A DNA stretch of 64,000 nucleotides, taken from positions 1-64,000 of the forward strand of contig NZ_MJAK01000005.1 of the NCBI RefSeq assembly GCF_001742745.1, read 5' to 3'. This document shows, piece after piece, positions 1 to 64,000 of this stretch. The notes under the pieces are model-generated. The model was not told the origin of the DNA and searched no databases. It saw nothing but the letters and a program-made list of their open reading frames with translations. The position numbers and the translations under genes were made by a program. The DNA comes from Curtobacterium sp. ER1/6. GTDB lineage: Bacteria; Actinomycetota; Actinomycetes; Actinomycetales; Microbacteriaceae. Each line of letters begins with the position of its first letter. The stretch's first letter is position 1.

Positions 1-155
1 CCCCCCCCGCCGAGCGGCTCGCCCAGGCCGTCGCCACCGGAGCGGCCGCGGCGGCCCTGCCCGGCAGCGACGTCCCGGCCCTCGACCACACCGACCCCGG
101 CGGCGTGACCGTCCGGACCCTGCACACGACGCAGGTCCCGGCACCGATCGCCTGA
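1..155 (+). CDS. fruK: 1-phosphofructokinase, C-terminal fragment
   Basis: The window opens inside a reading frame that runs from base 3 to a TGA at 153-155. About 50 residues are visible, including a QAVATGAAAAALPGSD stretch typical of the C-terminal end of PfkB-family 1-phosphofructokinases. This family phosphorylates fructose 1-phosphate to fructose 1,6-bisphosphate. The gene for the fructose PTS permease starts 74 bp downstream, the usual fruK-fruA order, so a fructose uptake operon is inferred. The fragment is too short to check catalytic residues; the assignment rests on the C-terminal motif and context. Confidence 0.75.
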   Translation, partial: PPAERLAQAVATGAAAAALPGSDVPALDHTDPGGVTVRTLHTTQVPAPIA

Positions 156-229
156 CCGGCCACCCACCCCTGCGCCACCCCACCACCCGTACTGCCCGCG
201 CCACGGCGCCCTTGCAAAGGAGCAACCCC

Positions 230-2359
230 ATGTCCGCAGACACGACGCAGCGCCTCATCAGCGCCGAGCTCGTCGGCCTCGACGAGGACCTCGGCGGGAC
301 GTCGTCCGACGTCATCCGCGTGCTCGCCGACCGCGTCGCCGCGACCGGCCGCGCAGCCGACGGCGCCACCCTGGCCGAGGACGCCATCAAGCGCGAGGCG
401 AGCGTGGGCACCGGCGTGCCCGGCGGCATCGCGATCCCGCACGCCCGGTCGGCCTCGGTGTCGAGCCCGACGCTGGCGTTCTCGCGCCTCGCCCGGAAGG
501 TGCCGTTCGGCGCCCCGGACGGCGACGCCGACGTCGTCTTCATGATCGCCGTGCCCGAGGGGGCCGACAAGGACCACCTCACGGTCCTGTCGACGCTCGC
601 CCGGGCGCTCATCCGCGACGACTTCACCGCCGCGCTCCGTGCCGCGTCCACCCCGCAGGAGGTCGTCGACCTCGTCCAGCGCGAGGTGGGTGGCGAGGTC
701 GCCGCAGCCGGCGTCGGGAACGCGAGCAGCGCCTCCCGTCCGACCACGACGCAGCCCGCGCAGGCAGCCGCGGCCGGCGGCGCGACCAGCGGCGCCACCG
801 GCGCGCGCAAGGTCATCGTCGGCGTCACCGCGTGCCCGACCGGCATCGCCCACACCTACATGGCCGCCGACGCCCTCGTCGCCGCGGCCGAGCGCGCCGG
901 TGCCGAGATGCACGTCGAGACGCAGGGCTCCTCGCAGGTCGAGCCCCTCGACCCGGCGATCATCGCCCGTGCCGACGCCGTCGTCTTCGCGGTCGACGTG
1001 GACGTCCGCGACCGCGGGCGCTTCGCCGGCAAGCCGCTCGTCTCCGGACCGGTCAAGCGCGGCGTCGACGAGCCCGACGCGATGATCGCCGAGGCGATCC
1101 GCGCGGCCGACGACCCGAACGCCGCACGCGTGCAGGGCGGTGCCGCGACGGCTTCCGAGTCGAACAAGGCCGACGAGCACTTCGGCCAGGCGCTCAAGCG
1201 CTGGCTCCTCACCGGCGTGAGCTACATGATCCCGTTCGTCGCGGGCGGCGGGCTGCTCATCGCGCTCGGCTTCCTGCTCTCCGGCTACGCGATCGCGCTG
1301 CCGCACGGCGACTCCGGGCAGAACAACGCCGTCTACACGCTGACGAACTACACGTTGCTCAACCTGCCGCCGGAGGGCCTCGGCTACTACCTCGGCGCAG
1401 CAGCATTCCAGATCGGCGGGGTGTCCCTCGGGTTCCTCGTCGCCGCCCTCGCCGGGTACATCGCCTACGCGATCGCCGACCGACCGGGCATCGCGCCGGG
1501 CTTCGTCGCCGGATCGATCGCCGTCTTCATGAACGCCGGCTTCCTCGGCGGGCTCGTCGGCGGTCTCATCGCCGGTGCCGCCGCCTACTGGATCGGCCGC
1601 ATCCCCACCTGGCGCTGGCTCCGTGGCCTCATGCCGGTCGTGATCATCCCGCTGTTCGCGTCGATCATCGCCTCGGGCCTCATGCTCCTCGTGCTCGGCG
1701 GCCCGATCGCCTGGCTGATGACCCAGCTGACCGGGTTCCTCAACTCGCTCTCCGGTGCCTCGGCGATCCTGCTCGGCATCATCCTCGGCCTGATGATGGC
1801 GTTCGACCTCGGCGGCCCGGTCAACAAGGTCGCCTACGCGTTCGCCGTCGCCGGCCTCGGTGCGGGCACCGCCACGAACGTGGTGCCGTTCGAGATCATG
1901 GCGGCCGTGATGGCCGCGGGCATGGTCCCGCCGCTGGCCCTGGCGCTCGCCTCGACCGTGCTGTACCGCAACGGCTTCACGAAGCCGGAGCGCGAGAACG
2001 GCAAGGCCGCCTGGCTGCTCGGCGCGTCCTTCATCTCCGAGGGGGCGATCCCGTTCGCGGCGGCCGACCCGCTGCGCGTCATCCCCGCCTCGATGATCGG
2101 TGCCGCGGTCACGGGTGCGATCTCGATGGGTGCCGGCGTCACGTCGCGCGCTCCGCACGGTGGCATCTTCGTGTTCTTCGCGATCGGGGACATCGCGATG
2201 TTCATCGTCGCGATCCTGGCCGGCACGGTCGTCTCCGCGCTCGTCCTGGTCGGGCTGAAGAAGTGGGTGCGTCGGACGCCCGCCGCCGAGGCGGCGTCGG
2301 CCGAGCAGGCCGCCGTGGCCGGCGAGACGGTCGGTCAGCGCGCGCCGGCCGCCGTGTAG
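230..2359 (+). CDS. fruA: Fused fructose-specific PTS permease EIIABC
   Basis: This 709-residue protein imports fructose and phosphorylates it at C1 using phosphate relayed from HPr. An EIIA domain (about 1-150) carries the phosphorylated histidine in GIAIPHARS near residue 71. An Ala/Gly linker leads to an EIIB domain (about 190-295) with the phosphocysteine in VTACPTGIAHTYM at residue 202. The EIIC membrane domain (about 320-690) has many hydrophobic helices. An in-frame TTG lies 18 bp upstream, but the ATG at 230 sits behind a good AAAGGAG at 216-222 and is preferred. It follows fruK and ends 15 bp before a strong palindrome. FruK makes the FruA product into fructose 1,6-bisphosphate. Confidence 0.95.
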   Translation: MSADTTQRLISAELVGLDEDLGGTSSDVIRVLADRVAATGRAADGATLAEDAIKREASVGTGVPGGIAIPHARSASVSSPTLAFSRLARKVPFGAPDGDADVVFMIAVPEGADKDHLTVLSTLARALIRDDFTAALRAASTPQEVVDLVQREVGGEVAAAGVGNASSASRPTTTQPAQAAAAGGATSGATGARKVIVGVTACPTGIAHTYMAADALVAAAERAGAEMHVETQGSSQVEPLDPAIIARADAVVFAVDVDVRDRGRFAGKPLVSGPVKRGVDEPDAMIAEAIRAADDPNAARVQGGAATASESNKADEHFGQALKRWLLTGVSYMIPFVAGGGLLIALGFLLSGYAIALPHGDSGQNNAVYTLTNYTLLNLPPEGLGYYLGAAAFQIGGVSLGFLVAALAGYIAYAIADRPGIAPGFVAGSIAVFMNAGFLGGLVGGLIAGAAAYWIGRIPTWRWLRGLMPVVIIPLFASIIASGLMLLVLGGPIAWLMTQLTGFLNSLSGASAILLGIILGLMMAFDLGGPVNKVAYAFAVAGLGAGTATNVVPFEIMAAVMAAGMVPPLALALASTVLYRNGFTKPERENGKAAWLLGASFISEGAIPFAAADPLRVIPASMIGAAVTGAISMGAGVTSRAPHGGIFVFFAIGDIAMFIVAILAGTVVSALVLVGLKKWVRRTPAAEAASAEQAAVAGETVGQRAPAAV

Positions 2360-2374
2360 CGGTCGTCACCACCT

Positions 2375-2422
2375 GACGGACGGGAGGCCCGTGGCGGATC
2401 CGCCACGGGCCTCCCGTCCGTC
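2375..2422 (+). terminator. 48-bp perfect palindrome, terminator after fruA
   Basis: Two 22-bp perfect arms (2375-2396 and 2401-2422) flank a GATC centre, so the whole element is one continuous palindrome. It starts 15 bp after the fruA stop and has no T tract, as is common for actinobacterial hairpin terminators. The outer arm GACGGACGGGAGGC recurs at 5521, 16955, 22475 and 34022. Confidence 0.8.
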
Positions 2423-2439
2423 GTGTGCGCGCGCAGCGC

Positions 2440-2570
2440 CCGTGCCTGGTCGTCGAGGGTGCAGGACACGCCGCGTGCGCGACGTCGAGCGTGCGGGTTC
2501 CGTCGCTCGGGAGCGCCGACGGTGACGGAACGTGCACGCTCGCGGTCGGGCACGCTCGAGCGCACGCACC
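2440..2570. repeat. Intergenic imperfect inverted repeat before the DedA gene
   Basis: The gap between fruA and the DedA gene holds an interrupted palindrome. CGAGCGTGC plus GTTCCGTC on the left (from about 2487) pairs with GACGGAAC plus GCACGCTCG on the right (to about 2545). The phrase GCAGGACACGCCGYGTGCG at its edge recurs near 18640. No coding signal is convincing here. Confidence 0.4.
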
Positions 2571-2604
2571 GCGGTCTGTCAGGACACTCAGGGACACTGG
2601 CGGC

Positions 2605-3366
2605 ATGACGACCGCCCTGACGCTGCCGCCGACCCTGCCCGCCACGATCACGGCGGCGGGGTCCCGGACGGAGGGGACGGAGGACCTCGGCGGCCTGTCC
2701 GGCCTCGTGCTCCAGCTCATCGACGCCCTGGGGGAGTGGGGCGTCGCGCTCATGCTCTTCGTCGAGACCGTGTTCCCGCCGATCCCGTCCGAGGTGATCC
2801 TGCCGCTCGCGGGCTTCCTCGCCGGTGCCGGGCGGATGAACCTCGTGCTCGTGCTGCTGCTCGCCACGCTCGGGTCGTACCTCGGGGCGCTCGTGCTCTA
2901 CTGGCTCGGGGCGGCGATCGGCTTCGAGCGGACCGTACGGTGGCTCGGCCGGCTGCCGCTCGTCGACGAGGACGACTTCCGGAAGGCCGCGGACTGGTTC
3001 CACCGGCACGGGAAGAGCGCGGTGTTCTTCGGCCGGTTCGTGCCGATCGTCCGGAGCCTCATCTCGCTGCCGGCTGGCGCGGACCGGATGCACCTGGCGA
3101 CGTTCTCGCTCTTCACGATCATCGCGAGCGGCATCTGGAACAGCGCGCTCATCCTGCTGGGAGCGGCGTTCGGCACGCAGTACGACAAGGTCGAGCAGTA
3201 CACGGAGTGGATCGACCGGGTGCTCTACGTCGCGATCGCCGTGGTCGTCGTGACGTTCGTCGTCCGCCGGGTCCGCCGCGCACGAGCCGACCGAGCGCAG
3301 CGGCAGAGCGAGGCACCGGCCGAGGCCGCTCGCGGGCGCCGACGTGCGACACCCGCGAACGACTGA
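2605..3366 (+). CDS. DedA family (VTT domain) membrane protein
   Basis: The 253-residue integral membrane protein contains the DedA signature FVETVFPPIPSEVILPLAGF near residues 50-70 and the downstream GRFVPIVRSLISLPAG segment. DedA proteins are linked to membrane lipid scrambling, including undecaprenyl-phosphate recycling, and to proton-motive-force homeostasis; the substrate here cannot be read from sequence. The reading frame extends far upstream, but conserved sequence starts after ATG 2605, which lies 6 nt after a GACACT box and may be leaderless. The last 30 residues are Arg-rich and probably cytoplasmic. It is transcribed away from the fruA terminator as a single gene. Confidence 0.88.
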   Translation: MTTALTLPPTLPATITAAGSRTEGTEDLGGLSGLVLQLIDALGEWGVALMLFVETVFPPIPSEVILPLAGFLAGAGRMNLVLVLLLATLGSYLGALVLYWLGAAIGFERTVRWLGRLPLVDEDDFRKAADWFHRHGKSAVFFGRFVPIVRSLISLPAGADRMHLATFSLFTIIASGIWNSALILLGAAFGTQYDKVEQYTEWIDRVLYVAIAVVVVTFVVRRVRRARADRAQRQSEAPAEAARGRRRATPAND

Positions 3367-3369
3367 CGG

Positions 3370-3573
3370 TCACTTCTTCGTGAGGGCCGACTCCTTGTGG
3401 GCGGCCTTGTTGCCGGACTTCTCCGACTCGACGATCCAGTACGGGTCGTCGTCGGTGGGCTTGAAGTGCTGCCCGTCGAACGTGAAGTCCTTCGTCTTCT
3501 TCTCGACGACGGTCCCGGTCGTCTTGCCCTGCGAGGTGTTCCAGTGCACCTCGTCGCCCTTCGACAGCGCCAT
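3370..3573 (-). CDS. DUF2945 small TUDOR-like protein
   Basis: This 67-residue protein reads MALSKGDEVHWNTSQGKTTG onward and matches the DUF2945 (hypervirulence-associated TUDOR-like) family. Shared features are an SH3-like start, a central KTKDFTFDGQHFKP strand region and a Lys-rich C-terminus ending SALTKK. Members are small cytoplasmic proteins without a settled biochemical role. A strong AAGGAGG sits directly before the ATG at 3573. It converges on the DedA gene, leaving only 3 bp between their stop codons. An alternative longer start lacks a ribosome site. Confidence 0.85.
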   Translation of the reverse strand: MALSKGDEVHWNTSQGKTTGTVVEKKTKDFTFDGQHFKPTDDDPYWIVESEKSGNKAAHKESALTKK

Positions 3574-3745
3574 GATGTCCTCCTTGCGTAGTCCTCGAGA
3601 TCGCGGAGTCCGGACGCTACCCGCACGCATCCGCGGATCCACGGCGATCTGTCCCCCATCACGATGTCGTAACGCCCCTGCGGGATCGAGGTGGGACGCG
3701 TACCGTTGCCCGTGAGTCACCACGCAGGCGCCTGCCGCGGTCCCG

Positions 3746-4825
3746 ATGGCTCCGGACGGAACGATGTACCCCATGACCCTGGTCGACGGCGCACGAGCGG
3801 ACACGGTCCTCGCGGCCCGGTACCGCCTCGTCAAGCTCATCGGAACCGGTGGGATGGGGTCCGTGTACGAGGCCCGGGACGAACACACCTACCGCGCCGT
3901 CGCCGTGAAGCTCTTCGCGACGCCGGACTCGATGACGACGGCCGACCGCGTCCGCCAGGAGCGCGAGATCCGGCTGCTGAGCATGCTCTCGCACCCCGGC
4001 CTGGTGCCGCTCTACGACGCGGGCACCCACGAGTTCGAGGACGGCCCGCACCGCTTCATCGTGATGGAGCTCATCGCCGACACCACGCTGCTGCGTCGTC
4101 TCGCCGGCGGGGCCCTGCACAACTACGAGGTGGCCGACCTCGGCGCCCAGCTGGCCGACGCCCTGGCCTACGTGCACTCCCGCGGCATCGTGCACCGGGA
4201 CGTCAAGCCGGCGAACATCCTCATCAACGACGAGGGTGCCTCCGGGTTCGCCCGGTCGGTCAAGCTGACGGACTTCGGCGTCGCCCACTTCGTCGACGGC
4301 TCGCGCCTGACCAACGACGGCACGATCATCGGCACCGCCGCCTACCTGAGCCCCGAGCAGGTCGCCGGCGAACCGATCGGCTTCGCCACCGACGTGTACT
4401 CGCTCGGCCTCGTGCTGCTCGAGTCGCTGACCGGCAAGCAGGAGTACTCCGGCACCCTGATCGAGGCGGCGCTCGCGCGGCTCCGCAACGACCCGCGCGT
4501 CCCCGAGGAGGTCGGTCCGGACTGGAAGGACCTGCTCGCCAAGATGACGCACCGCGACCCGGCCAAGCGGCCGACGGCGGTGGCGGTCGCGAGCGCGCTC
4601 CGCGGCGGGTCGACGCAGGTCACCGGTCCGGTGCCGCTCGGTCCCGAGCGCATCAAGCACAAGCGGGACACGAAGATGCACCGCGCCGCGCACCGGCACG
4701 CCAAGCGCGGCACGTTCAGCGCGGTCCGCCGCTGGCGTCGCCGGAACGTCCTGGTGGGGTCCTTCGCGACCTTCGGCGTGCTCGCCGCCTGCGCCGCCGC
4801 GTACGTCGCGGGCACCCTGCACTGA
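3746..4825 (+). CDS. Membrane-tethered Hanks-type Ser/Thr protein kinase
   Basis: A 359-residue kinase. The glycine loop IGTGGMGSVY is at 32-41, the ATP lysine at K55 (AVKLF), the catalytic HRDVKPAN at 150-157 and DFG at 176-178, so all catalytic motifs are intact. After the kinase domain (to about 290) comes a Lys/Arg/His-rich juxtamembrane stretch and one terminal membrane helix (about 335-355), with only a few residues outside. There is no PASTA or other sensor domain, unlike PknB. Start choice is uncertain: ATGs at 3746, 3764 and 3773 are in frame and none has a clear ribosome site; a TACCGT box at 3701 may be the promoter. Targets are unknown. Confidence 0.92.
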   Translation: MAPDGTMYPMTLVDGARADTVLAARYRLVKLIGTGGMGSVYEARDEHTYRAVAVKLFATPDSMTTADRVRQEREIRLLSMLSHPGLVPLYDAGTHEFEDGPHRFIVMELIADTTLLRRLAGGALHNYEVADLGAQLADALAYVHSRGIVHRDVKPANILINDEGASGFARSVKLTDFGVAHFVDGSRLTNDGTIIGTAAYLSPEQVAGEPIGFATDVYSLGLVLLESLTGKQEYSGTLIEAALARLRNDPRVPEEVGPDWKDLLAKMTHRDPAKRPTAVAVASALRGGSTQVTGPVPLGPERIKHKRDTKMHRAAHRHAKRGTFSAVRRWRRRNVLVGSFATFGVLAACAAAYVAGTLH

Positions 4826-4874
4826 CGTCGGTCCCGCCGTGCGCGGACCGGGTCCGAGCGGCCGCCGGTCCTGG

Positions 4875-4880
4875 CAGGAT
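4875..4880 (+). promoter_or_regulatory. -10 box CAGGAT of a leaderless trpF promoter
   Basis: CAGGAT ends 6 nt before the trpF ATG at 4887, with no ribosome site between. The same arrangement precedes many genes in this window. Confidence 0.5.
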
Positions 4881-4886
4881 GGACGC

Positions 4887-5510
4887 ATGAGCGATCAGCG
4901 CTGGATCAAGATCTGCGGCCTGTCGACGCCCGAGACCGTGGACGCCGCCGTGGACGCCGGCGCGGACGCGGTCGGCTTCGTCTTCGCCGCCGGCAGCCCC
5001 CGCACCGTGACCGCGGACCTCGCGAAGGAGCTCGTCGAGCGCATCCCCGAGGGGATCGACGCCGTCGGGGTGTTCCGGGACCAGCCGATCGACGAGGTGG
5101 TCGGCATCGCGTCCGAGGTCGGGCTCACCACGCTCCAGCTGCACGGCCGAGAGTCCGCGAGCGACTTCGCCCGCGCGCGGGACGCCGGGTTCTTCACCAT
5201 CCGTGCCGTCTCGACCGACGACTACCTCCGCGAGACCCCGGAGCAGCGGGCGACCTTCGACCACGACCTGCTCCTGCTCGACGCCGCCGTGCCGGGGAGC
5301 GGACAGCTCGTCGACCCGGCGACGATCGCGGGCAGGATCGACGAGGCCTGGATCCTCGCGGGCGGGCTGACGCCCGCCAACGTCGTCGCCGCGGTGCAGG
5401 CGCTCGACCCCGACGGGGTCGACGTGTCGAGCGGGGTGGAGTCCGAGCGCGGGGTCAAGGACGTCGCACGCATCCGGTCGTTCGTCGAGGCGGTCCGCAG
5501 CATCCCCTGA
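4887..5510 (+). CDS. trpF: Phosphoribosylanthranilate isomerase
   Basis: This 207-residue TIM-barrel protein converts N-(5-phosphoribosyl)anthranilate to CdRP in tryptophan synthesis. The general base cysteine is in WIKICGL (C10) and the general acid aspartate in LLLDAAVPGSGQ (D132). Phosphate-binding loops GGLTP (159-163) and DVSSGVES (179-186) are intact. No other trp genes are adjacent, as in many actinobacteria where trpF is unlinked. A start at 4839 is open, but ATG 4887 begins at the conserved first strand. A 48-bp palindromic terminator begins 11 bp after the stop. Confidence 0.92.
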   Translation: MSDQRWIKICGLSTPETVDAAVDAGADAVGFVFAAGSPRTVTADLAKELVERIPEGIDAVGVFRDQPIDEVVGIASEVGLTTLQLHGRESASDFARARDAGFFTIRAVSTDDYLRETPEQRATFDHDLLLLDAAVPGSGQLVDPATIAGRIDEAWILAGGLTPANVVAAVQALDPDGVDVSSGVESERGVKDVARIRSFVEAVRSIP

Positions 5511-5520
5511 CGCACCACAC

Positions 5521-5568
5521 GACGGACGGGAGGCGCGTGGCGAGCCCGCCACGCGCCTCCCGTCCGTC
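5521..5568. terminator. 48-bp palindrome, bidirectional terminator
   Basis: Arms 5521-5542 and 5547-5568 are fully complementary around AGCC. It separates trpF (plus) from the convergent HAD gene (minus), so it can serve both. It shares its outer 14-nt arm with the elements at 2375, 16955 and 34022. Confidence 0.8.
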
Positions 5569-5577
5569 AGGTGCGCG

Positions 5578-6336
5578 TCAGCGCAGGGTGGGGATGAGCT
5601 CCGTCAGGAACGCGTCGGTGTCCTCCCAGCCCTCCACCGCGTGGCAGGGCACGCCGAGGGCCTTCACCGGGTAGTCGTTGCCCTCGGGGTCGAGGCGGTC
5701 GCCGACGAAGAGCATGTCGTCGAGGTCGATGCCCGTGAGCTCGGCGAGGCGGCGCATGCCGTACGCCTTGTCGATGCCCTTGCGGGTGATGTCGACGCTG
5801 GTCGAGCCGCCCGAGCGCACCTCGAGGTCGGGGAGCTCGGCCTGCACGAGCCGGCGGAGGTGGTCCTTCTTGTCGCCGGTCGGGTCCCAGCGCTTCTTGA
5901 CGTCGACGGGGGCGGACTGCCCGAGCGCGGAGAAGGTCACCTGCGAGCCGCGGTCCTCGAGGATCGGGCCCCAGGTCTCGGACTCCCAGTAGCCGGCGGC
6001 CTTCGCCTGCGTCTCGACAGCGGCGAGCGCGCGGGACTTCTCGTCGTCGGTGAGGTCCTCGGCGTACTGCAGCGCCCAGTCCGACCCGGACCAGCGGTAG
6101 TACGCGGTACCGCAGGTCGGCAGCAGGTGCAGGTCGTCGAGGGGGAGTCCGTCGCGGTCGCGCAGCGGGTGGACGAGCTGCTGCTCGAACTGCTGGAAGT
6201 TGCCGCCCGAGATCACCGCGACCGGCACGGTGGCGAGCAGGGCGGCGAAGGTCTCGAGCATGCGCGGGTCGAGCGGGGACTTCGACGGCGCGAGCGTGTC
6301 GTCGAGGTCGAAGGCGACGAGGCGGGGCGTGGTCAT
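5578..6336 (-). CDS. HAD-IIB phosphomannomutase-like hydrolase
   Basis: A 252-residue HAD protein with the catalytic motif DLDDTLAPSK at 10-19 (nucleophile D10, acid D12). The cap segment and the VGDRLDPEGND metal loop near the C-terminus resemble eukaryotic-type PMM and sucrose-phosphatase-like HAD-IIB enzymes. It may interconvert mannose phosphates or simply dephosphorylate a sugar phosphate; sequence alone does not decide. A phosphomannomutase would feed GDP-mannose to the gmd-fcl pathway in this window, but that link is inference. A CAGGAT box 6 nt before the ATG suggests a leaderless message. Confidence 0.8.
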   Translation of the reverse strand: MTTPRLVAFDLDDTLAPSKSPLDPRMLETFAALLATVPVAVISGGNFQQFEQQLVHPLRDRDGLPLDDLHLLPTCGTAYYRWSGSDWALQYAEDLTDDEKSRALAAVETQAKAAGYWESETWGPILEDRGSQVTFSALGQSAPVDVKKRWDPTGDKKDHLRRLVQAELPDLEVRSGGSTSVDITRKGIDKAYGMRRLAELTGIDLDDMLFVGDRLDPEGNDYPVKALGVPCHAVEGWEDTDAFLTELIPTLR

Positions 6337-6342
6337 GGGTCG

Positions 6343-6348
6343 ATCCTG
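6343..6348 (-). promoter_or_regulatory. -10 box CAGGAT of the HAD gene
   Basis: On the minus strand CAGGAT is followed by six bases and then ATG at 6336, the same layout as trpF. Confidence 0.5.
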
Positions 6349-6367
6349 CCAGACGCCCGTGCAGAGG

Positions 6368-6394
6368 CGGCCGGGCCCCGTCGGGACCCGGCCG
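6368..6394 (-). terminator. Hairpin after the nitroreductase gene
   Basis: Twelve-nt arms around a 3-nt loop (6368-6394) pair fully in minus-strand RNA with one G-U. It lies 35 bp beyond the nitroreductase stop. Confidence 0.55.
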
Positions 6395-6429
6395 TCGTGC
6401 TGCTGCGGGAGACTCCTCGCTGCGGGGGA

Positions 6430-7023
6430 CTACTCCTTGACGAGCACGACCTCGTCGAGGGGGAGGCGGGTGCGCGGGGCGACCTCGCGCTCGGCGGCCT
6501 TCTCGTCGAGCTGCGACGGGTCCGCCACGGTGCCGATCGCGGTCACGGTGTAGGGCACGAACCGCTCGGGCAGGCCGAACGCGGCGCGGAGGCCCTGGGC
6601 GTCGATGCCGGCCATCTGGTGCACGTGGAGGCCCTCGGCGTGCGCCTGCACGGTGAGCGCCGTCAGTGACTGACCGAGGTCGTACTGCGCGAAGGGGCGC
6701 TCGTCGCCGTCCTCGGTCGCGGTCTCGAGGATCCCGACGACCAGCGCGCTGGCGCGGAAGGCCCACGCGGCGTTGAAGCCGAGCAGGTGTTCGTTGATCT
6801 TGGCGAAGGTCTCGGTGCCACGGCGGCCGGCGATGAATCGGCGCGGCTGGTGGTTCATGGCGGACGCGGCCCAGCGTGCGGCCTCGAGGACGGCGTCGAA
6901 CTGCGTGTCCGAGATCGTCGCGGACTCGTCGTAGGAACGCGGGCTCCAGCGCTCCTCGAGCAGCGGCACGAGCGGCTGGCTGGAATCGGTCGAACGGCTG
7001 AGCGTGGCAGGCATCGAGGTCAT
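6430..7023 (-). CDS. Nitroreductase family FMN oxidoreductase
   Basis: A 197-residue protein with the family features RWSPRSYDES near residue 26 (FMN phosphate region), AARWAASAMNHQPRRF near 50, and a C-terminal GTVADPSQLDEK segment. Members are homodimeric flavoproteins using NAD(P)H to reduce nitroaromatics, quinones or similar compounds; the natural substrate is unknown. The ATG at 7023 gives MTSMPATLS; the internal ATG at 7014 is also possible. It is divergent from the AEC transporter with about 98 bp between the starts. Confidence 0.85.
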   Translation of the reverse strand: MTSMPATLSRSTDSSQPLVPLLEERWSPRSYDESATISDTQFDAVLEAARWAASAMNHQPRRFIAGRRGTETFAKINEHLLGFNAAWAFRASALVVGILETATEDGDERPFAQYDLGQSLTALTVQAHAEGLHVHQMAGIDAQGLRAAFGLPERFVPYTVTAIGTVADPSQLDEKAAEREVAPRTRLPLDEVVLVKE

Positions 7024-7121
7024 GGTGCGTGCAACGGTATTCGATGCGAACGCATTTCGGGGCTGAGTGCGTTCACATGGAACGGCCTCGGGTCCGCGGT
7101 CGGGGTGCGAGGATGGACCCG

Positions 7122-8045
7122 ATGGGTGGCGTGTTGACCGGGTTCGCGATCATCGGCGCGATCATCGCCGCCGGGTACGTCGTCGGGCGCACCGGCCTGC
7201 TCGGCCCGCACGCGCAGTTCGTGATGAGCCGCCTGGCGTTCTTCGTCCTCATGCCGTGCCTGCTGTTCCACACCATCGCGACGGCGCACATCGAGACGCT
7301 GCTGTCACCGATGCTCTGGGTCTCGCTCGTCAGCGCCGTGACCGTGGCGGTCGTCGCGGTGCTGGTCTTCCGCCTGGTGCTGCGCCGGTCCCTGGCCACG
7401 ACGACGGTCGGCGCCCTGGCGTCCGGCTACGTGAACGCGAACAACATCGGTCTGCCGGTCGCCGTCTACGTGCTCGGCCAGGCGACGGCCGTCGTGCCGG
7501 TGATCCTGCTGCAGCTCGTCGTGCTGGCACCGCTCGCGCTCACCGTGCTCGATGCGGCGACGGCGAACGGTGGTGGGTGGCGGGCGCGTGTGGTCGGACC
7601 GTTCCGCAACCCGATCATCATCGCCTCACTCGTGGGGCTCGTCTGCTCGGCGCTCCGCCTCGAGATCCCGACCCCGGTGCTCGAGCCGTTCGCGCTCGTC
7701 GGCGCAGCGGCGGTGCCCCTCGTGCTGCTGTCCTTCGGCATGAGCCTGCACGGCGCCGCACCGCTGCGGGACCGTTCGACCCGGCCGGACGTGCTCGTCG
7801 CCTCGGGGCTCAAGCTGATCCTGATGCCCGCGGTGGCGTACGTGTTCGCCCGGTTCGTCTTCGGGCTCGACGACGAGGACGTCCTCGTGCTCACGACGCT
7901 CGGGGCGCTGCCGGCGGCGCAGAACGTCTTCAACTACGCGCAGCGGTACCGGGCGGCGGTGCCGGTGGCGCGGGACGTGGTCCTGATCACGACCGTGGGG
8001 TCGGTGCCCGTGCTGGTGCTCGTCGCGGCGCTGTTGCACCCGTAG
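7122..8045 (+). CDS. AEC family transporter (auxin efflux carrier fold)
   Basis: The 307-residue polytopic membrane protein has ten-helix AEC/BART character, with conserved GYVNANNIGLPVAVYVLG in the first half and GALPAAQNVFNYAQRY in the second. Bacterial members export or import small carboxylates; substrate cannot be assigned. ATG 7122 is chosen because it lies 7 nt after a GAGGAT box and directly precedes the first helix; ATG 7113, in frame, would add three residues. No ribosome site is visible for either. It stands alone, divergent from the nitroreductase. Confidence 0.85.
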   Translation: MGGVLTGFAIIGAIIAAGYVVGRTGLLGPHAQFVMSRLAFFVLMPCLLFHTIATAHIETLLSPMLWVSLVSAVTVAVVAVLVFRLVLRRSLATTTVGALASGYVNANNIGLPVAVYVLGQATAVVPVILLQLVVLAPLALTVLDAATANGGGWRARVVGPFRNPIIIASLVGLVCSALRLEIPTPVLEPFALVGAAAVPLVLLSFGMSLHGAAPLRDRSTRPDVLVASGLKLILMPAVAYVFARFVFGLDDEDVLVLTTLGALPAAQNVFNYAQRYRAAVPVARDVVLITTVGSVPVLVLVAALLHP

Positions 8046-8215
8046 CGGCGCGTGGCCCAGGGTCTGGCGGGCGGGCGGGGCTCCGCGAGCGGGCCAGATC
8101 TGCGACGCTCGGCACCCCCACGCGACGGATCGAGCCCGCTCGGCGATCGACGCACGGCATGTCGTGCCCGCTCGTGGCGGCCGGGCGATCGGCGGCCGTG
8201 TGACGGGCCGCCGGG
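8046..8215. other. Intergenic region with element resembling 9110-9165
   Basis: This gap between convergent genes contains ATCGACGCACGGCATGTCGTG near 8149, similar to ATCGACGCGCGGGATGTCGCG near 9131. No coding region or clear hairpin terminator is seen. Confidence 0.3.
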
Positions 8216-9052
8216 TCAGAAGATCATCGGGCGGTCGTCGTCGAGCGAGGTCTCGAGGTCGAGGTCGACCGACACCGGCACGTGGTCGCTCGGCGCGTCG
8301 CCCTTCCGCTCGTCGCGGTGGATCGTCGCCGCCACGGTGACGTCGGCGAAGGCCTGGGACCCGAGGACGAAGTCGATCCGCATGCCCTCGTTGCGGGGGA
8401 AGCGGAGCTGCTTGTAGTCCCAGTACGTGTAGCCCTCGGGGACGATCGGACGGACCACGTCCTGCAACCCGCGGGCCTCGAACTCGCGGAAGGCCGCACG
8501 CTCCGGCTCGCTGACGTGCGTCGAGCCCTCGAACGCCCGGACGTCCCACACGTCGCGGTCGAGGGGCGCCACGTTCCAGTCGCCCATGAGTGCGAGCGGC
8601 GTCTCCGGCTCCGCGTCGAGCCACTCCGTCGTGCGGTCGGCCAGCTCGGCCAGCCAGTCGAGCTTGTACGTGTAGTGCGGGTCACCGAGCTCGCGGCCGT
8701 TCGGCACGTAGAGGCTCCACAGCCGGACGCCGTCGACGGTGACGCCCATCGCGCGGGCCTCGACCGGCAGGTCCGGGCCCTCGTGGCCCTTGAGGAAGCC
8801 CGGCTGGCCGGGGAAGTCGCGGGTGACGTCCTCCATCGGCAGCCGGCTGGCGAACGCGACGCCGTTCCACTGGTTCAGCCCGTGGGCCTCGACCTGGTAC
8901 CCGGCGGCCTCGAAGGCGTCGACCGGGAACTGCTCCGGCTTGCACTTGATCTCCTGCATGCCGAGGACGTCGACGTCCTCGCGCACCAGCCAGTCGACGA
9001 TCCGGCCCACTCGGGTGCGGACGGAGTTCACGTTCCAGGTCGCCACGCGCAT
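8216..9052 (-). CDS. xthA: Exodeoxyribonuclease III / AP endonuclease
   Basis: This 278-residue EEP-family nuclease repairs abasic sites and degrades one strand of duplex DNA from the 3' end. Catalytic landmarks are present: Asn in ATWNVNS (N7), metal-binding E34 in MQEIKCK, GDWNVAP in the middle and SDHVPVS near the end for the catalytic His. The ATG at 9052 begins the first conserved strand; an upstream extension to 9124 is unconserved. A TAGGTT box lies 7 nt before the ATG. It is monocistronic, facing the AEC gene end to end. Confidence 0.94.
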   Translation of the reverse strand: MRVATWNVNSVRTRVGRIVDWLVREDVDVLGMQEIKCKPEQFPVDAFEAAGYQVEAHGLNQWNGVAFASRLPMEDVTRDFPGQPGFLKGHEGPDLPVEARAMGVTVDGVRLWSLYVPNGRELGDPHYTYKLDWLAELADRTTEWLDAEPETPLALMGDWNVAPLDRDVWDVRAFEGSTHVSEPERAAFREFEARGLQDVVRPIVPEGYTYWDYKQLRFPRNEGMRIDFVLGSQAFADVTVAATIHRDERKGDAPSDHVPVSVDLDLETSLDDDRPMIF

Positions 9053-9059
9053 GGGATCG

Positions 9060-9065
9060 AACCTA
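9060..9065 (-). promoter_or_regulatory. -10 box TAGGTT of xthA
   Basis: Minus-strand TAGGTT, then seven bases, then ATG at 9052. It fits the leaderless layout. Confidence 0.5.
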
Positions 9066-9186
9066 CCGGTGGCGGCTGGCACGGGGGTCGGCGCGGCGGC
9101 CCGTGGCGTCGTGCGACACCGCACGTGTCGATCGACGCGCGGGATGTCGCGATCGCGGAGCGACCCCGAGCCGCCGCCGCCCCGCC

Positions 9187-9226
9187 CGGACCGCGCGGAC
9201 CGTGCGGACCGTGCGGACCGTCGGGC
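9187..9226. repeat. Short tandem repeat of GCGGACCGT
   Basis: Four imperfect copies of a 9-nt unit (CGGACCGCG, CGGACCGTG, CGGACCGTG, CGGACCGTC) lie just beyond the M23 peptidase stop. Their function is unknown; the copy number may vary. Confidence 0.55.
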
Positions 9227-10578
9227 TAGAAGCGGACGCCGCGCGCCGCCATGAACGGCGCCGGGTCGGTGGTCGCACCGTTGATGTGCACCTCGTAGTG
9301 CAGGTGGCAGCCGGTCGAGTTGCCGGTCGAGCCGACCAGCGCGATCAGCTGCCCCGCCGACACGCGCTGCCCGGGCGTCACGCGGAAGCCGCCGCTGACG
9401 ATGTGCCCGTACGCCGTCGCGACACCGCCGCCGTGGTTGATCCGCACGTAGTTGCCGTAGCCGCCGTACCAGCCCGCGTACTCGACCGTGCCGGCCGACG
9501 CGGCGACGATCGCGGTGGAGCAGCCGCTGGTGAGGTCGAGGCCGTCGTGCATGGTCCCGACGCCGGTGATGGGGTGGATACGGTAGCCGTACGGGCTGAT
9601 GACGTAGCCGCCGCCGGGACGGACCCAGCCGGTGCCCGAACCGGACCCGACGCCGCCGCCGCCGCCCGTGCCACCGACCGGGGCGCTCGTGCCGCCGCCA
9701 CCGCCACCGCCGGAGTTGGCCGCGGCCGCCACCTGGCGCTGCCGCTCGAGCTCACGCTGGCGGGCCGCCTCGGCCTCGCGCCGCTGCTTCTCCTCCGCCG
9801 CCTTGCGCTCGGCCTCGCCCTTGGCGAACTCGGCCTCGGTCCGGACCCGACCCGAGGTCAGCGTCGCGAGCTGGGCGTCGAGCCGCGCCTTGTTGGCCTG
9901 CTGCTCGGCGTAGGCGTCCTGCGCCTGGTCGGCAGCGGCCTGGGATGCCTGCATCTTCTCCTCGGCCTCGGCGGCGAGCTCCTTGAGCGCCTCGCTCGCC
10001 CGGTCCGCCTGTGCCGTCAGGGAGCGGGCCACCGCCGCGTCGGCCGTCGCCGCCGTCTCCACGCGCTCGGCCTGCTCGGAGAGCTTGCTGAGGGCGCCGA
10101 GGTCGTACAGCAGGTCACGGGCGTCCTCGCCCTCGGCCAGCACGGACGCGGTGACGTCCGCGCCGCCGTGCCGTGCCATCTGCGCGGCGAACTGCCCCGC
10201 CTGGGCGGCACTGCGCTCGGCGACCTCGGCGTGCTCGTCGGCGTCGGAGCGGAGGCGCTGCTCCTTCGCGGCGGCGTCCTGTGCCTCGCTCTGGGCGGCG
10301 AAGAACTCGTCGCCGAGGCGCTTCGCCTCGGCCTCGGCCGCTGCGACCTCGTCCTCGAGCCCGGAGATGATGCCCCGGATCTCGGTGATCTGCTCCTGCT
10401 TCGCCGACTCCTGACCGCGAGCGGCCATGACGTCGTCCCACGAGGGGTACTTCGCGGCGCTCGCGCTCGGAGCGTCGACGAGCACCGTCGCGAGCAGACC
10501 GGTCAGGGCGAGCCCGGTGGCGAGCAGACGGAGACGGACGATCGGACGCGGGGCGCTGTGGCTTGTGGGACGAGTCAC
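9226..10578 (-). CDS. Secreted M23 (LytM-type) endopeptidase with coiled coil
   Basis: A 450-residue exported protein. An N-terminal signal (LLATGLALTGLLATVLVDAPSA) precedes a long Glu/Ala/Gln-rich coiled coil (about 40-290), a Gly-rich linker and a C-terminal M23 domain. The domain retains MHDGLDLTSGC and HLHYEVHING, the zinc-binding motifs. The layout resembles RipA- and EnvC-type cell-wall hydrolases or their activators, acting in peptidoglycan remodelling near division. The start is uncertain: GTG 10578 lies 7 nt after a TAGGCT box and is preferred; an ATG at 10596 is also open. Confidence 0.9.
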   Translation of the reverse strand: MTRPTSHSAPRPIVRLRLLATGLALTGLLATVLVDAPSASAAKYPSWDDVMAARGQESAKQEQITEIRGIISGLEDEVAAAEAEAKRLGDEFFAAQSEAQDAAAKEQRLRSDADEHAEVAERSAAQAGQFAAQMARHGGADVTASVLAEGEDARDLLYDLGALSKLSEQAERVETAATADAAVARSLTAQADRASEALKELAAEAEEKMQASQAAADQAQDAYAEQQANKARLDAQLATLTSGRVRTEAEFAKGEAERKAAEEKQRREAEAARQRELERQRQVAAAANSGGGGGGGTSAPVGGTGGGGGVGSGSGTGWVRPGGGYVISPYGYRIHPITGVGTMHDGLDLTSGCSTAIVAASAGTVEYAGWYGGYGNYVRINHGGGVATAYGHIVSGGFRVTPGQRVSAGQLIALVGSTGNSTGCHLHYEVHINGATTDPAPFMAARGVRF

Positions 10579-10585
10579 GGGCACG

Positions 10586-10591
10586 AGCCTA
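10586..10591 (-). promoter_or_regulatory. -10 box TAGGCT of the M23 peptidase gene
   Basis: TAGGCT (within TATAGGCT) is followed by seven bases and a GTG start at 10578, consistent with leaderless transcription. Confidence 0.45.
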
Positions 10592-10651
10592 TACATCCGT
10601 ACAGGCGATCCGACACGCCGCCGCGCCGACTGTGGAGAACTCCCGTCCCAC

Positions 10652-12328
10652 TCAGAAGCCGCGCTCGCGCCGGATCCGGTCGGCGCTGCCCACCACGTCG
10701 CGCTGCAGGACGGCGGCGCCTGCGGTCCCGGCGTAGTCGTAGACATCGAAGCCCGTGCAGTGGGTGATCGACGCGGGGGCACCGAGCGAGTCCTCCACCG
10801 CGGTGGTCCAGAGGTCGTTCGCGCCGATCACGACGAAGGTCGGCGTCGCGTCCCGGTAGGCACCGAGGTCGACGAGCCACGGGTACGTCTCGAAGGTGTC
10901 CCGCACCTGCAGCAGGTCGACGTCGCTCTCGGCGTAGGCCGCCAGGGGGCGGACGGTCCAGAACTGCCCGACCCCGGTGACGTGCCGTCCGTCGGCCCAG
11001 CGGTCCAGGCACGCGGCGGGCGCGTACCGGGCGTTCGCGACGGCCGCGACGGTGCCCGGGGCGACCGCGACCCCGGCGACCAGGACGACGGCCGCCGCGA
11101 CGGCAACGACGAGCCGCACGCCCCGTCGGGGTCGGTGCACCCGGGTCCGGCGCACGGCCGAGCGGACGAGCTCGGCGACCGCGACGAGCGCGAGCAGCGG
11201 CGCGGTCACGATCGGCTCGAGGTAGCGCGGCGTCTGCGACCCGGCGACGACCACGCCGACCGACACCGCCACGATCGTCACGAGCGGCAGCAGGGTCGCC
11301 ACGAGGACCGTCCGCGCGGTCCGGACCCGCCAGGCCCAGACCGTCCCGCCGACCGCGAGCACCAGGCCCGCGAAGAGCAGCAGCAGTTCGGCGTCGCCCC
11401 GGGCCGACCCCGCCCGGTCGTCGGTGAGCGCCGCGAAGAACGCCAGCGTCCGTCCCGCCTGGTCCGGGTGCACGTACGTCGACGGGTCCAGCGAGACGAA
11501 CGGGGCGAGCGGGATCCGGAGCAGGTAGCCGACGACGGCGCCGGCGACGAGCACGCCGGAGGTCCACGCCGCCGGCCGCCACGGCACCCGACCGGCGAGG
11601 GAGAGCAGCGCGAGGGTCACGACGACCGGGGCCGCCGACCACGGGACGTACAGCGGGTTCGACGCCGTCGTGCAGGCCGCGACGAGTCCGAGGACGACGA
11701 GGACGGTCACCGTCGCGCGACCGGTCCGCACCGTGCGGAGCACGAGCACGGCCGTGCCGAGCATCGCGAGCAGGGCACCGTAGTAGTAGGTCGTGGTGAG
11801 CAGCAGCGACCCGAGCTCGAGCGAGGTCGCGGTCGCGGTGTACTCGGTGAGCACCAGCGCCGTCACGAACCCGAGCGCGAGCGCGGACACCGCGATCCGG
11901 GCGGACCGACGGGCGGCCGGCATGAGCTCGTTCGCGGCGGCGCGGACCAGGGCGTAGACGGCGAGCAGCACGAGGACGCCGTTGAGCGCCAGGGCCTGCT
12001 GGGGCGTCCCCGTCACCAGGGAGCAGAGCAGGTAGACCGGCAGTTCCGGGAAGAAGAACAGTGCCGGGGACATCGCCCACTCGAACGGCTGCCCGAGCCG
12101 GATCGAGCGTTCGACGAGCGGCAGCAGGACCGAGTCGCCGTCGTACCAGAGCAGGGCGACCCGGTCGGTGGCCATGACGTGTCCGAGGGCGATGACGGAC
12201 AGGGCCAGCGCGACGGCGGCGCCCAGTGCCTCCCGTCCGACCGCGGGCCACGCACGGTGCGCGGGCCGGCCGTCGGACGGGACCACGGCGGTGTCGCGGC
12301 CGGTCGGTCCGGGCACGACTGGTGGCAT
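10652..12328 (-). CDS. Large polytopic membrane protein, unknown function
   Basis: A 558-residue protein with roughly ten hydrophobic segments from residue 35 to 430 and a C-terminal soluble part of about 120 residues. Early Asp residues sit in the first outer loop (LLWYDGDSVLLPLVERS), which is reminiscent of GT-C fold glycosyltransferases that use polyprenyl-linked sugars, but no family signature is decisive. The C-terminal part has conserved-looking ANDLWTTAVEDS. A TACGCT box 6 nt before the ATG at 12328 suggests a leaderless message. It is divergent from pyrE. Confidence 0.75.
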   Translation of the reverse strand: MPPVVPGPTGRDTAVVPSDGRPAHRAWPAVGREALGAAVALALSVIALGHVMATDRVALLWYDGDSVLLPLVERSIRLGQPFEWAMSPALFFFPELPVYLLCSLVTGTPQQALALNGVLVLLAVYALVRAAANELMPAARRSARIAVSALALGFVTALVLTEYTATATSLELGSLLLTTTYYYGALLAMLGTAVLVLRTVRTGRATVTVLVVLGLVAACTTASNPLYVPWSAAPVVVTLALLSLAGRVPWRPAAWTSGVLVAGAVVGYLLRIPLAPFVSLDPSTYVHPDQAGRTLAFFAALTDDRAGSARGDAELLLLFAGLVLAVGGTVWAWRVRTARTVLVATLLPLVTIVAVSVGVVVAGSQTPRYLEPIVTAPLLALVAVAELVRSAVRRTRVHRPRRGVRLVVAVAAAVVLVAGVAVAPGTVAAVANARYAPAACLDRWADGRHVTGVGQFWTVRPLAAYAESDVDLLQVRDTFETYPWLVDLGAYRDATPTFVVIGANDLWTTAVEDSLGAPASITHCTGFDVYDYAGTAGAAVLQRDVVGSADRIRRERGF

Positions 12329-12334
12329 GCCCGG

Positions 12335-12340
12335 AGCGTA
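12335..12340 (-). promoter_or_regulatory. -10 box TACGCT of the membrane protein gene
   Basis: TACGCT, six bases, ATG at 12328. The same hexamer and spacing occur before the genes starting at 23437, 24282 and 41729. Confidence 0.5.
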
Positions 12341-12427
12341 CCGAGCGTGCCGGAGCGCCGCCTGCGGGTGGGGTTGCGGCGCCCTCCTCGGGTGCGATCC
12401 GAGGCCGACCGACTACCCTTGTGCGCT

Positions 12428-12979
12428 GTGACCGACACGCGCGACCAGCTGATCCAGCACATCTCCGACGATGCGGTGTTCCACGGCGACTTCACGCTGA
12501 CCAGTGGCAAGCAGGCGTCGTACTACATCGACCTCCGCAAGGTGAGCCTCGACCACCGCGTCGCACCGCTCATCGGCCAGGTCATGACGGACCTGCTCCA
12601 GCAGGTCCCCGACGTCGACGCCGTCGGCGGGCTGACCATGGGCGCGGACCCGATCGCGAGCGCCGTGCTGCACCAGGCCGCCGCGCGGGGGCTGTCCTAC
12701 GACGCCTTCGTCGTGCGCAAGGAGCCGAAGGACCACGGTCGCGGTCGGCAGGTCGAGGGCCCCGACGTCCGCGGCAAGCGCGTCGTCGTGCTCGAGGACA
12801 CCTCCACCACCGGCGGCTCGCCGCTCAAGGCCGCCGAGGCGCTCGAGCGCGAGGGTGCGGTCATCGCGGCCGTCGCCGTCGTCGTGGACCGCGACACGGG
12901 CGCGAAGGAGCGCATCGAGGCGGCCGGCTACCCCTACTTCGCAGCGATCGGACTGGCCGACCTGGGGCTGAGCGCGTGA
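12428..12979 (+). CDS. pyrE: Orotate phosphoribosyltransferase
   Basis: This 183-residue enzyme makes orotidine 5'-phosphate from orotate and PRPP in pyrimidine synthesis. The PRPP loop VVVLEDTSTTGGSP (about 118-131) and the substrate region TLTSGKQASYYID near residue 24 are intact. The GTG start at 12428 is 8 nt after TACCCT and lacks a ribosome site, so a leaderless message is likely. The last bases overlap the next gene (GTGA), implying translational coupling to the septum-formation-domain protein. Confidence 0.95.
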   Translation: MTDTRDQLIQHISDDAVFHGDFTLTSGKQASYYIDLRKVSLDHRVAPLIGQVMTDLLQQVPDVDAVGGLTMGADPIASAVLHQAAARGLSYDAFVVRKEPKDHGRGRQVEGPDVRGKRVVVLEDTSTTGGSPLKAAEALEREGAVIAAVAVVVDRDTGAKERIEAAGYPYFAAIGLADLGLSA

Positions 12980-15141
12980 CCGGGGAGCGTCCGGAGGACG
13001 CGCGCGGGCCCGAGGACGGCGCCGGACCGGCAGACGGGTCCGACGACGGCCGGGAGGCTCGTGGCACGTCCGCCCCGGACGCTCCGTTCCGCGGACTGCG
13101 CAGCGCAGCCGACATCTTCGGTGCGCCGCGCGGTGCCGACGAGTGGCCCTCGCGCCGCGAGCGGCGCGAGGCCGAGCGGGCCGCCCGCGAGACGGGCGCA
13201 CCGCTGCCGGAGCCGTTCGAGCCGGTGACCGACGAGGCGTCCGCTGCTCCTGCCGATGGGGACGGCACCGGGGCTGGGGCTGGGGCTGCGCCTGCCGCCC
13301 CGCGTGCGTCCGACCCCGAGGACGCCGGTGCCACCCAGGCGATCCCGATGGGCGACGAGCTCCGCGAGGCCTCGCTCAACCCGCAGGCCGCGGCCGAGCA
13401 CGAGCGCGAGACCCTCGGCGAGCGCATCCCGCCCGCCGCCCCCGTGCCGCCGTCGACCACGGCGTCGCACCCGTCGTCGATCTCCCTGCCGACCGCGATG
13501 CACAGCCGCGACCAGCGCGCCGCGGAGAACCGCGCGGTCGACGAGGAACGCCGCCGCCTCGACCCGTTCGGGCAGGGACGTACGGACGTCGACTGGCTCG
13601 GCCGGGCGACCGGGCCGGGGCCGGCGGCGCCGACCCCCACCCCGACCGGACCGGTGGCGCAGCCGATCGGTGTCGGGAGCGTGCTGCCGACGGCGCCCGT
13701 CGCGCCGACGAACGAGCCGCCGAGCTTCACCGAGCTGCTGCGGCTGCAGGGCGAGGACGACCCCGCCGCGACGGGCGGGACGGATCGGCCGTTCGACTGG
13801 GCGGTCCGGGACGACGAGGCCGGCGAGGTCCCCACGGCGCTCACCACCGATCGCTTCGACACGACGGCCCTCGGGGCTGCGGCCGGCGGGGCTGCGGCCG
13901 CCGGGGTCGGGTCGTGGTCGCTGTCCGCGGAGGCGGATCCGGAGGACGACGTCGTTCCCGGGGAGACCGCCGACGCTGCTGACACTGCTGTCGCTGCGGC
14001 CCGGTCGCCCGAGTCCCCGTCGCCCGCGGAGTCCGACCCGGTGACCCCCGCGCCGGTTGCGGCAGCGGCGACCCCGTGGTGGGCCGAGCCCGCCACGGCC
14101 GCCGTGCCGCCGACCGCCGCACAGCCCTCCGTCGAGCCCACCGCCGCTGCCACCGCCGCCGCGGACACCGCTGCCGCGGGCGCCACCGCCGAGGGACCGG
14201 CCGCCGGGCGACCGGCTGCCGATCGACTGCCGGCCGCGGCGCCGGAGGACCTCGACCAGTCCGAGTGGGACGGGCGCGAGACGAGCGACACGAGCGCGAT
14301 CAAGGACCTGTTCGGCACCGAGGCCGTCGGGCAGCTCGGCGAGACCGGCTACGACCCGCACGACTCCGGGACGCGCATGATGCCCGCCGTCGGTGCCGAC
14401 CAGCACCGTGACCCGGCCGTCGCCCGCGCGGCGGGCCCGGGCGGCGCGTCCACCGGCTCGACCCCCGGCCCGGACCGCGACAACTTCATCAACGAGGGCT
14501 TCGGCCGTCTGCGGAACGAGGGCAGGCGCGGCAAGCAGCTGCTCGTCGTCGCGGCGGTCGTGCTCATCGTCGTCCTGCTCGTCGCCGTCTTCGGCCTGAC
14601 GAAGTGGATCCTCGGCAGCTCGATCAGCGAGGAGCGCGCTGCCGCACCCACCGCGACCGCGACCTCGGCCGCGTCCGCCCCCGCCGAGTCGACGACCCCG
14701 TCACCGACGCAGGAGGCCGCGGCCCCGTCGGCGCCGCCGCAGACGCTGCAGTTCGCGACGACCCCGGCGACGCCCGGCGAGCACGCGTGGACCGAGCTGG
14801 CCGGCGGGGAGTGCCTGTCGCCCTTCACGGACGCCTGGGCGCAGACCTTCACGGTCGTCGACTGCTCGGCCGCGCACGCCGCGCAGCTGACGGCCCGGGT
14901 GCAGCTGGAGGCGGGGCAGTGGCCCGGCCAGGAGGCGCTCGCCGCCCAGGCCTCCCAGCTGTGCCAGAGCTCGCAGGCGATCGACACCGCCGCCGCTGCC
15001 GGGTTCGGCGACGTGCAGGTGCAGGGCTCGTACGCGCCCGACCAGAGCACGTGGGACCGCGGCGACACCTTCATCTCGTGCTTCGCCACCCGCTCGTCGG
15101 GGCAGCCCCTGACCGGTTCCCTCGCCCCCACCGGCACCTGA
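12976..15141 (+). CDS. Single-pass membrane protein with septum-formation domain
   Basis: This 721-residue protein starts with GTG overlapping the pyrE stop. Residues 1-515 are an acidic, Ala/Pro/Thr-rich, low-complexity cytoplasmic region with few predicted folds; the segment RSAADIFGAPRGADEWPSRR near 35-55 stands out as ordered. One membrane helix (about 519-541) leads to an outer linker and a C-terminal domain (about 590-700) like the actinobacterial septum-formation domain (PF13845-like), with two or more Cys (GGECLSPF, TVVDCSAAH, SQLCQSS, FISCFATRS). A role at the division septum or cell wall is family inference. The long disordered tail is unusual and could recruit partners. Confidence 0.82.
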   Translation: MTGERPEDARGPEDGAGPADGSDDGREARGTSAPDAPFRGLRSAADIFGAPRGADEWPSRRERREAERAARETGAPLPEPFEPVTDEASAAPADGDGTGAGAGAAPAAPRASDPEDAGATQAIPMGDELREASLNPQAAAEHERETLGERIPPAAPVPPSTTASHPSSISLPTAMHSRDQRAAENRAVDEERRRLDPFGQGRTDVDWLGRATGPGPAAPTPTPTGPVAQPIGVGSVLPTAPVAPTNEPPSFTELLRLQGEDDPAATGGTDRPFDWAVRDDEAGEVPTALTTDRFDTTALGAAAGGAAAAGVGSWSLSAEADPEDDVVPGETADAADTAVAAARSPESPSPAESDPVTPAPVAAAATPWWAEPATAAVPPTAAQPSVEPTAAATAAADTAAAGATAEGPAAGRPAADRLPAAAPEDLDQSEWDGRETSDTSAIKDLFGTEAVGQLGETGYDPHDSGTRMMPAVGADQHRDPAVARAAGPGGASTGSTPGPDRDNFINEGFGRLRNEGRRGKQLLVVAAVVLIVVLLVAVFGLTKWILGSSISEERAAAPTATATSAASAPAESTTPSPTQEAAAPSAPPQTLQFATTPATPGEHAWTELAGGECLSPFTDAWAQTFTVVDCSAAHAAQLTARVQLEAGQWPGQEALAAQASQLCQSSQAIDTAAAAGFGDVQVQGSYAPDQSTWDRGDTFISCFATRSSGQPLTGSLAPTGT

Positions 15142-15168
15142 CCGAGGTCCCTCCTCCTTCCGCAACAC

Positions 15169-15224
15169 GCAACGTCGGCGGTTTCTCGCAGCGACATTCC
15201 GCTGCGAGCAACCGCCGACGTTGC
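15169..15224. terminator. Strong 25-bp stem between convergent genes
   Basis: Left arm 15169-15193 and right arm 15200-15224 pair with a single mismatch around ACATTC. The arms begin GCAACGTCGGCGGTT. It lies between two stop codons and can terminate both strands. A degenerate relative is at 22535. Confidence 0.75.
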
Positions 15225-15267
15225 GTTTCGCGAGCCCCGCGCGAGCCCCGCGCGAGGCCCGGGAGGG

Positions 15268-16221
15268 TCAGGACGCGGCGGGCACCGCGGCCGAGGCCTC
15301 GTCGAGCGTCCGGAGCTCCTCGGCGCTGAGCTCGAGGTCGGCCGACGCCAGGAGGGCCGGGAGCTGCTCGGTGTTCCGGGCGCTGGCGATCGGCGCCACG
15401 ACGTCCGGCTGCGCCTGCAGCCACGCGAGGGCGACCGAGGCGATCTCGGCCTCGTGCTCCTCGGCGATGCGGGAGAGGGCGTCGACGACCGCGAGGCCCT
15501 CGTCCGAGAAGTACCCCGACACCTGCCCCTCGCGGTCCTTGCCGGCGAAGTCCTCCTTCGTGCGGTACTTGCCGGTGAGGAACCCGGCGGCCAGGGCGAA
15601 GTACGGCACGACCCCGAGCCCCTCGGAGGCGGCGAGCGGGGCGATGTCCGACTCGTACGGCTCGCGGGTGACGAGGTTGTAGTGCGGCTGGATCGCGACG
15701 GGCAGCGCCAGGCCGTCCTCCTTCGCGATGCGGATCCACTCCTCGGCCCGGGCGCGCGAGTAGTTCGAGATCGCCGTGTAGCGGACGAGGCCCTCCTGCA
15801 CGAGCTGGTCGAACGCGCGCACGGTCTCCTCGAGCGGGGTGTCCTGGTCGTCGAAGTGCGCGTAGTACAGGTCGATCCGGTCGGTGCCGAGGCGCTCCAG
15901 GCTCGCGCGGGCCGCCGCGGCGACGTTCGCGGCGGACAGGCCGCTGTACTGCGGGTGCTGCGAGACCTTCGTCGCGACCACGACGTCGTCGCGCTTGCCC
16001 GACGCCCGGAGCCACGAGCCGATGACGCGCTCGGACTCGCCGCCCTCGTTGCCGGGGGCCCAGGCGGAGTACACGTCGGCGGTGTCGACGAAGTCGCCGC
16101 CGGCACCGGCGTACGCGTCGAGGACCCGGTGCGAGGTCTGCTCGTCGGCGGTCCAGCCGAAGACGTTGCCGCCGAGGGCGAGGGGGAACACGTGCAGGTC
16201 GCTGGTTCCGATGCGGGGCAT
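15268..16221 (-). CDS. Aldo/keto reductase
   Basis: A 317-residue NADPH-dependent (alpha/beta)8 oxidoreductase. Landmarks are ALGGNVFGW, DTADVYSAW with the catalytic Asp and Tyr, VVATKVSQ for the Lys and LYYAHFDDQDTP for the His, then the C-terminal SARNTEQLPALL cofactor region. Family members reduce aldehydes and ketones; the YghZ/Gpr69A-like layout suggests general aldehyde detoxification, without specific proof. AAAGGA is well placed before the ATG at 16221. The gene starts about 83 bp from the divergent HEAT-repeat gene. Confidence 0.9.
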   Translation of the reverse strand: MPRIGTSDLHVFPLALGGNVFGWTADEQTSHRVLDAYAGAGGDFVDTADVYSAWAPGNEGGESERVIGSWLRASGKRDDVVVATKVSQHPQYSGLSAANVAAAARASLERLGTDRIDLYYAHFDDQDTPLEETVRAFDQLVQEGLVRYTAISNYSRARAEEWIRIAKEDGLALPVAIQPHYNLVTREPYESDIAPLAASEGLGVVPYFALAAGFLTGKYRTKEDFAGKDREGQVSGYFSDEGLAVVDALSRIAEEHEAEIASVALAWLQAQPDVVAPIASARNTEQLPALLASADLELSAEELRTLDEASAAVPAAS

Positions 16222-16303
16222 GGCGATTCCTTTCACTGCGGTACGGATCCCGTCCACGCTATGCCTGCGGGTGCCGTGCAGGCTGAGGGGTTTCGATGGA
16301 CGG

Positions 16304-16948
16304 ATGACCGCCCTCGCCGACGCCCTCACCGACCCCCGCTCGTCTGCCCGACTCCGTGCCGTTATGGCCGCCGGCACCGAGGCGGACCCGTCCGACCTCG
16401 ACGTGCTCGTCGAACGGTGCGCGGTCGAGCCGGACCTGCAGGTGCGCGAGGCACTGACCTGGTCCCTCGTCCGCCTGCCCGACGAGGTCGTCGTCCCGCG
16501 CCTGGTCGGCGAGCTCGGGCGACCGGAGGCGCAGGCGCGGTCGCAGGCCCTCCACACGCTGTCGAAGATCCGCGACGGGTCCGTGTACCCGGAGGTCGCG
16601 GAACGGCTCGGTGACGACGACCCGGGTGTGCGCCGGATCGCCTGGCGTGCCGCGGTGCTGCTCGCGCCCGACGAGGAGCGCCCCGCGCTCGCCAGACGGC
16701 TGGCCCGCGAGCTCGGGCAGGGCGACCGCGAGACCCGGCTGGCGCTGAGCCGCGCACTCGTCAGCCTCGGCGAGGACGTGGTCGCCCCGGTCCTGGCCGA
16801 CGCGTCGGACCGTCGCGGCGAGGCCGTCCGCGAGCACGTCGCCGAGACCGAGCGGCTCCTCGTCGACCCGGACGCCGGATCGGCGCTCGCGCTGGAACGC
16901 GCACGACGCGAGATGGCGCTGGGACGCGGGAAGCGCGCCTCCGGGTGA
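16304..16948 (+). CDS. HEAT-repeat protein
   Basis: A 214-residue all-helical protein built from roughly five HEAT-like repeats of 30-32 residues, each with a V.P.L...L....P.VR..A.. pattern (for example VVPRLVGELGRPEAQARSQA and VYPEVAERLGDDDPGVRRIA). Such repeats form protein-binding scaffolds; the PBS-lyase HEAT group is closest. There are no signal or membrane segments. TTCGAT lies 6 nt before ATG 16304. A 48-bp palindrome follows the stop by 6 bp. Confidence 0.82.
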   Translation: MTALADALTDPRSSARLRAVMAAGTEADPSDLDVLVERCAVEPDLQVREALTWSLVRLPDEVVVPRLVGELGRPEAQARSQALHTLSKIRDGSVYPEVAERLGDDDPGVRRIAWRAAVLLAPDEERPALARRLARELGQGDRETRLALSRALVSLGEDVVAPVLADASDRRGEAVREHVAETERLLVDPDAGSALALERARREMALGRGKRASG

Positions 16949-16954
16949 CCACCC

Positions 16955-17002
16955 GACGGACGGGAGGCCCGTGGCGACGCCGCCACGGGCCTCCCGTCCG
17001 TC
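16955..17002 (+). terminator. 48-bp palindrome after the HEAT-repeat gene
   Basis: Arms 16955-16976 and 16981-17002 are perfectly complementary around ACGC. The arm sequence is identical to that at 2375 (GACGGACGGGAGGCCCGTGG), 14.5 kb away. Confidence 0.8.
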
Positions 17003-17120
17003 GATGGGTCACGCCGACTGCGCGCGGACGGTTCCGGGGCGGGCCGCGGAAGACCCGGATTCGGGCCGCCGAAGAGGCCGGATCGGCTTGCGTGCGCGGA
17101 TCACGGCACGGCAGGGTGGG

Positions 17121-17232
17121 GGTCGAAGGGGAGTAGCTCCCAACGCGTGCATCGACACACTGGCCATCACGACGATCGGCCCGGTGCACCACCCGTGCGG
17201 TCCCACCCGCCGGGCGAGCGAGACCTTCGGCC
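17121..17232 (+). ncRNA. yybP-ykoY manganese riboswitch
   Basis: The leader of the CaCA exchanger gene carries both conserved blocks of this class: GGGGAGUAG at 17128-17136 and GAGCGAGACCUUCGG at 17216-17230. The basal stem forms exactly, 17121-17129 with 17224-17232 (nine pairs, one G-U). An inner GCCCGG/CCGGGC stem (17179-17184 with 17210-17215) fits the second arm. CACAC at 17156-17160 is at the expected place of the other metal-binding loop. CUUCGG 17225-17230 can instead pair with CCGAAG 17244-17249, giving an alternative hairpin that would open the basal stem. Known members sense Mn2+ and raise expression of metal exporters. Confidence 0.88.
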
Positions 17233-17297
17233 GTCCTGCCGTGCCGAAGCGCTCCCACCCCTGCGCGATCGGTGCGGCCCGACCAAGGGACCATCCC

Positions 17298-18593
17298 GTG
17301 ATCGACACCGCACCCACCCCCACCACCGTGACGGCGCCGCCGCCCCGCATGGGCCGCAGCGCCTGGGGCCGCATCGCGATCTGCATCGTGCTCGCGCTGC
17401 CCGCCGTCGCCCTTGCTGTGGACGAGCACTGGCGCATCGGCGGCTTCGCGCCGGACCCGCTCGTCGACCTGCTCGTGTTCGGCGGCGCGGTCGTCGCCGC
17501 CTCGTTCCTGCTCGCCTGGGCGGCCGAGGCCGCACAGCAGGACATCTCCGGCGCGCTCGCCATCGCGATCCTCGCGCTCATCGCGGTGCTGCCCGAGTAC
17601 GCGGTCGACCTGTACTACGCGTTCCGGTCCGGCTCCGACCCGGCCTACGAGCAGTTCGCCGCCGCCAACATGACCGGCTCGAACCGGTTGCTGCTCGGGT
17701 TCGGCTGGCCGCTCGTCGTGATCATCTCGCTGCTCGTCGCCCGTCGGTACGTCCGGGCCGGCTCCCTGCCGGCATCGGCGACGAAGGTGCTGCAGCTCGA
17801 GCAGTCCTCGCGGCTGGACATCGGCTTCCTCGCCCTGCTCGCGGTCGTCGCGTTCCTCATCCCGCTGATGGGCTCGATCCCGCTCTGGTTCGGGTTCGTG
17901 CTGCTCGCCGCGTTCGTGGTGTACCTGTGGCGTGCGTCGAAGGTGTCGGACGACGACGGTGACGACGAGGAGATGGTCGGCACGGCGGGGAACATCGCCT
18001 CGATGCCACAGCGTGCGCGCCGTTGGACGATCGTCGCGCTCTTCGTCGTGGCGGCCGCGGTCATCCTGTCGTCGGCGGAGCCGTTCGCCGACGCGCTCGT
18101 CGAGTCCGGCAGCGCGCTCGGCATCGACAGCTACTTCCTCGTGCAGTGGCTCGCCCCGCTCGCGACCGAGGCCCCGGAGTTCATCGTCGCCGCCCTGTTC
18201 GCGCTGCGGGGGATGGGCGGGGCCGCGATCGGGACGCTCATCGCGTCGAAGGTCAACCAGTGGTCGCTGCTCGTCGGGTCGCTGCCGATCGCGCACGTGC
18301 TCGGCGGCGGGACCACGGGCGGCCTGCCGCTCGACGGGCGGCAGGTCGAGGAGTTCGTGCTCACCGCGTCGCAGACCGTGCTCGGCGTGGCGATCATCAT
18401 CGCGCTGCGGTTCCACCGGTGGTCGGCGATCGCGCTCGTGGCGCTGTTCGCCGTGCAGTTCGTGGTGACGGACACGAGCGGGCGGTGGGTGCTCAGCATC
18501 GTGCACCTCGTGCTGGCCGTCGTCGTGGCCTGGGTCCACCGCCGGGACATCGTGCCGACGCTCCGGGCGCCGTTCCGCCGACAGGCCGTCTGA
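17298..18593 (+). CDS. CaCA-family cation exchanger, probable Mn2+ exporter
   Basis: A 431-residue membrane protein with about eleven helices and two inverted alpha-repeats. Repeat one carries ILALIAVLPEYAVDLYYA and repeat two LAPLATEAPEFIVAALF followed by GTLIASKVNQWSLL; the paired acidic residues are the ion site of Na+/Ca2+ and H+/Ca2+ exchangers. A DDDGDDEE loop lies in the middle. The GTG start at 17298 has AAGGGA at 17285-17290. The Mn2+ riboswitch in the leader and the mntR gene directly downstream argue for Mn2+ rather than Ca2+ export; this is inference from context. Confidence 0.88.
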   Translation: MIDTAPTPTTVTAPPPRMGRSAWGRIAICIVLALPAVALAVDEHWRIGGFAPDPLVDLLVFGGAVVAASFLLAWAAEAAQQDISGALAIAILALIAVLPEYAVDLYYAFRSGSDPAYEQFAAANMTGSNRLLLGFGWPLVVIISLLVARRYVRAGSLPASATKVLQLEQSSRLDIGFLALLAVVAFLIPLMGSIPLWFGFVLLAAFVVYLWRASKVSDDDGDDEEMVGTAGNIASMPQRARRWTIVALFVVAAAVILSSAEPFADALVESGSALGIDSYFLVQWLAPLATEAPEFIVAALFALRGMGGAAIGTLIASKVNQWSLLVGSLPIAHVLGGGTTGGLPLDGRQVEEFVLTASQTVLGVAIIIALRFHRWSAIALVALFAVQFVVTDTSGRWVLSIVHLVLAVVVAWVHRRDIVPTLRAPFRRQAV

Positions 18594-18741
18594 CGGCGGG
18601 CTGACGGCGGCGGGCCCATGGCAGCTCTCCCCGAGTGGGCAGGACACGCCGTGTGCGCTCCGTCGAGCGGGCAGGACTCGTCGGGTCGGGTCGTCGAGCG
18701 TGACGGAAACGGCCCGTTCGGCGGGGGCGGGCGGGCGCCGG
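18594..18741. other. Convergent intergenic region, no clear hairpin
   Basis: The gap between the exchanger and mntR stops has repeated CGTCGAGCG words and the phrase GCAGGACACGCCGTGTGCG also seen near 2459. No open frame or convincing terminator is visible. Confidence 0.3.
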
Positions 18742-19431
18742 TCAGTCGTCGTCGGGGGCGAGCCAGATGGCGGCGGCCGCGGCGGCGGGCAGGTCGACGA
18801 GGGACTCCTCGCCGGCCGGGTCCCGCCGGGCGACGGCGACCACCCCGGCGTAGTCGCGGACCCGCTCCACGCGCAGGTGCGTCCCCAGCCCGACCCCGAG
18901 CTCGTCGAAGTAGCGCAGGAGCGCCGGGTCGTCGTCGGACACCCGGTCGACGACCCCGCAGCCGCCGGGCTCGATCGCCGCGAGCAGGGTCCCCGGCGAC
19001 GCGGGCACGGTGCCGTCGGCGGCCGGGATCGGGTCGCCGTGCGGGTCGTGCGTCGGGTGGCCGAGGTCGGCGTCGACCCGGTCGAGGAACGTCTCCGACA
19101 CGGTGTGCTCGAGTGCCTCGGCCTCGGTGTGCACCTCGTCCCACGAGTACCCGAGGCGCTGCACCAGGAACGTCTCGATGAGCCGGTGCCGTCGGACCAT
19201 CGCCACGGCGACCTGCTGCCCGAGTGGGGTGAGCACCACGCCGTAGTACGGGGTGTGCTCGATGAGGCCGTCGCGGTCGAGCTTCCGGAGGTTGCCCGAC
19301 ACCGTGGACGCCGAGACGCCGAGGGCTGCGGCGATGTCCCGCGTCGCGAGCCCCTGCCCGCCGCGCTCGGTCGACTTCCAGACGAGCTTCACGTAGTCCT
19401 CCGCCATCACGGACAGGGAGGGCAGGCGCAT
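18742..19431 (-). CDS. mntR: MntR/DtxR-family metal-dependent repressor
   Basis: A 229-residue regulator. The winged helix covers about 15-75 (IAAALGVSASTVSGNLRKLD). The dimerisation and metal domain has RRHRLIETFLVQRLG and ALEHTVSETFLDRVD with His/Glu ligands, then LGHPTHDPHGDPIP, and a C-terminal SH3-like (FeoA) domain ends the protein. Members bind DNA when loaded with Mn2+ or Fe2+. Convergence with a riboswitch-controlled exporter favours Mn2+. The ATG at 19431 lies in the first copy of a 62-bp tandem repeat and overlaps the stop of an upstream minicistron (TGATG). A shorter start at 19407 cannot be excluded and would put the repeats outside the gene. Confidence 0.88.
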   Translation of the reverse strand: MRLPSLSVMAEDYVKLVWKSTERGGQGLATRDIAAALGVSASTVSGNLRKLDRDGLIEHTPYYGVVLTPLGQQVAVAMVRRHRLIETFLVQRLGYSWDEVHTEAEALEHTVSETFLDRVDADLGHPTHDPHGDPIPAADGTVPASPGTLLAAIEPGGCGVVDRVSDDDPALLRYFDELGVGLGTHLRVERVRDYAGVVAVARRDPAGEESLVDLPAAAAAAIWLAPDDD

Positions 19432-19493
19432 CACGACACCGCCGTAGTGCAGTGTCCGCTCCGGGCCATCACGGACAGGGAGGGCAGGCGCAT
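19431..19493 (-). CDS. 20-codon minicistron in repeat copy 2
   Basis: It starts with ATG at 19493, encodes a peptide beginning MRLPSLSVMARSG and stops with TGA at 19433-19431, where the A is also the first base of the mntR ATG. TGATG overlaps commonly allow termination-reinitiation, so this frame would pass ribosomes to mntR. Whether the peptide itself matters is unknown. Confidence 0.45.
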   Translation of the reverse strand: MRLPSLSVMARSGHCTTAVS

Positions 19494-19555
19494 CACGACA
19501 CCGCCGTAGTGCAGTGTCCGCTCCGGGCCATCACGGACAGGGAGGGCAGGCGCAT
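19493..19555 (-). CDS. 20-codon minicistron in repeat copy 3, leaderless start
   Basis: It is identical in sequence to the next minicistron. Its ATG at 19555 lies 6 nt after TACCAT, matching the leaderless pattern of this genome, so it is the likely ribosome entry for the mntR message. It ends in TGATG at 19493. Confidence 0.45.
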   Translation of the reverse strand: MRLPSLSVMARSGHCTTAVS

Positions 19556-19561
19556 GCGTCA

Positions 19562-19571
19562 ATGGTACAAA
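19562..19571. promoter_or_regulatory. Overlapping divergent -10 boxes
   Basis: On the minus strand TACCAT (19567-19562) precedes the first minicistron ATG by six bases. On the plus strand TACAAA (19566-19571) precedes the CPBP GTG by six bases. The two hexamers share bases 19566-19567, so one bound regulator could control both directions. Confidence 0.45.
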
Positions 19572-19577
19572 CGGCAT

Positions 19578-20459
19578 GTGACCACGACAGCCCCCGACCG
19601 GCGTCGCCGCTGGCCGGTGCCGCCGTCGCTCCTGCTCGGCCTCGCCCCGCTCGTCGCCTTCGCGGCCGTCAGCGCCTGGCGCTCCCGGCCGAGCGACGAC
19701 TACGGCACGCTCGGGCAGACCGTCGACAGCGTCGTCCGGGCGCTCGTGCTGCCGGAGGGGATCGCGGTCCTCGTGCTCTGCGCGTACGTGACCGCACTGG
19801 GCTGGTGGCCGATCGCGACCGTCGACCGCGGCCGCACGGCGCTGCGGTGGACGCTCACCGCGCCGGTCCTCATCGCCGTCGTCTGCGTCGCACGGCTGCC
19901 GCTCGTCGACTGGGGAGCGCAGCCGGTCCGCTACTTCCTGCTGCTCGCCGTCGGGGTGCTGTTCGTCGGGGTGTTCGAGGAACTGCTGACCCGCGGGGTC
20001 CTCGTCGTCGGGCTCCGGCGCCGGCTGCCCGAGTTCGGGGTGTGGGTCGCCTCGTGCGTGCTGTTCGGGCTCCTGCACTTCCTCAACGTCCTGGCCGGGG
20101 CGGGTGTCGGCGTCACGGTCGTGCAGGTGGTCTTCGCGGCCTCGTTCGGCTCGACGCTGTACCTCGCCCGACGCCTCACCGGGAACCTGCTCGCGCCGGT
20201 GCTGCTCCACGGGTTCTGGGACTTCGGGTCCATCGCGGTCTCGGGCACCGTGCAGACGCAGGACCTGGCGCGCCTTGTGCCCGCCGGTGTCATCGGGCTG
20301 TTCGCCTTCGCCGTGCTGGCGCTCGGGGTCGTCGCCGGCGGCGTGGTCGCCTGGCGGGACGACCGGCCGCGTCGCCTGCGACGCCGGTGGCGGACGGTCC
20401 CGCCCATGGGGGCGGTCGCGGAGTCGGCGGGCGAGCCGCGCCTCCCGTCCGCCGTCTGA
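19578..20459 (+). CDS. CPBP-family intramembrane metalloprotease
   Basis: A 293-residue polytopic protein with the CPBP/Rce1-like (Abi) motifs EELLTRGVLVVGLRR, FGLLHFLNV and HGFWDFGS in successive helices, which supply the Glu and His residues of the membrane-embedded metal site. Bacterial members process membrane peptides or serve in bacteriocin immunity; the substrate here is unknown. The GTG at 19578 is preferred because of the TACAAA box 6 nt upstream; an ATG at 19554 is inside the repeat. Its promoter abuts that of mntR, so metal control is possible. The 3' end carries a half copy of the GGACGGGAGGC motif. Confidence 0.85.
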   Translation: MTTTAPDRRRRWPVPPSLLLGLAPLVAFAAVSAWRSRPSDDYGTLGQTVDSVVRALVLPEGIAVLVLCAYVTALGWWPIATVDRGRTALRWTLTAPVLIAVVCVARLPLVDWGAQPVRYFLLLAVGVLFVGVFEELLTRGVLVVGLRRRLPEFGVWVASCVLFGLLHFLNVLAGAGVGVTVVQVVFAASFGSTLYLARRLTGNLLAPVLLHGFWDFGSIAVSGTVQTQDLARLVPAGVIGLFAFAVLALGVVAGGVVAWRDDRPRRLRRRWRTVPPMGAVAESAGEPRLPSAV

Positions 20460-20506
20460 TCGTACAGGCGACGGCGGCGCTGCGAATGCCCACAGCCTGC
20501 GCCCCG

Positions 20507-20540
20507 GTTCACCCCCGCGTGGGGGACTGTTCGCCGTCCG
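20507..20540 (+). promoter_or_regulatory. Possible Pho-box direct repeats
   Basis: GTTCACCCCCG at 20507 and GTTCGCCGTCC at 20529 are 22 bp apart, two 11-bp turns, as in actinobacterial PhoP sites built from GTTCACC repeats. The middle 11-mer does not match. The downstream gene is a phosphatase, which makes phosphate control plausible. A TAGGTT box lies further down near 20565. Confidence 0.3.
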
Positions 20541-20621
20541 GCAACCACTCCTCCCTAGGTTCAGCCTGTTTCCAGACCGGAACTACAGGAAGGGGCGTCG
20601 CCCGCCGGGCGACCACCACAC

Positions 20622-22445
20622 ATGCGCAGATCCGCCCTCCGCGGAGTGACCGTCGCCGCCGTCGCGACCGCACTCGTCGTCGGGTCGCCGCTCGCCGCAC
20701 AGGCCGCGACGTACCCGAGCGACTCCACCAAGCCCGACCTCGTGTCGCTGCTGAACGGCTACGACCAGTACTGGACGTCGACCGGGAAGAACGACCTGCA
20801 CGGCACCGTGAACGACCCGGCGACCCTGGCGACGAACGACCGGCTCACGTCCTGGATCAACCAGCACGCGACGAAGGCGCAGCAGTTCACGGCCCTGCAG
20901 GACGCCGAGTACGACAACGCGACGAACACCGCCTACGACCAGTCCTTCACGGTCTCCGAGGGCCTCGGCGACGCGCTCAGCAAGCTGTTCGTGCAGGGAC
21001 GCGACGACGGCGACCTGCCGCTCGTCAACGCGCTCATCAACTCGTCGAACGGCACGAGCGGCGCCTACGTCGGCACCGGCGACGCGAAGGCCCACTACAG
21101 CTACCCGCGGCCGTACCTGCCGACCGACACCGCGGCGACGCTGCCCGCCGGTGACGACACGGCCAGCTGCAACCCGGCGACCGTGAACGCGTCGTCGCTC
21201 GCCGCGAACCGCACCGGCAAGGCCTGGGCGGACGCGAAGGGCAACCTCACGATCACGCGCGTGCCCGCGGTGACCGACACCACGCACCAGTTCTCGCCGA
21301 ACGACGTCGTGCTCGACGCCGGCTACGGCCAGAAGGGCATCTGCACCGGCGGCTCGTACCCCTCGGGCCACACGACGACGGCGTACCAGGCGGGCATCAC
21401 CCTCGCCACGCTCGTGCCGGAGCTCGCGCCGGAGATCCTCGCGCGTGCCTCCGAGGCCGGCAACGACCGGATCGTCCTCGGCGTGCACTACCCGCTCGAC
21501 ATCATGGGCGGCCGCATCGACGGCGAGGCCGCCCTGGCTGCCCGGTGGTCCGACACCCAGTACCGCACCGAGGTCCTCGAGCCGGCCCGCGCCGAGCTGA
21601 CGAAGTACCTCGAGGCGAAGTGCGGTGGCACCCTCGCCGACTGCATCGCGGCGGAGAAGCCGTACACCGACGACCCGTACGGTGGCCAGGCGATGCCCGG
21701 CGGCACGGCCCAGGTCGTCACCGACCGCGCCTCGGCCGCGAAGGTCTACCGCGAGCGCATGACCTACGGCTTCGCGAAGACCGGCACCGTCGGCCTGGCA
21801 CCGTCGGTCCCGACCGGCGCGTCGAACCTGCTGCTCTCGACCTTCCCGACCCTGACCGACGCGCAGCGCACCGCGGTGCTCGCGCAGACCGAGATCGCGT
21901 CGGGGTACCCCCTCGACCAGTCCGGCACAGCGAGCGGCTCGTGGGAGCGTCTCGACCTGGCCGCCGCCACGAGCGCGACCGTCGCGGTCGCCGCGGACGG
22001 CACCGCCACCGTGGTGTCCACCGGTGGTGACGCCCGCGTCGTCTCGGGTGTGCTGACCGCTCCCGAGGGCACCTCCGTCGAGGCCGGGAAGCCGATCGCC
22101 CTCGCCGGCACCGGTCTGCCCGCCGGAGCGACCCTCCAGGTCGTGCTGCGCTCCGACCCGGTCGTGGTCGGCACGTTGACCGTCGGGGCCGACGGCACCG
22201 CGTCCGGCTCGGTCACGGTCCCCGCGGGCACCACCGCGGGCGCGCACACGCTCGACCTGGTCGACGCGTCGGGTGCCTCGGTGCTCGTGTCGCCGCTCGC
22301 GATCACCGTGACGGCCGCGCCCGCCACGGGAGGCACCGGGACCGGCACCGGGACCGGCAGCACCGGCACCGGCGGGACCGGCACCGGGGCCGGCAGCACC
22401 GGCACCGTGCCGGCCGGCGTGCACCTGCCCGTCGTCAGCGGCTGA
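20622..22445 (+). CDS. Secreted class A-type (PAP2) acid phosphatase
   Basis: A 607-residue exported enzyme. The signal peptide ends near AAQAAT (residue 28). The PAP2 signature is complete: KAHYSYPRP (about 156-164), GGSYPSGHTT (about 243-252) and EAGNDRIVLGVHYPLDIMG (about 281-299), supplying Lys, two Arg, two His and the Asp of the phosphatase site. A C-terminal Ig-like domain (about 480-570) and a GTGTGTGST linker follow, and the protein ends LPVVSG. It probably releases phosphate from organic esters outside the cell. The same LPVV.G ending occurs in the protein at 35329. Two hairpins follow the stop. Confidence 0.92.
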   Translation: MRRSALRGVTVAAVATALVVGSPLAAQAATYPSDSTKPDLVSLLNGYDQYWTSTGKNDLHGTVNDPATLATNDRLTSWINQHATKAQQFTALQDAEYDNATNTAYDQSFTVSEGLGDALSKLFVQGRDDGDLPLVNALINSSNGTSGAYVGTGDAKAHYSYPRPYLPTDTAATLPAGDDTASCNPATVNASSLAANRTGKAWADAKGNLTITRVPAVTDTTHQFSPNDVVLDAGYGQKGICTGGSYPSGHTTTAYQAGITLATLVPELAPEILARASEAGNDRIVLGVHYPLDIMGGRIDGEAALAARWSDTQYRTEVLEPARAELTKYLEAKCGGTLADCIAAEKPYTDDPYGGQAMPGGTAQVVTDRASAAKVYRERMTYGFAKTGTVGLAPSVPTGASNLLLSTFPTLTDAQRTAVLAQTEIASGYPLDQSGTASGSWERLDLAAATSATVAVAADGTATVVSTGGDARVVSGVLTAPEGTSVEAGKPIALAGTGLPAGATLQVVLRSDPVVVGTLTVGADGTASGSVTVPAGTTAGAHTLDLVDASGASVLVSPLAITVTAAPATGGTGTGTGTGSTGTGGTGTGAGSTGTVPAGVHLPVVSG

Positions 22446-22472
22446 TCGTCGCGACGTCCTGACGGGACACCC

Positions 22473-22522
22473 CGCCGGACGGGAGGCGCGTGGCCAGGCC
22501 GCCACGCGCCTCCCGTTCGGCG
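22473..22522. terminator. GGACGGGAGGC-family palindrome, degenerate copy
   Basis: Arms CGCCGGACGGGAGGCGCGTGGC and its near complement (one mismatch) lie 27 bp after the phosphatase stop, in a convergent gap. Confidence 0.7.
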
Positions 22523-22532
22523 CTCCGCAGGA

Positions 22533-22600
22533 CGCAACCTCGGCGTCAGCGCGCAGCGCGGTACCGCTGCGAGGAACCGCCGACGTTGCGTGTTGCGGAG
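22533..22600. terminator. Second hairpin, relative of the 15169 element
   Basis: The right arm CGCTGCGAGGAACCGCCGACG matches the 15200-15224 arm; the left arm is degenerate. It stands directly beside the palindrome at 22473, so two repeat families lie in one gap. Confidence 0.5.
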
Positions 22601-22639
22601 CCGGGCGCGGACACGGGCGCGCGGCACGCGGTGCGTCCG

Positions 22640-23437
22640 CTAGAGCTCGACCTCGATCGGCTCGGGCCGGACGAGCTCGTGCACGCCCTGGATGACCTCG
22701 CTCGGGCGGAACGGGTAGCGGTCGATCTCGGCCTGGTCGCTGATGCCGGTCAGCACGAGCACGGTGTGGAGCCCCGCCTCGATGCCGGCCTGCACGTCGG
22801 TGTCCATGCGGTCGCCGATCATGCCCGTGTTCTCGGAGTGCGCCCCGATGCGGTTCATCGCCGACCGGAACATCATCGGGTTCGGCTTGCCGACGACGTA
22901 CGGCTGCTTGCCCGTGGCCTTCTCGATCATCGCGGCGATCGCACCGGTCGCGGGCAGCACGCCCTCGGCGCTCGGGCCCGTCGCGTCGGGGTTCGTCACG
23001 ATGAAGCGGGCACCGTCGCGGATCAGTCGGACGGCCTTCGTGATCGCCTCGAAGGAGTAGTTCCGCGTCTCGCCGACGACGACGTAGTCGGGTGCGGTCT
23101 CGGTCATGATGAACCCGGCCTCGTGCAGCGCCGTCGTCATGCCCGCCTCGCCGATCACGAACGCCGAGCCGCCGGGCATCTGCGAGCGGCAGAAGTCCGC
23201 CGTCGCGAGCGCCGACGTCCAGATGCGCTCCTCGGGCACGTGCAGCCCCGAGCCGCGGAGCCGGGCGCTGAGGTCACGCGGCGTGAAGATCGAGTTGTTC
23301 GTCAGGACGAGGAACTCGGTGCCCTCGTCGAGCCACTGCTGGATGAGCTCGGGAGCGCCCGGCAGCGCCTGGTTCTCGTGGACGAGCACGCCGTCCATGT
23401 CGGTCAGCCAGCACTCGACGTCGTCGCGGGTCGCCAT
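22640..23437 (-). CDS. HAD-IIA (NagD-like) sugar-phosphate hydrolase
   Basis: A 265-residue HAD phosphatase with nucleophile motif LTDMDGVLVHEN near residue 12, motif II VLTNNS near 45, the IIA cap in the middle and the metal motif MIGDRMDTDVQAG near 215. NagD-type enzymes hydrolyse nucleoside monophosphates and sugar phosphates. ATG 23437 starts just before the conserved core, with TACGCT 6 nt upstream. It is divergent from the TetR gene. Confidence 0.9.
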   Translation of the reverse strand: MATRDDVECWLTDMDGVLVHENQALPGAPELIQQWLDEGTEFLVLTNNSIFTPRDLSARLRGSGLHVPEERIWTSALATADFCRSQMPGGSAFVIGEAGMTTALHEAGFIMTETAPDYVVVGETRNYSFEAITKAVRLIRDGARFIVTNPDATGPSAEGVLPATGAIAAMIEKATGKQPYVVGKPNPMMFRSAMNRIGAHSENTGMIGDRMDTDVQAGIEAGLHTVLVLTGISDQAEIDRYPFRPSEVIQGVHELVRPEPIEVEL

Positions 23438-23443
23438 GGCCAC

Positions 23444-23449
23444 AGCGTA
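23444..23449 (-). promoter_or_regulatory. -10 box TACGCT of the HAD-IIA gene
   Basis: TACGCT, six bases, then ATG at 23437; no ribosome site. Confidence 0.5.
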
Positions 23450-23571
23450 CCGGGGGGTCTCGGAACGCCGCTGGCCGGGTGACCAGGGCGGCCTGGCCGA
23501 CCGGACACCGAACGGCACTCGGGTTTCGGCTACGGTTTTCGTCACACGTACCGGATCAAGGAGGCCTCGCC

Positions 23572-24228
23572 GTGCTGTACGACCCTGGCACCCCGTCCGC
23601 CGCACCCCGCCGTCGCGGACGGCCGAGGGTGCTCGACCGCCAGCAGGTCATCGACGCCGCGACGACCATAGCGAACGAGGACGGCCTCGACCGCCTGTCC
23701 TTCCGTGCCCTGGGCGCCCGGCTCGGCGTCGCCCCGATGACCGTGCACCGGACCATCGGTGGCCTCGACGACCTGCACGCCGAACTCGTACGGCGCACCG
23801 TCGACGAGTTCACCGCCACCTTCGTCTGGCCGGACGACTGGCGCTCGGTCGTCCGGGTCTTCGCCTGCACCTTCCGTGACCTCATGCGCACCCACCCCCT
23901 GGTGCTCGAGTCGCACAGCCGACGGGGACCGCTGACGTCCACCGAGTCGGACGCCGTCGTGGCGAAGGTCGTCGGCGCGCTGCACCGGGCGGGTCTGCCC
24001 GAGCGCGAGGCCATGTACGCGTTCTTCGTCGTCTACGACTTCGTCGTCGGGCACGCCGGCGTGCAGGTCGGCCGCGGGGACTCCGACGCGGCGCGGCCGG
24101 AGCGGCACCGGGTCGTCGCCGACGTCCTCGGCGAGCACTCCTACGACGAGCGGTTCGCGATCGGCCTCGACATCATCGTCGACGGACTCGCGGCCCGGGT
24201 GGCCGGGGCGGGCGGCGCGGGCGGCTGA
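23572..24228 (+). CDS. TetR-family regulator
   Basis: A 218-residue repressor. An Arg-rich N-terminal tail (PRRRGRPRVLDRQQ) leads into the HTH domain (about 20-65, LSFRALGARLGVAPMTVHRTI), followed by a helical ligand domain of the TetR_C type with a Gly/Ala-rich end. The GTG at 23572 follows AAGGAGG at 23558-23564. Ligand and targets are unknown; the divergent HAD gene 134 bp away and the trmH-like gene 53 bp downstream are candidates. Confidence 0.85.
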   Translation: MLYDPGTPSAAPRRRGRPRVLDRQQVIDAATTIANEDGLDRLSFRALGARLGVAPMTVHRTIGGLDDLHAELVRRTVDEFTATFVWPDDWRSVVRVFACTFRDLMRTHPLVLESHSRRGPLTSTESDAVVAKVVGALHRAGLPEREAMYAFFVVYDFVVGHAGVQVGRGDSDAARPERHRVVADVLGEHSYDERFAIGLDIIVDGLAARVAGAGGAGG

Positions 24229-24241
24229 GCGGTCACGTGCT

Positions 24242-24302
24242 CCGGACGGGAGGCGCGAGGCACGCGCCCTACGCTGGTCACGTGACCGAGCGCCTCCCGT
24301 CC
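24242..24302 (+). repeat. Split GGACGGGAGGC palindrome overlapping a gene start
   Basis: CCGGACGGGAGGCGCG (24242-24257) and CGCCTCCCGTCCG (24290-24302) are arms of the dispersed family, here separated by 32 bp that hold a TACGCT promoter and a GTG start. The right arm encodes the first residues of the TrmH protein. Confidence 0.7.
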
Positions 24303-25025
24303 GACCCCGTGGCCGAGCCGTCGGGACCGGACGCGGCCCGACCGGTGGCCGAGCCCGGCACCGCGCCGGCGCAGCCGGACCGTCCCGCTCCGGTCCTGCC
24401 GCCGACGCACGAGACCACCACGAACGGCGTCGGACCGCACCCCGAGCCGTGGCCGGACGACCCGCGGCTGGATCCCGAGCTCCTCGCGGCCGGGGACACC
24501 CGCAACGTCGTCGACCGGTTCCGGTACTGGTCGATGGACGCGATCGTCGCCGAGCTCGACACCCGCCGGCACTCCTTCGACGTCGCGATCGAGAACTGGC
24601 AACACGACCTGAACATCGGGTCGATCGTGCGGAGCGCCAACGCCTTCCTCGCGGGGACGGTGCACGTGATCGGTCGGCGGCGGTGGAACAAGCGCGGGGC
24701 GATGGTCACCGACCGCTACCAGCACGTCCGGTACCACCCCGACGTCGCCGCGTTCCTCGCGGCCATGCGGGAGGACGGCCGGCCGGTCGTCGCGGTCGAC
24801 AACACCCCGGGCGCCGAGCGGATCGAGACCGCGGCGATCCCGGAGCGGTGCGTGTTCCTGTTCGGGCAGGAGGGACCCGGACTCACCGACGAGGCCGTCG
24901 CCGGCGCGGACGCGCACCTCGAGATCACGCAGTTCGGGTCGACGCGGAGCATCAACGCGTCGGCCGCCGCGGCGATCGTCATGCACGCGTGGGTCGTGCA
25001 GCACGCGGAGCTGCCGGCCGACTGA
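24282..25025 (+). CDS. TrmH/SpoU-family RNA 2'-O-methyltransferase
   Basis: A 247-residue protein. The first 65 residues are Pro/Glu-rich and unconserved, partly encoded by a palindromic repeat. The SpoU domain (about 95-245) has the knot motifs ENWQHDLNIGSIVRSANAF, VFLFGQEGPGLTDEA and STRSINASAAAAIVMHAW, which bind S-adenosylmethionine. The target is a tRNA or rRNA nucleotide that cannot be fixed from sequence. GTG 24282 is 6 nt after TACGCT; the open frame reaches 24237 but that is upstream of the promoter box. Confidence 0.88.
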   Translation: MTERLPSDPVAEPSGPDAARPVAEPGTAPAQPDRPAPVLPPTHETTTNGVGPHPEPWPDDPRLDPELLAAGDTRNVVDRFRYWSMDAIVAELDTRRHSFDVAIENWQHDLNIGSIVRSANAFLAGTVHVIGRRRWNKRGAMVTDRYQHVRYHPDVAAFLAAMREDGRPVVAVDNTPGAERIETAAIPERCVFLFGQEGPGLTDEAVAGADAHLEITQFGSTRSINASAAAAIVMHAWVVQHAELPAD

Positions 25026-25065
25026 GCCCGCCGGGGTGGTCGTGCGGGCGCGAGCCTCGGCTCCG

Positions 25066-25103
25066 CGGACGGATTCGCGGCATTCCAGCCGCGAAACTGT
25101 CCG
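25066..25103. terminator. Hairpin between convergent genes
   Basis: Arms 25066-25081 and 25088-25103 pair at 14 of 16 positions. It separates the TrmH and LacI genes and can end both transcripts. Confidence 0.6.
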
Positions 25104-25138
25104 GCAGCGCGAGCCTCGCGGGCGCCGCGGGGTGCGGG

Positions 25139-26158
25139 TCAGCGTGGGACGGTCGTCCGTCGGGTCACGAGCCGCGGTTCGACCAGGGTTTCGTGGGCCG
25201 GAGCCGACGGATCTGCGATGCGAGCGAGCAGCCGCTCGCCGGCGCCGCGGCCGATGTCGACACTGCGGTCGTCGATGCTCGTCAGCCCCACGTACGACGA
25301 CGCGGCGAGCGGGGTGTCGTCGTAGCCCATCACCGAGACGTCCTCGGGGATGCGCAGCCCCCGTGCGGCGAGGCCGGACATCGCGCCGAGCGCCATGACG
25401 TCGTTCGCGGCGAACACCGCCGTCACGTCGGGGTGGGCGTCGAGCAGGTGCCCGACGGCCTCGGCACCGGCCTCCTCGGTGGGCTCCACGGGCATGACGT
25501 GGGTGACGAGCGAGGCGGGCGACGGGGCGGAGGCGACCCGTGCCTCCAGGCCGGCGAGTCGTTCCGCGGACGCCGCCGAGCGCCCGCCCACGAAGCCGAT
25601 GCGGGTGTGCCCGAGCGCGAGCAGGTGCTCGGCCGCCATCCGGCCACCGGCACGGTCGTCGTTGGCGACAGTGTCGGCACGGGGGAGCACGGCGCGCCCG
25701 CCCGCGACGACGACGGGCATGCTCGCCGGGATCGCGAGGTCGGTGTCGGGTTCGCCGGCGATGACGATGCCCTCGACGCGCATGGACAGGAAGCCCTCGA
25801 CGGGGGAGGCGTCGAGGCCGGTGTTGAGGAACCGGTCGGCGACGACGAGGCGGTGGCCCTGGTCCTGCAGCGCCTCGCGGAGGCCGGTCAGCAGGTCGAC
25901 GAACCACTGGTTGCGGAAGTCGTCGAGCACGACGCCGATCGTGCGGCTGCGGGTGCCGGCCAGGGAGACGGCCGCGGTCGAGGGGCGGTAGTCGAGCTCC
26001 TGGATGGCGCGGAGGACGGCCTCGCGGCGCTGCTCGCTGACCTTGGGCGAGCGTTGGAGCACGAGGGAGACGAGGGACTTCGACACCCCGGCGCGGGCGG
26101 CGACGTCGTAGATGGTCGCGGGCTTGCCGTCGGCGGTGGCGGGCGTGCCGTTCCCCAT
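25139..26158 (-). CDS. LacI-family transcriptional regulator
   Basis: A 339-residue repressor. The HTH is at about 14-60 (TIYDVAARAGVSKSLVSLVL), the hinge includes YRPSTAAVSLAGTRS, and a periplasmic-binding-protein-like sensor domain covers 68-335 (IGVVLDDFRNQWFVDLL, GFVGGRS, VFAANDVMALG, VSVMGYDDTPLA). It probably senses a sugar or related small molecule. AGGGAG precedes the ATG at 26158. No adjacent sugar-uptake genes reveal its regulon; it may act elsewhere. Confidence 0.9.
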   Translation of the reverse strand: MGNGTPATADGKPATIYDVAARAGVSKSLVSLVLQRSPKVSEQRREAVLRAIQELDYRPSTAAVSLAGTRSRTIGVVLDDFRNQWFVDLLTGLREALQDQGHRLVVADRFLNTGLDASPVEGFLSMRVEGIVIAGEPDTDLAIPASMPVVVAGGRAVLPRADTVANDDRAGGRMAAEHLLALGHTRIGFVGGRSAASAERLAGLEARVASAPSPASLVTHVMPVEPTEEAGAEAVGHLLDAHPDVTAVFAANDVMALGAMSGLAARGLRIPEDVSVMGYDDTPLAASSYVGLTSIDDRSVDIGRGAGERLLARIADPSAPAHETLVEPRLVTRRTTVPR

Positions 26159-26277
26159 GATCTCCCTCGACCTGTCGTGGCGTACGTCGATCGTAGTCGG
26201 CGCGCCTGGCGGTCGCGTCGGCGGTGGCGCGGCGGTGGTTCGGCGGTGGTGCTGGCGGCGCGGCGGCCGTGCGGCTC

Positions 26278-26340
26278 CGAACCACGGATCCGACGTCGAA
26301 CCAGCTCGTGGTGCTGGTTCCATGTCGGATCCGTGGTTCG
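26278..26340 (-). terminator. Long hairpin downstream of the YhgE/Pip operon
   Basis: CGAACCACGGATCCGAC (26278-26294) pairs perfectly with 26324-26340; inner AACCAGC/GCTGGTT adds a second helix. The gene to its right ends at 26420, so it is likely the operon terminator. The bases 26341-26419 between are simple CCG/CGC-rich sequence. Confidence 0.65.
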
Positions 26341-26419
26341 ATGCGCCCGCCGCGCCGCCCGCCGCGCCGCCCGACCCGCCGCCGCGCCGCCCCGCCGCCG
26401 GCCGCCCGCGCGCCCCGCC

Positions 26420-28489
26420 CTACCCGATCAGGCTCGGCCGCAGGTCGCGCAGCGTCCGCGAGCGGGTCTGCCGCGACGTGACGACGTACGACACGAGCAG
26501 CGCGCCGAGCAGCCAGCACGCGAGCACCCCGGCGTCCGACCACACCGCCGCGAACGACCCGCCGTACATCGTCTGCCGCAGGGCGTCGACCGAGTACGTC
26601 ATCGGGAGCGCGAAGTGCAGCGCCGCCAACGGCCCCGGCAGCGTCTGCCACGGGAAGGTGCCGCCGGCGGTGACGAGCTGCACGAGCATGAGCACCAGGC
26701 CGAGGAACTGCCCGACCGACCCGAGCAGCACGTTGAGGGCCATGATGATCGCCGCGAAGGTCGCCGACGCCAGCACCATCACCGCCACCGTCGAGCCGGC
26801 GTGCACGACGTCGAGGTCGAGCGCGAACCGCACGATCAGGAACAGCGCCGCCATCTGCACGACCCCGAGCAGTGCGGGCGTCAGCCAGCCGCCGAGCACC
26901 ACGCGGAGCGGCTTCCGCACTGCGGTGATCGCGCGCTTCGAGATCGGCTTGAGGATGAGGAACAGCGCGTACATGCCGATCCAGGCCGCCAGCGAGATGA
27001 AGAACGGCGCGAGGCCCGCCCCGTAGTTCGAGGCCGCGGCGATGTTGTCGTCGCCGACCTTCACCGGGTCGGAGATGACGGACGCCTGGTCGTTCCGCTG
27101 CGACGCGGTGGACGCCGGGATCTTCGTGCGGCCCTGGTCGAGCTTCGTCGCGAGCTGCTTCGACCCGTCCTCCACCTTGTCGAGCCCGGTCGACAGCCGG
27201 GCCGCCCCCGACGCCGCCGACGCCGACCCGTCCGCGAGGGACGCGGCGCCGGAGGACAGCGTGGGCGCTGCCGCGGCGAGCTTCGACGTGCCGGCCGCAA
27301 CCTGCGACGAGCCCGAGGCCAGCTTCGACGCCCCGGTGGACGCCGACGCGATGCCGTTCGACAGCGTCGGCGCTGCTGAGGCGAGCTGCGCTGCACCGTC
27401 GGAGACCTGCTGCGACCCGGTGGCGAGTTCGTCGACCTTCGTCTGCGCGTCGCCCAGCGTGGCCTTCGTCTGTGCACCGAGCGCGTTGGCCTTGCCGACC
27501 TCGGCCGTGATGGCGTCCTGCTGTTCCTGCGTCAGGGTGACGCCCTCGGGCAGGTTTGCCTGGATCTGTGCGAGCAGGGCGGCAGCGTCGATCGGCTGCA
27601 CGGCCGATGCCTGCTGGTTCGCCGAGTCGACGATGCCCGCGATCGTGGCGTTGCCCGCGGCCACTCGCGATGCACCGTCAGCCAGCTGCGCCGTCTGCTC
27701 CGGCAACGCCGCCGTCTGCTGCTCCGCCGACTGCAGCCCGGATGCCAGGGTCGACGCCCCGGACGCCACCTGCTGCGCGCCGCTGTCGAGCTGCGCGGTC
27801 TGCGACGGCAGCGACGCCGTACCCGATGCGAGCTTCGACGCCCCGGCGGACAGCTTCGCGGTGCCGTCGGCGAGCGATGCTGCACCGTCCGCGGCCGAGG
27901 TCGCCCCCGACGCCAGCTGTCCGGCCCCGTCGACGGCGTCGCCGAGGCTGTCCCGCACGTCGGCGAGCCCGAGGAGCAGCGTCGAGGCGGCCTGCTTGCC
28001 GACCCGCTCGGCCACGGCCGTCCGCATGGTCTTGCCCGCCTGCTCGGCGATCGTCGACGCCAGGTACGAGTTGGTGTCCGCGGTCGTCATGACGAGTTCG
28101 GCGCGCTTCGGGTCGTCCGACTGCGCCGACACGAGCGACTCGGAGAAGTCGTGCGGGATGGTCACGACGAAGTCGTAGGTGCCGTTCCGGACGCCGGAGC
28201 GCGCGTCGGCCGCGGTCGTCTCCTTCCACGCGAAGTCGCCGCCGTCGATCGCCTCCTTCGCGACGTCCTTGCCGTAGTCGACCCGGTCGCCGTCGAGCGT
28301 CGCGCCGGCGTCCTGGTCGACGATCGCCGCGGGCACCTGGTCGAGCTTGGCGTACGGGTCGCGGTTCGCCCAGAGGTACGCGCCGCCGTAGAGCAGCGGC
28401 ACGATCATGAGGGCGATGAACGCCAGCCGGGCGAGCGGCGTGGCGGTGAGGCGCGCCAGTTCGGCGCGGACGAGCGAGGGGACGGTCAT
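26420..28489 (-). CDS. YhgE/Pip-family membrane protein, ABC-2-like exporter
   Basis: A 689-residue protein: one N-terminal membrane helix (about 17-38), a large outer domain, and five or six C-terminal helices (about 490-680). The outer domain is dominated by 7- and 14-residue repeats of the LASGASxLAxG type (about 195-460), expected to form a long helical stalk. This is the Pip/YhgE family, known from phage infection (Pip of Lactococcus) and as the membrane partner of type VII-linked EsaA-like proteins; its transport role is unproven. It overlaps the upstream gene by ATGA. Confidence 0.88.
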   Translation of the reverse strand: MTVPSLVRAELARLTATPLARLAFIALMIVPLLYGGAYLWANRDPYAKLDQVPAAIVDQDAGATLDGDRVDYGKDVAKEAIDGGDFAWKETTAADARSGVRNGTYDFVVTIPHDFSESLVSAQSDDPKRAELVMTTADTNSYLASTIAEQAGKTMRTAVAERVGKQAASTLLLGLADVRDSLGDAVDGAGQLASGATSAADGAASLADGTAKLSAGASKLASGTASLPSQTAQLDSGAQQVASGASTLASGLQSAEQQTAALPEQTAQLADGASRVAAGNATIAGIVDSANQQASAVQPIDAAALLAQIQANLPEGVTLTQEQQDAITAEVGKANALGAQTKATLGDAQTKVDELATGSQQVSDGAAQLASAAPTLSNGIASASTGASKLASGSSQVAAGTSKLAAAAPTLSSGAASLADGSASAASGAARLSTGLDKVEDGSKQLATKLDQGRTKIPASTASQRNDQASVISDPVKVGDDNIAAASNYGAGLAPFFISLAAWIGMYALFLILKPISKRAITAVRKPLRVVLGGWLTPALLGVVQMAALFLIVRFALDLDVVHAGSTVAVMVLASATFAAIIMALNVLLGSVGQFLGLVLMLVQLVTAGGTFPWQTLPGPLAALHFALPMTYSVDALRQTMYGGSFAAVWSDAGVLACWLLGALLVSYVVTSRQTRSRTLRDLRPSLIG

Positions 28490-29193
28490 GCGGGTGCCTC
28501 CGTCGGGACGGTTGCTGGTGCTTCGGGGTCGGACGGGAGGCGCGGGTCGCCGCCGTCCGTCCGGGTCACGTCCTCGGGACCTTCGGTCTGGATGGTGTCG
28601 AGCAGCTGCTCGACGGTCTCGGCGGCGGCCTTCGACGTCACCAGGACGACGGTGACCCCGCGTCGAGCGACCTCGCGCACCACCGCGAACCAGTCGCCCA
28701 CGGCGCCCCCGTGCCGCTCGGGCGAGGTGAGCACGACACCCGTGACCCCGTCCCGCAGCAGCGCGAGCTCCACGAGCAGTCGGACCCGCACGTCGGTCGG
28801 GACCCGCTGCACGGCGGTGTCGGCCCACTGCCGGAGACCGAGCTCGTCGAGCACGGTGTCGACGTGGGCACGGGAGGGCCGCCGCGAGGCGAACGCGAGC
28901 TCCTCGCGCACGATGCGTCGCAGGGTCGTCACCGGGAACGGCTCGGCGACGCCGGGGGTGTCCACGAGCGCGACGGCCGCGCGGACCGCAGCGGCGTCCT
29001 CGTGCCCGTCGAGCAGCACCCGTCCGGTGTCGGGCCGCATGCGGCCGCCGGCGACGAGCGACGCGAGCACCGGTGCCTGCTCGGTCTCCACGGCGACGAC
29101 GCCCGGGTGGCCCGGTGCGGCGACGGCGGAGACGACGGGCAGCGCGGCGCCGGGCTCCTCGCCGATGCCGACGTGGTCGAGTTCGAGGGTCAC
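28486..29193 (-). CDS. Degenerate ABC ATPase-like protein
   Basis: A 235-residue protein in the ATPase position of a TetR-ABC-YhgE operon. The fold can be followed: an early glycine-rich turn AAPGHPGVVAVETEQ where Walker A should be, TGRVLLDGHE, a VPTDVRVRLLVELAL helix where LSGGQ would be, GVVLTSPERHGG in place of Walker B, and VTVVLVTSKAAAETV where the H-loop should be. None retains the catalytic consensus: no GKS/T, no DE, Ser for His. It is probably unable to hydrolyse ATP. The GTG start overlaps the tetR stop (GTGA) and its end overlaps the YhgE gene (ATGA). Confidence 0.72.
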   Translation of the reverse strand: MTLELDHVGIGEEPGAALPVVSAVAAPGHPGVVAVETEQAPVLASLVAGGRMRPDTGRVLLDGHEDAAAVRAAVALVDTPGVAEPFPVTTLRRIVREELAFASRRPSRAHVDTVLDELGLRQWADTAVQRVPTDVRVRLLVELALLRDGVTGVVLTSPERHGGAVGDWFAVVREVARRGVTVVLVTSKAAAETVEQLLDTIQTEGPEDVTRTDGGDPRLPSDPEAPATVPTEAPA

Positions 29194-29867
29194 GCGCGGT
29201 CCTCCGGTCCGGTGCGGTGCGCCGCGGGAGCGCTGTCGGTGGTGGTGACGGTGGGCTCGGCGAGCAGTGCCGTCCGCCAGTCCACGCCGGCCATGCCGAG
29301 TGCGGACACGACGACCATGCGGTGGCCGGCGTCGTCGGGCGTGCCGGAGCGGGTCGCCTCGTCGAGCACGGCCAGGCACGCACCCTCGACGAGCCGCCCG
29401 AGCGTCGCCGCGTCGACGTCGTCGCGCATCGACCCGTCGGCGATCCCGAGCGCGCACGCCTCGCGCACCTGGGCGCGCAGGGGTTCGAACACGGCGGCGA
29501 CGGTGGCGACGAACGGCTCGTGCACCGCGATCCGCGCCATGGAGCGGACGTGCGTGACCTCCGACCACAGCGTCACCGCGATGACGGCGAGCCGCGAGGC
29601 CGGCGGCAGGTCGACGAGGTCCGCGGTGCTCGGCATCGCGCCGAGGATCCGCTGCGCTCCGGCGGTCACGACCTCGCGCACGAGGTCGTCGCGGGAGGGG
29701 AAATGTCCGTAGACCGCACGCCGCGAGAGCCCCGCGGCGGCGGCGATCGCCTCGAGCGAGGCGTCCTGGTCACGCTGCAGGAGGGTCTTCGCGGCCTCGA
29801 CGAGCGCGGCGCGGTTGGCGGTGGCGTCCCGTCGTGGCGCTCGGACGGGGGGTGCAAAGTTGCTCAC
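29190..29867 (-). CDS. TetR-family regulator of the YhgE/Pip operon
   Basis: A 225-residue repressor with the HTH at about 20-65 (LEAIAAAAGLSRRAVYGHFPSRDDLVREV) and a helical ligand domain. It is the first gene of a three-gene operon with 4-bp overlaps, so it probably controls its own operon. The GTG at 29867 is 6 nt after TACGAT and the perfect inverted repeat at 29884-29903 sits over the promoter. An open frame extends upstream but crosses the operator. Confidence 0.88.
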   Translation of the reverse strand: MSNFAPPVRAPRRDATANRAALVEAAKTLLQRDQDASLEAIAAAAGLSRRAVYGHFPSRDDLVREVVTAGAQRILGAMPSTADLVDLPPASRLAVIAVTLWSEVTHVRSMARIAVHEPFVATVAAVFEPLRAQVREACALGIADGSMRDDVDAATLGRLVEGACLAVLDEATRSGTPDDAGHRMVVVSALGMAGVDWRTALLAEPTVTTTDSAPAAHRTGPEDRA

Positions 29868-29873
29868 GCCACC

Positions 29874-29903
29874 ATCGTAATAACTTGCACACCACTGTGC
29901 AAG
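29874..29903 (-). promoter_or_regulatory. TetR operon promoter and operator
   Basis: Minus-strand TTGCAC and TACGAT, 17 bp apart, form the promoter. CTTGCACA-CCAC-TGTGCAAG at 29884-29903 is a perfect 8-bp-arm palindrome covering the -35 and spacer. A further GTGCAAAGTTGC lies just inside the gene near 29852. Confidence 0.65.
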
Positions 29904-30015
29904 ATCGGGCGTCAAGGCTGTCTGTCCGCAGAAGTGCCGACTACGTGCCCTGAGAAGGACCACATAGCTTCATCAGAACTTCACCGGAAGTCTGACCGAG
30001 CCAGGAGTGTGCTGC

Positions 30016-33000
30016 GTGACCCGTGCAACACCGCCCAACAACCCACCACGTCGGTACCGCGCCCAGCGCGTGCTGACCTCGATCGTCGCCGTCGCAGCCC
30101 TCGCCTGCGGCGGACTCGCCGTCGGCGGCACCGCCTCCGCAGCACCCGCGAGCACCTCGGCCTCGGCCGACTCGAAGCTCTCCGCATCGTTGCGGCAGGC
30201 CTCGCCGGACAAGAAGGTCAGCGCCTTCGTCCGGACGACCGGTGCCGGCGCGCTCGAGGTGGACGCGCAGGCGAAGGGCGGGAACCTCAACCGCTCGAAG
30301 GCGCCCTCGTCGGCCGCGAAGAGCCGGATCGCGACGATCCGCTCGACCAACGCGAAGGTCCTGAACGCCGTCAAGGGCGTCGACGGCAGGGCTGCCGAGC
30401 TCTACGCGACCGAGTACACCGTCCCCGGCGTCGCGGTCGTCGCCGACGCCGCGGCGTTCGCCGAGATCGCGAAGCGCTCGGACGTCGAGAGCATCGTGCC
30501 GCTCCGACCGAAGAAGGTCGTCGAGCCGCAGCGGAACGCCTCGGCCGACGCGGCCCCCTCCGGCGTCGACCCCAGCCTGGCGAAGGCGGGCGCCGACGGC
30601 GTCGCGCCGAAGAACGCCGCGAGCGACCTCTACACCAAGGCCTACGACGCCTGGACCCAGACCGGGCACACCGGCAAGGGCATCAACGTCGCCGTCATCG
30701 ACACCGGCCTCGACTACACGCAGGCCGACTTCGGCGGCCCGGGCACCACGTCCGCGTACCAGGAGGCCCTCGCCAGCACCGGGACCCCGACCGCGGGCTC
30801 GTACGACCCGTCGAAGTTCCTCGGCGGCTACGACTTCGCCGGTCCCACGTACAACGCGGACCCGAGCGACCCGGACACGTACCAGCCCGTCCCCGAGCCG
30901 GACGCCAACCCGATCGACGGCAAGGGCGGCGACCACGGCACGCACGTGGCCGGCACCGCCGCCGGGTTCGGCCTGAACGCCGACAAGAGCACCTTCCGCG
31001 GCGACTACACCAAGCTCACCCCGCAGCAGGTCCAGGACATGTGGGTCGGCCCGGGCAGCGCCCCGCAGGCCGGGCTCTACGCCCTCAAGGTGTTCGGTGA
31101 CGGCGGCGGCTCGACCGACCTGACCGGCGCCGCGCTCGACTGGGTCGGGCAGTCCCTGACCGAGGGCAGGAGCATCAACGTCATCAACCTGTCGCTCGGC
31201 TCCGACTACGGTGCGGCCGACGACCCCGACAACGCGAAGATCGACGCGCTCACGGCGCGCGGGGTGCTCCCGGTGATCGCCGCGGGCAACGCCGACGACT
31301 TCACCGACGTCGGTGGCTCGCCGGGCAACGCGGAGGGCGCCCTCACCGTCGCCGCCGCCTCGACCGGTCAGAGCCTGTTCGACGCCGTCGAGGCGACCGC
31401 CCCGGCGGACGTCGCGAAGAACTGGCGCGCGCAGTACTCGCAGAGCTACACGGGCACCCTGCCGGTCGAGGGCGACGTGTTCGTGCCGACCGTCGACGTC
31501 GACGGCTGCACGCCGTTCACCGGCGCCGAGGCCGCCGCCGTCAAGGGCAAGGTCGTCTGGCTGAAGTGGACGGACGCCGCGCTCGAGTGCGGCTCCGGTG
31601 TCCGCTTCGGCAACGTCGCCGCCGCCGGCGGCACCGGTGTGCTCCTCGCGGGCACGGTCAACACGTTCAGCTCCGGCATCGCGGGGAACGCGGCCATCCC
31701 GGGAGCCGAGCTGACCCGTGACAGCGTGGCGGGCCTCCAGGCCGCTGCGACCGCCGGGACCCTGCACGTGCGGTTCGCGAACGAGCTGAAGGGCGTCGAG
31801 CTCGCGACGGACGCCGAGACCACGAACACCCTGGCGTCGTTCACCAGCCGCGGCGACCACGGCTCGTACGGCGACATCGTCAAGCCGGACATCGCGGCAC
31901 CGGGCGTCAACGTCATCTCCGCCTACAACGGCACCGGCAACGGTCGCCTGTCGCTCAGCGGCACGTCGATGGCCACCCCGCACACCGCGGGCATCGCCGC
32001 CCTGGCGTTCGAGACCCACCCGGGTTGGAGCGCGCCGGAGATCAAGGCCCTGCTCATGAACACGGCCACGCACGACGTGCGCCAGAAGGCCGGCAGCGAC
32101 CAGCTGGCGACGCAGCTCCGACAGGGCACCGGCCGTGTCGACGCCCTGCAGGCCGTGCAGGACGGCACCACCGTCCGCAGCCAGGAGAACGATCAGCTCG
32201 TCACCGCCTCGTTCGGTGTCGTCGAGGTCAGCGCCCCGACCACCGAGAAGCGCACGCTCCTGGTGCGCAACACCACGGCGCAGACGCAGACCTACGAGGT
32301 GGCGTACGAGTCGCGGATCGCCCAGCCGGGTGTCGTGTTCAGCCTCAGCTCGGACACCGTCACCGTTCCGGCCGGCGGGACCGCCACGGTCACCGTCACC
32401 ATGACGATCAGTGACCCGACGCTCCTCCGGAAGGTCATCGACCCGACGCAGGCCGCGGTCGAGGGCGGCACGCAGCGTGAGTTCGTGCCGGCCGCCACCG
32501 GTCTGGTCACCTTCACCCCGGCCACCGAGAGCGTCTCGCCGCTCCGACTCGGCGTGTACGCCGCACCGGAGCCGGTCAGCACGCTGCACGCCGACGACGT
32601 CGTCTTCAACGGCAAGGCCCGCACGGCCACGATCACGCCCGAGGGAACCGGCGTCTCGCAGGGGACCGGCTCGACCGGGTACCAGGCGCTCGTCGCACCG
32701 TTCCAGCTCGGCGGCACCGACCCGAAGGAGTCGTTCCCGGACGGCACCGCGAAGCAGACCCTGGCGGGCGCGGACATCCGTGCCTTCGGGGCGAACTCCA
32801 CGGCGCTCGGCCTGAAGGACAAGTCGAAGGGCCTCGTGTCCTTCGGTGTCCAGACGGACGGCCCGGACGCGAACCCCGGCGTCTCCAACAACGTCGAGGT
32901 GGTCATCGACACGAACCGTGACGGCGACCCCGACTTCCTGACGTACGACGTCAAGTCGACGACCGCCGACGTGACCCTCGTCCGCACGATCGACCTGCAC

Positions 33001-33699
33001 CAGGAGGACCCGAAGAAGCAGGTCGTCGACACGCAGCTCCTCGGTGGCGCCGCCGCCGGTGTCGACACGAACACCTTCGACTCCACCGTCAAGGTGCTCC
33101 CGGTCTCGCTCGGTGCCCTCGGGTACACGGCGAAGTCGACCTCGGGCGTCTTCGACTACGCGGTCGTGACCGAGTCGGCCTACTCGCCGACGCTGCCGAC
33201 CGCCGCCTCCTCGGTGGTGGACGACACGAAGACGGCGACGTTCAACGCCTTCCAGCCCGCGGTGTCCTTCACGCAGAACGGAGCGTCGACCCTGACCTAC
33301 CCGGACACGGCGATCAAGGTCATCCGATCCTCGGCGACCTCGACGGCCGCGAAGGTCCTCCTCCTGCACCTGCACAACGCCCCGGGCGACCAGGCGGACG
33401 TGCTCAGCACGACCTCGGTGACCCCGAAGCTCGCGCTGGTGTCGGGTCGCGTCGCGGTGACCGGCACGGTCAAGGTCGGGACGACCATGCGGTCGCACAC
33501 GGGCACCTGGAACGCGGACGGCATCACGTTCTCGTACCAGTGGCTCCGTGACGGCAAGGCCACCGGTGCGAAGGCGTCGACCTACAAGACGTCGAAGGCG
33601 GACATCGGAGACCGGCTGTCCGTCGTCGTGACCGGCAAGAAGTCGGGGTACGAGAGCACCTCGATCACCTCGCCGGAGTCCGCGAAGATCACCAAGTAG
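30016..33699 (+). CDS. Secreted subtilisin-like (S8) protease
   Basis: A 1227-residue exported protease. The signal peptide ends near GTASAAPAS. An I9-like propeptide covers about 45-165. The catalytic triad is Asp in VAVIDTGLD (about 232), His in GDHGTHVAGT (about 313) and Ser in SGTSMATPH (about 650), with a PA domain inserted between the last two. The rest comprises Fn3/Ig-like domains, ending with an Ig-like repeat having GTWNADGITFSYQWLRDG, common in actinobacterial secreted proteins. No cell-wall anchor is seen, so release to the medium is likely. AGGAG at 30002 fits the GTG at 30016; 30007 is also open. Confidence 0.93.
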   Translation: MTRATPPNNPPRRYRAQRVLTSIVAVAALACGGLAVGGTASAAPASTSASADSKLSASLRQASPDKKVSAFVRTTGAGALEVDAQAKGGNLNRSKAPSSAAKSRIATIRSTNAKVLNAVKGVDGRAAELYATEYTVPGVAVVADAAAFAEIAKRSDVESIVPLRPKKVVEPQRNASADAAPSGVDPSLAKAGADGVAPKNAASDLYTKAYDAWTQTGHTGKGINVAVIDTGLDYTQADFGGPGTTSAYQEALASTGTPTAGSYDPSKFLGGYDFAGPTYNADPSDPDTYQPVPEPDANPIDGKGGDHGTHVAGTAAGFGLNADKSTFRGDYTKLTPQQVQDMWVGPGSAPQAGLYALKVFGDGGGSTDLTGAALDWVGQSLTEGRSINVINLSLGSDYGAADDPDNAKIDALTARGVLPVIAAGNADDFTDVGGSPGNAEGALTVAAASTGQSLFDAVEATAPADVAKNWRAQYSQSYTGTLPVEGDVFVPTVDVDGCTPFTGAEAAAVKGKVVWLKWTDAALECGSGVRFGNVAAAGGTGVLLAGTVNTFSSGIAGNAAIPGAELTRDSVAGLQAAATAGTLHVRFANELKGVELATDAETTNTLASFTSRGDHGSYGDIVKPDIAAPGVNVISAYNGTGNGRLSLSGTSMATPHTAGIAALAFETHPGWSAPEIKALLMNTATHDVRQKAGSDQLATQLRQGTGRVDALQAVQDGTTVRSQENDQLVTASFGVVEVSAPTTEKRTLLVRNTTAQTQTYEVAYESRIAQPGVVFSLSSDTVTVPAGGTATVTVTMTISDPTLLRKVIDPTQAAVEGGTQREFVPAATGLVTFTPATESVSPLRLGVYAAPEPVSTLHADDVVFNGKARTATITPEGTGVSQGTGSTGYQALVAPFQLGGTDPKESFPDGTAKQTLAGADIRAFGANSTALGLKDKSKGLVSFGVQTDGPDANPGVSNNVEVVIDTNRDGDPDFLTYDVKSTTADVTLVRTIDLHQEDPKKQVVDTQLLGGAAAGVDTNTFDSTVKVLPVSLGALGYTAKSTSGVFDYAVVTESAYSPTLPTAASSVVDDTKTATFNAFQPAVSFTQNGASTLTYPDTAIKVIRSSATSTAAKVLLLHLHNAPGDQADVLSTTSVTPKLALVSGRVAVTGTVKVGTTMRSHTGTWNADGITFSYQWLRDGKATGAKASTYKTSKADIGDRLSVVVTGKKSGYESTSITSPESAKITK

Positions 33700-33710
33700 C
33701 ACCACCACGG

Positions 33711-33741
33711 GAGCGGGCGGTCCTTCGCGGGCCGCCCGCTC
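33711..33741 (+). terminator. Terminator after the S8 protease
   Basis: GAGCGGGCGG (33711-33720) pairs with CCGCCCGCTC (33732-33741) across a TTCG-containing loop, 11 bp after the stop. Confidence 0.75.
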
Positions 33742-33792
33742 TCGTCGTGTCCGGTGCGCGGACCGGCGAGCGGTGTGCGTCAAGGGGACATG

Positions 33793-33807
33793 TAGTTAGG
33801 CAAACTA
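33793..33807 (+). promoter_or_regulatory. AT-rich inverted repeat TAGTT-N5-AACTA
   Basis: TAGTTAGGCAAACTA stands out by low G+C upstream of a 56-codon frame. It also contains TAGGCA-AAC-TAGGCA-like direct repeats. An operator or promoter core is plausible; the binding protein is unknown. Confidence 0.4.
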
Positions 33808-33831
33808 GGCAGTGGGTGCGAGCATTGCGAC

Positions 33832-34002
33832 ATGCGAACGCAGAGCACCCTGATGCAGCTCCGGGCCAACCCGATGGAGTGGCGGCGCCGAGGGCTCACC
33901 CCGCCGGACGCCCTCCAGGCCATGGTCGAGGAACGCCTCGCCCAGCCGGGCCACTCGCCGATCGTCGGCGATCCCTCGTACCAGGACTTCTTCCGCGGCT
34001 GA
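33832..34002 (+). CDS. Small 56-residue protein, unknown
   Basis: An ATG-started frame encodes MRTQSTLMQLRANPMEWRRR and ends with the YQDFFRG tail. It is basic in the first half, predicted helical, and has no signal or membrane segment. Support for being real: codon third positions are G/C-rich as in neighbours, an AT-rich inverted repeat lies upstream, and a 48-bp family terminator follows the stop by 20 bp, as with other genes here. No ribosome site is clear. The function is unknown. Confidence 0.55.
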   Translation: MRTQSTLMQLRANPMEWRRRGLTPPDALQAMVEERLAQPGHSPIVGDPSYQDFFRG

Positions 34003-34021
34003 CCACGGAACGCCACCACAC

Positions 34022-34068
34022 GACGGACGGGAGGCGCGGTGCCAGCTGGCACCGCGCCTCCCGTCCGT
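34022..34068. terminator. 48-bp-family palindrome between small genes
   Basis: Arms from 34022 (GACGGACGGGAGGCGCGGTG) and 34048-34068 pair around AGCT. It separates two convergent small genes. Confidence 0.75.
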
Positions 34069-34081
34069 TCCGTGGTGCGGA

Positions 34082-34255
34082 CTACTGGCCGATCTTGTCG
34101 TCCGCGGCCTGTTCGGCCTTGTCGATCTGGTCGCCGTGGCCGCCGCCCGTGGCCTTGTCGGCCGCGTCCGCGGCCTTGCCGAGGCCGGCGTCGGTGGCCT
34201 GCTCGCCCTTGTCGCTGTCCGCGAAGTCCTTGGCCTTGTCGCCGAGGTCACTCAT
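34082..34255 (-). CDS. MT0933/Rv0909-like antitoxin-family small protein
   Basis: A 57-residue protein starting MSDLGDKAKDFADSDKGEQA and rich in Lys, Asp and Ala with helical repeats (GDKAKDFAD, GLGKAADAADKA, IDKAEQAADDKIG). This is the pattern of the Rv0909/MT0933 antitoxin-like family (PF14013). AAGGAGC precedes the ATG at 34255. There is no recognisable toxin beside it, so the antitoxin label is only a family name; a CsbD-like stress role is equally possible. Confidence 0.75.
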   Translation of the reverse strand: MSDLGDKAKDFADSDKGEQATDAGLGKAADAADKATGGGHGDQIDKAEQAADDKIGQ

Positions 34256-34372
34256 GTGGTGCTCCTTGCTCTCGTCGGATGTGGCACGTCCGACCCTGCG
34301 CCGTCCGCGCCGCGTGCGTTCCCAGGCCGGGCGTTCCCGGGCCAGGCGTTGCCGGGCCGCGGGGCGGACGCG

Positions 34373-35251
34373 TCAGGCGACGATCTGCACGACGGTGCCG
34401 AGCGGCAGGGCGTTCACCGCGTCGACCGCGTCGCCGTCGAGCCGGACGCACCCGTGCGACACCGCCCCGCGCGCGACCGACTGGTAGTGGACGCCGATCA
34501 GGCCGCCGTCCTTCCCGCCGTAGGGTTCGTCCGCGGCGGCCGAGTGCAGCGTCGTCAACTGGATCGGGTGCACCGTCTGGTCCTGCGCCGGGTCGAGGTA
34601 GCGGGCCTGGATGTAGCCGATCACGCCGGTCGGGGTCGGGGTGCCACCGGCGCCGACGCCCGCGGGGAACTCGTGCACGGTCTTGCCGTCCGCGCCGACG
34701 ATCGAGACCGTCTGCTTGCCCACCGCGATCACGACGTGGTCCGACAGCGCGCCGCTCTTCCGCAGCAGGTCACGGCGGATCCACGCGGCGCTCTGTGCGG
34801 CGGCACCGCCCTTCGTGGCCGAGGGCAGCGCCTGTCGCGCGGGTGTCAGGACCATCGCCCAGTCGCCGGAGACCTGCACCGGGACGACGACCGTGGGCTG
34901 GTCCAGGAAGTTCTTCGCCGCGAGCCGTGCGACCGGCTTCGAGCGGTCGTCGCCGTAGAGGGGCGCGTCGGCGCTGATCGTGTACGACTCGTCGGCCACC
35001 TTCGGGACGGTCGACCCGTAGTAGGGGAGCAGGCCGCCGATGACGGCGTTGTACCGGGCCTCGGGCAGGATCGCGACCTGGGCGGCGCTCGGGGCTGCGT
35101 ACGGGACGGCCGTGGCCGTGGCGGACGACGATGCCGAGGGCTTCGTGCTCGTCGTGGTGTCCTGTGCCGTGCAGGCGGTGAGCCCGAGGCTCAGGAGCAG
35201 CGCGGCAGCGAGCGTGGTGCTCGTCGCCCGGATGGTGCGGGTGCGGGTCAT
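34373..35251 (-). CDS. Lipoprotein L,D-transpeptidase (YkuD)
   Basis: A 292-residue exported enzyme. A lipoprotein signal with lipobox LTAC (about 27-30) predicts a lipid anchor. The YkuD domain covers about 165-292: GVHYQSVARGAVSHGCVRLD holds the catalytic His and Cys near the end. These enzymes make 3-3 crosslinks in peptidoglycan or attach proteins to it. A well-placed GGAGGAA precedes the ATG at 35251; an upstream open frame has no signal for use. A strong terminator lies just upstream, belonging to no plus-strand gene, so it probably insulates it from the gene to its right. Confidence 0.9.
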   Translation of the reverse strand: MTRTRTIRATSTTLAAALLLSLGLTACTAQDTTTSTKPSASSSATATAVPYAAPSAAQVAILPEARYNAVIGGLLPYYGSTVPKVADESYTISADAPLYGDDRSKPVARLAAKNFLDQPTVVVPVQVSGDWAMVLTPARQALPSATKGGAAAQSAAWIRRDLLRKSGALSDHVVIAVGKQTVSIVGADGKTVHEFPAGVGAGGTPTPTGVIGYIQARYLDPAQDQTVHPIQLTTLHSAAADEPYGGKDGGLIGVHYQSVARGAVSHGCVRLDGDAVDAVNALPLGTVVQIVA

Positions 35252-35276
35252 GCGGGGGTTCCTCCGGTGGAACAGG

Positions 35277-35309
35277 GGCGGGGGCACGACCGATGGTCGT
35301 GCCCCCGCC
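35277..35309. terminator. Hairpin between two minus-strand genes
   Basis: GGCGGGGGCACGACC (35277-35291) pairs perfectly with 35295-35309 around GAT. It ends the Ig-repeat gene transcript (stop at 35329) before the L,D-transpeptidase gene. Confidence 0.75.
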
Positions 35310-35328
35310 TGCTGATCTGGTGTGACGA

Positions 35329-36675
35329 CTAGCCGGCCACGACCGGGAGGCTACCGGTCGGACGGGCGCCCGCGCCGGTGGCCGCACCCGGGGTGGTGGT
35401 GCCCGTGCCCGCACCCGGGGTGGTGGTGCCGGTGCCGGTGCTCACGGCCGGGAGCGTGATCGTGAAGTCGATCGTGTCGACGACGGTGAGGTCGCTGTCC
35501 ACCTCGCCCACGGTCAGGTCCTGCGTCCGCGCGGCCGAGTCGGAGAACGTGCCCGTGGTGGTCCACGTGCCGTCCGCCTCGACGATGGTCGCCGGTGCGA
35601 CGACGTCACCCTCGGCGTTCACGACGGCGATCGCGTCACCGGGGGTGCCCTTGCCCGAGAAGGTCACGGTGCGGGAGTCGACCGTCGAGCCGTCCTTCGG
35701 CGTGACCAGGGTCAGCGGGGTGGCGACCGGGGTGGTCTCCGCTGCGGGGAAGTTGATCGTGAAGTCGACCTGGCCCTGGCCCTGGCCCTGCGCGCCACCG
35801 ATCTGGTTGACCGAGAGGTTCTGCACGACCGCGGCGGACTGGCTGAAGGTGCCCGTGGTGGTCCAGGTGCCGTCGGCGGCGACGAGGACCTGCGGGGCGA
35901 CCCGGTTGCCGTCGGCGTCCAGCGTGTTCACCAGGTCGCCGGGGGTGCCGGTGCCGGTGAACGTGACCGTGCGCGAGTCGACGGTCGAGCCGCTCTTCGG
36001 GCTGGTCAGCGAGAACTGGTCCGCCGGGGCGACCGCCGGGAGCGTGATGTTCACCGTCGTGTCGCCGGCACCGCTGGCGCCGCGGACGTCGGTGACGCGG
36101 ACGGCCTGCGAGCGCGCCGCGGTGTTCGGGAACGTGATCGTGGCGGACCAGGTCTGGTCCGCGCCCACGACCACGGGGCCGGTCAGCCGGTTGTCCTGGG
36201 TGTCGAGGAGGTTGATCGTGTCGCCCTGACGGCCGGTGCCGGTGAAGGTGACGGTGCGCGACGAGACGTCGGAGTTGTTGGCGGGGCTGGTGACGGCGAA
36301 GTCGGCCTGCGGTGCCTGTGCAGCGGCGGTGAACTGCTTGGAGCCGTCCTGGGCGAAGCCGCCCGTGCGGAGCTGCTCGATCGTGTAGGTGTTCGACTCG
36401 TAGCCGGTACCGGGGATCGTGTAGGTGATGGTCCACTTGCCGCTGTCGGCGATGATCTGCCGGGTGCCGCGGAAGTCCTCGTCGAGCTGGATGTACTCAC
36501 CGGGCGTACCGGTGCCCGACACCGTCAGCACACGGCCGGAGACCGTCTGACCGGTGATCGACAGGTCTGCCGGGTCGGCGTTGGCCGGGGCTGCGGTCAG
36601 GGTGATGCCCCCGACCAGGATGGCTGCGCACGCCGGCAGGGCGAGCGCCTTCTTGCTCCAGAGAGCCTTGTTCAT
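35329..36675 (-). CDS. Secreted Ig-like repeat protein
   Basis: A 448-residue exported protein. The signal peptide is MNKALWSKKALALPACAAI onward, cut after APANA. Four Ig-like modules follow, each with SxTVxSRTVTFxGTGTPGD, a DADGN-like turn and an ADGTWTTTGTFS strand; the last three are close copies. A Thr/Gly/Pro-rich tail leads to the terminal LPVVAG. It probably forms a surface stalk or adhesin, possibly binding wall polymers. The frame reads on upstream, but the start at 36675 directly precedes the signal; the ribosome site is weak. Confidence 0.8.
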   Translation of the reverse strand: MNKALWSKKALALPACAAILVGGITLTAAPANADPADLSITGQTVSGRVLTVSGTGTPGEYIQLDEDFRGTRQIIADSGKWTITYTIPGTGYESNTYTIEQLRTGGFAQDGSKQFTAAAQAPQADFAVTSPANNSDVSSRTVTFTGTGRQGDTINLLDTQDNRLTGPVVVGADQTWSATITFPNTAARSQAVRVTDVRGASGAGDTTVNITLPAVAPADQFSLTSPKSGSTVDSRTVTFTGTGTPGDLVNTLDADGNRVAPQVLVAADGTWTTTGTFSQSAAVVQNLSVNQIGGAQGQGQGQVDFTINFPAAETTPVATPLTLVTPKDGSTVDSRTVTFSGKGTPGDAIAVVNAEGDVVAPATIVEADGTWTTTGTFSDSAARTQDLTVGEVDSDLTVVDTIDFTITLPAVSTGTGTTTPGAGTGTTTPGAATGAGARPTGSLPVVAG

Positions 36676-38859
<2,184 letters not shown>

Positions 38860-38894
38860 GCGCGTCCGAGCGCGCCCGGGCGCGCCCGAGCCGG

Positions 38895-39893
38895 TCAGGC
38901 CTCGGGCAACCGGTACGTGCCGATCGTGATCGTGTGCGCGCCCTGGCCCGCCAGCTTCCGCACGACCGCGTCGGTGCGCGCCCGGTTCGGCACGGCGTGC
39001 TTCCGCGCCAGGTCCGTCACGAGGACGCGGAGCTCGTTCTCGTCCGTGACCACCGCGGTCGTGGCCGAGCGGCCGGTCGGGGTCGTGCTCGAACTGCGGT
39101 CCTCGGGGTTCACGTACGCGGCGGCGTCGCCCGAGTAGAACACGCACGAGTCGATCCACTGCGGGCCGTTGCCGTCCGCGTCGGTCAGGAAGCGCTGCAG
39201 CCGGCGAGCCTGCTGCCGCACCTGCCGGGTCGGGGCGGTGCCGCCGGCCTGCACCCGCACCTGCCACCAGTGCTCGACCTCGTCCGCGGTGTCGAGCACG
39301 CGCCGGCTCCGGACCTGGATCGCGAAGGACCCGGTCAGCGACGACTCGTCGAGCAGGTTCCGGAAGGCGTGGTGCACCGAGCTCGGCTTCCGGCCGTCGA
39401 ACACGATGCCGTTCCACCGCTTGTTCTCGATGACGAGGACGTGCCCGGACTCGAGCACGAGCACGTGGTCGACCTGTGCCGCGAAGCTGCGGTCGTGCGC
39501 TCGCTCGCCCTGGGCCACCGGGACGAAGACGACGTTGGTGCAGAGCGCACCGTTGACGTCGGCCGCCTTGCAGGCCGCCAGGATGGTGCGCTGCGAGGCC
39601 TCCTCCCAGCGCATGCCCGTCCGGGCGAGGTCGCGTGCGTGCTCGGCCTCGGTGCGGGCCTGCTGCTGTGCGGCGTCCGCGTCGGCGAGTCGACGTGCGT
39701 GCTCGGCCTCGGTGGCTGCGGTGCGCTCGCGCTGCTCCCGTTCGAGCGTGCCGATCCGGTGGTCCGACCGGGCCTCGGCGTCGGCGAGGGCGGTACGGCT
39801 CGAGGACTGGTTCCGCCGCATGACGATCACCAGGACGACCACGACGACCGCGAGCCCCCCGGCGACCAACCACGGTACGAGATCGCTGGTCAT
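38895..39893 (-). CDS. Membrane-anchored NERD-domain protein
   Basis: A 332-residue protein: one N-terminal helix (about 8-26), a charged coiled coil (about 30-95), then a NERD domain (about 105-230) with QVDHVLVLESGHVLVIENKRW, the nuclease-related core motif containing the Asp and Glu-x-Lys expected for metal binding. NERD domains resemble Holliday-junction-resolvase-like nucleases; the physiological role is unknown. GAGGTGAT precedes the ATG at 39893. Confidence 0.82.
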   Translation of the reverse strand: MTSDLVPWLVAGGLAVVVVVLVIVMRRNQSSSRTALADAEARSDHRIGTLEREQRERTAATEAEHARRLADADAAQQQARTEAEHARDLARTGMRWEEASQRTILAACKAADVNGALCTNVVFVPVAQGERAHDRSFAAQVDHVLVLESGHVLVIENKRWNGIVFDGRKPSSVHHAFRNLLDESSLTGSFAIQVRSRRVLDTADEVEHWWQVRVQAGGTAPTRQVRQQARRLQRFLTDADGNGPQWIDSCVFYSGDAAAYVNPEDRSSSTTPTGRSATTAVVTDENELRVLVTDLARKHAVPNRARTDAVVRKLAGQGAHTITIGTYRLPEA

Positions 39894-40019
39894 GCCATCA
39901 CCTCACCACAGGGACGGCGGAGTCGGCCGCGGGGCCGCGGCGCGTCCCGAGGACCGGACCGGGATGTGCCCTCCGGCACACCGGGCGGTGGTGGGCCGGA
40001 GCGGACGGGTCCCGGTCGG

Positions 40020-40025
40020 TACGGT
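40020..40025 (+). promoter_or_regulatory. -10 box TACGGT
   Basis: TACGGT, six bases, ATG at 40032. Confidence 0.5.
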
Positions 40026-40031
40026 GTCCGG

Positions 40032-40982
40032 ATGCACGGGGGAGAGCGCAGCAGCGCGCAGCAGGTCGTCATCGGAACCGGAGCGGGTGTCGGCTCCGCC
40101 GTCGTCGGCCTGCTGCCGTGGATCGTCACCGGGATGCGACTGCCGCTGCAGAACACCTGGGCGACGCCGACCACCGACCCGTCGGACATGCCGATCGCCC
40201 TGCTGCCCTTCAGCCAGTACGCGGTGACGACGATCGCCGCCGTGCTGCTCGTCGGCGGCGCCGTCACCGGCATCGTCGTCCGGGTGCTGCGCGGGCGCGG
40301 GGTCCTCGGCCGGAGCGGGTCGCTCGCCGCGCTCGGCGGGCTCGTCGGGCTGCAGGTCGTCGCCGTCGTCGAGACCGCGGTCGTCACGGGAGCCGGGATG
40401 CGCATGGACGGGACGGCCGGCACGGGTGGAGAGATCAGCGCGTCGCAGCTGTACGTCGTGGCGCTCACAGTCGGGTCGCTCGTCTGCGTCGCGGTCGCGG
40501 CGGTGACGGCCGCGCTGGTCGCCCGGGCCGCGCCGGCCGGCGCACTCGTCGCGCTCGCGCTCGCCGCCGTCGCGCTCGGCGTCTGGGCCGATGCACTCGT
40601 GGTGCCGCCCGTGGAGGCCGGCGGTGAGGGCGCGGCCCCGGTGCTCGCGGTGCTGCGGTGGCTCCCTGCCGTGGCGGTCGGAGCGGCGATCGCGTGGACC
40701 GGGCTCCGGACGATCGGGCAGGGGATCGGCGCGGTGATCGCTCTCGGGATCCTGTGGACGGGGGCGGCCCTCGTCACCGCCGTGTCCTACGCGCTCGGCT
40801 CGCGCGTCCTCCTTCCCTACCCGGTCGAGATGGTCTCGGCGGGCGCGACCGTCTTCGTCATGGCGATGGGACCGGCCGGCGCGACCCTGCTGCCGGTGGT
40901 GGTCGCGGTCGTCATCGGCGTGGTCGGCGCGGTCGCCGTGCGCTGGTGGACGCAGCGCCACCGTCGACCGGCCGCCGTCTGA
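40032..40982 (+). CDS. Polytopic membrane protein, unknown function
   Basis: A 316-residue, Ala/Val/Gly-rich protein with about eight hydrophobic segments and short loops; TDPSDMPIALLPFSQYA near residue 50 is the main soluble stretch. No family signature is seen. It is converging on the CPBP gene at 41010, with 27 bp between stops, and has a typical leaderless start. Confidence 0.65.
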   Translation: MHGGERSSAQQVVIGTGAGVGSAVVGLLPWIVTGMRLPLQNTWATPTTDPSDMPIALLPFSQYAVTTIAAVLLVGGAVTGIVVRVLRGRGVLGRSGSLAALGGLVGLQVVAVVETAVVTGAGMRMDGTAGTGGEISASQLYVVALTVGSLVCVAVAAVTAALVARAAPAGALVALALAAVALGVWADALVVPPVEAGGEGAAPVLAVLRWLPAVAVGAAIAWTGLRTIGQGIGAVIALGILWTGAALVTAVSYALGSRVLLPYPVEMVSAGATVFVMAMGPAGATLLPVVVAVVIGVVGAVAVRWWTQRHRRPAAV

Positions 40983-41009
40983 CCGCCCGGCACGTGCGGC
41001 CCGTCGGAC

Positions 41010-41729
41010 TCAGCGCGGCCAGGTCGCGACGACCGCCACCAGGTTGAACAGCACGTGCGCGACGATCGCCCCACCGACCCGGTTCGTCATCGCGACCAGG
41101 GTGCCGGTCAGCACGCCGAGCACGAACGTCGTCAGGAACACCTGGAACCCACCGAGCGTCGTCGTCGCCGACCCGAGGAACAGGTGCGCCAGTGCGAACA
41201 GGAACGCGGTCAGGAGCACCGCGAGCCACCGTGTCCGCGGCGTCAGCTCGGTTGCGAGCAGGCGCTGGAACAACCCGCGGAAGAACGTTTCCTCGAGCAC
41301 GGGGCTGACCACTACGATGCCGACCGCCGACACGAGCAGCAGTCCGACGTCCGGGGTGCCGAGTGACGGCGGGGGGACGAGCCCGGTCGTACCCGTGAAC
41401 GCCAGCGCGAGGACCGCGTCGAACACCCGGGTCAGGATGACGATCCCGAGCGCGAACACCAGGTCGCCGAGCTCGACGCGGAACCGGCCGAACAGGTCGC
41501 GCCCCGTCCGCCGGACGACCCACACGATGCCGAACACGAGCGGTACCCACACCGCGACGTCGCCCACGAGCACCTGCAGCACGGGGCCCGGGACCGCACC
41601 GCGGAGCGTCAGCGTGCTCACGATCCGGGCGAGCACGACCGCCAGCGCCAGGGCGGCGAGCAGGGCGACGAGGTCGCGCTGGCGAGCGGTGGACGGCTCG
41701 GCGGGGGCCGCTTCCGGCTGGGTCGTCAT
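41010..41729 (-). CDS. CPBP-family intramembrane metalloprotease
   Basis: A 239-residue polytopic protein with the three CPBP motifs: VSPVLEETFFRGLFQRLL, FALAHLFLG and VAHVLFNLV, giving the Glu-Glu and His residues of the membrane metal site. Substrate is unknown. It lies directly upstream and divergent from the exopolysaccharide operon (start codons 154 bp apart). ATG 41729 is preferred over 41756 because of TACGCT 6 nt upstream. Confidence 0.85.
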   Translation of the reverse strand: MTTQPEAAPAEPSTARQRDLVALLAALALAVVLARIVSTLTLRGAVPGPVLQVLVGDVAVWVPLVFGIVWVVRRTGRDLFGRFRVELGDLVFALGIVILTRVFDAVLALAFTGTTGLVPPPSLGTPDVGLLLVSAVGIVVVSPVLEETFFRGLFQRLLATELTPRTRWLAVLLTAFLFALAHLFLGSATTTLGGFQVFLTTFVLGVLTGTLVAMTNRVGGAIVAHVLFNLVAVVATWPR

Positions 41730-41735
41730 GGGGCG

Positions 41736-41741
41736 AGCGTA
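41736..41741 (-). promoter_or_regulatory. -10 box TACGCT of the CPBP gene
   Basis: TACGCT, six bases, ATG at 41729. Confidence 0.5.
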
Positions 41742-41760
41742 GAGGACGGCCGTCACGGAT

Positions 41761-41882
41761 CGGGAACAACTCCCGAGCGAGACTCATCCGTGTGGCACTA
41801 TTTGAATGCCGTCTGCTGGGACAACCTCCGCAGACCTGTGTCGGGACCACAGGAACGGCGAGGATCGGGGAAGGCGGGCCGC
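41761..41882 (+). promoter_or_regulatory. Leader of the exopolysaccharide operon with three hairpins
   Basis: Successive stems CGGGA/TCCCG (41761-41775), GTCTGC/GCAGAC (41811-41835) and CCTGTG/CACAGG (41835-41853) precede the kinase start. An AT-rich CACTATTTGAAT near 41796 is the likely promoter core. GAAGG lies 10 nt before the GTG. Confidence 0.4.
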
Positions 41883-43328
41883 GTGGAACTGCGCGACTAC
41901 ATCACTGTGCTCCGGAAGGGGTGGGTGCTCATCGTGGTGCTCGCCCTGGTGGGCGTCGCGGCTGCCGCAGGGTTCTCCCTGCTGAAGAAGCCCGTGTACT
42001 CCGCCTCGGCACAGGTGTTCGTGTCCACCGAGACGTCCGGGAGCGCGAGCGACCTGGCGCAGGGCAACACGTTCACGCAGCAGCGGGTCCTGACGTACTC
42101 GAACCTCGTGCAGACGCCGATCGTGCTCCTGCCCGTGATCTCGTCGCTGAAGCTCGACATGAACGCCGACCAGCTCGCGACGATGGTGTCCGCGACGGCG
42201 CCGACGAGCACGACCCTGATCACGATCACCGTGAACGGCACGAACGCCGTGCAGGCCACCGAGATCGCGAACGCGACCTCGCAGAGCCTGACGAACGTCG
42301 TGCAGAACATCGAGGCGACGGACGCGAACGGCACGAGCACGGTCAAGCTCACCCGCGTCAAGCAGGCCGACGTGCCGCAGACGCCGGTCAGCCCGAACGT
42401 CCCCGTCAACATCGCCCTCGGGCTCCTGGTCGGCCTGGCGCTCGGCGTCGGCATCGCGGTGCTCCGCGAGACGCTCGACAACCGCGTGCGCACCGAGACG
42501 GACGTCGAGAAGATCAGCGACAAGCCCGTGGTCGGCGGCATCGCCTACGACAGCAAGGCGTCAGAACGACCGCTCATCGTGCAGGTCGACCCCCGCAGCC
42601 CGCGTGCCGAGTCCTTCCGCACGCTCCGGACGAACCTGCAGTTCCTCGACATCGGCACCGGCTCCCGCACCTTCGTCATGACGTCGTCGATGCAGTCCGA
42701 GGGCAAGAGCACCACGGTCGCGAACCTCGCCATCGCGCTCGACAGTGCCGGCTTCAAGGTGATCCTCATCGACGCCGACCTCCGTCGTCCGCGCGTGAGC
42801 GAGTACATGGACGTCGACGGCTCCGCCGGTCTGACCGACGTGCTCATCGGCCGCGCCGGCCTGGAGGACGTGGCGCACCCGTGGGGCCGCGGCAACCTCG
42901 TGGTCCTGCCCGCCGGGCAGATCCCGCCGAACCCGTCGGAGCTCCTCGGCTCCAAGGCCATGCAGGACCTCATCACGAAGCTCGAGGACCAGTTCGACTA
43001 CGTGCTCTTCGACGCACCGCCCCTGCTGCCCGTCACCGACGCGGCGATCCTGTCGAAGAAGGCGTCCGGCGCCATCCTCGCGGTCGCGTCGGGCAAGACG
43101 CACAAGGGCCAGCTCGCCGCAGCGGTCAGTTCGCTCGAGAACGTCGGTGCCCCCATCGCGGGCTTCGTCATCACGATGATGCCGCTCAAGGGTCCGGGTG
43201 CCTACGGCTACGGCCGCTACGGGTACGGCTACGGGTACGGCCTCGACGAGGAGCAGCCGTCGCAGAAGACCCCCAAGTCGTCCAAGGCGCGCGGCGGGGT
43301 CGGCGTCGTCCGCCGGGCCGACCGCTGA
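41883..43328 (+). CDS. Wzc-type polysaccharide co-polymerase and tyrosine autokinase
   Basis: A 481-residue protein. A Wzz domain with two membrane helices (about 12-35 and 175-195) controls chain length. The BY-kinase domain (about 210-450) has Walker A MQSEGKSTTVANLAIAL near 270, Walker A' VILIDADLRRPR near 298 and Walker B VLFDAPPLLPVTDA near 376. The tail carries a tyrosine cluster (YGYGRYGYGYGYG), the autophosphorylation site. It drives export and length control of the polysaccharide from this locus. It is first in a plus-strand operon with the two genes after it; its phosphatase partner may be the one at 38296. Confidence 0.93.
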   Translation: MELRDYITVLRKGWVLIVVLALVGVAAAAGFSLLKKPVYSASAQVFVSTETSGSASDLAQGNTFTQQRVLTYSNLVQTPIVLLPVISSLKLDMNADQLATMVSATAPTSTTLITITVNGTNAVQATEIANATSQSLTNVVQNIEATDANGTSTVKLTRVKQADVPQTPVSPNVPVNIALGLLVGLALGVGIAVLRETLDNRVRTETDVEKISDKPVVGGIAYDSKASERPLIVQVDPRSPRAESFRTLRTNLQFLDIGTGSRTFVMTSSMQSEGKSTTVANLAIALDSAGFKVILIDADLRRPRVSEYMDVDGSAGLTDVLIGRAGLEDVAHPWGRGNLVVLPAGQIPPNPSELLGSKAMQDLITKLEDQFDYVLFDAPPLLPVTDAAILSKKASGAILAVASGKTHKGQLAAAVSSLENVGAPIAGFVITMMPLKGPGAYGYGRYGYGYGYGLDEEQPSQKTPKSSKARGGVGVVRRADR

Positions 43329-43341
43329 GGCCGGCCCGCAG

Positions 43342-44289
43342 ATGAGTCCGAGCCGGGGGGCCCGAGGCCTCGGTCGAGCACTTCCGCGCACGACGCTGGT
43401 GGGCGTCGCCGTGGTCGTCGTCGCGCTCGTCGTCATCGACGTCCTCCTCGTCGCCCTGGCGCTCGCGCACACGGCACCGCAGGACGAGGGCGAGCCCCGT
43501 CCGGCTCCCACCTTCGGGACGACGCAGTCCGGCACGCCGACACCGCGCCCGTCCGCGTCGGCGACCGCCGGTGCGGGCTCCGCCAGCCACCTGCTGTCCG
43601 CAGTCGACGGACGGGAGGCATGGCGCGCCTCCAGTACGTCGTGTGACGTCTCGCAGGTGGTGCTGGAGCGCACCACCGACGGTGGCGGGGACTGGCAGTC
43701 CGTCGACCTGGGTGGTGACGTCCGCACCATCGACGCGCTGCGCGCGACCTCCGACGGCGTGTCCGTGCTCGTCGGGGTCGGTGACGAGTGCGCGACCGAG
43801 GTCCGCACCAGCACCGACGACGGCGCCACGTGGACGCCGGGGGAGCCCGGCGCTGCCGGAGCCGGCATCACCGAGCAGGGTCTCGTGCTCGGCGACGCCC
43901 TCGTGCCGTCGCCGTGCGAGGACCCGTCGGACGCGTTCCGTGGCACCACCACGACGCTCGTGGCCTGCACGGACAAGCTGGACTGGCGTTCCGGCGCCGG
44001 CGCGTGGGTGGACGTGCCGGTCGACGGTGTCCGTGCGATCGCGGTCGACGGCGGCGAGTACACGCTCGCCCGCGTCGGGACCGCGGCGTGCGACGGGGTG
44101 CAGATCGAGACCATGCCGGCGTCCGGCGTGACGGCCTCGACGGGGACCACGCCGATCGGCTGCAACGACGTGTCGACCGACGTGCCGATCGCGCTCGACT
44201 GCTCGGGCCAGGACGTGTGGATGTGGGCCGGGGACCGGGTCGACGTGTCGTCGGACGGTGGGGCGACGTGGAGCGGGTCCCGGTCGTGA
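43342..44289 (+). CDS. Membrane-anchored Asp-box (BNR-like) protein in the EPS operon
   Basis: A 315-residue protein with one N-terminal helix (about 18-42), a Pro/Thr/Ser-rich linker to about 80, and an outer domain. Three Asp-box-like turns are visible: TTDGGGDWQSV, STDDGATWTPG and SSDGGATWSGS, pointing to a partial or six-bladed beta-propeller as in sialidases and photosystem assembly factors. Four or more Cys probably form disulfides. It lies 13 bp after the kinase and overlaps the next gene (GTGA), so it is part of the polysaccharide operon; the role is unknown. Confidence 0.75.
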   Translation: MSPSRGARGLGRALPRTTLVGVAVVVVALVVIDVLLVALALAHTAPQDEGEPRPAPTFGTTQSGTPTPRPSASATAGAGSASHLLSAVDGREAWRASSTSCDVSQVVLERTTDGGGDWQSVDLGGDVRTIDALRATSDGVSVLVGVGDECATEVRTSTDDGATWTPGEPGAAGAGITEQGLVLGDALVPSPCEDPSDAFRGTTTTLVACTDKLDWRSGAGAWVDVPVDGVRAIAVDGGEYTLARVGTAACDGVQIETMPASGVTASTGTTPIGCNDVSTDVPIALDCSGQDVWMWAGDRVDVSSDGGATWSGSRS

Positions 44290-45752
44290 CGGCCGAGGCG
44301 GTCCGACCCGGTGTGGCGACCGGCAGCACGCAGGAGTGGAGCCGCACCTACTCGCGACGCGTCCTGGTGACGGACCTGCTCGCACTGATCTGGGTCGTCT
44401 TCGGCGTGCAGATCGCGTGGCTCGGCATCGACTCGAACCTGGCGACGAACACCGCGGACCTGCGGCTCAGCTACACCGGGATCTCCCTCGTGGTGATCAT
44501 CGTGTGGATGGCCGCCCTCGCGCTCTACGACACCCGGGGCAGTCGCGTCATCGGCGTGGGCAGCACCGAGTACCGGCTCGTCGCCGACTCGAGCGTCCGC
44601 GTCTTCGGCCTCCTCGCGATCGTCGCGTTCCTGCTGCACGTCGACCTGGCGCGCGGGTACGTCCTGATCGCCTTCCCGATCGGCATCCTGGTCCTGCTGC
44701 TCTCGCGCTGGATCTGGCGGCAGTGGCTCGTCGCCGAGCGGAAGCACGGCGGGTACTCCGCCAAGGTGCTCCTGGTCGGCTCGACCCCGAGCGTCCTGCA
44801 CATCGCGCGCGAGCTGGCCCGCTCGCCCGAGGCCGGCTACCGCGTGGTCGGTGCCGCTGTGGCGGACGGCAGTCGCGGACTCCTGCCGGGGTCGACCGTC
44901 GAGAGCCACGGCGGTCTCGACGACGTCGCCGCAGCGCTCGTCGCCACCGGTGCGGACACCGTCGTGATCACCAGCTCCGACGACCTGCCCCCGGAGCGCG
45001 TTCGTCAGCTCAGCTGGTCGCTCGAGCCCGGACGGCAGCACCTGGTGGTCGCGCCGAGCCTGACCGACATCGGCGGCCCGCGCATCCACACCCGACCGGT
45101 GCAGGGCCTGCCGCTCATCCACGTGGAGACGCCGACGTACTCGGGACGGAAGCTCTACACGAAGCGGGCGTTCGACCTGGTCGGGTCCGCGGCGCTCATC
45201 ATCGTCCTGTCCCCGGTCCTGCTCGTGCTCGCCCTGCTGGTCAAGCTGACGTCGCCGGGGCCGGTGTTCTTCCTGCAGGAGCGCGTGGGGCTGAACGGGT
45301 CGACGTTCCACATGATCAAGTTCCGCTCGATGGTCGTGGATGCCGAGGAGCGGTTGCAGGAGCTCAGTGCGCTCGATCGTGCTGAGGGCAACGCGGTGCT
45401 GTTCAAGATGAAGGACGATCCGCGGGTCACCCGGGTCGGCGCCTTCATGCGGCGGTACAGCCTCGACGAGGTGCCGCAGTTGTTCAACGTGCTGATCGGA
45501 AGCATGTCGCTTGTCGGACCTCGTCCGCCTTTGCGTAGTGAAGTTGAGCGGTACGACGTCCACGTCCACCGCCGCTTCCTCGTCAAGCCGGGGATGACCG
45601 GGCTGTGGCAGGTGAGCGGAAGGTCGAACCTGTCCTGGGAGGAGTCAGTGCGACTCGACCTGTTCTACGTCGAGAACTGGTCCCTCGTGGGTGACCTGAT
45701 GATTCTCTGGCGCACAGTGAAGGCCGTCGTCAGCCCGGCGGGAGCATACTGA
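44286..45752 (+). CDS. Priming polyprenyl-phosphate sugar-phosphotransferase
   Basis: A 488-residue membrane protein of the WcaJ/WbaP type. Five N-terminal helices and a CoA-binding-like domain (about 160-260) precede the bacterial sugar transferase domain (about 285-488), with KRAFDLVGSAALIIVL, SPGPVFFLQERVG, FHMIKFRSM and GRSNLSWEESVRLDL. It moves a sugar phosphate to undecaprenyl phosphate to start each repeat unit. Base composition falls in its last 300 bp, so the boundary of the low-GC block lies inside the 3' end. The GTG overlaps the upstream stop. Confidence 0.92.
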   Translation: MTAEAVRPGVATGSTQEWSRTYSRRVLVTDLLALIWVVFGVQIAWLGIDSNLATNTADLRLSYTGISLVVIIVWMAALALYDTRGSRVIGVGSTEYRLVADSSVRVFGLLAIVAFLLHVDLARGYVLIAFPIGILVLLLSRWIWRQWLVAERKHGGYSAKVLLVGSTPSVLHIARELARSPEAGYRVVGAAVADGSRGLLPGSTVESHGGLDDVAAALVATGADTVVITSSDDLPPERVRQLSWSLEPGRQHLVVAPSLTDIGGPRIHTRPVQGLPLIHVETPTYSGRKLYTKRAFDLVGSAALIIVLSPVLLVLALLVKLTSPGPVFFLQERVGLNGSTFHMIKFRSMVVDAEERLQELSALDRAEGNAVLFKMKDDPRVTRVGAFMRRYSLDEVPQLFNVLIGSMSLVGPRPPLRSEVERYDVHVHRRFLVKPGMTGLWQVSGRSNLSWEESVRLDLFYVENWSLVGDLMILWRTVKAVVSPAGAY

Positions 45753-45807
45753 CGCCTGAGATGCTGGTCGTTGTTCGTCTGAGGGCGCAACTGCGGCATC
45801 CTTGTTC

Positions 45808-46995
45808 TCAGCTGAGCGACTCGTAGAGCGTCGAGAATGCTCGTCGCGAGAGGGAGCCATCAAGCAGCCCTCGCGGTAGGGGTGGAGTGATGTCGCCTAC
45901 CTCTCGCGGAGAAGCCAACAGGGCCTCGACAGCGGTTGTCCAATCTGACAGATCGCGTCCTCCGACTCTCGTGAACTGTCCGGGGAGCAGGAACTCGGAA
46001 GCCCCGGTCGTTTCTCGACAGATGACGTGGAGGCCGTGCGCCGCTGCGTCGATGAGAGCAAGCCCGAATGATTCGATCGAGGGTGCCAACAAGGCGGACG
46101 ACTGCGTGTAAAGACTGCTCAACCGTTCACGTGAAACTACCCCCAGGTACTCGACTTGTGGGAACTTCTTCATCCACTCGATCACGGCCCGAGGGGCAGG
46201 GCCCGCCACTCGGAGTTTGAACCGAGCGCCGAGTTCTCGTACCGTCGCTACAGCAAGGTCCAGGCCCTTGTAGGCATCTCCCCGTCCCACGTAGAGAAGT
46301 GGGGCGGAGCGAAGTGGGCGGTGCGATGGCCGGGTCGGGCGAAGGTCGGCAGAGTACGTCGCGTGTACCGCGAGCGGTGCGACCACCAACCGGCTTCGAT
46401 CGAACCCGCGGGCTTCGAATGAAGCCGCGGCCACTTCGGAGTACACCACTATCCGGTCCGATCGCTCGTACTCCTCGCTCAAGTACGAACGCAGCGGATC
46501 AAGCCGTACAGCCTGTGGGAATCCGAGGAAGGTCGGAATCGGGTCCTCGAAAACTTCGTGGTGAAGATTCCGCCGTTCCATGACGCTGTGTTCGAAGCGC
46601 TTTGACTTTTTCTCAAGTGCGACGTGACCCAGTCCTTCGACGAACTGGAAGACGCTGGTCTCTTGAAGTTCTCGTGCGACTGCCCTCGCGGACTGATGGT
46701 TCACGTGTCGGATGAGCGCGCCGGGTGCCGGACGGCCGACGAGGCCGAGTAAGGGGATGCTGAGTTGTGCTCCGCCGAGCCCCACCAGACGATCGGCACT
46801 CGGCGCTTCACGCACACGTCGCGCCATTCGATTGTGCAGAACGGCTGTCCCTGGCAGTCGCTCCAGAGCCTGCAACGTCGACTGATCAGGTTCGAATCGT
46901 CGCTGAAGGGTGATGTGGTCAAAGTGGTTGCGCATTGCGGCCAGCGCCTCGTCGTAATGGTAGACGTTGGTCGCGTAGTGCACACTGGTGGTCAT
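45808..46995 (-). CDS. Glycosyltransferase family 4
   Basis: A 395-residue GT-B enzyme with the C-terminal donor domain showing LLYVGRGDAYKGLDLAVATV and the E-x7-E region SIESFGLALIDAAAHG. It is the last gene of the lower-GC minus-strand block and overlaps the flippase gene by ATGA. The sugar specificity is unknown. The start at 46995 is preferred because of the overlap; a longer open frame to 47175 would lie inside the flippase gene. Confidence 0.85.
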   Translation of the reverse strand: MTTSVHYATNVYHYDEALAAMRNHFDHITLQRRFEPDQSTLQALERLPGTAVLHNRMARRVREAPSADRLVGLGGAQLSIPLLGLVGRPAPGALIRHVNHQSARAVARELQETSVFQFVEGLGHVALEKKSKRFEHSVMERRNLHHEVFEDPIPTFLGFPQAVRLDPLRSYLSEEYERSDRIVVYSEVAAASFEARGFDRSRLVVAPLAVHATYSADLRPTRPSHRPLRSAPLLYVGRGDAYKGLDLAVATVRELGARFKLRVAGPAPRAVIEWMKKFPQVEYLGVVSRERLSSLYTQSSALLAPSIESFGLALIDAAAHGLHVICRETTGASEFLLPGQFTRVGGRDLSDWTTAVEALLASPREVGDITPPLPRGLLDGSLSRRAFSTLYESLS

Positions 46996-48254
46996 GCTCT
47001 TCCAATAGATCGTATGCCGATGTAAATTCGCACGATTTGCGTGATGACGAACACCAGACCCTGCAGGATGAAGGCCACTGCCACCTGCCGAGAGTCCCGT
47101 AGATCGAAAGCGTAGGCAGTCGACAGGGCCCATACCAGGATCAGCGGCGCGTAAAACCAGCTCCCTGAAAGCCACCCCCGGGCTTGCGACAGGAAGTTCA
47201 GGCAGTAGCCAAGGTTGTAGGTCGCGTAGCCCGCGGCTACCAGCGTCAGTTCGACATTCAGTCCGCGGAAGCGGGCACCGAGTAGGCCGAGGATAGGATC
47301 AGAGAAGAGCCAAACCAGCCCGATCAGCACCAGCGAGAGTGCAGCGTAGCCGCCGGTGGTGGCGGTTATCCGCACCATGATCGCTCTGACGTTACTCGAG
47401 GCGTGAGCAACGATTGGCGCTGCGACGTCGGAAACAAGTGAGTTGAGAACGAGGAAGACAACGCCGAATCTCGAGAGAGCCGTGAACGTCGAGAGAGCTT
47501 CTGTCGATCCGGTCGTCGAGATGAGACCGAGGAACACCTGCTCCCCAGCGATCAGGAGCGCGACCATCGGGAGCGTCTTGAGCACACTACTTCGGTAGAT
47601 GGGCAGATGCGCCCGGTCCATTGGGGTCCTGCCCCCGACGTACCGGCGTGACGCCATTCGAATGAAGATGTTTCCCAGGAGGGCAGAAACCGCCATCACC
47701 GCGAGGTAGTACTCAGGTCCGGGGCTTTCGAGCAGCGCGCCGAGGAGCGTCAGGGCAAGCCGGAACGCCGCCTGTCCGATAGCCAGAGACCGAAGAACGC
47801 CAAGACGAAGGTGGAGTCGATGTACTACCTGCTGAAGGGCTATGTCCAGCGAGCTGAACGCTGCCACAAGCGTCAATCCTACGCACACAAGGCTGGTGCG
47901 TGCTGATGCCGAGTTTGCCGTGAGGAGGAAGAACGTCCACATTCCTCCCAATGCCACAACCGGAACGCTCACCACCCAGCGGCTCACAGCCGCCGCCTTG
48001 AACAGGCCCGTGAATCGCTCGCGGTCCTCGAGAAGCGCCGCGCCACGCGCCATGAGAGTTGCCGAGGTCCCTGAATCGGAGAGCATCAGTAGTGCTGCGA
48101 GCACCGCGGTGCAGATTGCGTATTGAGCATATCCCGCTGTGGACAATTCGCGAACGATCAATACACCAGCCGCGAAGGACAGCAGCTGCGTGCCGACCTG
48201 GAACGCGGCGTGGACGCCCGCACGTCTGAGCAGCCCGATCAAGCGATCGCGCAT
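46992..48254 (-). CDS. Wzx-type polysaccharide flippase
   Basis: A 420-residue protein with about 12-14 hydrophobic helices and the MOP-superfamily shape; the first helices contain LLSFAAGVLIVRELSTAGYA, as in O-antigen and lipid-linked oligosaccharide flippases. It would move the undecaprenyl-linked repeat unit outward. It overlaps neighbours on both sides (TGATG before, ATGA after). Lower G+C with more A/T third positions than flanking genes. Confidence 0.85.
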   Translation of the reverse strand: MRDRLIGLLRRAGVHAAFQVGTQLLSFAAGVLIVRELSTAGYAQYAICTAVLAALLMLSDSGTSATLMARGAALLEDRERFTGLFKAAAVSRWVVSVPVVALGGMWTFFLLTANSASARTSLVCVGLTLVAAFSSLDIALQQVVHRLHLRLGVLRSLAIGQAAFRLALTLLGALLESPGPEYYLAVMAVSALLGNIFIRMASRRYVGGRTPMDRAHLPIYRSSVLKTLPMVALLIAGEQVFLGLISTTGSTEALSTFTALSRFGVVFLVLNSLVSDVAAPIVAHASSNVRAIMVRITATTGGYAALSLVLIGLVWLFSDPILGLLGARFRGLNVELTLVAAGYATYNLGYCLNFLSQARGWLSGSWFYAPLILVWALSTAYAFDLRDSRQVAVAFILQGLVFVITQIVRIYIGIRSIGRA

Positions 48255-49588
48255 CAGCCTGAGAACGCGTGCTGCTGAGCGGACTGCGGCCGGAGCACGC
48301 TACCTCTGACTCTGGGTGCGCGGTAGCGCTCGCAGAGTAACAACAAGCCGATCGTCACGGCGGCACCCGCCTGCGCGCTCGGCGTCTGTGTCAGCGATCC
48401 TGAGAAGAGCGTTGGCAGGAAACTGGCCGAGATGAGCGCGAACAGCCATTGTCCGTCACCTATACGACGCACGGTCAATACGACCAGCCAAACGAACGCG
48501 ACGACGCGAACTAACGCAAGGACGAAGCCCAAGAGGCCCAGCTCCGCAACCCACCTGTCGTTGTCGATCTCAAGCCAGCCAAATGCGGAGCCTGCTGCGA
48601 TCCCAACCTGGCTCCTGGAACCTGGACCGGTGCCGAGCAGCGTCAGCGGCGAGTCCACGAATCCGACAGCTTGGTTCAGTAGGCGCGCGAGGGGGTTCTC
48701 CGACCGCGATGCGTCGTTGAAGCGCTGCGCGAAAGACGAAAGAATTGAGCTGAAAAGCACGGAGGCGGCGACGCCTGACACGAGAATCAGAGTCAGCAAA
48801 GGAGCAAGGGGCAGGCGCTTAGGCCTGCCCCAGCCCGCGACTGCGCAGGCGGCGTATGCCGCGACCACCACCGCCACCCCGAGAACCACGCCTCTCGCGC
48901 CTGACAACGCCACAATCAGAAACGTCGCCGCTGTGAGTACCGTTGCGAGCACTGTGCTCTTCCCCGTTCGTGCGGAGAACTTTTCGAGCGTGAAGGCCAA
49001 TGCGAGGGGAACGAAGGTGAGAAGCCCGGCTGGCGCAGAGAACGTGCCTGACGGCCGCACAACGCCGAAGTTAACAAAGGATGCTTCGTCCGAGCCGACC
49101 TGTGCGTTCACCCACGAGCGAGCCGGACTGAAAGCCTGAAGCATCGATAGCGCGAGTTCGAAGGGCACCGCAATCAGTACAGCGCGCTGTACCACGCGCA
49201 GAGTGCTGGGACGCCCCCAAACCGCCACTGCAGCTACGAACAGCGCGGGTGCAAGGTAACTACGTGCGCCGAGAGCGGCGACCGTCGGACTCACGATGCC
49301 CAAGAATATCTGTACCACCGCGAGGGCAAGGATCGACAGGGACGCTGGCCAGAACCAACGAGCTGTACCCGAGCGGCTACTTCGCCCGAGCATGAGTATC
49401 AGGACGGACGCAGCGAAGATGAGGTCCCGCGCAACGTAGAGAACAGACGCCGTTTCGGGTACCCACTTGCGCAGCGCTCCCTCGAGGAGCCACAAGAAAA
49501 TGTAGATACTCACGGCGCCGTTGATCCGACGCTCCGTTCGTACTACCACTTGCTCCTCTGCAAAACGGGTGGTCCTGATCGTGCTCAT
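48254..49588 (-). CDS. Wzy-like O-antigen polymerase
   Basis: A 444-residue membrane protein with about 11 helices and a large loop (about 270-330) containing FNDASRSENPLARLL and TGPGSRSQVG, typical of Wzy/WaaL-like proteins that join repeat units. Polymerase sequences are poorly conserved, so the call depends on topology and on the neighbouring Wzx. The ATG overlaps the SGNH stop; the end overlaps the flippase start. Confidence 0.75.
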   Translation of the reverse strand: MSTIRTTRFAEEQVVVRTERRINGAVSIYIFLWLLEGALRKWVPETASVLYVARDLIFAASVLILMLGRSSRSGTARWFWPASLSILALAVVQIFLGIVSPTVAALGARSYLAPALFVAAVAVWGRPSTLRVVQRAVLIAVPFELALSMLQAFSPARSWVNAQVGSDEASFVNFGVVRPSGTFSAPAGLLTFVPLALAFTLEKFSARTGKSTVLATVLTAATFLIVALSGARGVVLGVAVVVAAYAACAVAGWGRPKRLPLAPLLTLILVSGVAASVLFSSILSSFAQRFNDASRSENPLARLLNQAVGFVDSPLTLLGTGPGSRSQVGIAAGSAFGWLEIDNDRWVAELGLLGFVLALVRVVAFVWLVVLTVRRIGDGQWLFALISASFLPTLFSGSLTQTPSAQAGAAVTIGLLLLCERYRAPRVRGSVLRPQSAQQHAFSG

Positions 49589-50283
49589 CGAAGTTCCGCC
49601 ATGATCAGTTCAGCTAGCTTCGCGTGTCCTGCGCTGTTCGGATGGAAGTGGTCGGCGAAATAGTCATCCCATTCCAGTAGATGCCGTCGCGTCTCGATAG
49701 CACGTTGACCGGCTACGGACCGAACGATCTGCCAATACTTCATTTGCAGTCCGGAGGCAGACGGGAAAAATCGTTCGTCGATAGCGGTCGGTTCCAGGAT
49801 GATGATCCGGACTCGACGTTCTTCCAGCACGGCGAACACTTGGTGAAGGACCGAGGTGTAGGCCTGCAGGTTCTCGAGCACCTCAAATCCTCGGTGGCGG
49901 ATGAGAAAGTTTTTGACGCGCCATCTAAGCGCTGATTCGAGCCGTTCGAGTACTCTGCGCCTGAGGCGGGAGGAATAGTAAGGACGTGGATCCATCCATC
50001 CACGCTTTTTCCAGCGCGGCGGAAGGAAGCGCAGAGATGCAGCAGTCGGACGCGGGATGGGCTCGGTGATGCCGTGAGCGATAACCATCACGTCCACCTC
50101 CGGGCCCGTGTACTCGAGGTATCTGCGCCAAGAGTCTTCCATCGTCGAGCCCGTGTGCGAGAAGTCGCTCAAGTCGAAGTTTCCCTGCGCGCAGACCAGG
50201 TCGATGTAACGTTCCGATGTGACGCCGAGGCCGCTCGCTATCGAGTCGCCCATCAGGCCAATTCGCGTCGCCGGCTTCGTCAT
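49585..50283 (-). CDS. SGNH-family hydrolase
   Basis: A 232-residue cytoplasmic or secreted-less hydrolase with the block I motif MGDSIASG (catalytic Ser near residue 14) and the late DHFHPNSAGH (Asp and His). Members are esterases that trim acyl groups from sugars, which fits a polysaccharide locus; no signal peptide is seen. The ATG at 50283 overlaps the glycosyltransferase stop (ATGA), favoured over 50319. Confidence 0.8.
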   Translation of the reverse strand: MTKPATRIGLMGDSIASGLGVTSERYIDLVCAQGNFDLSDFSHTGSTMEDSWRRYLEYTGPEVDVMVIAHGITEPIPRPTAASLRFLPPRWKKRGWMDPRPYYSSRLRRRVLERLESALRWRVKNFLIRHRGFEVLENLQAYTSVLHQVFAVLEERRVRIIILEPTAIDERFFPSASGLQMKYWQIVRSVAGQRAIETRRHLLEWDDYFADHFHPNSAGHAKLAELIMAELR

Positions 50284-51446
50284 CGCCTGCTCTCTGGTGC
50301 GTTCATCAGTTCGAGCCATCTTTCAGCAACGATCGGCCAGCCGAAGCGTCGACTAGCTGCGAAGGCCCCTCGCACAAGCTCGGCGCGGTCACAGCTGCGG
50401 AGCCATTGCGCTGCCTCAGCGATCGCAGCGGGTTCTCGGCTGTCGAGTTTGACGACGAAATTGCCCTCGATCCCGTCCAAAGCGTCTACCGCGCGCGAAG
50501 CGATGATCGGTAGGCCAGCGGCGATCGCCTCGGCGGAAGCAATGCCGAAGTTCTCGTCATCGGACGGTGCGAGGAAGATGTCCGCCGTCCTGAAGAGATT
50601 CGTCACTTGTTCACTGTCCTGTTGACCCAGGAACATCACGCGATCCTGGAGCCCGAGGTCTTGGGACAGTTGCTTGAGGGACGCGATCAAGCCGTCTTCA
50701 CCGTTCCCCGCGATTGTGAGGACCGCGGAGTCACCTTGCTCGACGAGTGCTGCCACAGCTCGTATCGCGAGGTCGAGGCGTTTCTTCGGCGCGATTCGAG
50801 AGACGGAGAGCAAGCACAATTCTCGGCGCCAGGTCTGGCTTGCTATCGGAGCGGTGCGCAGCGGAGTGCCTACACCTGCCATTGCCACGTCGAGGGTTGG
50901 GAATCGTTCCCTCAGTTCTGCTTTCTCCCGATTCGAACCCGTGACGAACCTGTCCACTGAAGCCCTGAGGAGCCAACCCACCGTCGCTTCGAACACCTGC
51001 TTCTTACGGACGCTGAAGCCCTGTTGGTAGGCCGTGAGAGCCCCGTGGGGGGTGAGTAGGATCCGCTTCCGCATGATCTTCGCCGCGACCGCAACCGGTG
51101 TCGTCCACCAAAGGTAGTAGCCGTGGATGACGACTACGTCCGTCGCGGCAAGTGCTCGAAACAGACGCCTCAGGCCGTGCCGCTCGGAGCGTCCCCATAC
51201 GCCACTCGATCGCGGGCCGTCCCGCCATCCTTGGGCCAGCGAATCCTGACGCGCCCCGTGCATCCAGACGAGTCCCTGCCGGATCCCGACTGGGAAAGCG
51301 TCGAAGAGGTCCCAAGCGTTCCGAGCTGGACCGCCGTCGCTCGTCGCGAGGGTGTTCACGATCTGCAGAAGGTGGAGGGAGGGTTCGTCCTGAGGAGGGG
51401 CTTGTTGATCCGATGTTCGCGCCTGTTCGTCGCCTACGGCGCTCAT
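50280..51446 (-). CDS. Glycosyltransferase family 4
   Basis: A 388-residue enzyme. The N-terminal Rossmann domain begins HLLQIVNTLATSDGGPARNA; the donor domain has LCLLSVSRIAPKKRLDLAI and the SDDENFGIASAEAIAAG E-x7-E motif. GAGGAGG lies before the ATG at 51446. Specificity unknown; gene order places it with the assembly of the repeat unit. Confidence 0.87.
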   Translation of the reverse strand: MSAVGDEQARTSDQQAPPQDEPSLHLLQIVNTLATSDGGPARNAWDLFDAFPVGIRQGLVWMHGARQDSLAQGWRDGPRSSGVWGRSERHGLRRLFRALAATDVVVIHGYYLWWTTPVAVAAKIMRKRILLTPHGALTAYQQGFSVRKKQVFEATVGWLLRASVDRFVTGSNREKAELRERFPTLDVAMAGVGTPLRTAPIASQTWRRELCLLSVSRIAPKKRLDLAIRAVAALVEQGDSAVLTIAGNGEDGLIASLKQLSQDLGLQDRVMFLGQQDSEQVTNLFRTADIFLAPSDDENFGIASAEAIAAGLPIIASRAVDALDGIEGNFVVKLDSREPAAIAEAAQWLRSCDRAELVRGAFAASRRFGWPIVAERWLELMNAPESRR

Positions 51447-51505
51447 CGCACCCTCCTCATCAGCAGGTCTCGCACTCGAAGCTCGATGGAGAGTCTTTCA
51501 TGAGA

Positions 51506-52429
51506 TCAATCCCGATCATCGCGTTCCGCGGTCTCGAGTTCTCTGACTTTCAGGCCGATCTGCCAGTAGTACGAGGCGAGCGCGAAGGCGTAGTCGAACC
51601 CGGCTCGGCCGTCCAGGAACCCACCACGTGCCAGGAACGAGTATGCAAAGAATGCCCCGGGTTTGAACGGGACCCGGTCGAACAATTGTCCTTGCTTCGA
51701 ACGGCGGCCAGCGATGGCTTGACGGAGGCCCGGCCTTGAACGGAGATGAGCCTCCCAATCGGAGTACCTATTGTGTCGATCGAACCAGCTACTGACCGGA
51801 TCGCGGTCGTCGTGCAGAATCGGGCTTTTTACCTTGCCCACTGGTCCGTCCACTTCAGGCTGGTAGTGCCCCTCTACCTCTCGGATGCCCGGGAGGTCCT
51901 CATCGCCCACGTCTGGGAAGCGCGCGTGACCTACGCGGAGCAACGATCGCTTGGTAACGCGATGTCCATGGCGGAGGACCTTGCCGGAGAATCGGTAGAG
52001 CAGGGGTACGTCGTACGCACTGTGCGCATCAGGGTCGGCCACGATGCTGCGCAATTCGTCCAGGAGTGCTGGGGTCGGAGTTTCGTCTGCATCGAGCAGC
52101 AGTACCCATTCGTGACCCGCTGTAGCGTTCTCAAGGCTCCATTGCTTCTTTTTCGGGTAGGTGCCGTTCCAAGTGAATTGAAGCACGCGCGCACCGTGTT
52201 CCTTGGCTATCTCGACAGTGGAGTCATCGCTATGGGAATCAACGACGACGATCTCGGCGAAGTTCTTCAAGCGGCTCAACGTAGAGTTTATCTGAGCTTC
52301 TTCGTTCTTCGTGAGAACGATCGCGACGATCGGCAAAGGGCTTCTTCTGTTGCCTGACGTTGTCAAGGTTCGTCCTCGAGATTCGATTCGTGTCTTGCTG
52401 GAAGTTCCACCGGTCGGGCCGGTCGTCAT
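51506..52429 (-). CDS. Glycosyltransferase family 2
   Basis: A 307-residue GT-A enzyme with VAIVLTKNEEAQINSTL at the start, VVDSHSDDSTVEIA and LLLDADETPTPALLDEL carrying the D-x-D metal motif. The C-terminal region (GDEDLPGIREVEGHYQ) resembles the LpxBWaaE/KdtX-like GT2 group. It starts at ATG 52429 in a lower-GC segment; 87 bp separate it from the acetyltransferase gene. Confidence 0.86.
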   Translation of the reverse strand: MTTGPTGGTSSKTRIESRGRTLTTSGNRRSPLPIVAIVLTKNEEAQINSTLSRLKNFAEIVVVDSHSDDSTVEIAKEHGARVLQFTWNGTYPKKKQWSLENATAGHEWVLLLDADETPTPALLDELRSIVADPDAHSAYDVPLLYRFSGKVLRHGHRVTKRSLLRVGHARFPDVGDEDLPGIREVEGHYQPEVDGPVGKVKSPILHDDRDPVSSWFDRHNRYSDWEAHLRSRPGLRQAIAGRRSKQGQLFDRVPFKPGAFFAYSFLARGGFLDGRAGFDYAFALASYYWQIGLKVRELETAERDDRD

Positions 52430-52516
52430 TGGTCTCGGCCCTGCGTTGGATGCCGCGGGACGCCTGCGAAGAGTTCCTTCGCATTCGGGAAAAGACGATC
52501 GGACATTGAGTTGATT

Positions 52517-53227
52517 TCAGTCCTTTGCGTCCACGAACCGCTGGCCCTTGACCGACGCGGGGTTGCCACCCACTACGGTGTTCGGCGCCACATCACCGTT
52601 GATCAGACTCATCGGTTGCACGAGAGCGGATCGGCCGATCCTGCTACCGCCCAGGACCATGCACCGCGATGTCACCCAAGCGCCGTCTTCCACAACGATC
52701 GATCTGGTGATGAGCGCCATGTCCCGGCGGTGCGCGTGACTGCCAGTCGTGAGGAACGTCTCTTGAGAGATGACGACGTCACTGCCTATGTCAATGCGAG
52801 CCTGGTTGTGGAGCCACACTCCTTCGCCGATCCAGCTTCCATCGCCGATGCGGAGCTTCCACGGAAACCTGACCCTCGTGCGGGGCCTGAAGACGACCCC
52901 TTCGCCAATTTCGGCTCCGAAGGCGCGAAGCGCCGTCACGCGGATCCGTGAGCTGATCTGCCACGGGTTAGTGACCACAAGGAGCTCGATGATGGACCAC
53001 AGAAGGACCACCGCGGTGCTTCGGTTCCAAGCAGATCGTTCGCCCGGGGCGCTTCGAAGCGGAACGACCGGGATAACGCCGCCGTCTGCAGGTGTTCGTC
53101 GCACTCGAGTCTCCCTGTACTCCGCGGTGAGGGATGCTCCGACTCGGCCCCCTGCGACAGCATAGGCGTCAGCTAGCCGATCCACCGCTGGGCTTGCAGG
53201 GCTCGCTAGGCGGTTGTCGGACAACAC
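52517..53227 (-). CDS. Left-handed beta-helix acetyltransferase (WcaF-like)
   Basis: A 236-residue protein with hexapeptide repeats (about 125-215: IGDGSWIGEGVWLHNQARIDIGSDVVISQ, TTGSHAHRRDM, IVVEDGAWVTSRCMVLGGSRIGRSALVQPMS). This is the colanic-acid WcaF/VatD-like O-acetyltransferase family, using acetyl-CoA to decorate a sugar. An N-terminal 70-residue extension includes a hydrophobic stretch. The GTG start at 53227 is the first gene of the low-GC minus block. Confidence 0.85.
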   Translation of the reverse strand: MLSDNRLASPASPAVDRLADAYAVAGGRVGASLTAEYRETRVRRTPADGGVIPVVPLRSAPGERSAWNRSTAVVLLWSIIELLVVTNPWQISSRIRVTALRAFGAEIGEGVVFRPRTRVRFPWKLRIGDGSWIGEGVWLHNQARIDIGSDVVISQETFLTTGSHAHRRDMALITRSIVVEDGAWVTSRCMVLGGSRIGRSALVQPMSLINGDVAPNTVVGGNPASVKGQRFVDAKD

Positions 53228-53427
53228 AGCGCATGCTCCCGGTCGCGTCCTCTGATCCGCGGAAGGTTTGAGGGTGGCGCTGAAGTCTGAGCCCCTTGCA
53301 AAGCGCAGCGAGCAGGATCCACGATCGTGCGGTGCCGGTCTCGGAACCGTCGATGGCAGGAGTTGGGCGCGCGTTCCTCGACCCGCGCCGTCCGCCGCTC
53401 ACCCCGGTCCGGGATCGAGCGCTCCGC
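53228..53427. other. Divergent intergenic region at the right edge of the low-GC block
   Basis: Composition rises to the genome-typical level across these 200 bp. No coding region is convincing. Confidence 0.4.
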
Positions 53428-53433
53428 TACTCT
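53428..53433 (+). promoter_or_regulatory. -10 box TACTCT of the glycosyltransferase-gmd-fcl operon
   Basis: TACTCT, six bases, then GTG at 53440. It marks a leaderless operon start. Confidence 0.5.
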
Positions 53434-53439
53434 CGAACG

Positions 53440-54720
53440 GTGCAGATGCCTCCGTCCGTCACCATCATCGGGATGAACTACCGACCCGAGTCCACGGGGA
53501 ACGCTCCGTACACGGGCTCGTTGGCCGAGGGGCTGCACAGCCGGGGCTGGGGCACGAAGGTGATCACGACCTACCCGCACTACCCGAGCTGGCGGCTGCC
53601 GTCCGAAGGTGTCCGGTGGTCGAGCTCGTCCGTCGATGCCGGTGTCCGCGTCGACCGGAAGCGCCACTACGTCCCGAAGGTCCCTCGCGGACTGCACCGA
53701 CTCCTGGGGGAGATCAGCTTCGGCCTGCGCGCTGCGACCGCTCGGTGGGGCAGGCCGGACGTCGTGCTGCTCGTCTCTCCTGCACTGTTCTCGTCGGCGA
53801 TCTGCGTCCTGCGGTCGAAGCTCGCGCCGCGGCGTCGACCGGTCGTCCTCTGGGTGCAGGACGTCTACACACTGGGACTCGAGGAGACCGGGCAGGGCGG
53901 CAAGGTGCTCGCGCGCGTCATGGCGACCGTCGAGCGATGGGTGATGCGGAACTCGGATGGCGTGGTCGTCATCCACGAGCGCTTCGCCGAGGTGCTCTCG
54001 CAGCGACTGGGCGTACCGGAGGACAAGATCTCGGTCGTGCGGAACTGGACGCACCTGCCCGAGCCGCCGGCTGTCGATCGCGAAGCGGTGCGGAAGAGCT
54101 TCGGCTGGGGCGCGGACGAGATCATCGTGCTGCACGCCGGCAACATGGGCGTGAAGCAAGGGCTGGAGAACGTGGTCGAGGCGGGTCGGCTCGCTCAGGA
54201 CCGGGGGAGCGCGGTCCGCTTCGTCCTGCTCGGCGGCGGCAGCGAGCGCGCCCGCCTCGTGGAGCTGGCGGGTGACGTCGCCGCGGTCGAGTTCCTGGAC
54301 TCGCTCGACGAGGAGCGGTACCAGGCGGCCATGGCGGCCGCGGACGTCCTGCTCGTCAACGAGAAGGCCGGTGTCGCGACCATGGCGGTCCCGAGCAAGC
54401 TCACGTCCTACTTCAGCGCGGGGCGACCCGTCCTGGCTGCGACCGACCCGGGCGGCATCACCGAATCCGAGGTCCTGCGGTCCGGTGGTGGAGCTGTCGT
54501 CCCCGCCGCCGACCCCGCTGCGCTCGTCGAGCGAGCCGAGCAGATCGGCGCGGATGTGGCGCTCGCCGCACGGCTCGGCGAGCAGGGGCGGAAGTTCCGA
54601 CTCGAGCACTTGACCGAAGAAGCGGGGATTGATCGGTATACTGAAGTACTGGCTGGACAGGCAGCCCGGGGGACTCGATCGAAGGTTCGCCGTTCTCGTT
54701 CGAGATCTCAGGAGGACTGA
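53440..54720 (+). CDS. WbuB/WcaI-like glycosyltransferase family 4
   Basis: A 426-residue enzyme starting [20 protein letters not shown], the hallmark start of the WcaI/WbuB group that transfers fucose or N-acetylfucosamine. The middle region has [16 protein letters not shown] and the C-terminal domain [19 protein letters not shown] and [13 protein letters not shown]. The sugar would fit the GDP-fucose genes next to it. GTG 53440 is chosen because of the box above; ATG 53446 is two codons later. It ends one base before the gmd start. Confidence 0.86.
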
Positions 54721-55749
54721 TTGAGCAAGCGCGCGTTCATCACCGGCATCACCGGACAGGACGGGTCGTACCTGGCCGAACTCCTGCTGCGCAAGGGGTA
54801 CGAGGTGCACGGTCTGATCCGTCGGGCCTCGACCTTCAACACCGCGCGCATCGATCACCTCTACGTCGACCCGCACAACCCGGACGCCAAGCTGTTCCTG
54901 CACTACGGCGACCTCGGTGACGGTGCGCGACTCGTGAGCCTGCTCGGTGACCTCAAGCCGGACGAGGTCTACAACCTGGCTGCCCAGTCCCACGTGCGCG
55001 TCTCCTTCGACGAGCCGGAGCACACGGGTGACGTCACGGGCGTCGGCTCCATGCGCATGCTCGAGGCGGTCCGCATGTCGGGCATCCACACGCGGTTCTA
55101 CCAGGCGTCGTCGTCCGAGATGTTCGGCGCGACGCCGCCGCCGCAGCACGAGGAGACGCCGTTCTGGCCGCGCTCCCCGTACGGCGCCGCCAAGGTCTAC
55201 AGCTACTGGGTGACCCGCAACTACCGTGAGGCGTACGGCATGTACGCGGTGAACGGCATCCTCTTCAACCACGAGTCGCCTCGCCGCGGTGAGACGTTCG
55301 TGACGCGCAAGATCACCCGGGCGGTGGCGCGGATCAAGGCCGGCATCGAGGATCACGTCTACCTCGGCAACCTCGACTCGGTCCGCGACTGGGGGTACGC
55401 GGCAGAGTACGTCGAGGGCATGTGGCGCATGCTCCAGGCCGACGAGCCCGATGACTTCGTCCTCGCGACCGGAGGCGACTTCACGGTGAAGGACTTCCTG
55501 TCGACCGCGTTCTCGCACGCTGGTCTGAACTGGGAGGACCACGTCCGCTTCGACGAGCGCTACCTGCGTCCGAGCGAGGTGGACGCCCTCGTGGGCGATG
55601 CGTCGAAGGCCAAGGAGAAGCTCGGGTGGGAAGCGACCGTCGACACGGCCGAGCTCGCTCGGATCATGGTCGACGCCGACATCGAGGCGCTCGAGCACGA
55701 GGGCCGGCCGTGGATCGACACGGTGAAGCTCGCGAGCTGGGAGTCCTGA
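54721..55749 (+). CDS. gmd: GDP-mannose 4,6-dehydratase
   Basis: A 342-residue SDR enzyme that converts GDP-mannose to GDP-4-keto-6-deoxymannose. The NADP loop is [17 protein letters not shown] (about 6-22); [14 protein letters not shown] is a Gmd-specific segment; catalytic residues lie in SSSEMFG and [26 protein letters not shown] is also diagnostic. The TTG start directly follows the preceding stop, with AGGAGG upstream. It overlaps fcl by one base (TGATG). Confidence 0.95.
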
Positions 55750-56717
55750 TGGCAGTCGAGTACACCCCAGGTCCGTTGCAGCGCGATGATCGTGTGTACA
55801 TCGCCGGGCACCGCGGACTGGTCGGTTCGGCCGTGCAGCGCAAGTTCGAGGCAGAGGGGTTCACCGACCTGATCGGACGGACCTCGGCGGAACTCGACCT
55901 CAAGGACCGCGGTGCGGTCTTCGACTTCTTCGCGCAGGAGCGCCCGAAGCACGTCGTGCTCGCGGCCGCCAAGGTCGGCGGCATCCTCGCGAACAACACG
56001 TACCCGCACGACTTCCTCAGCGAGAACCTGCAGATCCAGGTGAACGTGATGGACGCCGCGGTCGAGCACGGAGTCGAGCGACTCGTGTTCCTGGGGTCGT
56101 CGTGCATCTATCCCAAGATGGCGGACCAGCCGATCCACGAGGACGCGCTGCTGACCGGGTACCTGGAGCCGACGAACGACGCGTACGCCATCGCGAAGAT
56201 CGCCGGGATCCTCCAGGTGCAGGCGGTGCGACGGCAGCACGGCCTCCCGTGGATCTCCGCGATGCCCACGAACCTCTACGGGCCGGGCGACAACTTCTCG
56301 CCGACGGGTTCGCACGTGCTGCCGGCGCTGATCCGCCGGTACGACGAGGCGGTGAAGAACGGCGTCGACACGGTCGAGAACTGGGGGACGGGCACGCCGC
56401 GGCGTGAGTTCCTGCACGTCGACGACATGGCGGCAGCCGTCTTCCACCTCATCGAGCACTACGACGGCCCCGATCAGGTGAACGTCGGTACGGGCTCGGA
56501 CGTCACGATCCGCGAGATCGCGGAGACGATCGCCAAGGTCGTCGGGTACGAGGGTGAGACCGTCTGGGACACCTCGAAGCCGGACGGCACGCCGCAGAAG
56601 CTGCTGGACGTGTCGAAGCTCGCCGCAGCAGGGTGGACCGCGCAGATCGGTCTCGAGGACGGGCTCCGCAGCACGGTCGAGTGGTTCCACGAGCACGCGG
56701 ACTCGATCCGGCAGTGA
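55749..56717 (+). CDS. fcl: GDP-L-fucose synthase
   Basis: A 322-residue SDR epimerase-reductase that finishes GDP-L-fucose synthesis. Landmarks: YIAGHRGLVGSAVQRKF (NADP loop), AAAKVGGILANNTYP, FLGSSCIYPK (Ser), AYAIAKIAG (Tyr and Lys), NLYGPGDNFSP. It follows gmd with TGATG coupling. The two genes and the WcaI-like transferase form a fucose unit. The stop is 19 bp from the convergent flippase stop. Confidence 0.95.
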   Translation: MAVEYTPGPLQRDDRVYIAGHRGLVGSAVQRKFEAEGFTDLIGRTSAELDLKDRGAVFDFFAQERPKHVVLAAAKVGGILANNTYPHDFLSENLQIQVNVMDAAVEHGVERLVFLGSSCIYPKMADQPIHEDALLTGYLEPTNDAYAIAKIAGILQVQAVRRQHGLPWISAMPTNLYGPGDNFSPTGSHVLPALIRRYDEAVKNGVDTVENWGTGTPRREFLHVDDMAAAVFHLIEHYDGPDQVNVGTGSDVTIREIAETIAKVVGYEGETVWDTSKPDGTPQKLLDVSKLAAAGWTAQIGLEDGLRSTVEWFHEHADSIRQ

Positions 56718-56726
56718 GCTGGCGCC

Positions 56727-56774
56727 CGCCGACGTCTCAGGTTCCGCGGAGCGCGTTCCCTGCAGACGTCGGCG
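56727..56774. terminator. Hairpin overlapping the 3' end of the flippase gene
   Basis: CGCCGACGTCT (56727-56737) pairs with AGACGTCGGCG (56764-56774), with AGG/CCT adding three pairs. It ends the fcl transcript while lying mostly inside flippase coding sequence. Confidence 0.5.
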
Positions 56775-58020
56775 GCAGCCCCATGCTGTTCGTCTGGGTG
56801 GGCAGTAGGACCGTGGCCCGCTGGTTCGTCGCGTGGATCGCGAGGGCGGCGGTGGTCACGAGGAACACCTCGCTGACGATGGTCACGACGGCGAGGCCCA
56901 CCGTCGCCGCGATCAGCGCCGCTGCGAGGGCGCCGACCGATGCGAGCGCGCCGGTGACCGCAGCGATCACCAGACGAGTGCGCACCATCCCCGTTCCGAG
57001 CAGGATCGCGACGAGGTAGTGGTTGCCGCTCCGGAGCGTGTAGGCGAGCGCGACCAACAGGAAGACCGGAGCCGGCCCGAAGTCGACCGCGAGCACCGAC
57101 GACAGCAGGTCGCGGCTGATCAGGAGCACGACGCTCACCAGCGCGCCGAACAGCAGGAAGGCCCCCGTCCAGGCGAGGAAGCGCGGCCGCTGCGCGCGGG
57201 CACGCGGGATCATCTGCTGCGACACGGTCGAGGGCACGACCTCGAGTGCCTGCACCAGGCGGAACACGAGGCCGAGCGGGGCGAGCTGCTCAGCCGGCAC
57301 GATGAGCGCACCGAGCACCAGCGGCGCCTGCGAGTAGTAGGCGCTGAGAGCCCCGGTGGCACCGAACTCGAGGATCCTGAGCTCGAGGCGTCGCTTCGTG
57401 GTCGGTCCCGATGGGAGCGTCCGGTGGACTGCGACGAGCGACGTCGCCGTGACGACCAGTGACGGGACGGGCAGGAGGAGCAGCCAGCGCAGGTCTGCCT
57501 GGACGAAGGCGAAGGCGACCAGTGGCACCTTCGCGGCGAGCAGGGCCAGGTCGGGGAGCGCGTAGCGGTCGTCACGCGCCGCGACCAGGAACGGCGCCCG
57601 TGCGACGCGGGCGAGGCCGTCCAGCAGCTGTGTGACACCGAGGGCCATCAGTACGGCGAACGACCCCGAGGAGAGCTCCCCGTGCGCAGACACGAGGGCG
57701 AATGCGGTGGCGGCACCGAGACCGACGGTGGACAGGGCACCCTGCAGCACCATGGCTCGCCGGTACAGCCCGGTCGTGATGTCGGGGCGCTCCGTGGCCA
57801 GCAGGAAGCTGCTGGCCCCGGAGTCGAAGACCATGGCGAAGGACCCGAGGAGGGCGAACCCGGTGACGAGCGCTCCCTGTTCTGCTCCGGTCGTCGCGGT
57901 CATCAGCGTGACGAGGACGAGCAGGAGCACCAGTCGGACCGAACCGGTGGTCAGGGTCGGGAGGAGGAGTCGCAGGCGTGAGCGGAGGCGCCGTTGCCGA
58001 CGGCGCGCCTCGGTGATCAC
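56737..58020 (-). CDS. Second polysaccharide flippase-like membrane protein
   Basis: A 427-residue protein with about 12 hydrophobic helices in the MOP/Wzx pattern (LLVLVTLMTATTGAEQGALVTG near the start). It is high-GC, unlike the flippase at 46992, so it is a second lineage. It overlaps the following glycosyltransferase gene by ATGA. It might serve another glycan or be the ancestral flippase of the locus. Confidence 0.8.
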   Translation of the reverse strand: MITEARRRQRRLRSRLRLLLPTLTTGSVRLVLLLVLVTLMTATTGAEQGALVTGFALLGSFAMVFDSGASSFLLATERPDITTGLYRRAMVLQGALSTVGLGAATAFALVSAHGELSSGSFAVLMALGVTQLLDGLARVARAPFLVAARDDRYALPDLALLAAKVPLVAFAFVQADLRWLLLLPVPSLVVTATSLVAVHRTLPSGPTTKRRLELRILEFGATGALSAYYSQAPLVLGALIVPAEQLAPLGLVFRLVQALEVVPSTVSQQMIPRARAQRPRFLAWTGAFLLFGALVSVVLLISRDLLSSVLAVDFGPAPVFLLVALAYTLRSGNHYLVAILLGTGMVRTRLVIAAVTGALASVGALAAALIAATVGLAVVTIVSEVFLVTTAALAIHATNQRATVLLPTQTNSMGLPPTSAGNALRGT

Positions 58021-59096
58021 CGCCGGACCGGTTGCGGCGTGACGACGTCGGGATGCACGGTCGCAGCCAGCCGTTCGCGCAGGACGGTCACGTGGTCGCG
58101 CCAGCTCCGGACCGTGCGGGAGTCGGTGGGTGTCCCGCTGCGCAGGGCAGCGCGGATCTGCGCGGCGAGGTCACCCGCCTCGGGACGGGCGACGAGCGCT
58201 CCCGGGTGCAGCTCGGCAACGCCGCTGTCGTCGCAGATCACGGCGGGGACGCCGATGTAGCAGGCTTCGGCGATCGGGAGGCCGAAGCCCTCGTCGGACG
58301 ACGCCAGGACGACGGCCGAGGCGCCAGCCACGAGCCGTTGGTACTCGCACTCCTCGACGAAGCCGGGGAACGAGCACGTCGTGCCGATCCCCGCGTCCCG
58401 CGCCAGGGCGCTCAGCTCGTCACGGAGCCAGCCTGCCGTGCCGAGCACGACCAGGTGGGGGCGCTCCCGTGCCGGGATCCGAGCCACGGCGCGGATGACG
58501 AGGTCCGGCCGCTTGTTGGTCTGGTGTCCGTAGGTCACGACGTACGGCTCGTACCGGTCGCCCGCGCCGGGAACGGTCGGCCACCGACGAGCGTGGTCGC
58601 GCCCGTTCTCGTTCACCACGACCGCTGCGGTGGGCACGACCTCGGCGGTCTCGCGGGCGGTCTTCGCCGACACGGTGAAGGTGACGGCGGCGCGGGCCAC
58701 CGACCACGCCCAGAGGCGCCGGTACAGGCGTTGCGCCCGACCGATGCCCTCGGGTCGCCGGAGGTGTCGCCAGTCGTGGACGACGTTCGCGGCGCTCTGA
58801 CGGGGCGCGAGGGGGGACAGGACCGGGCTGAGCGACAGGTAGCAGTCGACTCGGTGGCGTCGTGCGACGACGGGCGCGACGACGAGTTGCCCGACAGCGC
58901 GGTGCAGGATGTCCCCGGCGCGCCACGGCACCACCGCAACCCGCTCGCTGCCCGCTGCCGCCGACCAGTCCTCAGCGAGGACGACGAGTTCGTCCTCCGG
59001 GTACGTCTCCACCCACGACAGGACGACCTCTTCAGCGAAGAGGCGCATGCCGCCGGATCCCACTGCCGCTCCGAGTGCGTCGACCAGGACCTTCAC
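58017..59096 (-). CDS. Glycosyltransferase family 4
   Basis: A 359-residue enzyme with GGMRLFAEEVV near the start, the donor-domain VVTYGHQTNKRPDLVIRAV and the E-x7-E motif SSDEGFGLPIAEACYIG. Specificity unknown; it is upstream of, and coupled to, the second flippase, so they likely act together. ATG 59096 is divergent from the DUF4012 gene. Confidence 0.87.
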   Translation of the reverse strand: MKVLVDALGAAVGSGGMRLFAEEVVLSWVETYPEDELVVLAEDWSAAAGSERVAVVPWRAGDILHRAVGQLVVAPVVARRHRVDCYLSLSPVLSPLAPRQSAANVVHDWRHLRRPEGIGRAQRLYRRLWAWSVARAAVTFTVSAKTARETAEVVPTAAVVVNENGRDHARRWPTVPGAGDRYEPYVVTYGHQTNKRPDLVIRAVARIPARERPHLVVLGTAGWLRDELSALARDAGIGTTCSFPGFVEECEYQRLVAGASAVVLASSDEGFGLPIAEACYIGVPAVICDDSGVAELHPGALVARPEAGDLAAQIRAALRSGTPTDSRTVRSWRDHVTVLRERLAATVHPDVVTPQPVRR

Positions 59097-59153
59097 CCTG
59101 CGTCACCGCCGATCGTTCCTCGCATCAGGGCCTCTGCTCCCTCGTGGACGCGC

Positions 59154-59184
59154 GACAGCGGACCCGTTCGCTGGGTCCGCTGTC
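59154..59184. promoter_or_regulatory. Perfect 12-bp hairpin in a divergent promoter region
   Basis: GACAGCGGACCC (59154-59165) pairs with GGGTCCGCTGTC (59173-59184) around GTTCGCT. No gene ends here: the flanking genes start at 59096 (minus) and 59363 (plus). It would be in the leader of one of them or end an unseen short RNA. Confidence 0.55.
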
Positions 59185-59349
59185 GGCCGCGCGTCAGCCG
59201 TCTCGATGGCCGCTCCGCGGTCGAACCGACCATGCAGTTCGACTCCAGCGGCCAGCACCAACCATACGGTGAAATGTGAAAGATGTCACGCAGGATCTCG
59301 AATGGTGTCGAGCGTCTGGGCATCATGCGGCGGAGAAGACGAGGAACCG

Positions 59350-59355
59350 TAGGAT
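59350..59355 (+). promoter_or_regulatory. -10 box TAGGAT of the DUF4012 gene
   Basis: TAGGAT, seven bases, ATG at 59363. Confidence 0.5.
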
Positions 59356-59362
59356 TGCCCTC

Positions 59363-61180
59363 ATGTCCGACCAACCCGCGCCAGGACAGGACGTCGTACG
59401 CCGGGGGAACAGGGCCCGGACCGTGCTGTGGATCGTCCTGGCCGTCGTCCTCCTGCTGATCCTCGCCGCCGCCTGGGTCGGGGTCCGCGGCGTGCTCGCC
59501 AAGGGCCACCTCGAGCGCGCGGTCGCCGACGTGAGCACGCTGCGCTCGCAGCTCGGCGATGCGGACACGACGGCAGCGCAGCGGACGGCGCAGCACCTGG
59601 AGGACGAGGCCGCGTCCGCGCGGTCGCTCACCGGCGATCCCGTCTGGAGTGCCGCGCAGCACGTGCCGTTCTTCGGCACGAACCTCCGCGCCGTCCGCCA
59701 GATCTCCGTGGTCGTGGACGACATCGCGACGGGCGCGGTCAGTCCGGTCGCCGGGGCGGTCGGTGGCCTCAGCGCCGAGTCCTTCGCGCCGAAGGACGGC
59801 AAGGTCGACCTCGAGCCGCTCGTCGAGGCGCAGCCCGCGGTGGCTCAGGCGGCGACGACCCTGCAGCGTGCGGACCGGGACGTGCAGGCGATCGACACCA
59901 GCGACACGCTGTCCCCGGTCACGTCCGCGGTGAACCAGTTGCGGAACGCCGTGCTCTCGGCGTCCGAGCAGGTCGCGACCGCCGATCGCTTCGTGCAGGT
60001 CGCGCCCGCAATGCTCGGCCACGACGGCGAGCGCGACTACGTGCTCCTCTTCCAGAACAACGCCGAACTGCGTGCCGGCGGTGGCATCCCGGGAGCGGTC
60101 GCCCTGCTCAAGGTGCAGGACGGGTCGATCGCGCTCGAGAACCAGGCGGCCGGCTCGACCTTCGGCCCCTACGCGAAGTCCGTGCTCCCGCTCGACGCCG
60201 GCACCAGCAGCCTGTACGGGGAGATCACCGGGCGGTACATGCAGGACGTGACCCTGACGCCACGCTTCGACGTCTCCGCGAAGCTCGCGCAGGCGATGTG
60301 GCAGCAGAAGTTCGGCCAGCGGGTCGACGGCGTGCTCGCCATGGACCCGGTCACGCTGAGCTACCTCCTGCGCGCCACCGGACCGGTCCAGCTGCCGACC
60401 GGGGACACCCTGACGTCGGACAACGCCGTGCCGTTGCTCCTCAGCGAGGCCTACGCCAAGTACCCGGACCCCGCGGTGCAGGACTTGTTCTTCGCCTCGG
60501 CGGCCAAGGCGGTCTTCGACAAGGTGGCGAGCGGGTCGTTCGACGCAAAGGAGTTCATCGGCGCGCTGACGCAGGGGACCGACGAAGGGCGCCTGCGCCT
60601 GTGGAGCGCGGAGAAGAACGAGCAGGAGCAGATCGCGGGCACGCCGCTCGCGGGCGAGCTCCCGACCGCGAGCAGCGAGACCCGGCAGTTCGGCGTGTAC
60701 TTGAACGACGGGACCGCGTCGAAGATGGACTACTACCTGACCAAGACGGTGTCGGTCGGGTCGTCGGTCTGCCGGGCCGATGGACGCCCGACGTCGGTGA
60801 TCGAGGTGACGCTGAAGAACACCGCGCCGGCGGACGCGGCGACGAGTCTGCCGGAGTACGTCACCGGCGGGGGCTTCGCCGGTACGGAGCCCGGCAAGGT
60901 GAAGACGCTGGTCGCGGTGTACGCGCCGGCCGACTCGATCTACCTCGGCTCGTCGCAGGACGGCAAGCAGGTCGGCGTGCAGACCGTCATGGACGGCGAT
61001 CACCCGGTCGCGCAGCTGCAGACACTGCTCGCGCCGGGCCAGAGCACGACGTTCCGGGTCGCCTTCCTCGGTGATGCGGACCACGCTCGCGCGGGTGTGG
61101 AGGCACTGTCGACCCCGGGCGTCCAGCAGGCGAAGACCGAGGCCCTGTCCTTCGACTGCGCCACTCCGATACCGAACTGA
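59363..61180 (+). CDS. DUF4012 surface protein
   Basis: A 605-residue protein with one N-terminal helix (about 20-42) and a large outer domain of the DUF4012 family (about 220-590: YVLLFQNNAELRAGGGIPGAVALL, VLAMDPVTLSYLLRATGPV). Such proteins recur in actinobacterial exopolysaccharide loci and are thought to act at the cell surface in polymer assembly or attachment; activity is unproven. ATG 59363 is favoured over 59276 because of the TAGGAT box 7 nt upstream. Confidence 0.88.
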   Translation: MSDQPAPGQDVVRRGNRARTVLWIVLAVVLLLILAAAWVGVRGVLAKGHLERAVADVSTLRSQLGDADTTAAQRTAQHLEDEAASARSLTGDPVWSAAQHVPFFGTNLRAVRQISVVVDDIATGAVSPVAGAVGGLSAESFAPKDGKVDLEPLVEAQPAVAQAATTLQRADRDVQAIDTSDTLSPVTSAVNQLRNAVLSASEQVATADRFVQVAPAMLGHDGERDYVLLFQNNAELRAGGGIPGAVALLKVQDGSIALENQAAGSTFGPYAKSVLPLDAGTSSLYGEITGRYMQDVTLTPRFDVSAKLAQAMWQQKFGQRVDGVLAMDPVTLSYLLRATGPVQLPTGDTLTSDNAVPLLLSEAYAKYPDPAVQDLFFASAAKAVFDKVASGSFDAKEFIGALTQGTDEGRLRLWSAEKNEQEQIAGTPLAGELPTASSETRQFGVYLNDGTASKMDYYLTKTVSVGSSVCRADGRPTSVIEVTLKNTAPADAATSLPEYVTGGGFAGTEPGKVKTLVAVYAPADSIYLGSSQDGKQVGVQTVMDGDHPVAQLQTLLAPGQSTTFRVAFLGDADHARAGVEALSTPGVQQAKTEALSFDCATPIPN

Positions 61181-61606
61181 CGGGCCGAGAGCAGCGCGGA
61201 GTGTAGGGCGGCGGCACCCCGGCATCCTCGGTACGCACCCCGTGTCGGCTCGGAACGCGTCCTCGTGATACCCCAGACCGGGGGGTCAGTGCCGTTCCTG
61301 TACGGACGGGATCACCGTGCAGAGCGGGCGCTCAGCGATTCTGTGAACGAGCGGATTCCGCCGCTCACCAGGGCAAATCCGCCTCGGACCGCTGAACCAG
61401 AGGCCCCCTCACGCTGTCCGCACGGCGCGATGGCGAAGAAAGTTCACACGAATGTTGCACGGAGCGTGGCAACACCCTGGGAGATCCCGCTAGATTGAGG
61501 GAACTTCGCCATAGCGACCGCTCGAACCTCGCGGAACGTGCAAGGGGAATGCCACGGGCTCTGGGTGTCAGGGTCTGCAGGATCAGATCACTAGGGGAAA
61601 CACTTC
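61181..61606. promoter_or_regulatory. 426-bp intergenic region before the sortase substrate gene
   Basis: TAGATT at 61491-61496 is the probable -10 box, about 110 nt upstream of the ATG. GTTGCACG/CGTGGCAAC (61454-61472) is an imperfect inverted repeat just before it and may be an operator. A 77-codon frame at 61265-61498 has no ribosome site or family features and is not annotated. A long leader follows the promoter, with AGGGGAAA before the start. Confidence 0.45.
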
Positions 61607-62173
61607 ATGAAGAAGCTCATCGCCGCTGCCCTCATCGCGGGCGCAGCCTTCGTCGCGGTCCCGACCGCCGCCAACGCCGCCGGGTACGCCCCGGAGTCGG
61701 CCGGTACGGTCACGGGCGCCCCGGTCGCCGGTGGCACCGTCTCCGCCAACTTCGCCGCGGACGTCTTCGCGCCGAACGAGCCCGTCCGCGTGCAGGTCAC
61801 CGGTGCCGGTGCCGTCACGCTCGGCGCGCTGCCCATCACCACGGTCTCGAAGGACTACACGTCGAACGCCGACGGCTCGCTGTCGGTGCGCGTCACCTTC
61901 CCGGCCGGCGGCTCGGGCACCTACAACCTGACCGCGACCGGCGCCACCTCGGGCCAGACCGGTACCGGCTTCTTCTCGATCGTCCCGGCTGCCGCCGGCG
62001 GCACCGGCACCACGGTCGGCTCGACCGGTGGCACCGGCACCCCCGGTGAGCTCGCCTTCACCGGTGGCACCATCTCCACCCTCGGCCTCTGGGCTGCCGG
62101 TGGCGCGCTCGTCCTCGGTGGCGGCCTGCTGGTCGTCCGCAAGTCGGTCCGTCGTCAGCGCGACGCCGCCTGA
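61607..62173 (+). CDS. Sortase-anchored surface protein (LAFTG motif)
   Basis: A 188-residue protein: signal peptide to about residue 25 (VPTAANAAG), a single Ig-like domain (about 30-125), a Gly/Thr linker, then LAFTGG (about 147-152), a hydrophobic helix and the basic tail RKSVRRQRDAA. LAxTG is the signal used by class E sortases in high-GC actinobacteria, placing the protein on the cell wall. It is strongly codon-biased and has a long leader, suggesting high expression. No sortase gene is in the window. Confidence 0.87.
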   Translation: MKKLIAAALIAGAAFVAVPTAANAAGYAPESAGTVTGAPVAGGTVSANFAADVFAPNEPVRVQVTGAGAVTLGALPITTVSKDYTSNADGSLSVRVTFPAGGSGTYNLTATGATSGQTGTGFFSIVPAAAGGTGTTVGSTGGTGTPGELAFTGGTISTLGLWAAGGALVLGGGLLVVRKSVRRQRDAA

Positions 62174-62189
62174 GCACAGCACTCCTGAA

Positions 62190-62225
62190 GAACGACCCTC
62201 GGCACCTCGGTGCCGGGGGTCGTTC
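62190..62225 (+). terminator. Terminator after the sortase substrate gene
   Basis: GAACGACCCTCGGCAC pairs with GTGCCGGGGGTCGTTC with one T-G, loop CTCG. It lies 16 bp after the stop. Confidence 0.75.
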
Positions 62226-62251
62226 TCGTCGTACGAAGGGGAAGTGGGACG

Positions 62252-62368
62252 TCAGGTCACGATCAACGCGATCGCGACGACGGCGACGACGGCGAGCGGC
62301 GCAGCGATCCACAACCACCACGGGAACATCGAGGGCGGACGGTACCGGCGGCGTTCGGGTCGGGCCAT
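62252..62368 (-). CDS. 38-residue membrane peptide
   Basis: An ATG at 62368 opens MARPERRRYRPPSMFPWWLW, a basic start followed by one hydrophobic helix (about 15-37) ending IALIVT. Positive charges before the helix predict N-in orientation. It is too short for ordinary gene callers; no clear ribosome site is seen and the function is unknown. It lies 57 bp from the VanZ stop on the same strand, so it could be cotranscribed. Confidence 0.5.
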   Translation of the reverse strand: MARPERRRYRPPSMFPWWLWIAAPLAVVAVVAIALIVT

Positions 62369-62425
62369 GCGCCGACCGTACGGCCACGCGCCTGGGGGAG
62401 CCGGGCGAACGAGGAGCGAGTCCGC

Positions 62426-63286
62426 TCAGGACCGCCGCGCCCGCCCGAGCACCACGATCCCCACCAGCACCCCGAGCACCGCCCCCGAGGTGTTCGCCAG
62501 CACGTCGTCCACCGACGCGAACCGCGCGGGCAGGAACAGCGCCTGCACCGTCTCGATCGCGCAGCTCGCCACGAAGCCGCCGAGCATGCCGACCCACCAC
62601 GCCCGCGCCCCGAAGAGCAGCAGCACGAAGAACCCGAACGGCACGAAGAAGAGCACGTTCGCCGTGAACTCCACTGCGTCGTACCCGAGCCACCCCGGCG
62701 CTCCGAGGCGCTGCCCGGCCGCGATGGCCCGCACCAGCGTCGGGTACGCGCCGCCGTCGACGGGCGATCCGGCCGTCGCGACCAGGACCACCACCAGGCC
62801 GTAGGCGGCCGCCAGCGTCCACGCCACCCGCCGAGTTTGTCCCGAAGCATGAGCCGCTCGTGCACGGGCGTGCCAGGCCGCGTCCGCCAGCGCGCCGATG
62901 CCCACCCCGACGAGCCCCGCGAGCGCCACCGAGCGGAACCGGTCGCCCGGGTACGCCGCGGGCAGGGCCGCGGCCACCGCGAGCAGGAGGGCGATGACAC
63001 CGCTCGCGACGGCACGACGTCGGATCGCATCCGGACGGGACGCACGGGACGCTCCCGCCAGCAGCACCGGCAGCAGGGCGGTCCCCACCGTCACCCCCAT
63101 CGCCAGCACGAACCCGTCACCCAGCGCGAGCGTGCCGTGCCCGAGCGCGCGCAGCGCGCCCACCCCGGCCACCACGCCGGAACGCAGCCGGTCCGCGAGG
63201 CCGGGCACCAGGAGCACCGCGACCACGAGCACGACCGCGACGGACAGCACGATCCGCACGATCGCGGTCCTGGTCGCGGTGGTCAC
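62426..63286 (-). CDS. VanZ-family membrane protein
   Basis: A 286-residue protein with about eight helices; the C-terminal VanZ domain has AVEFTANVLFFVPFGFFVLLL, VASCAIETVQALFLPARFASVDDVLANTSGAVLG. VanZ proteins change susceptibility to glycopeptides such as teicoplanin in some bacteria; in most the role is unknown. GTG 63286 lies 8 nt after TAGCGT; the open frame extends to 63679 but crosses a motif-rich control region. Confidence 0.85.
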   Translation of the reverse strand: MTTATRTAIVRIVLSVAVVLVVAVLLVPGLADRLRSGVVAGVGALRALGHGTLALGDGFVLAMGVTVGTALLPVLLAGASRASRPDAIRRRAVASGVIALLLAVAAALPAAYPGDRFRSVALAGLVGVGIGALADAAWHARARAAHASGQTRRVAWTLAAAYGLVVVLVATAGSPVDGGAYPTLVRAIAAGQRLGAPGWLGYDAVEFTANVLFFVPFGFFVLLLFGARAWWVGMLGGFVASCAIETVQALFLPARFASVDDVLANTSGAVLGVLVGIVVLGRARRS

Positions 63287-63294
63287 GGGAACCG

Positions 63295-63300
63295 ACGCTA
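63295..63300 (-). promoter_or_regulatory. -10 box TAGCGT of the VanZ gene
   Basis: TAGCGT, eight bases, GTG at 63286. Confidence 0.4.
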
Positions 63301-63377
63301 GCGGGGCGCGCCTCCCGGCCGGGGGAGGGTGCCGGAGTGCCCGCAGGACGCGACGAACCAGTTCATCCACGAAACGA

Positions 63378-63537
63378 GTACCCCGTTCGTACCCCTGTAC
63401 CCCGTTCTGGAGTCGCGTACCCCCGGGTTTCCGGGGGTGTACCCCGATCCGTATGCACGGAAACCGTGAATCGACGGGCATCGGTGGCGCGGTCGGGGGA
63501 CGCTCTCGTAGATTCGTCTCGTCAGCAGCTGTACCCC
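63378..63537 (+). promoter_or_regulatory. Cluster of six GTACCCC motifs
   Basis: GTACCCC starts at 63378, 63389, 63397, 63417, 63439 and 63531. Copies at 63417 and 63439 sit around a hairpin (CCCCCGG-GTTT-CCGGGGG). TAGATT at 63509-63514 is the likely -10 box of the next gene. Confidence 0.6.
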
Positions 63538-63557
63538 GGATCGCGAAGGAGAGCGAC

Positions 63558-63884
63558 ATGAGCACCACGGTCACCACCGACACCCGCGAGGTCACCCTCG
63601 ACACCGAGACGGTCGACGTCATCGCGATCCTCGAGGCAGAAGCCGAGCAGTCCGGCCGCGCAGCACGTGCCAAGACCACGTGGACGCAGGAGGACGACGG
63701 CGAGTGGATCGCGAACTACGGCGGCTACTTCGGCGGCAGCGTCGACAAGCGCGACGGCCGCTACGTCGCCTCCGACACCTTCGGCCTCGTGGTCGGCGAC
63801 TTCGCCACCCTCGAGGAGGCCCAGGCCAAGCTCTCGGACCAGCTCCACGTGATGCTGCCGTCCGTCATCCGTCCGGTCGCGTAG
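63558..63884 (+). CDS. 108-residue protein, unknown
   Basis: An acidic N-terminal half (TREVTLDTETVDVIAILEAEAEQ) leads to a compact WTQEDDGEWIANYGGYFGGS / RDGRYVASDTFGLVVGDF / TLEEAQAKL module that looks like one small beta-beta-alpha domain. No signal, membrane segment or known family is recognised. AAGGAGA precedes the ATG at 63558. The upstream GTACCCC cluster suggests it is tightly controlled. A further gene begins 107 bp downstream. Confidence 0.75.
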   Translation: MSTTVTTDTREVTLDTETVDVIAILEAEAEQSGRAARAKTTWTQEDDGEWIANYGGYFGGSVDKRDGRYVASDTFGLVVGDFATLEEAQAKLSDQLHVMLPSVIRPVA

Positions 63885-63991
63885 TGCCCGACGACCATCC
63901 CGGCCGCACGGCCACCAGCACTGCCCGCACCACCAGAACCGCAGGCACCACCAGCACCGCCGAGTACCAGAGCAGCACGAGGAGCAACACC

Positions 63992-64000
63992 ATGAGCAGC
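63992..64000 (+). CDS. Start of a further gene (partial)
   Basis: ATG AGC AGC at the window edge follows a GAGGAGCAA ribosome site. The same frame is open back to a GTG at 63884, but that stretch is Thr/Ala-rich and unlike a protein start. Nothing more can be said of the product. Confidence 0.5.

What the first reader, a model, noticed from the sequence alone, without database searches (positions are those of the whole stretch)
19404..19567. Tandem 62-bp repeat builds coupled minicistrons in front of mntR
Two identical 62-bp units plus 28 bp of a third span the mntR start. Because 62 is not a multiple of three and each unit has an in-frame TGA overlapping the next ATG (TGATG), every copy is a complete 20-codon cistron. 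A leaderless-type promoter (TACCAT, six bases, ATG 19555) sits only before the outermost copy. Ribosomes would enter there, stop and restart twice before reaching MntR at 19431. Copy-number change by slippage would add or remove a coupling step without breaking the frame. This would be a tunable translational relay controlling a manganese repressor.
Basis: partly seen in the sequence, partly recalled or inferred. Interest (0 to 1): 0.78.

Follow-up and report, generated by a model that had tools for sequence, protein, structure and literature searches.

The report
Repeated mini-genes before manganese repressor
In this Curtobacterium bacterium the start of a metal-sensing (probably manganese) repressor gene has been copied twice in a row, so that ribosomes probably have to read two tiny genes one after the other before reaching the repressor; related species have one or none of these mini-genes, which makes it a natural, testable step-counter for translation.

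Summary
The repeat is real. On the minus strand of a Curtobacterium genome, two identical 62-bp units plus 29 bp of a third (19555-19403) lie across the start of a DtxR-family repressor, best matched to MntR. Each unit is a complete 20-codon ORF whose TGA overlaps the next start as GTGATG. In all 61 Curtobacterium genomes with this mntR, a TACNAT (one TAGCAT) box lies 6-7 nt before the first ATG, so mntR looks ancestrally leaderless. Fifty-eight have no unit. One close relative (G469) has one 62-bp unit. One distant species (G024) has one 59-bp unit with a homologous linker, a similar peptide and the same GTGATG junction. So the single unit is not an assembly artefact, and unit number varies between species (0, 1, 2). 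Units contain no internal -10 box. Most likely, ribosomes enter at the 5' ATG and reach MntR by termination-reinitiation, twice in this genome. Closest known kinds are the leaderless "coupled" small ORFs of mycobacteria and MIRUs (tandem, variable, coupled). Unlike MIRUs, this unit contains the target gene's own 5' end and occurs nowhere else in the genome. Whether it tunes MntR or is a tolerated accident is not shown.

The parts
19562..19567 (-). TACCAT, leaderless-type -10 box, six bases before the first ATG
   Evidence: a TACCAT, TACGAT or TAGCAT box at 6-7 nt precedes the first ATG in 61 of 61 Curtobacterium mntR loci (57 by pattern; the 4 'none' rows there show TACCAT plus 6 nt by eye)
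19494..19555 (-). repeat unit 1 (62 bp); mini-ORF MRLPSLSVMARSGHCTTAVS*, whose stop ends at 19493
19432..19493 (-). repeat unit 2 (62 bp), identical; second mini-ORF, whose stop ends at 19431
19403..19431 (-). partial third copy (29 bp) = native 5' end of mntR, MRLPSLSVMA
   Evidence: MRLPSLSTM or a near variant in 61 of 61 mntR orthologues
19494..19526 (-). 33-bp linker of unit 1 (not from the mntR start), ending in the GTG of GTGATG
   Evidence: homologous linkers only in G469 and G024, both at mntR
19432..19464 (-). 33-bp linker of unit 2, identical
19491..19496 (-). GTGATG junction 1: TGA stop overlapping GTG (4 nt) and ATG (1 nt)
19429..19434 (-). GTGATG junction 2, restart codon of MntR (GTG 19434 or ATG 19431)
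18742..19431 (-). mntR, DtxR-family metal-dependent repressor (HTH, metal-binding/dimerisation and FeoA domains), 229 aa
   Evidence: PF02742 1.8e-30, PF01325 1.3e-12, PF04023 3.9e-10; best NCBIfam model MntR 9e-52 but below its cut-off
19578..20459 (+). divergent CPBP (Rce1-like) intramembrane protease gene; conserved neighbour
   Evidence: PF02517; same neighbour in G469, G024, G016, G027, G015

Best explanation
In Curtobacterium, mntR is normally a leaderless-type gene: a TACCAT box six bases before the ATG puts the start codon at or near the 5' end of the mRNA. In three of 61 sampled species a unit made of a copy of the first 29 bp of mntR plus a 30-33-bp linker stands between that promoter and mntR. 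The 5' ATG then opens a 19-20-codon mini-ORF that ends in GTGATG, overlapping the next start. Ribosomes enter at the leaderless ATG, read the mini-ORF, terminate at TGA, and restart on the overlapping GTG or ATG. In the window genome the unit was duplicated exactly, so there are two such steps before MntR. Each step probably passes on only part of the ribosomes, so unit number should set MntR dose, and the direct repeats would allow units to be lost or gained without touching the MntR frame. Shown here: the repeat, the frames, the conserved promoter spacing, the 0/1/2 distribution and the homologous unit in a distant species. Inferred: leaderless transcription, reinitiation, the dose effect and ongoing copy-number change.
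For: Exact 62-bp tandem with complete mini-ORFs and overlapping stop/start. Promoter hexamer at 6-7 nt from the first ATG in 61 of 61 orthologous loci, before the mini-ORF where a unit is present: the unit-bearing ATG lies 124, 62 and 59 nt from the mntR ATG in window, G469 and G024. No internal TANNNT in any unit. GTGATG junction in all three unit-bearing genomes; unit lengths 62, 62 and 59, all 2 mod 3; the length difference is 3 nt. Linker found at no other place in 66 Curtobacterium genomes. Flanking genes are the same in the relatives checked. Leaderless coupled small ORFs are established in mycobacteria (PMC4633059), and termination-reinitiation at overlapping stop/start codons has been tested experimentally in E. 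coli and Haloferax (PMC6728339).
Against: No transcript or ribosome data. The Shine-Dalgarno-like element before the restart codon is only moderate (-8.9 kcal/mol in the window, -5.0 in G024, shuffles -5.9 +/- 2.2), so reinitiation may be inefficient, or some de novo initiation may occur. Frame conservation by itself is weak statistically. Only 3 of 61 species carry a unit, so it is not generally needed.
Confidence: 0.65

Rival explanations
1. Tolerated accident: the coupled mini-ORFs are translated but serve no regulatory purpose; selection keeps the GTGATG junction only because MntR must still be made, and units are being lost by recombination between the 28-29-bp repeats. (This shares the entry-and-restart mechanism with the best explanation and differs on function.)
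For: Only 3 of 61 species carry a unit, with at least three changes on the tree and two separate clades; closest relatives such as G016 have a clean start without a unit; peptide residues between the conserved ones vary.
Against: The unit occurs in two clades with a homologous, diverged linker, so it has persisted, or been passed on, for a long time although deletion between direct repeats should be easy (inference).
Confidence: 0.45
2. MntR is translated directly: an internal transcription start, or de novo initiation at 19431/19434 on a leadered mRNA, bypasses the mini-ORFs, which are then just a 5' leader.
For: A moderate SD-like stretch (GGCGGTGT) lies before the restart codon.
Against: No TANNNT box in the units and no sigma-70-like site in 19380-19720; the only recognisable promoter is the ancestral leaderless-type one at 19567-19562; a 5'-terminal AUG would itself capture ribosomes (general knowledge).
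Confidence: 0.2
3. The second 62-bp copy in this genome is an assembly artefact; the true state is one unit, as in G469.
For: The two units are letter-for-letter identical, and the genome is a 19-contig draft.
Against: The whole array is 153 bp, about the reach of ordinary short reads, and the assembly reads through it inside a 267-kb contig. The single unit itself is confirmed by G469 (3.3-Mb contig) and G024.
Confidence: 0.1
4. The unit acts as DNA or RNA, for example as an MntR operator or a hairpin, and the ORF is incidental.
For: The window linker holds an imperfect palindrome GACACTGC-ACTACG-GCGGTGTC (fold -13.4 kcal/mol).
Against: The palindrome is broken in G469 (TCG to CTG) and absent in G024, where the fold is different; the sequence words tested are not found as a shared site upstream of the Nramp gene; no terminator-like site.
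Confidence: 0.05
5. A small mobile repeat of MIRU type inserted at the mntR start codon.
For: MIRUs are mobile repeats that insert at start codons and carry an ORF coupled with the target gene (PMC12548453), and stand in tandem in differing sets in different strains (PMC4213456).
Against: Only one place in the whole genome, linker-like hits elsewhere in the genus no more frequent than the control pattern, none in plasmids or phages, and nearly half of the unit is the target gene's own 5' end.
Confidence: 0.08

Closest known systems
Leaderless 'coupled' small ORFs of mycobacteria (Shell et al. 2015, PMC4633059)
   Same: Leaderless-type entry at a 5' ATG, a small ORF of 5-50 codons, TGA stop overlapping the start of the downstream gene through an RTGA tetramer; in mycobacteria too the coupling can be conserved more than the peptide.
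   Different: Here the small ORF is built from the downstream gene's own first 29 bp and is tandemly repeated, so that two coupling steps lie in series; the junction is GTGATG, which offers both a 4-nt and a 1-nt overlap. Leaderless transcription is not measured here.
Mycobacterial interspersed repetitive units (MIRU), e.g. senX3-regX3 (PMC12548453, PMC4213456)
   Same: Short repeats that can stand in tandem, unit set differing between genomes, each unit with an ORF coupled to the gene by overlapping stop and start.
   Different: MIRUs are dispersed and apparently mobile and do not derive from the target gene; this unit is found only at mntR and contains the mntR start. senX3-regX3 MIRUs lie between two genes; this one lies behind a leaderless-type promoter.
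Termination-reinitiation at overlapping gene pairs (ATGA/TGATG), PMC6728339
   Same: Overlapping stop and start codons as the presumed restart signal.
   Different: Usually full-length gene pairs; here serial 20-codon ORFs.

Membership tests
Leaderless coupled small ORF (Shell et al. 2015) | transcription start at the A of the small ORF's ATG | tested here: inconclusive
   TACCAT plus six bases in the window, and the spacing conserved in 61 of 61 loci, but no 5'-end data
Leaderless coupled small ORF (Shell et al. 2015) | small ORF of 5-50 codons upstream of an annotated gene | tested here: met
   20, 20 and 19 codons in window, G469 and G024
Leaderless coupled small ORF (Shell et al. 2015) | TGA overlapping RTG of the downstream ORF (RTGA) | tested here: met
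   GTGATG at all junctions; GTG 19434 is in frame with MntR
Leaderless coupled small ORF (Shell et al. 2015) | ribosome footprints on the small ORF | not testable with these tools
   no ribosome profiling available
MIRU | tandem units of tens of bp with variable copy number | tested here: met
   62-bp units, 0/1/2 between species; variation within a species not tested
MIRU | unit ORF coupled to the gene by stop/start overlap | tested here: met
   GTGATG junctions
MIRU | dispersed at many loci | tested here: not met
   single place in the genome; linker only at mntR in 66 genomes
MIRU | sequence similarity to mycobacterial MIRU consensus | not tested
   no MIRU sequence was at hand; 29 of the 62 bp are mntR's own
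MntR (DtxR family) | DtxR N-terminal HTH and metal-binding/dimerisation domains | tested here: met
   PF01325, PF02742, PF04023
MntR (DtxR family) | passes the curated MntR equivalog cut-off | tested here: not met
   best NCBIfam hit is MntR at 176 bits, cut-off 350; manganese as the metal is therefore inference

The most novel reading that the evidence does not exclude
A contingency locus made of coupled mini-cistrons: unit number changes by slippage within populations and sets the dose of a metal repressor by the number of serial termination-reinitiation steps, without ever breaking the reading frame.
Probability: 0.15. Interest if true: 0.8.

Novelty: new variant of a known kind. Interest (0 to 1): 0.5.

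Why it matters
Coupled upstream mini-ORFs are known in actinobacteria, but a series of identical ones made from the target gene's own leaderless-type start, with 0, 1 and 2 copies in related species, is a ready natural experiment for measuring how many ribosomes pass each termination-reinitiation step. If unit number also varies within strains, it would be a frame-safe way to set repressor dose. It also shows a simple path by which a leaderless gene can acquire a coupled upstream ORF.

Tried and rejected
(1) Dispersed or mobile repeat: pattern searches for the linker in 66 Curtobacterium genomes, 400 family genomes with the mntR-start-plus-MAR pattern and 149 genomes of the order with the linker peptide pattern gave nothing beyond mntR; the loose hits were no more frequent than the reversed control and lie in unrelated frames. 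G024 and G469 were not among the 400 family genomes drawn, so one search does not contradict. (2) Plasmid or phage origin of the unit: no match. (3) Linker copied from inside mntR (GTACTACGGCG region, 77% over 22 bp): other chance pairs of similar quality occur in the same output, so not accepted. (4) RNA hairpin: not conserved. (5) Shared operator with the Nramp gene: the words tested were not found there. (7) The G459 row of alignment A1 was taken on the wrong strand and is ignored.

Full report
OBSERVATION. The array is real and exact: 19403-19555 on the minus strand, two identical 62-bp units and 29 bp of a third, 100% identity. It is by far the strongest tandem array in the window (score 306; next 135). 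Each unit is ATGCGCCTGCCCTCCCTGTCCGTGATGGC (the 5' end of mntR) plus a 33-bp linker, CCGGAGCGGACACTGCACTACGGCGGTGTCGTG. Read from its ATG, each gives MRLPSLSVMARSGHCTTAVS and ends in TGA, whose A begins the next ATG.

GENES. The downstream protein has the three domains of a full-length DtxR-family repressor and matches MntR best, though below the curated cut-off. The genome also encodes an Nramp-type transporter, a common MntR target (general knowledge). The neighbours, a Na/Ca exchanger gene and a divergent CPBP protease gene, are conserved around the locus in the five relatives examined in detail, three without a unit and both that carry one. The nearest named relatives are Curtobacterium, and the held genomes are of the same genus.

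COMPARISON. Of 66 Curtobacterium genomes, 61 have an orthologous mntR. I read the start region of all 61. In every one the first ATG stands 6 or 7 nt after TACCAT, TACGAT or, once, TAGCAT (57 by pattern, 4 more by eye in the same output). This is the arrangement expected of a leaderless gene (general knowledge of actinobacterial promoters). Within the window it is rare: 8 of 870 ATGs have any TANNNT at that distance. So the promoter is ancestral and was not created by the repeat.

Fifty-eight genomes have no unit. G469, a close relative in a 3.3-Mb contig, has one 62-bp unit that differs at three positions in the linker and encodes MRLPSLSVMARSGHCTTAVL. G024, from another clade, has one 59-bp unit encoding MRLPSLSTMARSSHSTTAA. 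Its linker is clearly homologous (CACTACGGCGG core) and it has the same GTGATG junction. In G024 the upstream copy of the mntR start resembles that of G021, G461 and G462 (one difference), while the copy that opens mntR resembles G354 and G456, its nearest kin (two differences). So the two copies there are not a recent duplicate of each other: either the unit is old, or it arrived by recombination from another species. G459 has no unit but shares the otherwise unseen Val8 of window and G469, which may be a trace of a lost unit; this is speculation. Trees of mntR and of the upstream region both need three changes of state.

MECHANISM. Entry at 19555 is inferred from the conserved promoter. No other promoter-like hexamer lies inside the units, and no sigma-70-like or terminator-like site was found in 19380-19720 (that scan also misses the leaderless-type promoter, which lacks a recognisable -35). 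From 19555 the reading frame forces termination at 19493 and again at 19431, so MntR can be made only by restart at the overlapping codons or by de novo initiation there. The SD-like stretch before the restart codon is moderate (-8.9 kcal/mol against -5.9 +/- 2.2 for shuffles; -5.0 in G024). Published work shows that termination-reinitiation at overlapping pairs can happen without an SD but is usually weaker (PMC6728339), that it is sensitive to IF2 and IF3 levels, as has also been suggested for leaderless initiation (PMC2268962), and that leaderless coupled small ORFs are over-represented in mycobacteria (PMC4633059). I therefore expect each unit to lower MntR output by a factor, but this is inference.

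HOW STRONG IS THE CASE FOR FUNCTION. Weak. A simple simulation shows that three random substitutions would keep the coupled frame in 76% of cases, and eight substitutions plus one indel of 1-6 nt in 16%. A random linker would give this junction in about 1.4% of cases, but one origin suffices for all three genomes. Selection to keep making MntR would preserve the junction even if the mini-ORFs did nothing useful. The palindrome in the window linker is broken in G469 and absent in G024, which speaks against an operator or hairpin.

KNOWN RELATIVES. It works like the leaderless coupled small ORFs of mycobacteria. In being tandem and variable it is like MIRUs, which a 2025 review describes as mobile repeats that insert at start codons and carry an ORF coupled to the gene (PMC12548453), and which differ between strains at senX3-regX3 (PMC4213456). 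It is not a MIRU by the test of dispersal: one place in the genome, only mntR in the genus, nothing in plasmids or phages. The distinctive point is that the unit is built from the target gene's own leaderless-type start. I searched the held literature for mntR leader ORFs and for tandem coupled uORFs and found no such case; most subscription papers are not held.

VERDICT. A real, well-formed and comparatively supported structure; a new variant of a known kind. The mechanism of entry and restart is likely; its regulatory meaning is open.

Noticed in passing
window 2375-2420, 5521-5566, 16955-17000, 22476-22519, 24243-24303, 34022-34067 and single arms elsewhere: A dispersed near-perfect palindrome whose arms read ACGGACGGGAGGC...: 22 matches to CGGACGGGAGGCNCGG with up to two mismatches against 2.7 expected. 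Several lie between genes and may be bidirectional terminators or REP-like elements.
   Followed up: partly
window 18632-18700: Two imperfect copies of a ~32-bp sequence (GAGCGGGCAGGAC...) just downstream of mntR, between mntR and the Na/Ca exchanger gene.
   Followed up: no
window 22332-22418: 36-bp repeat with 97% identity in the C-terminal Gly/Thr-rich tail of a PAP2-family protein.
   Followed up: no
L030 (G024) 1442-1530: The two copies of the mntR start differ at several silent positions, and the upstream one resembles other species, suggesting recombination or great age.
   Followed up: partly
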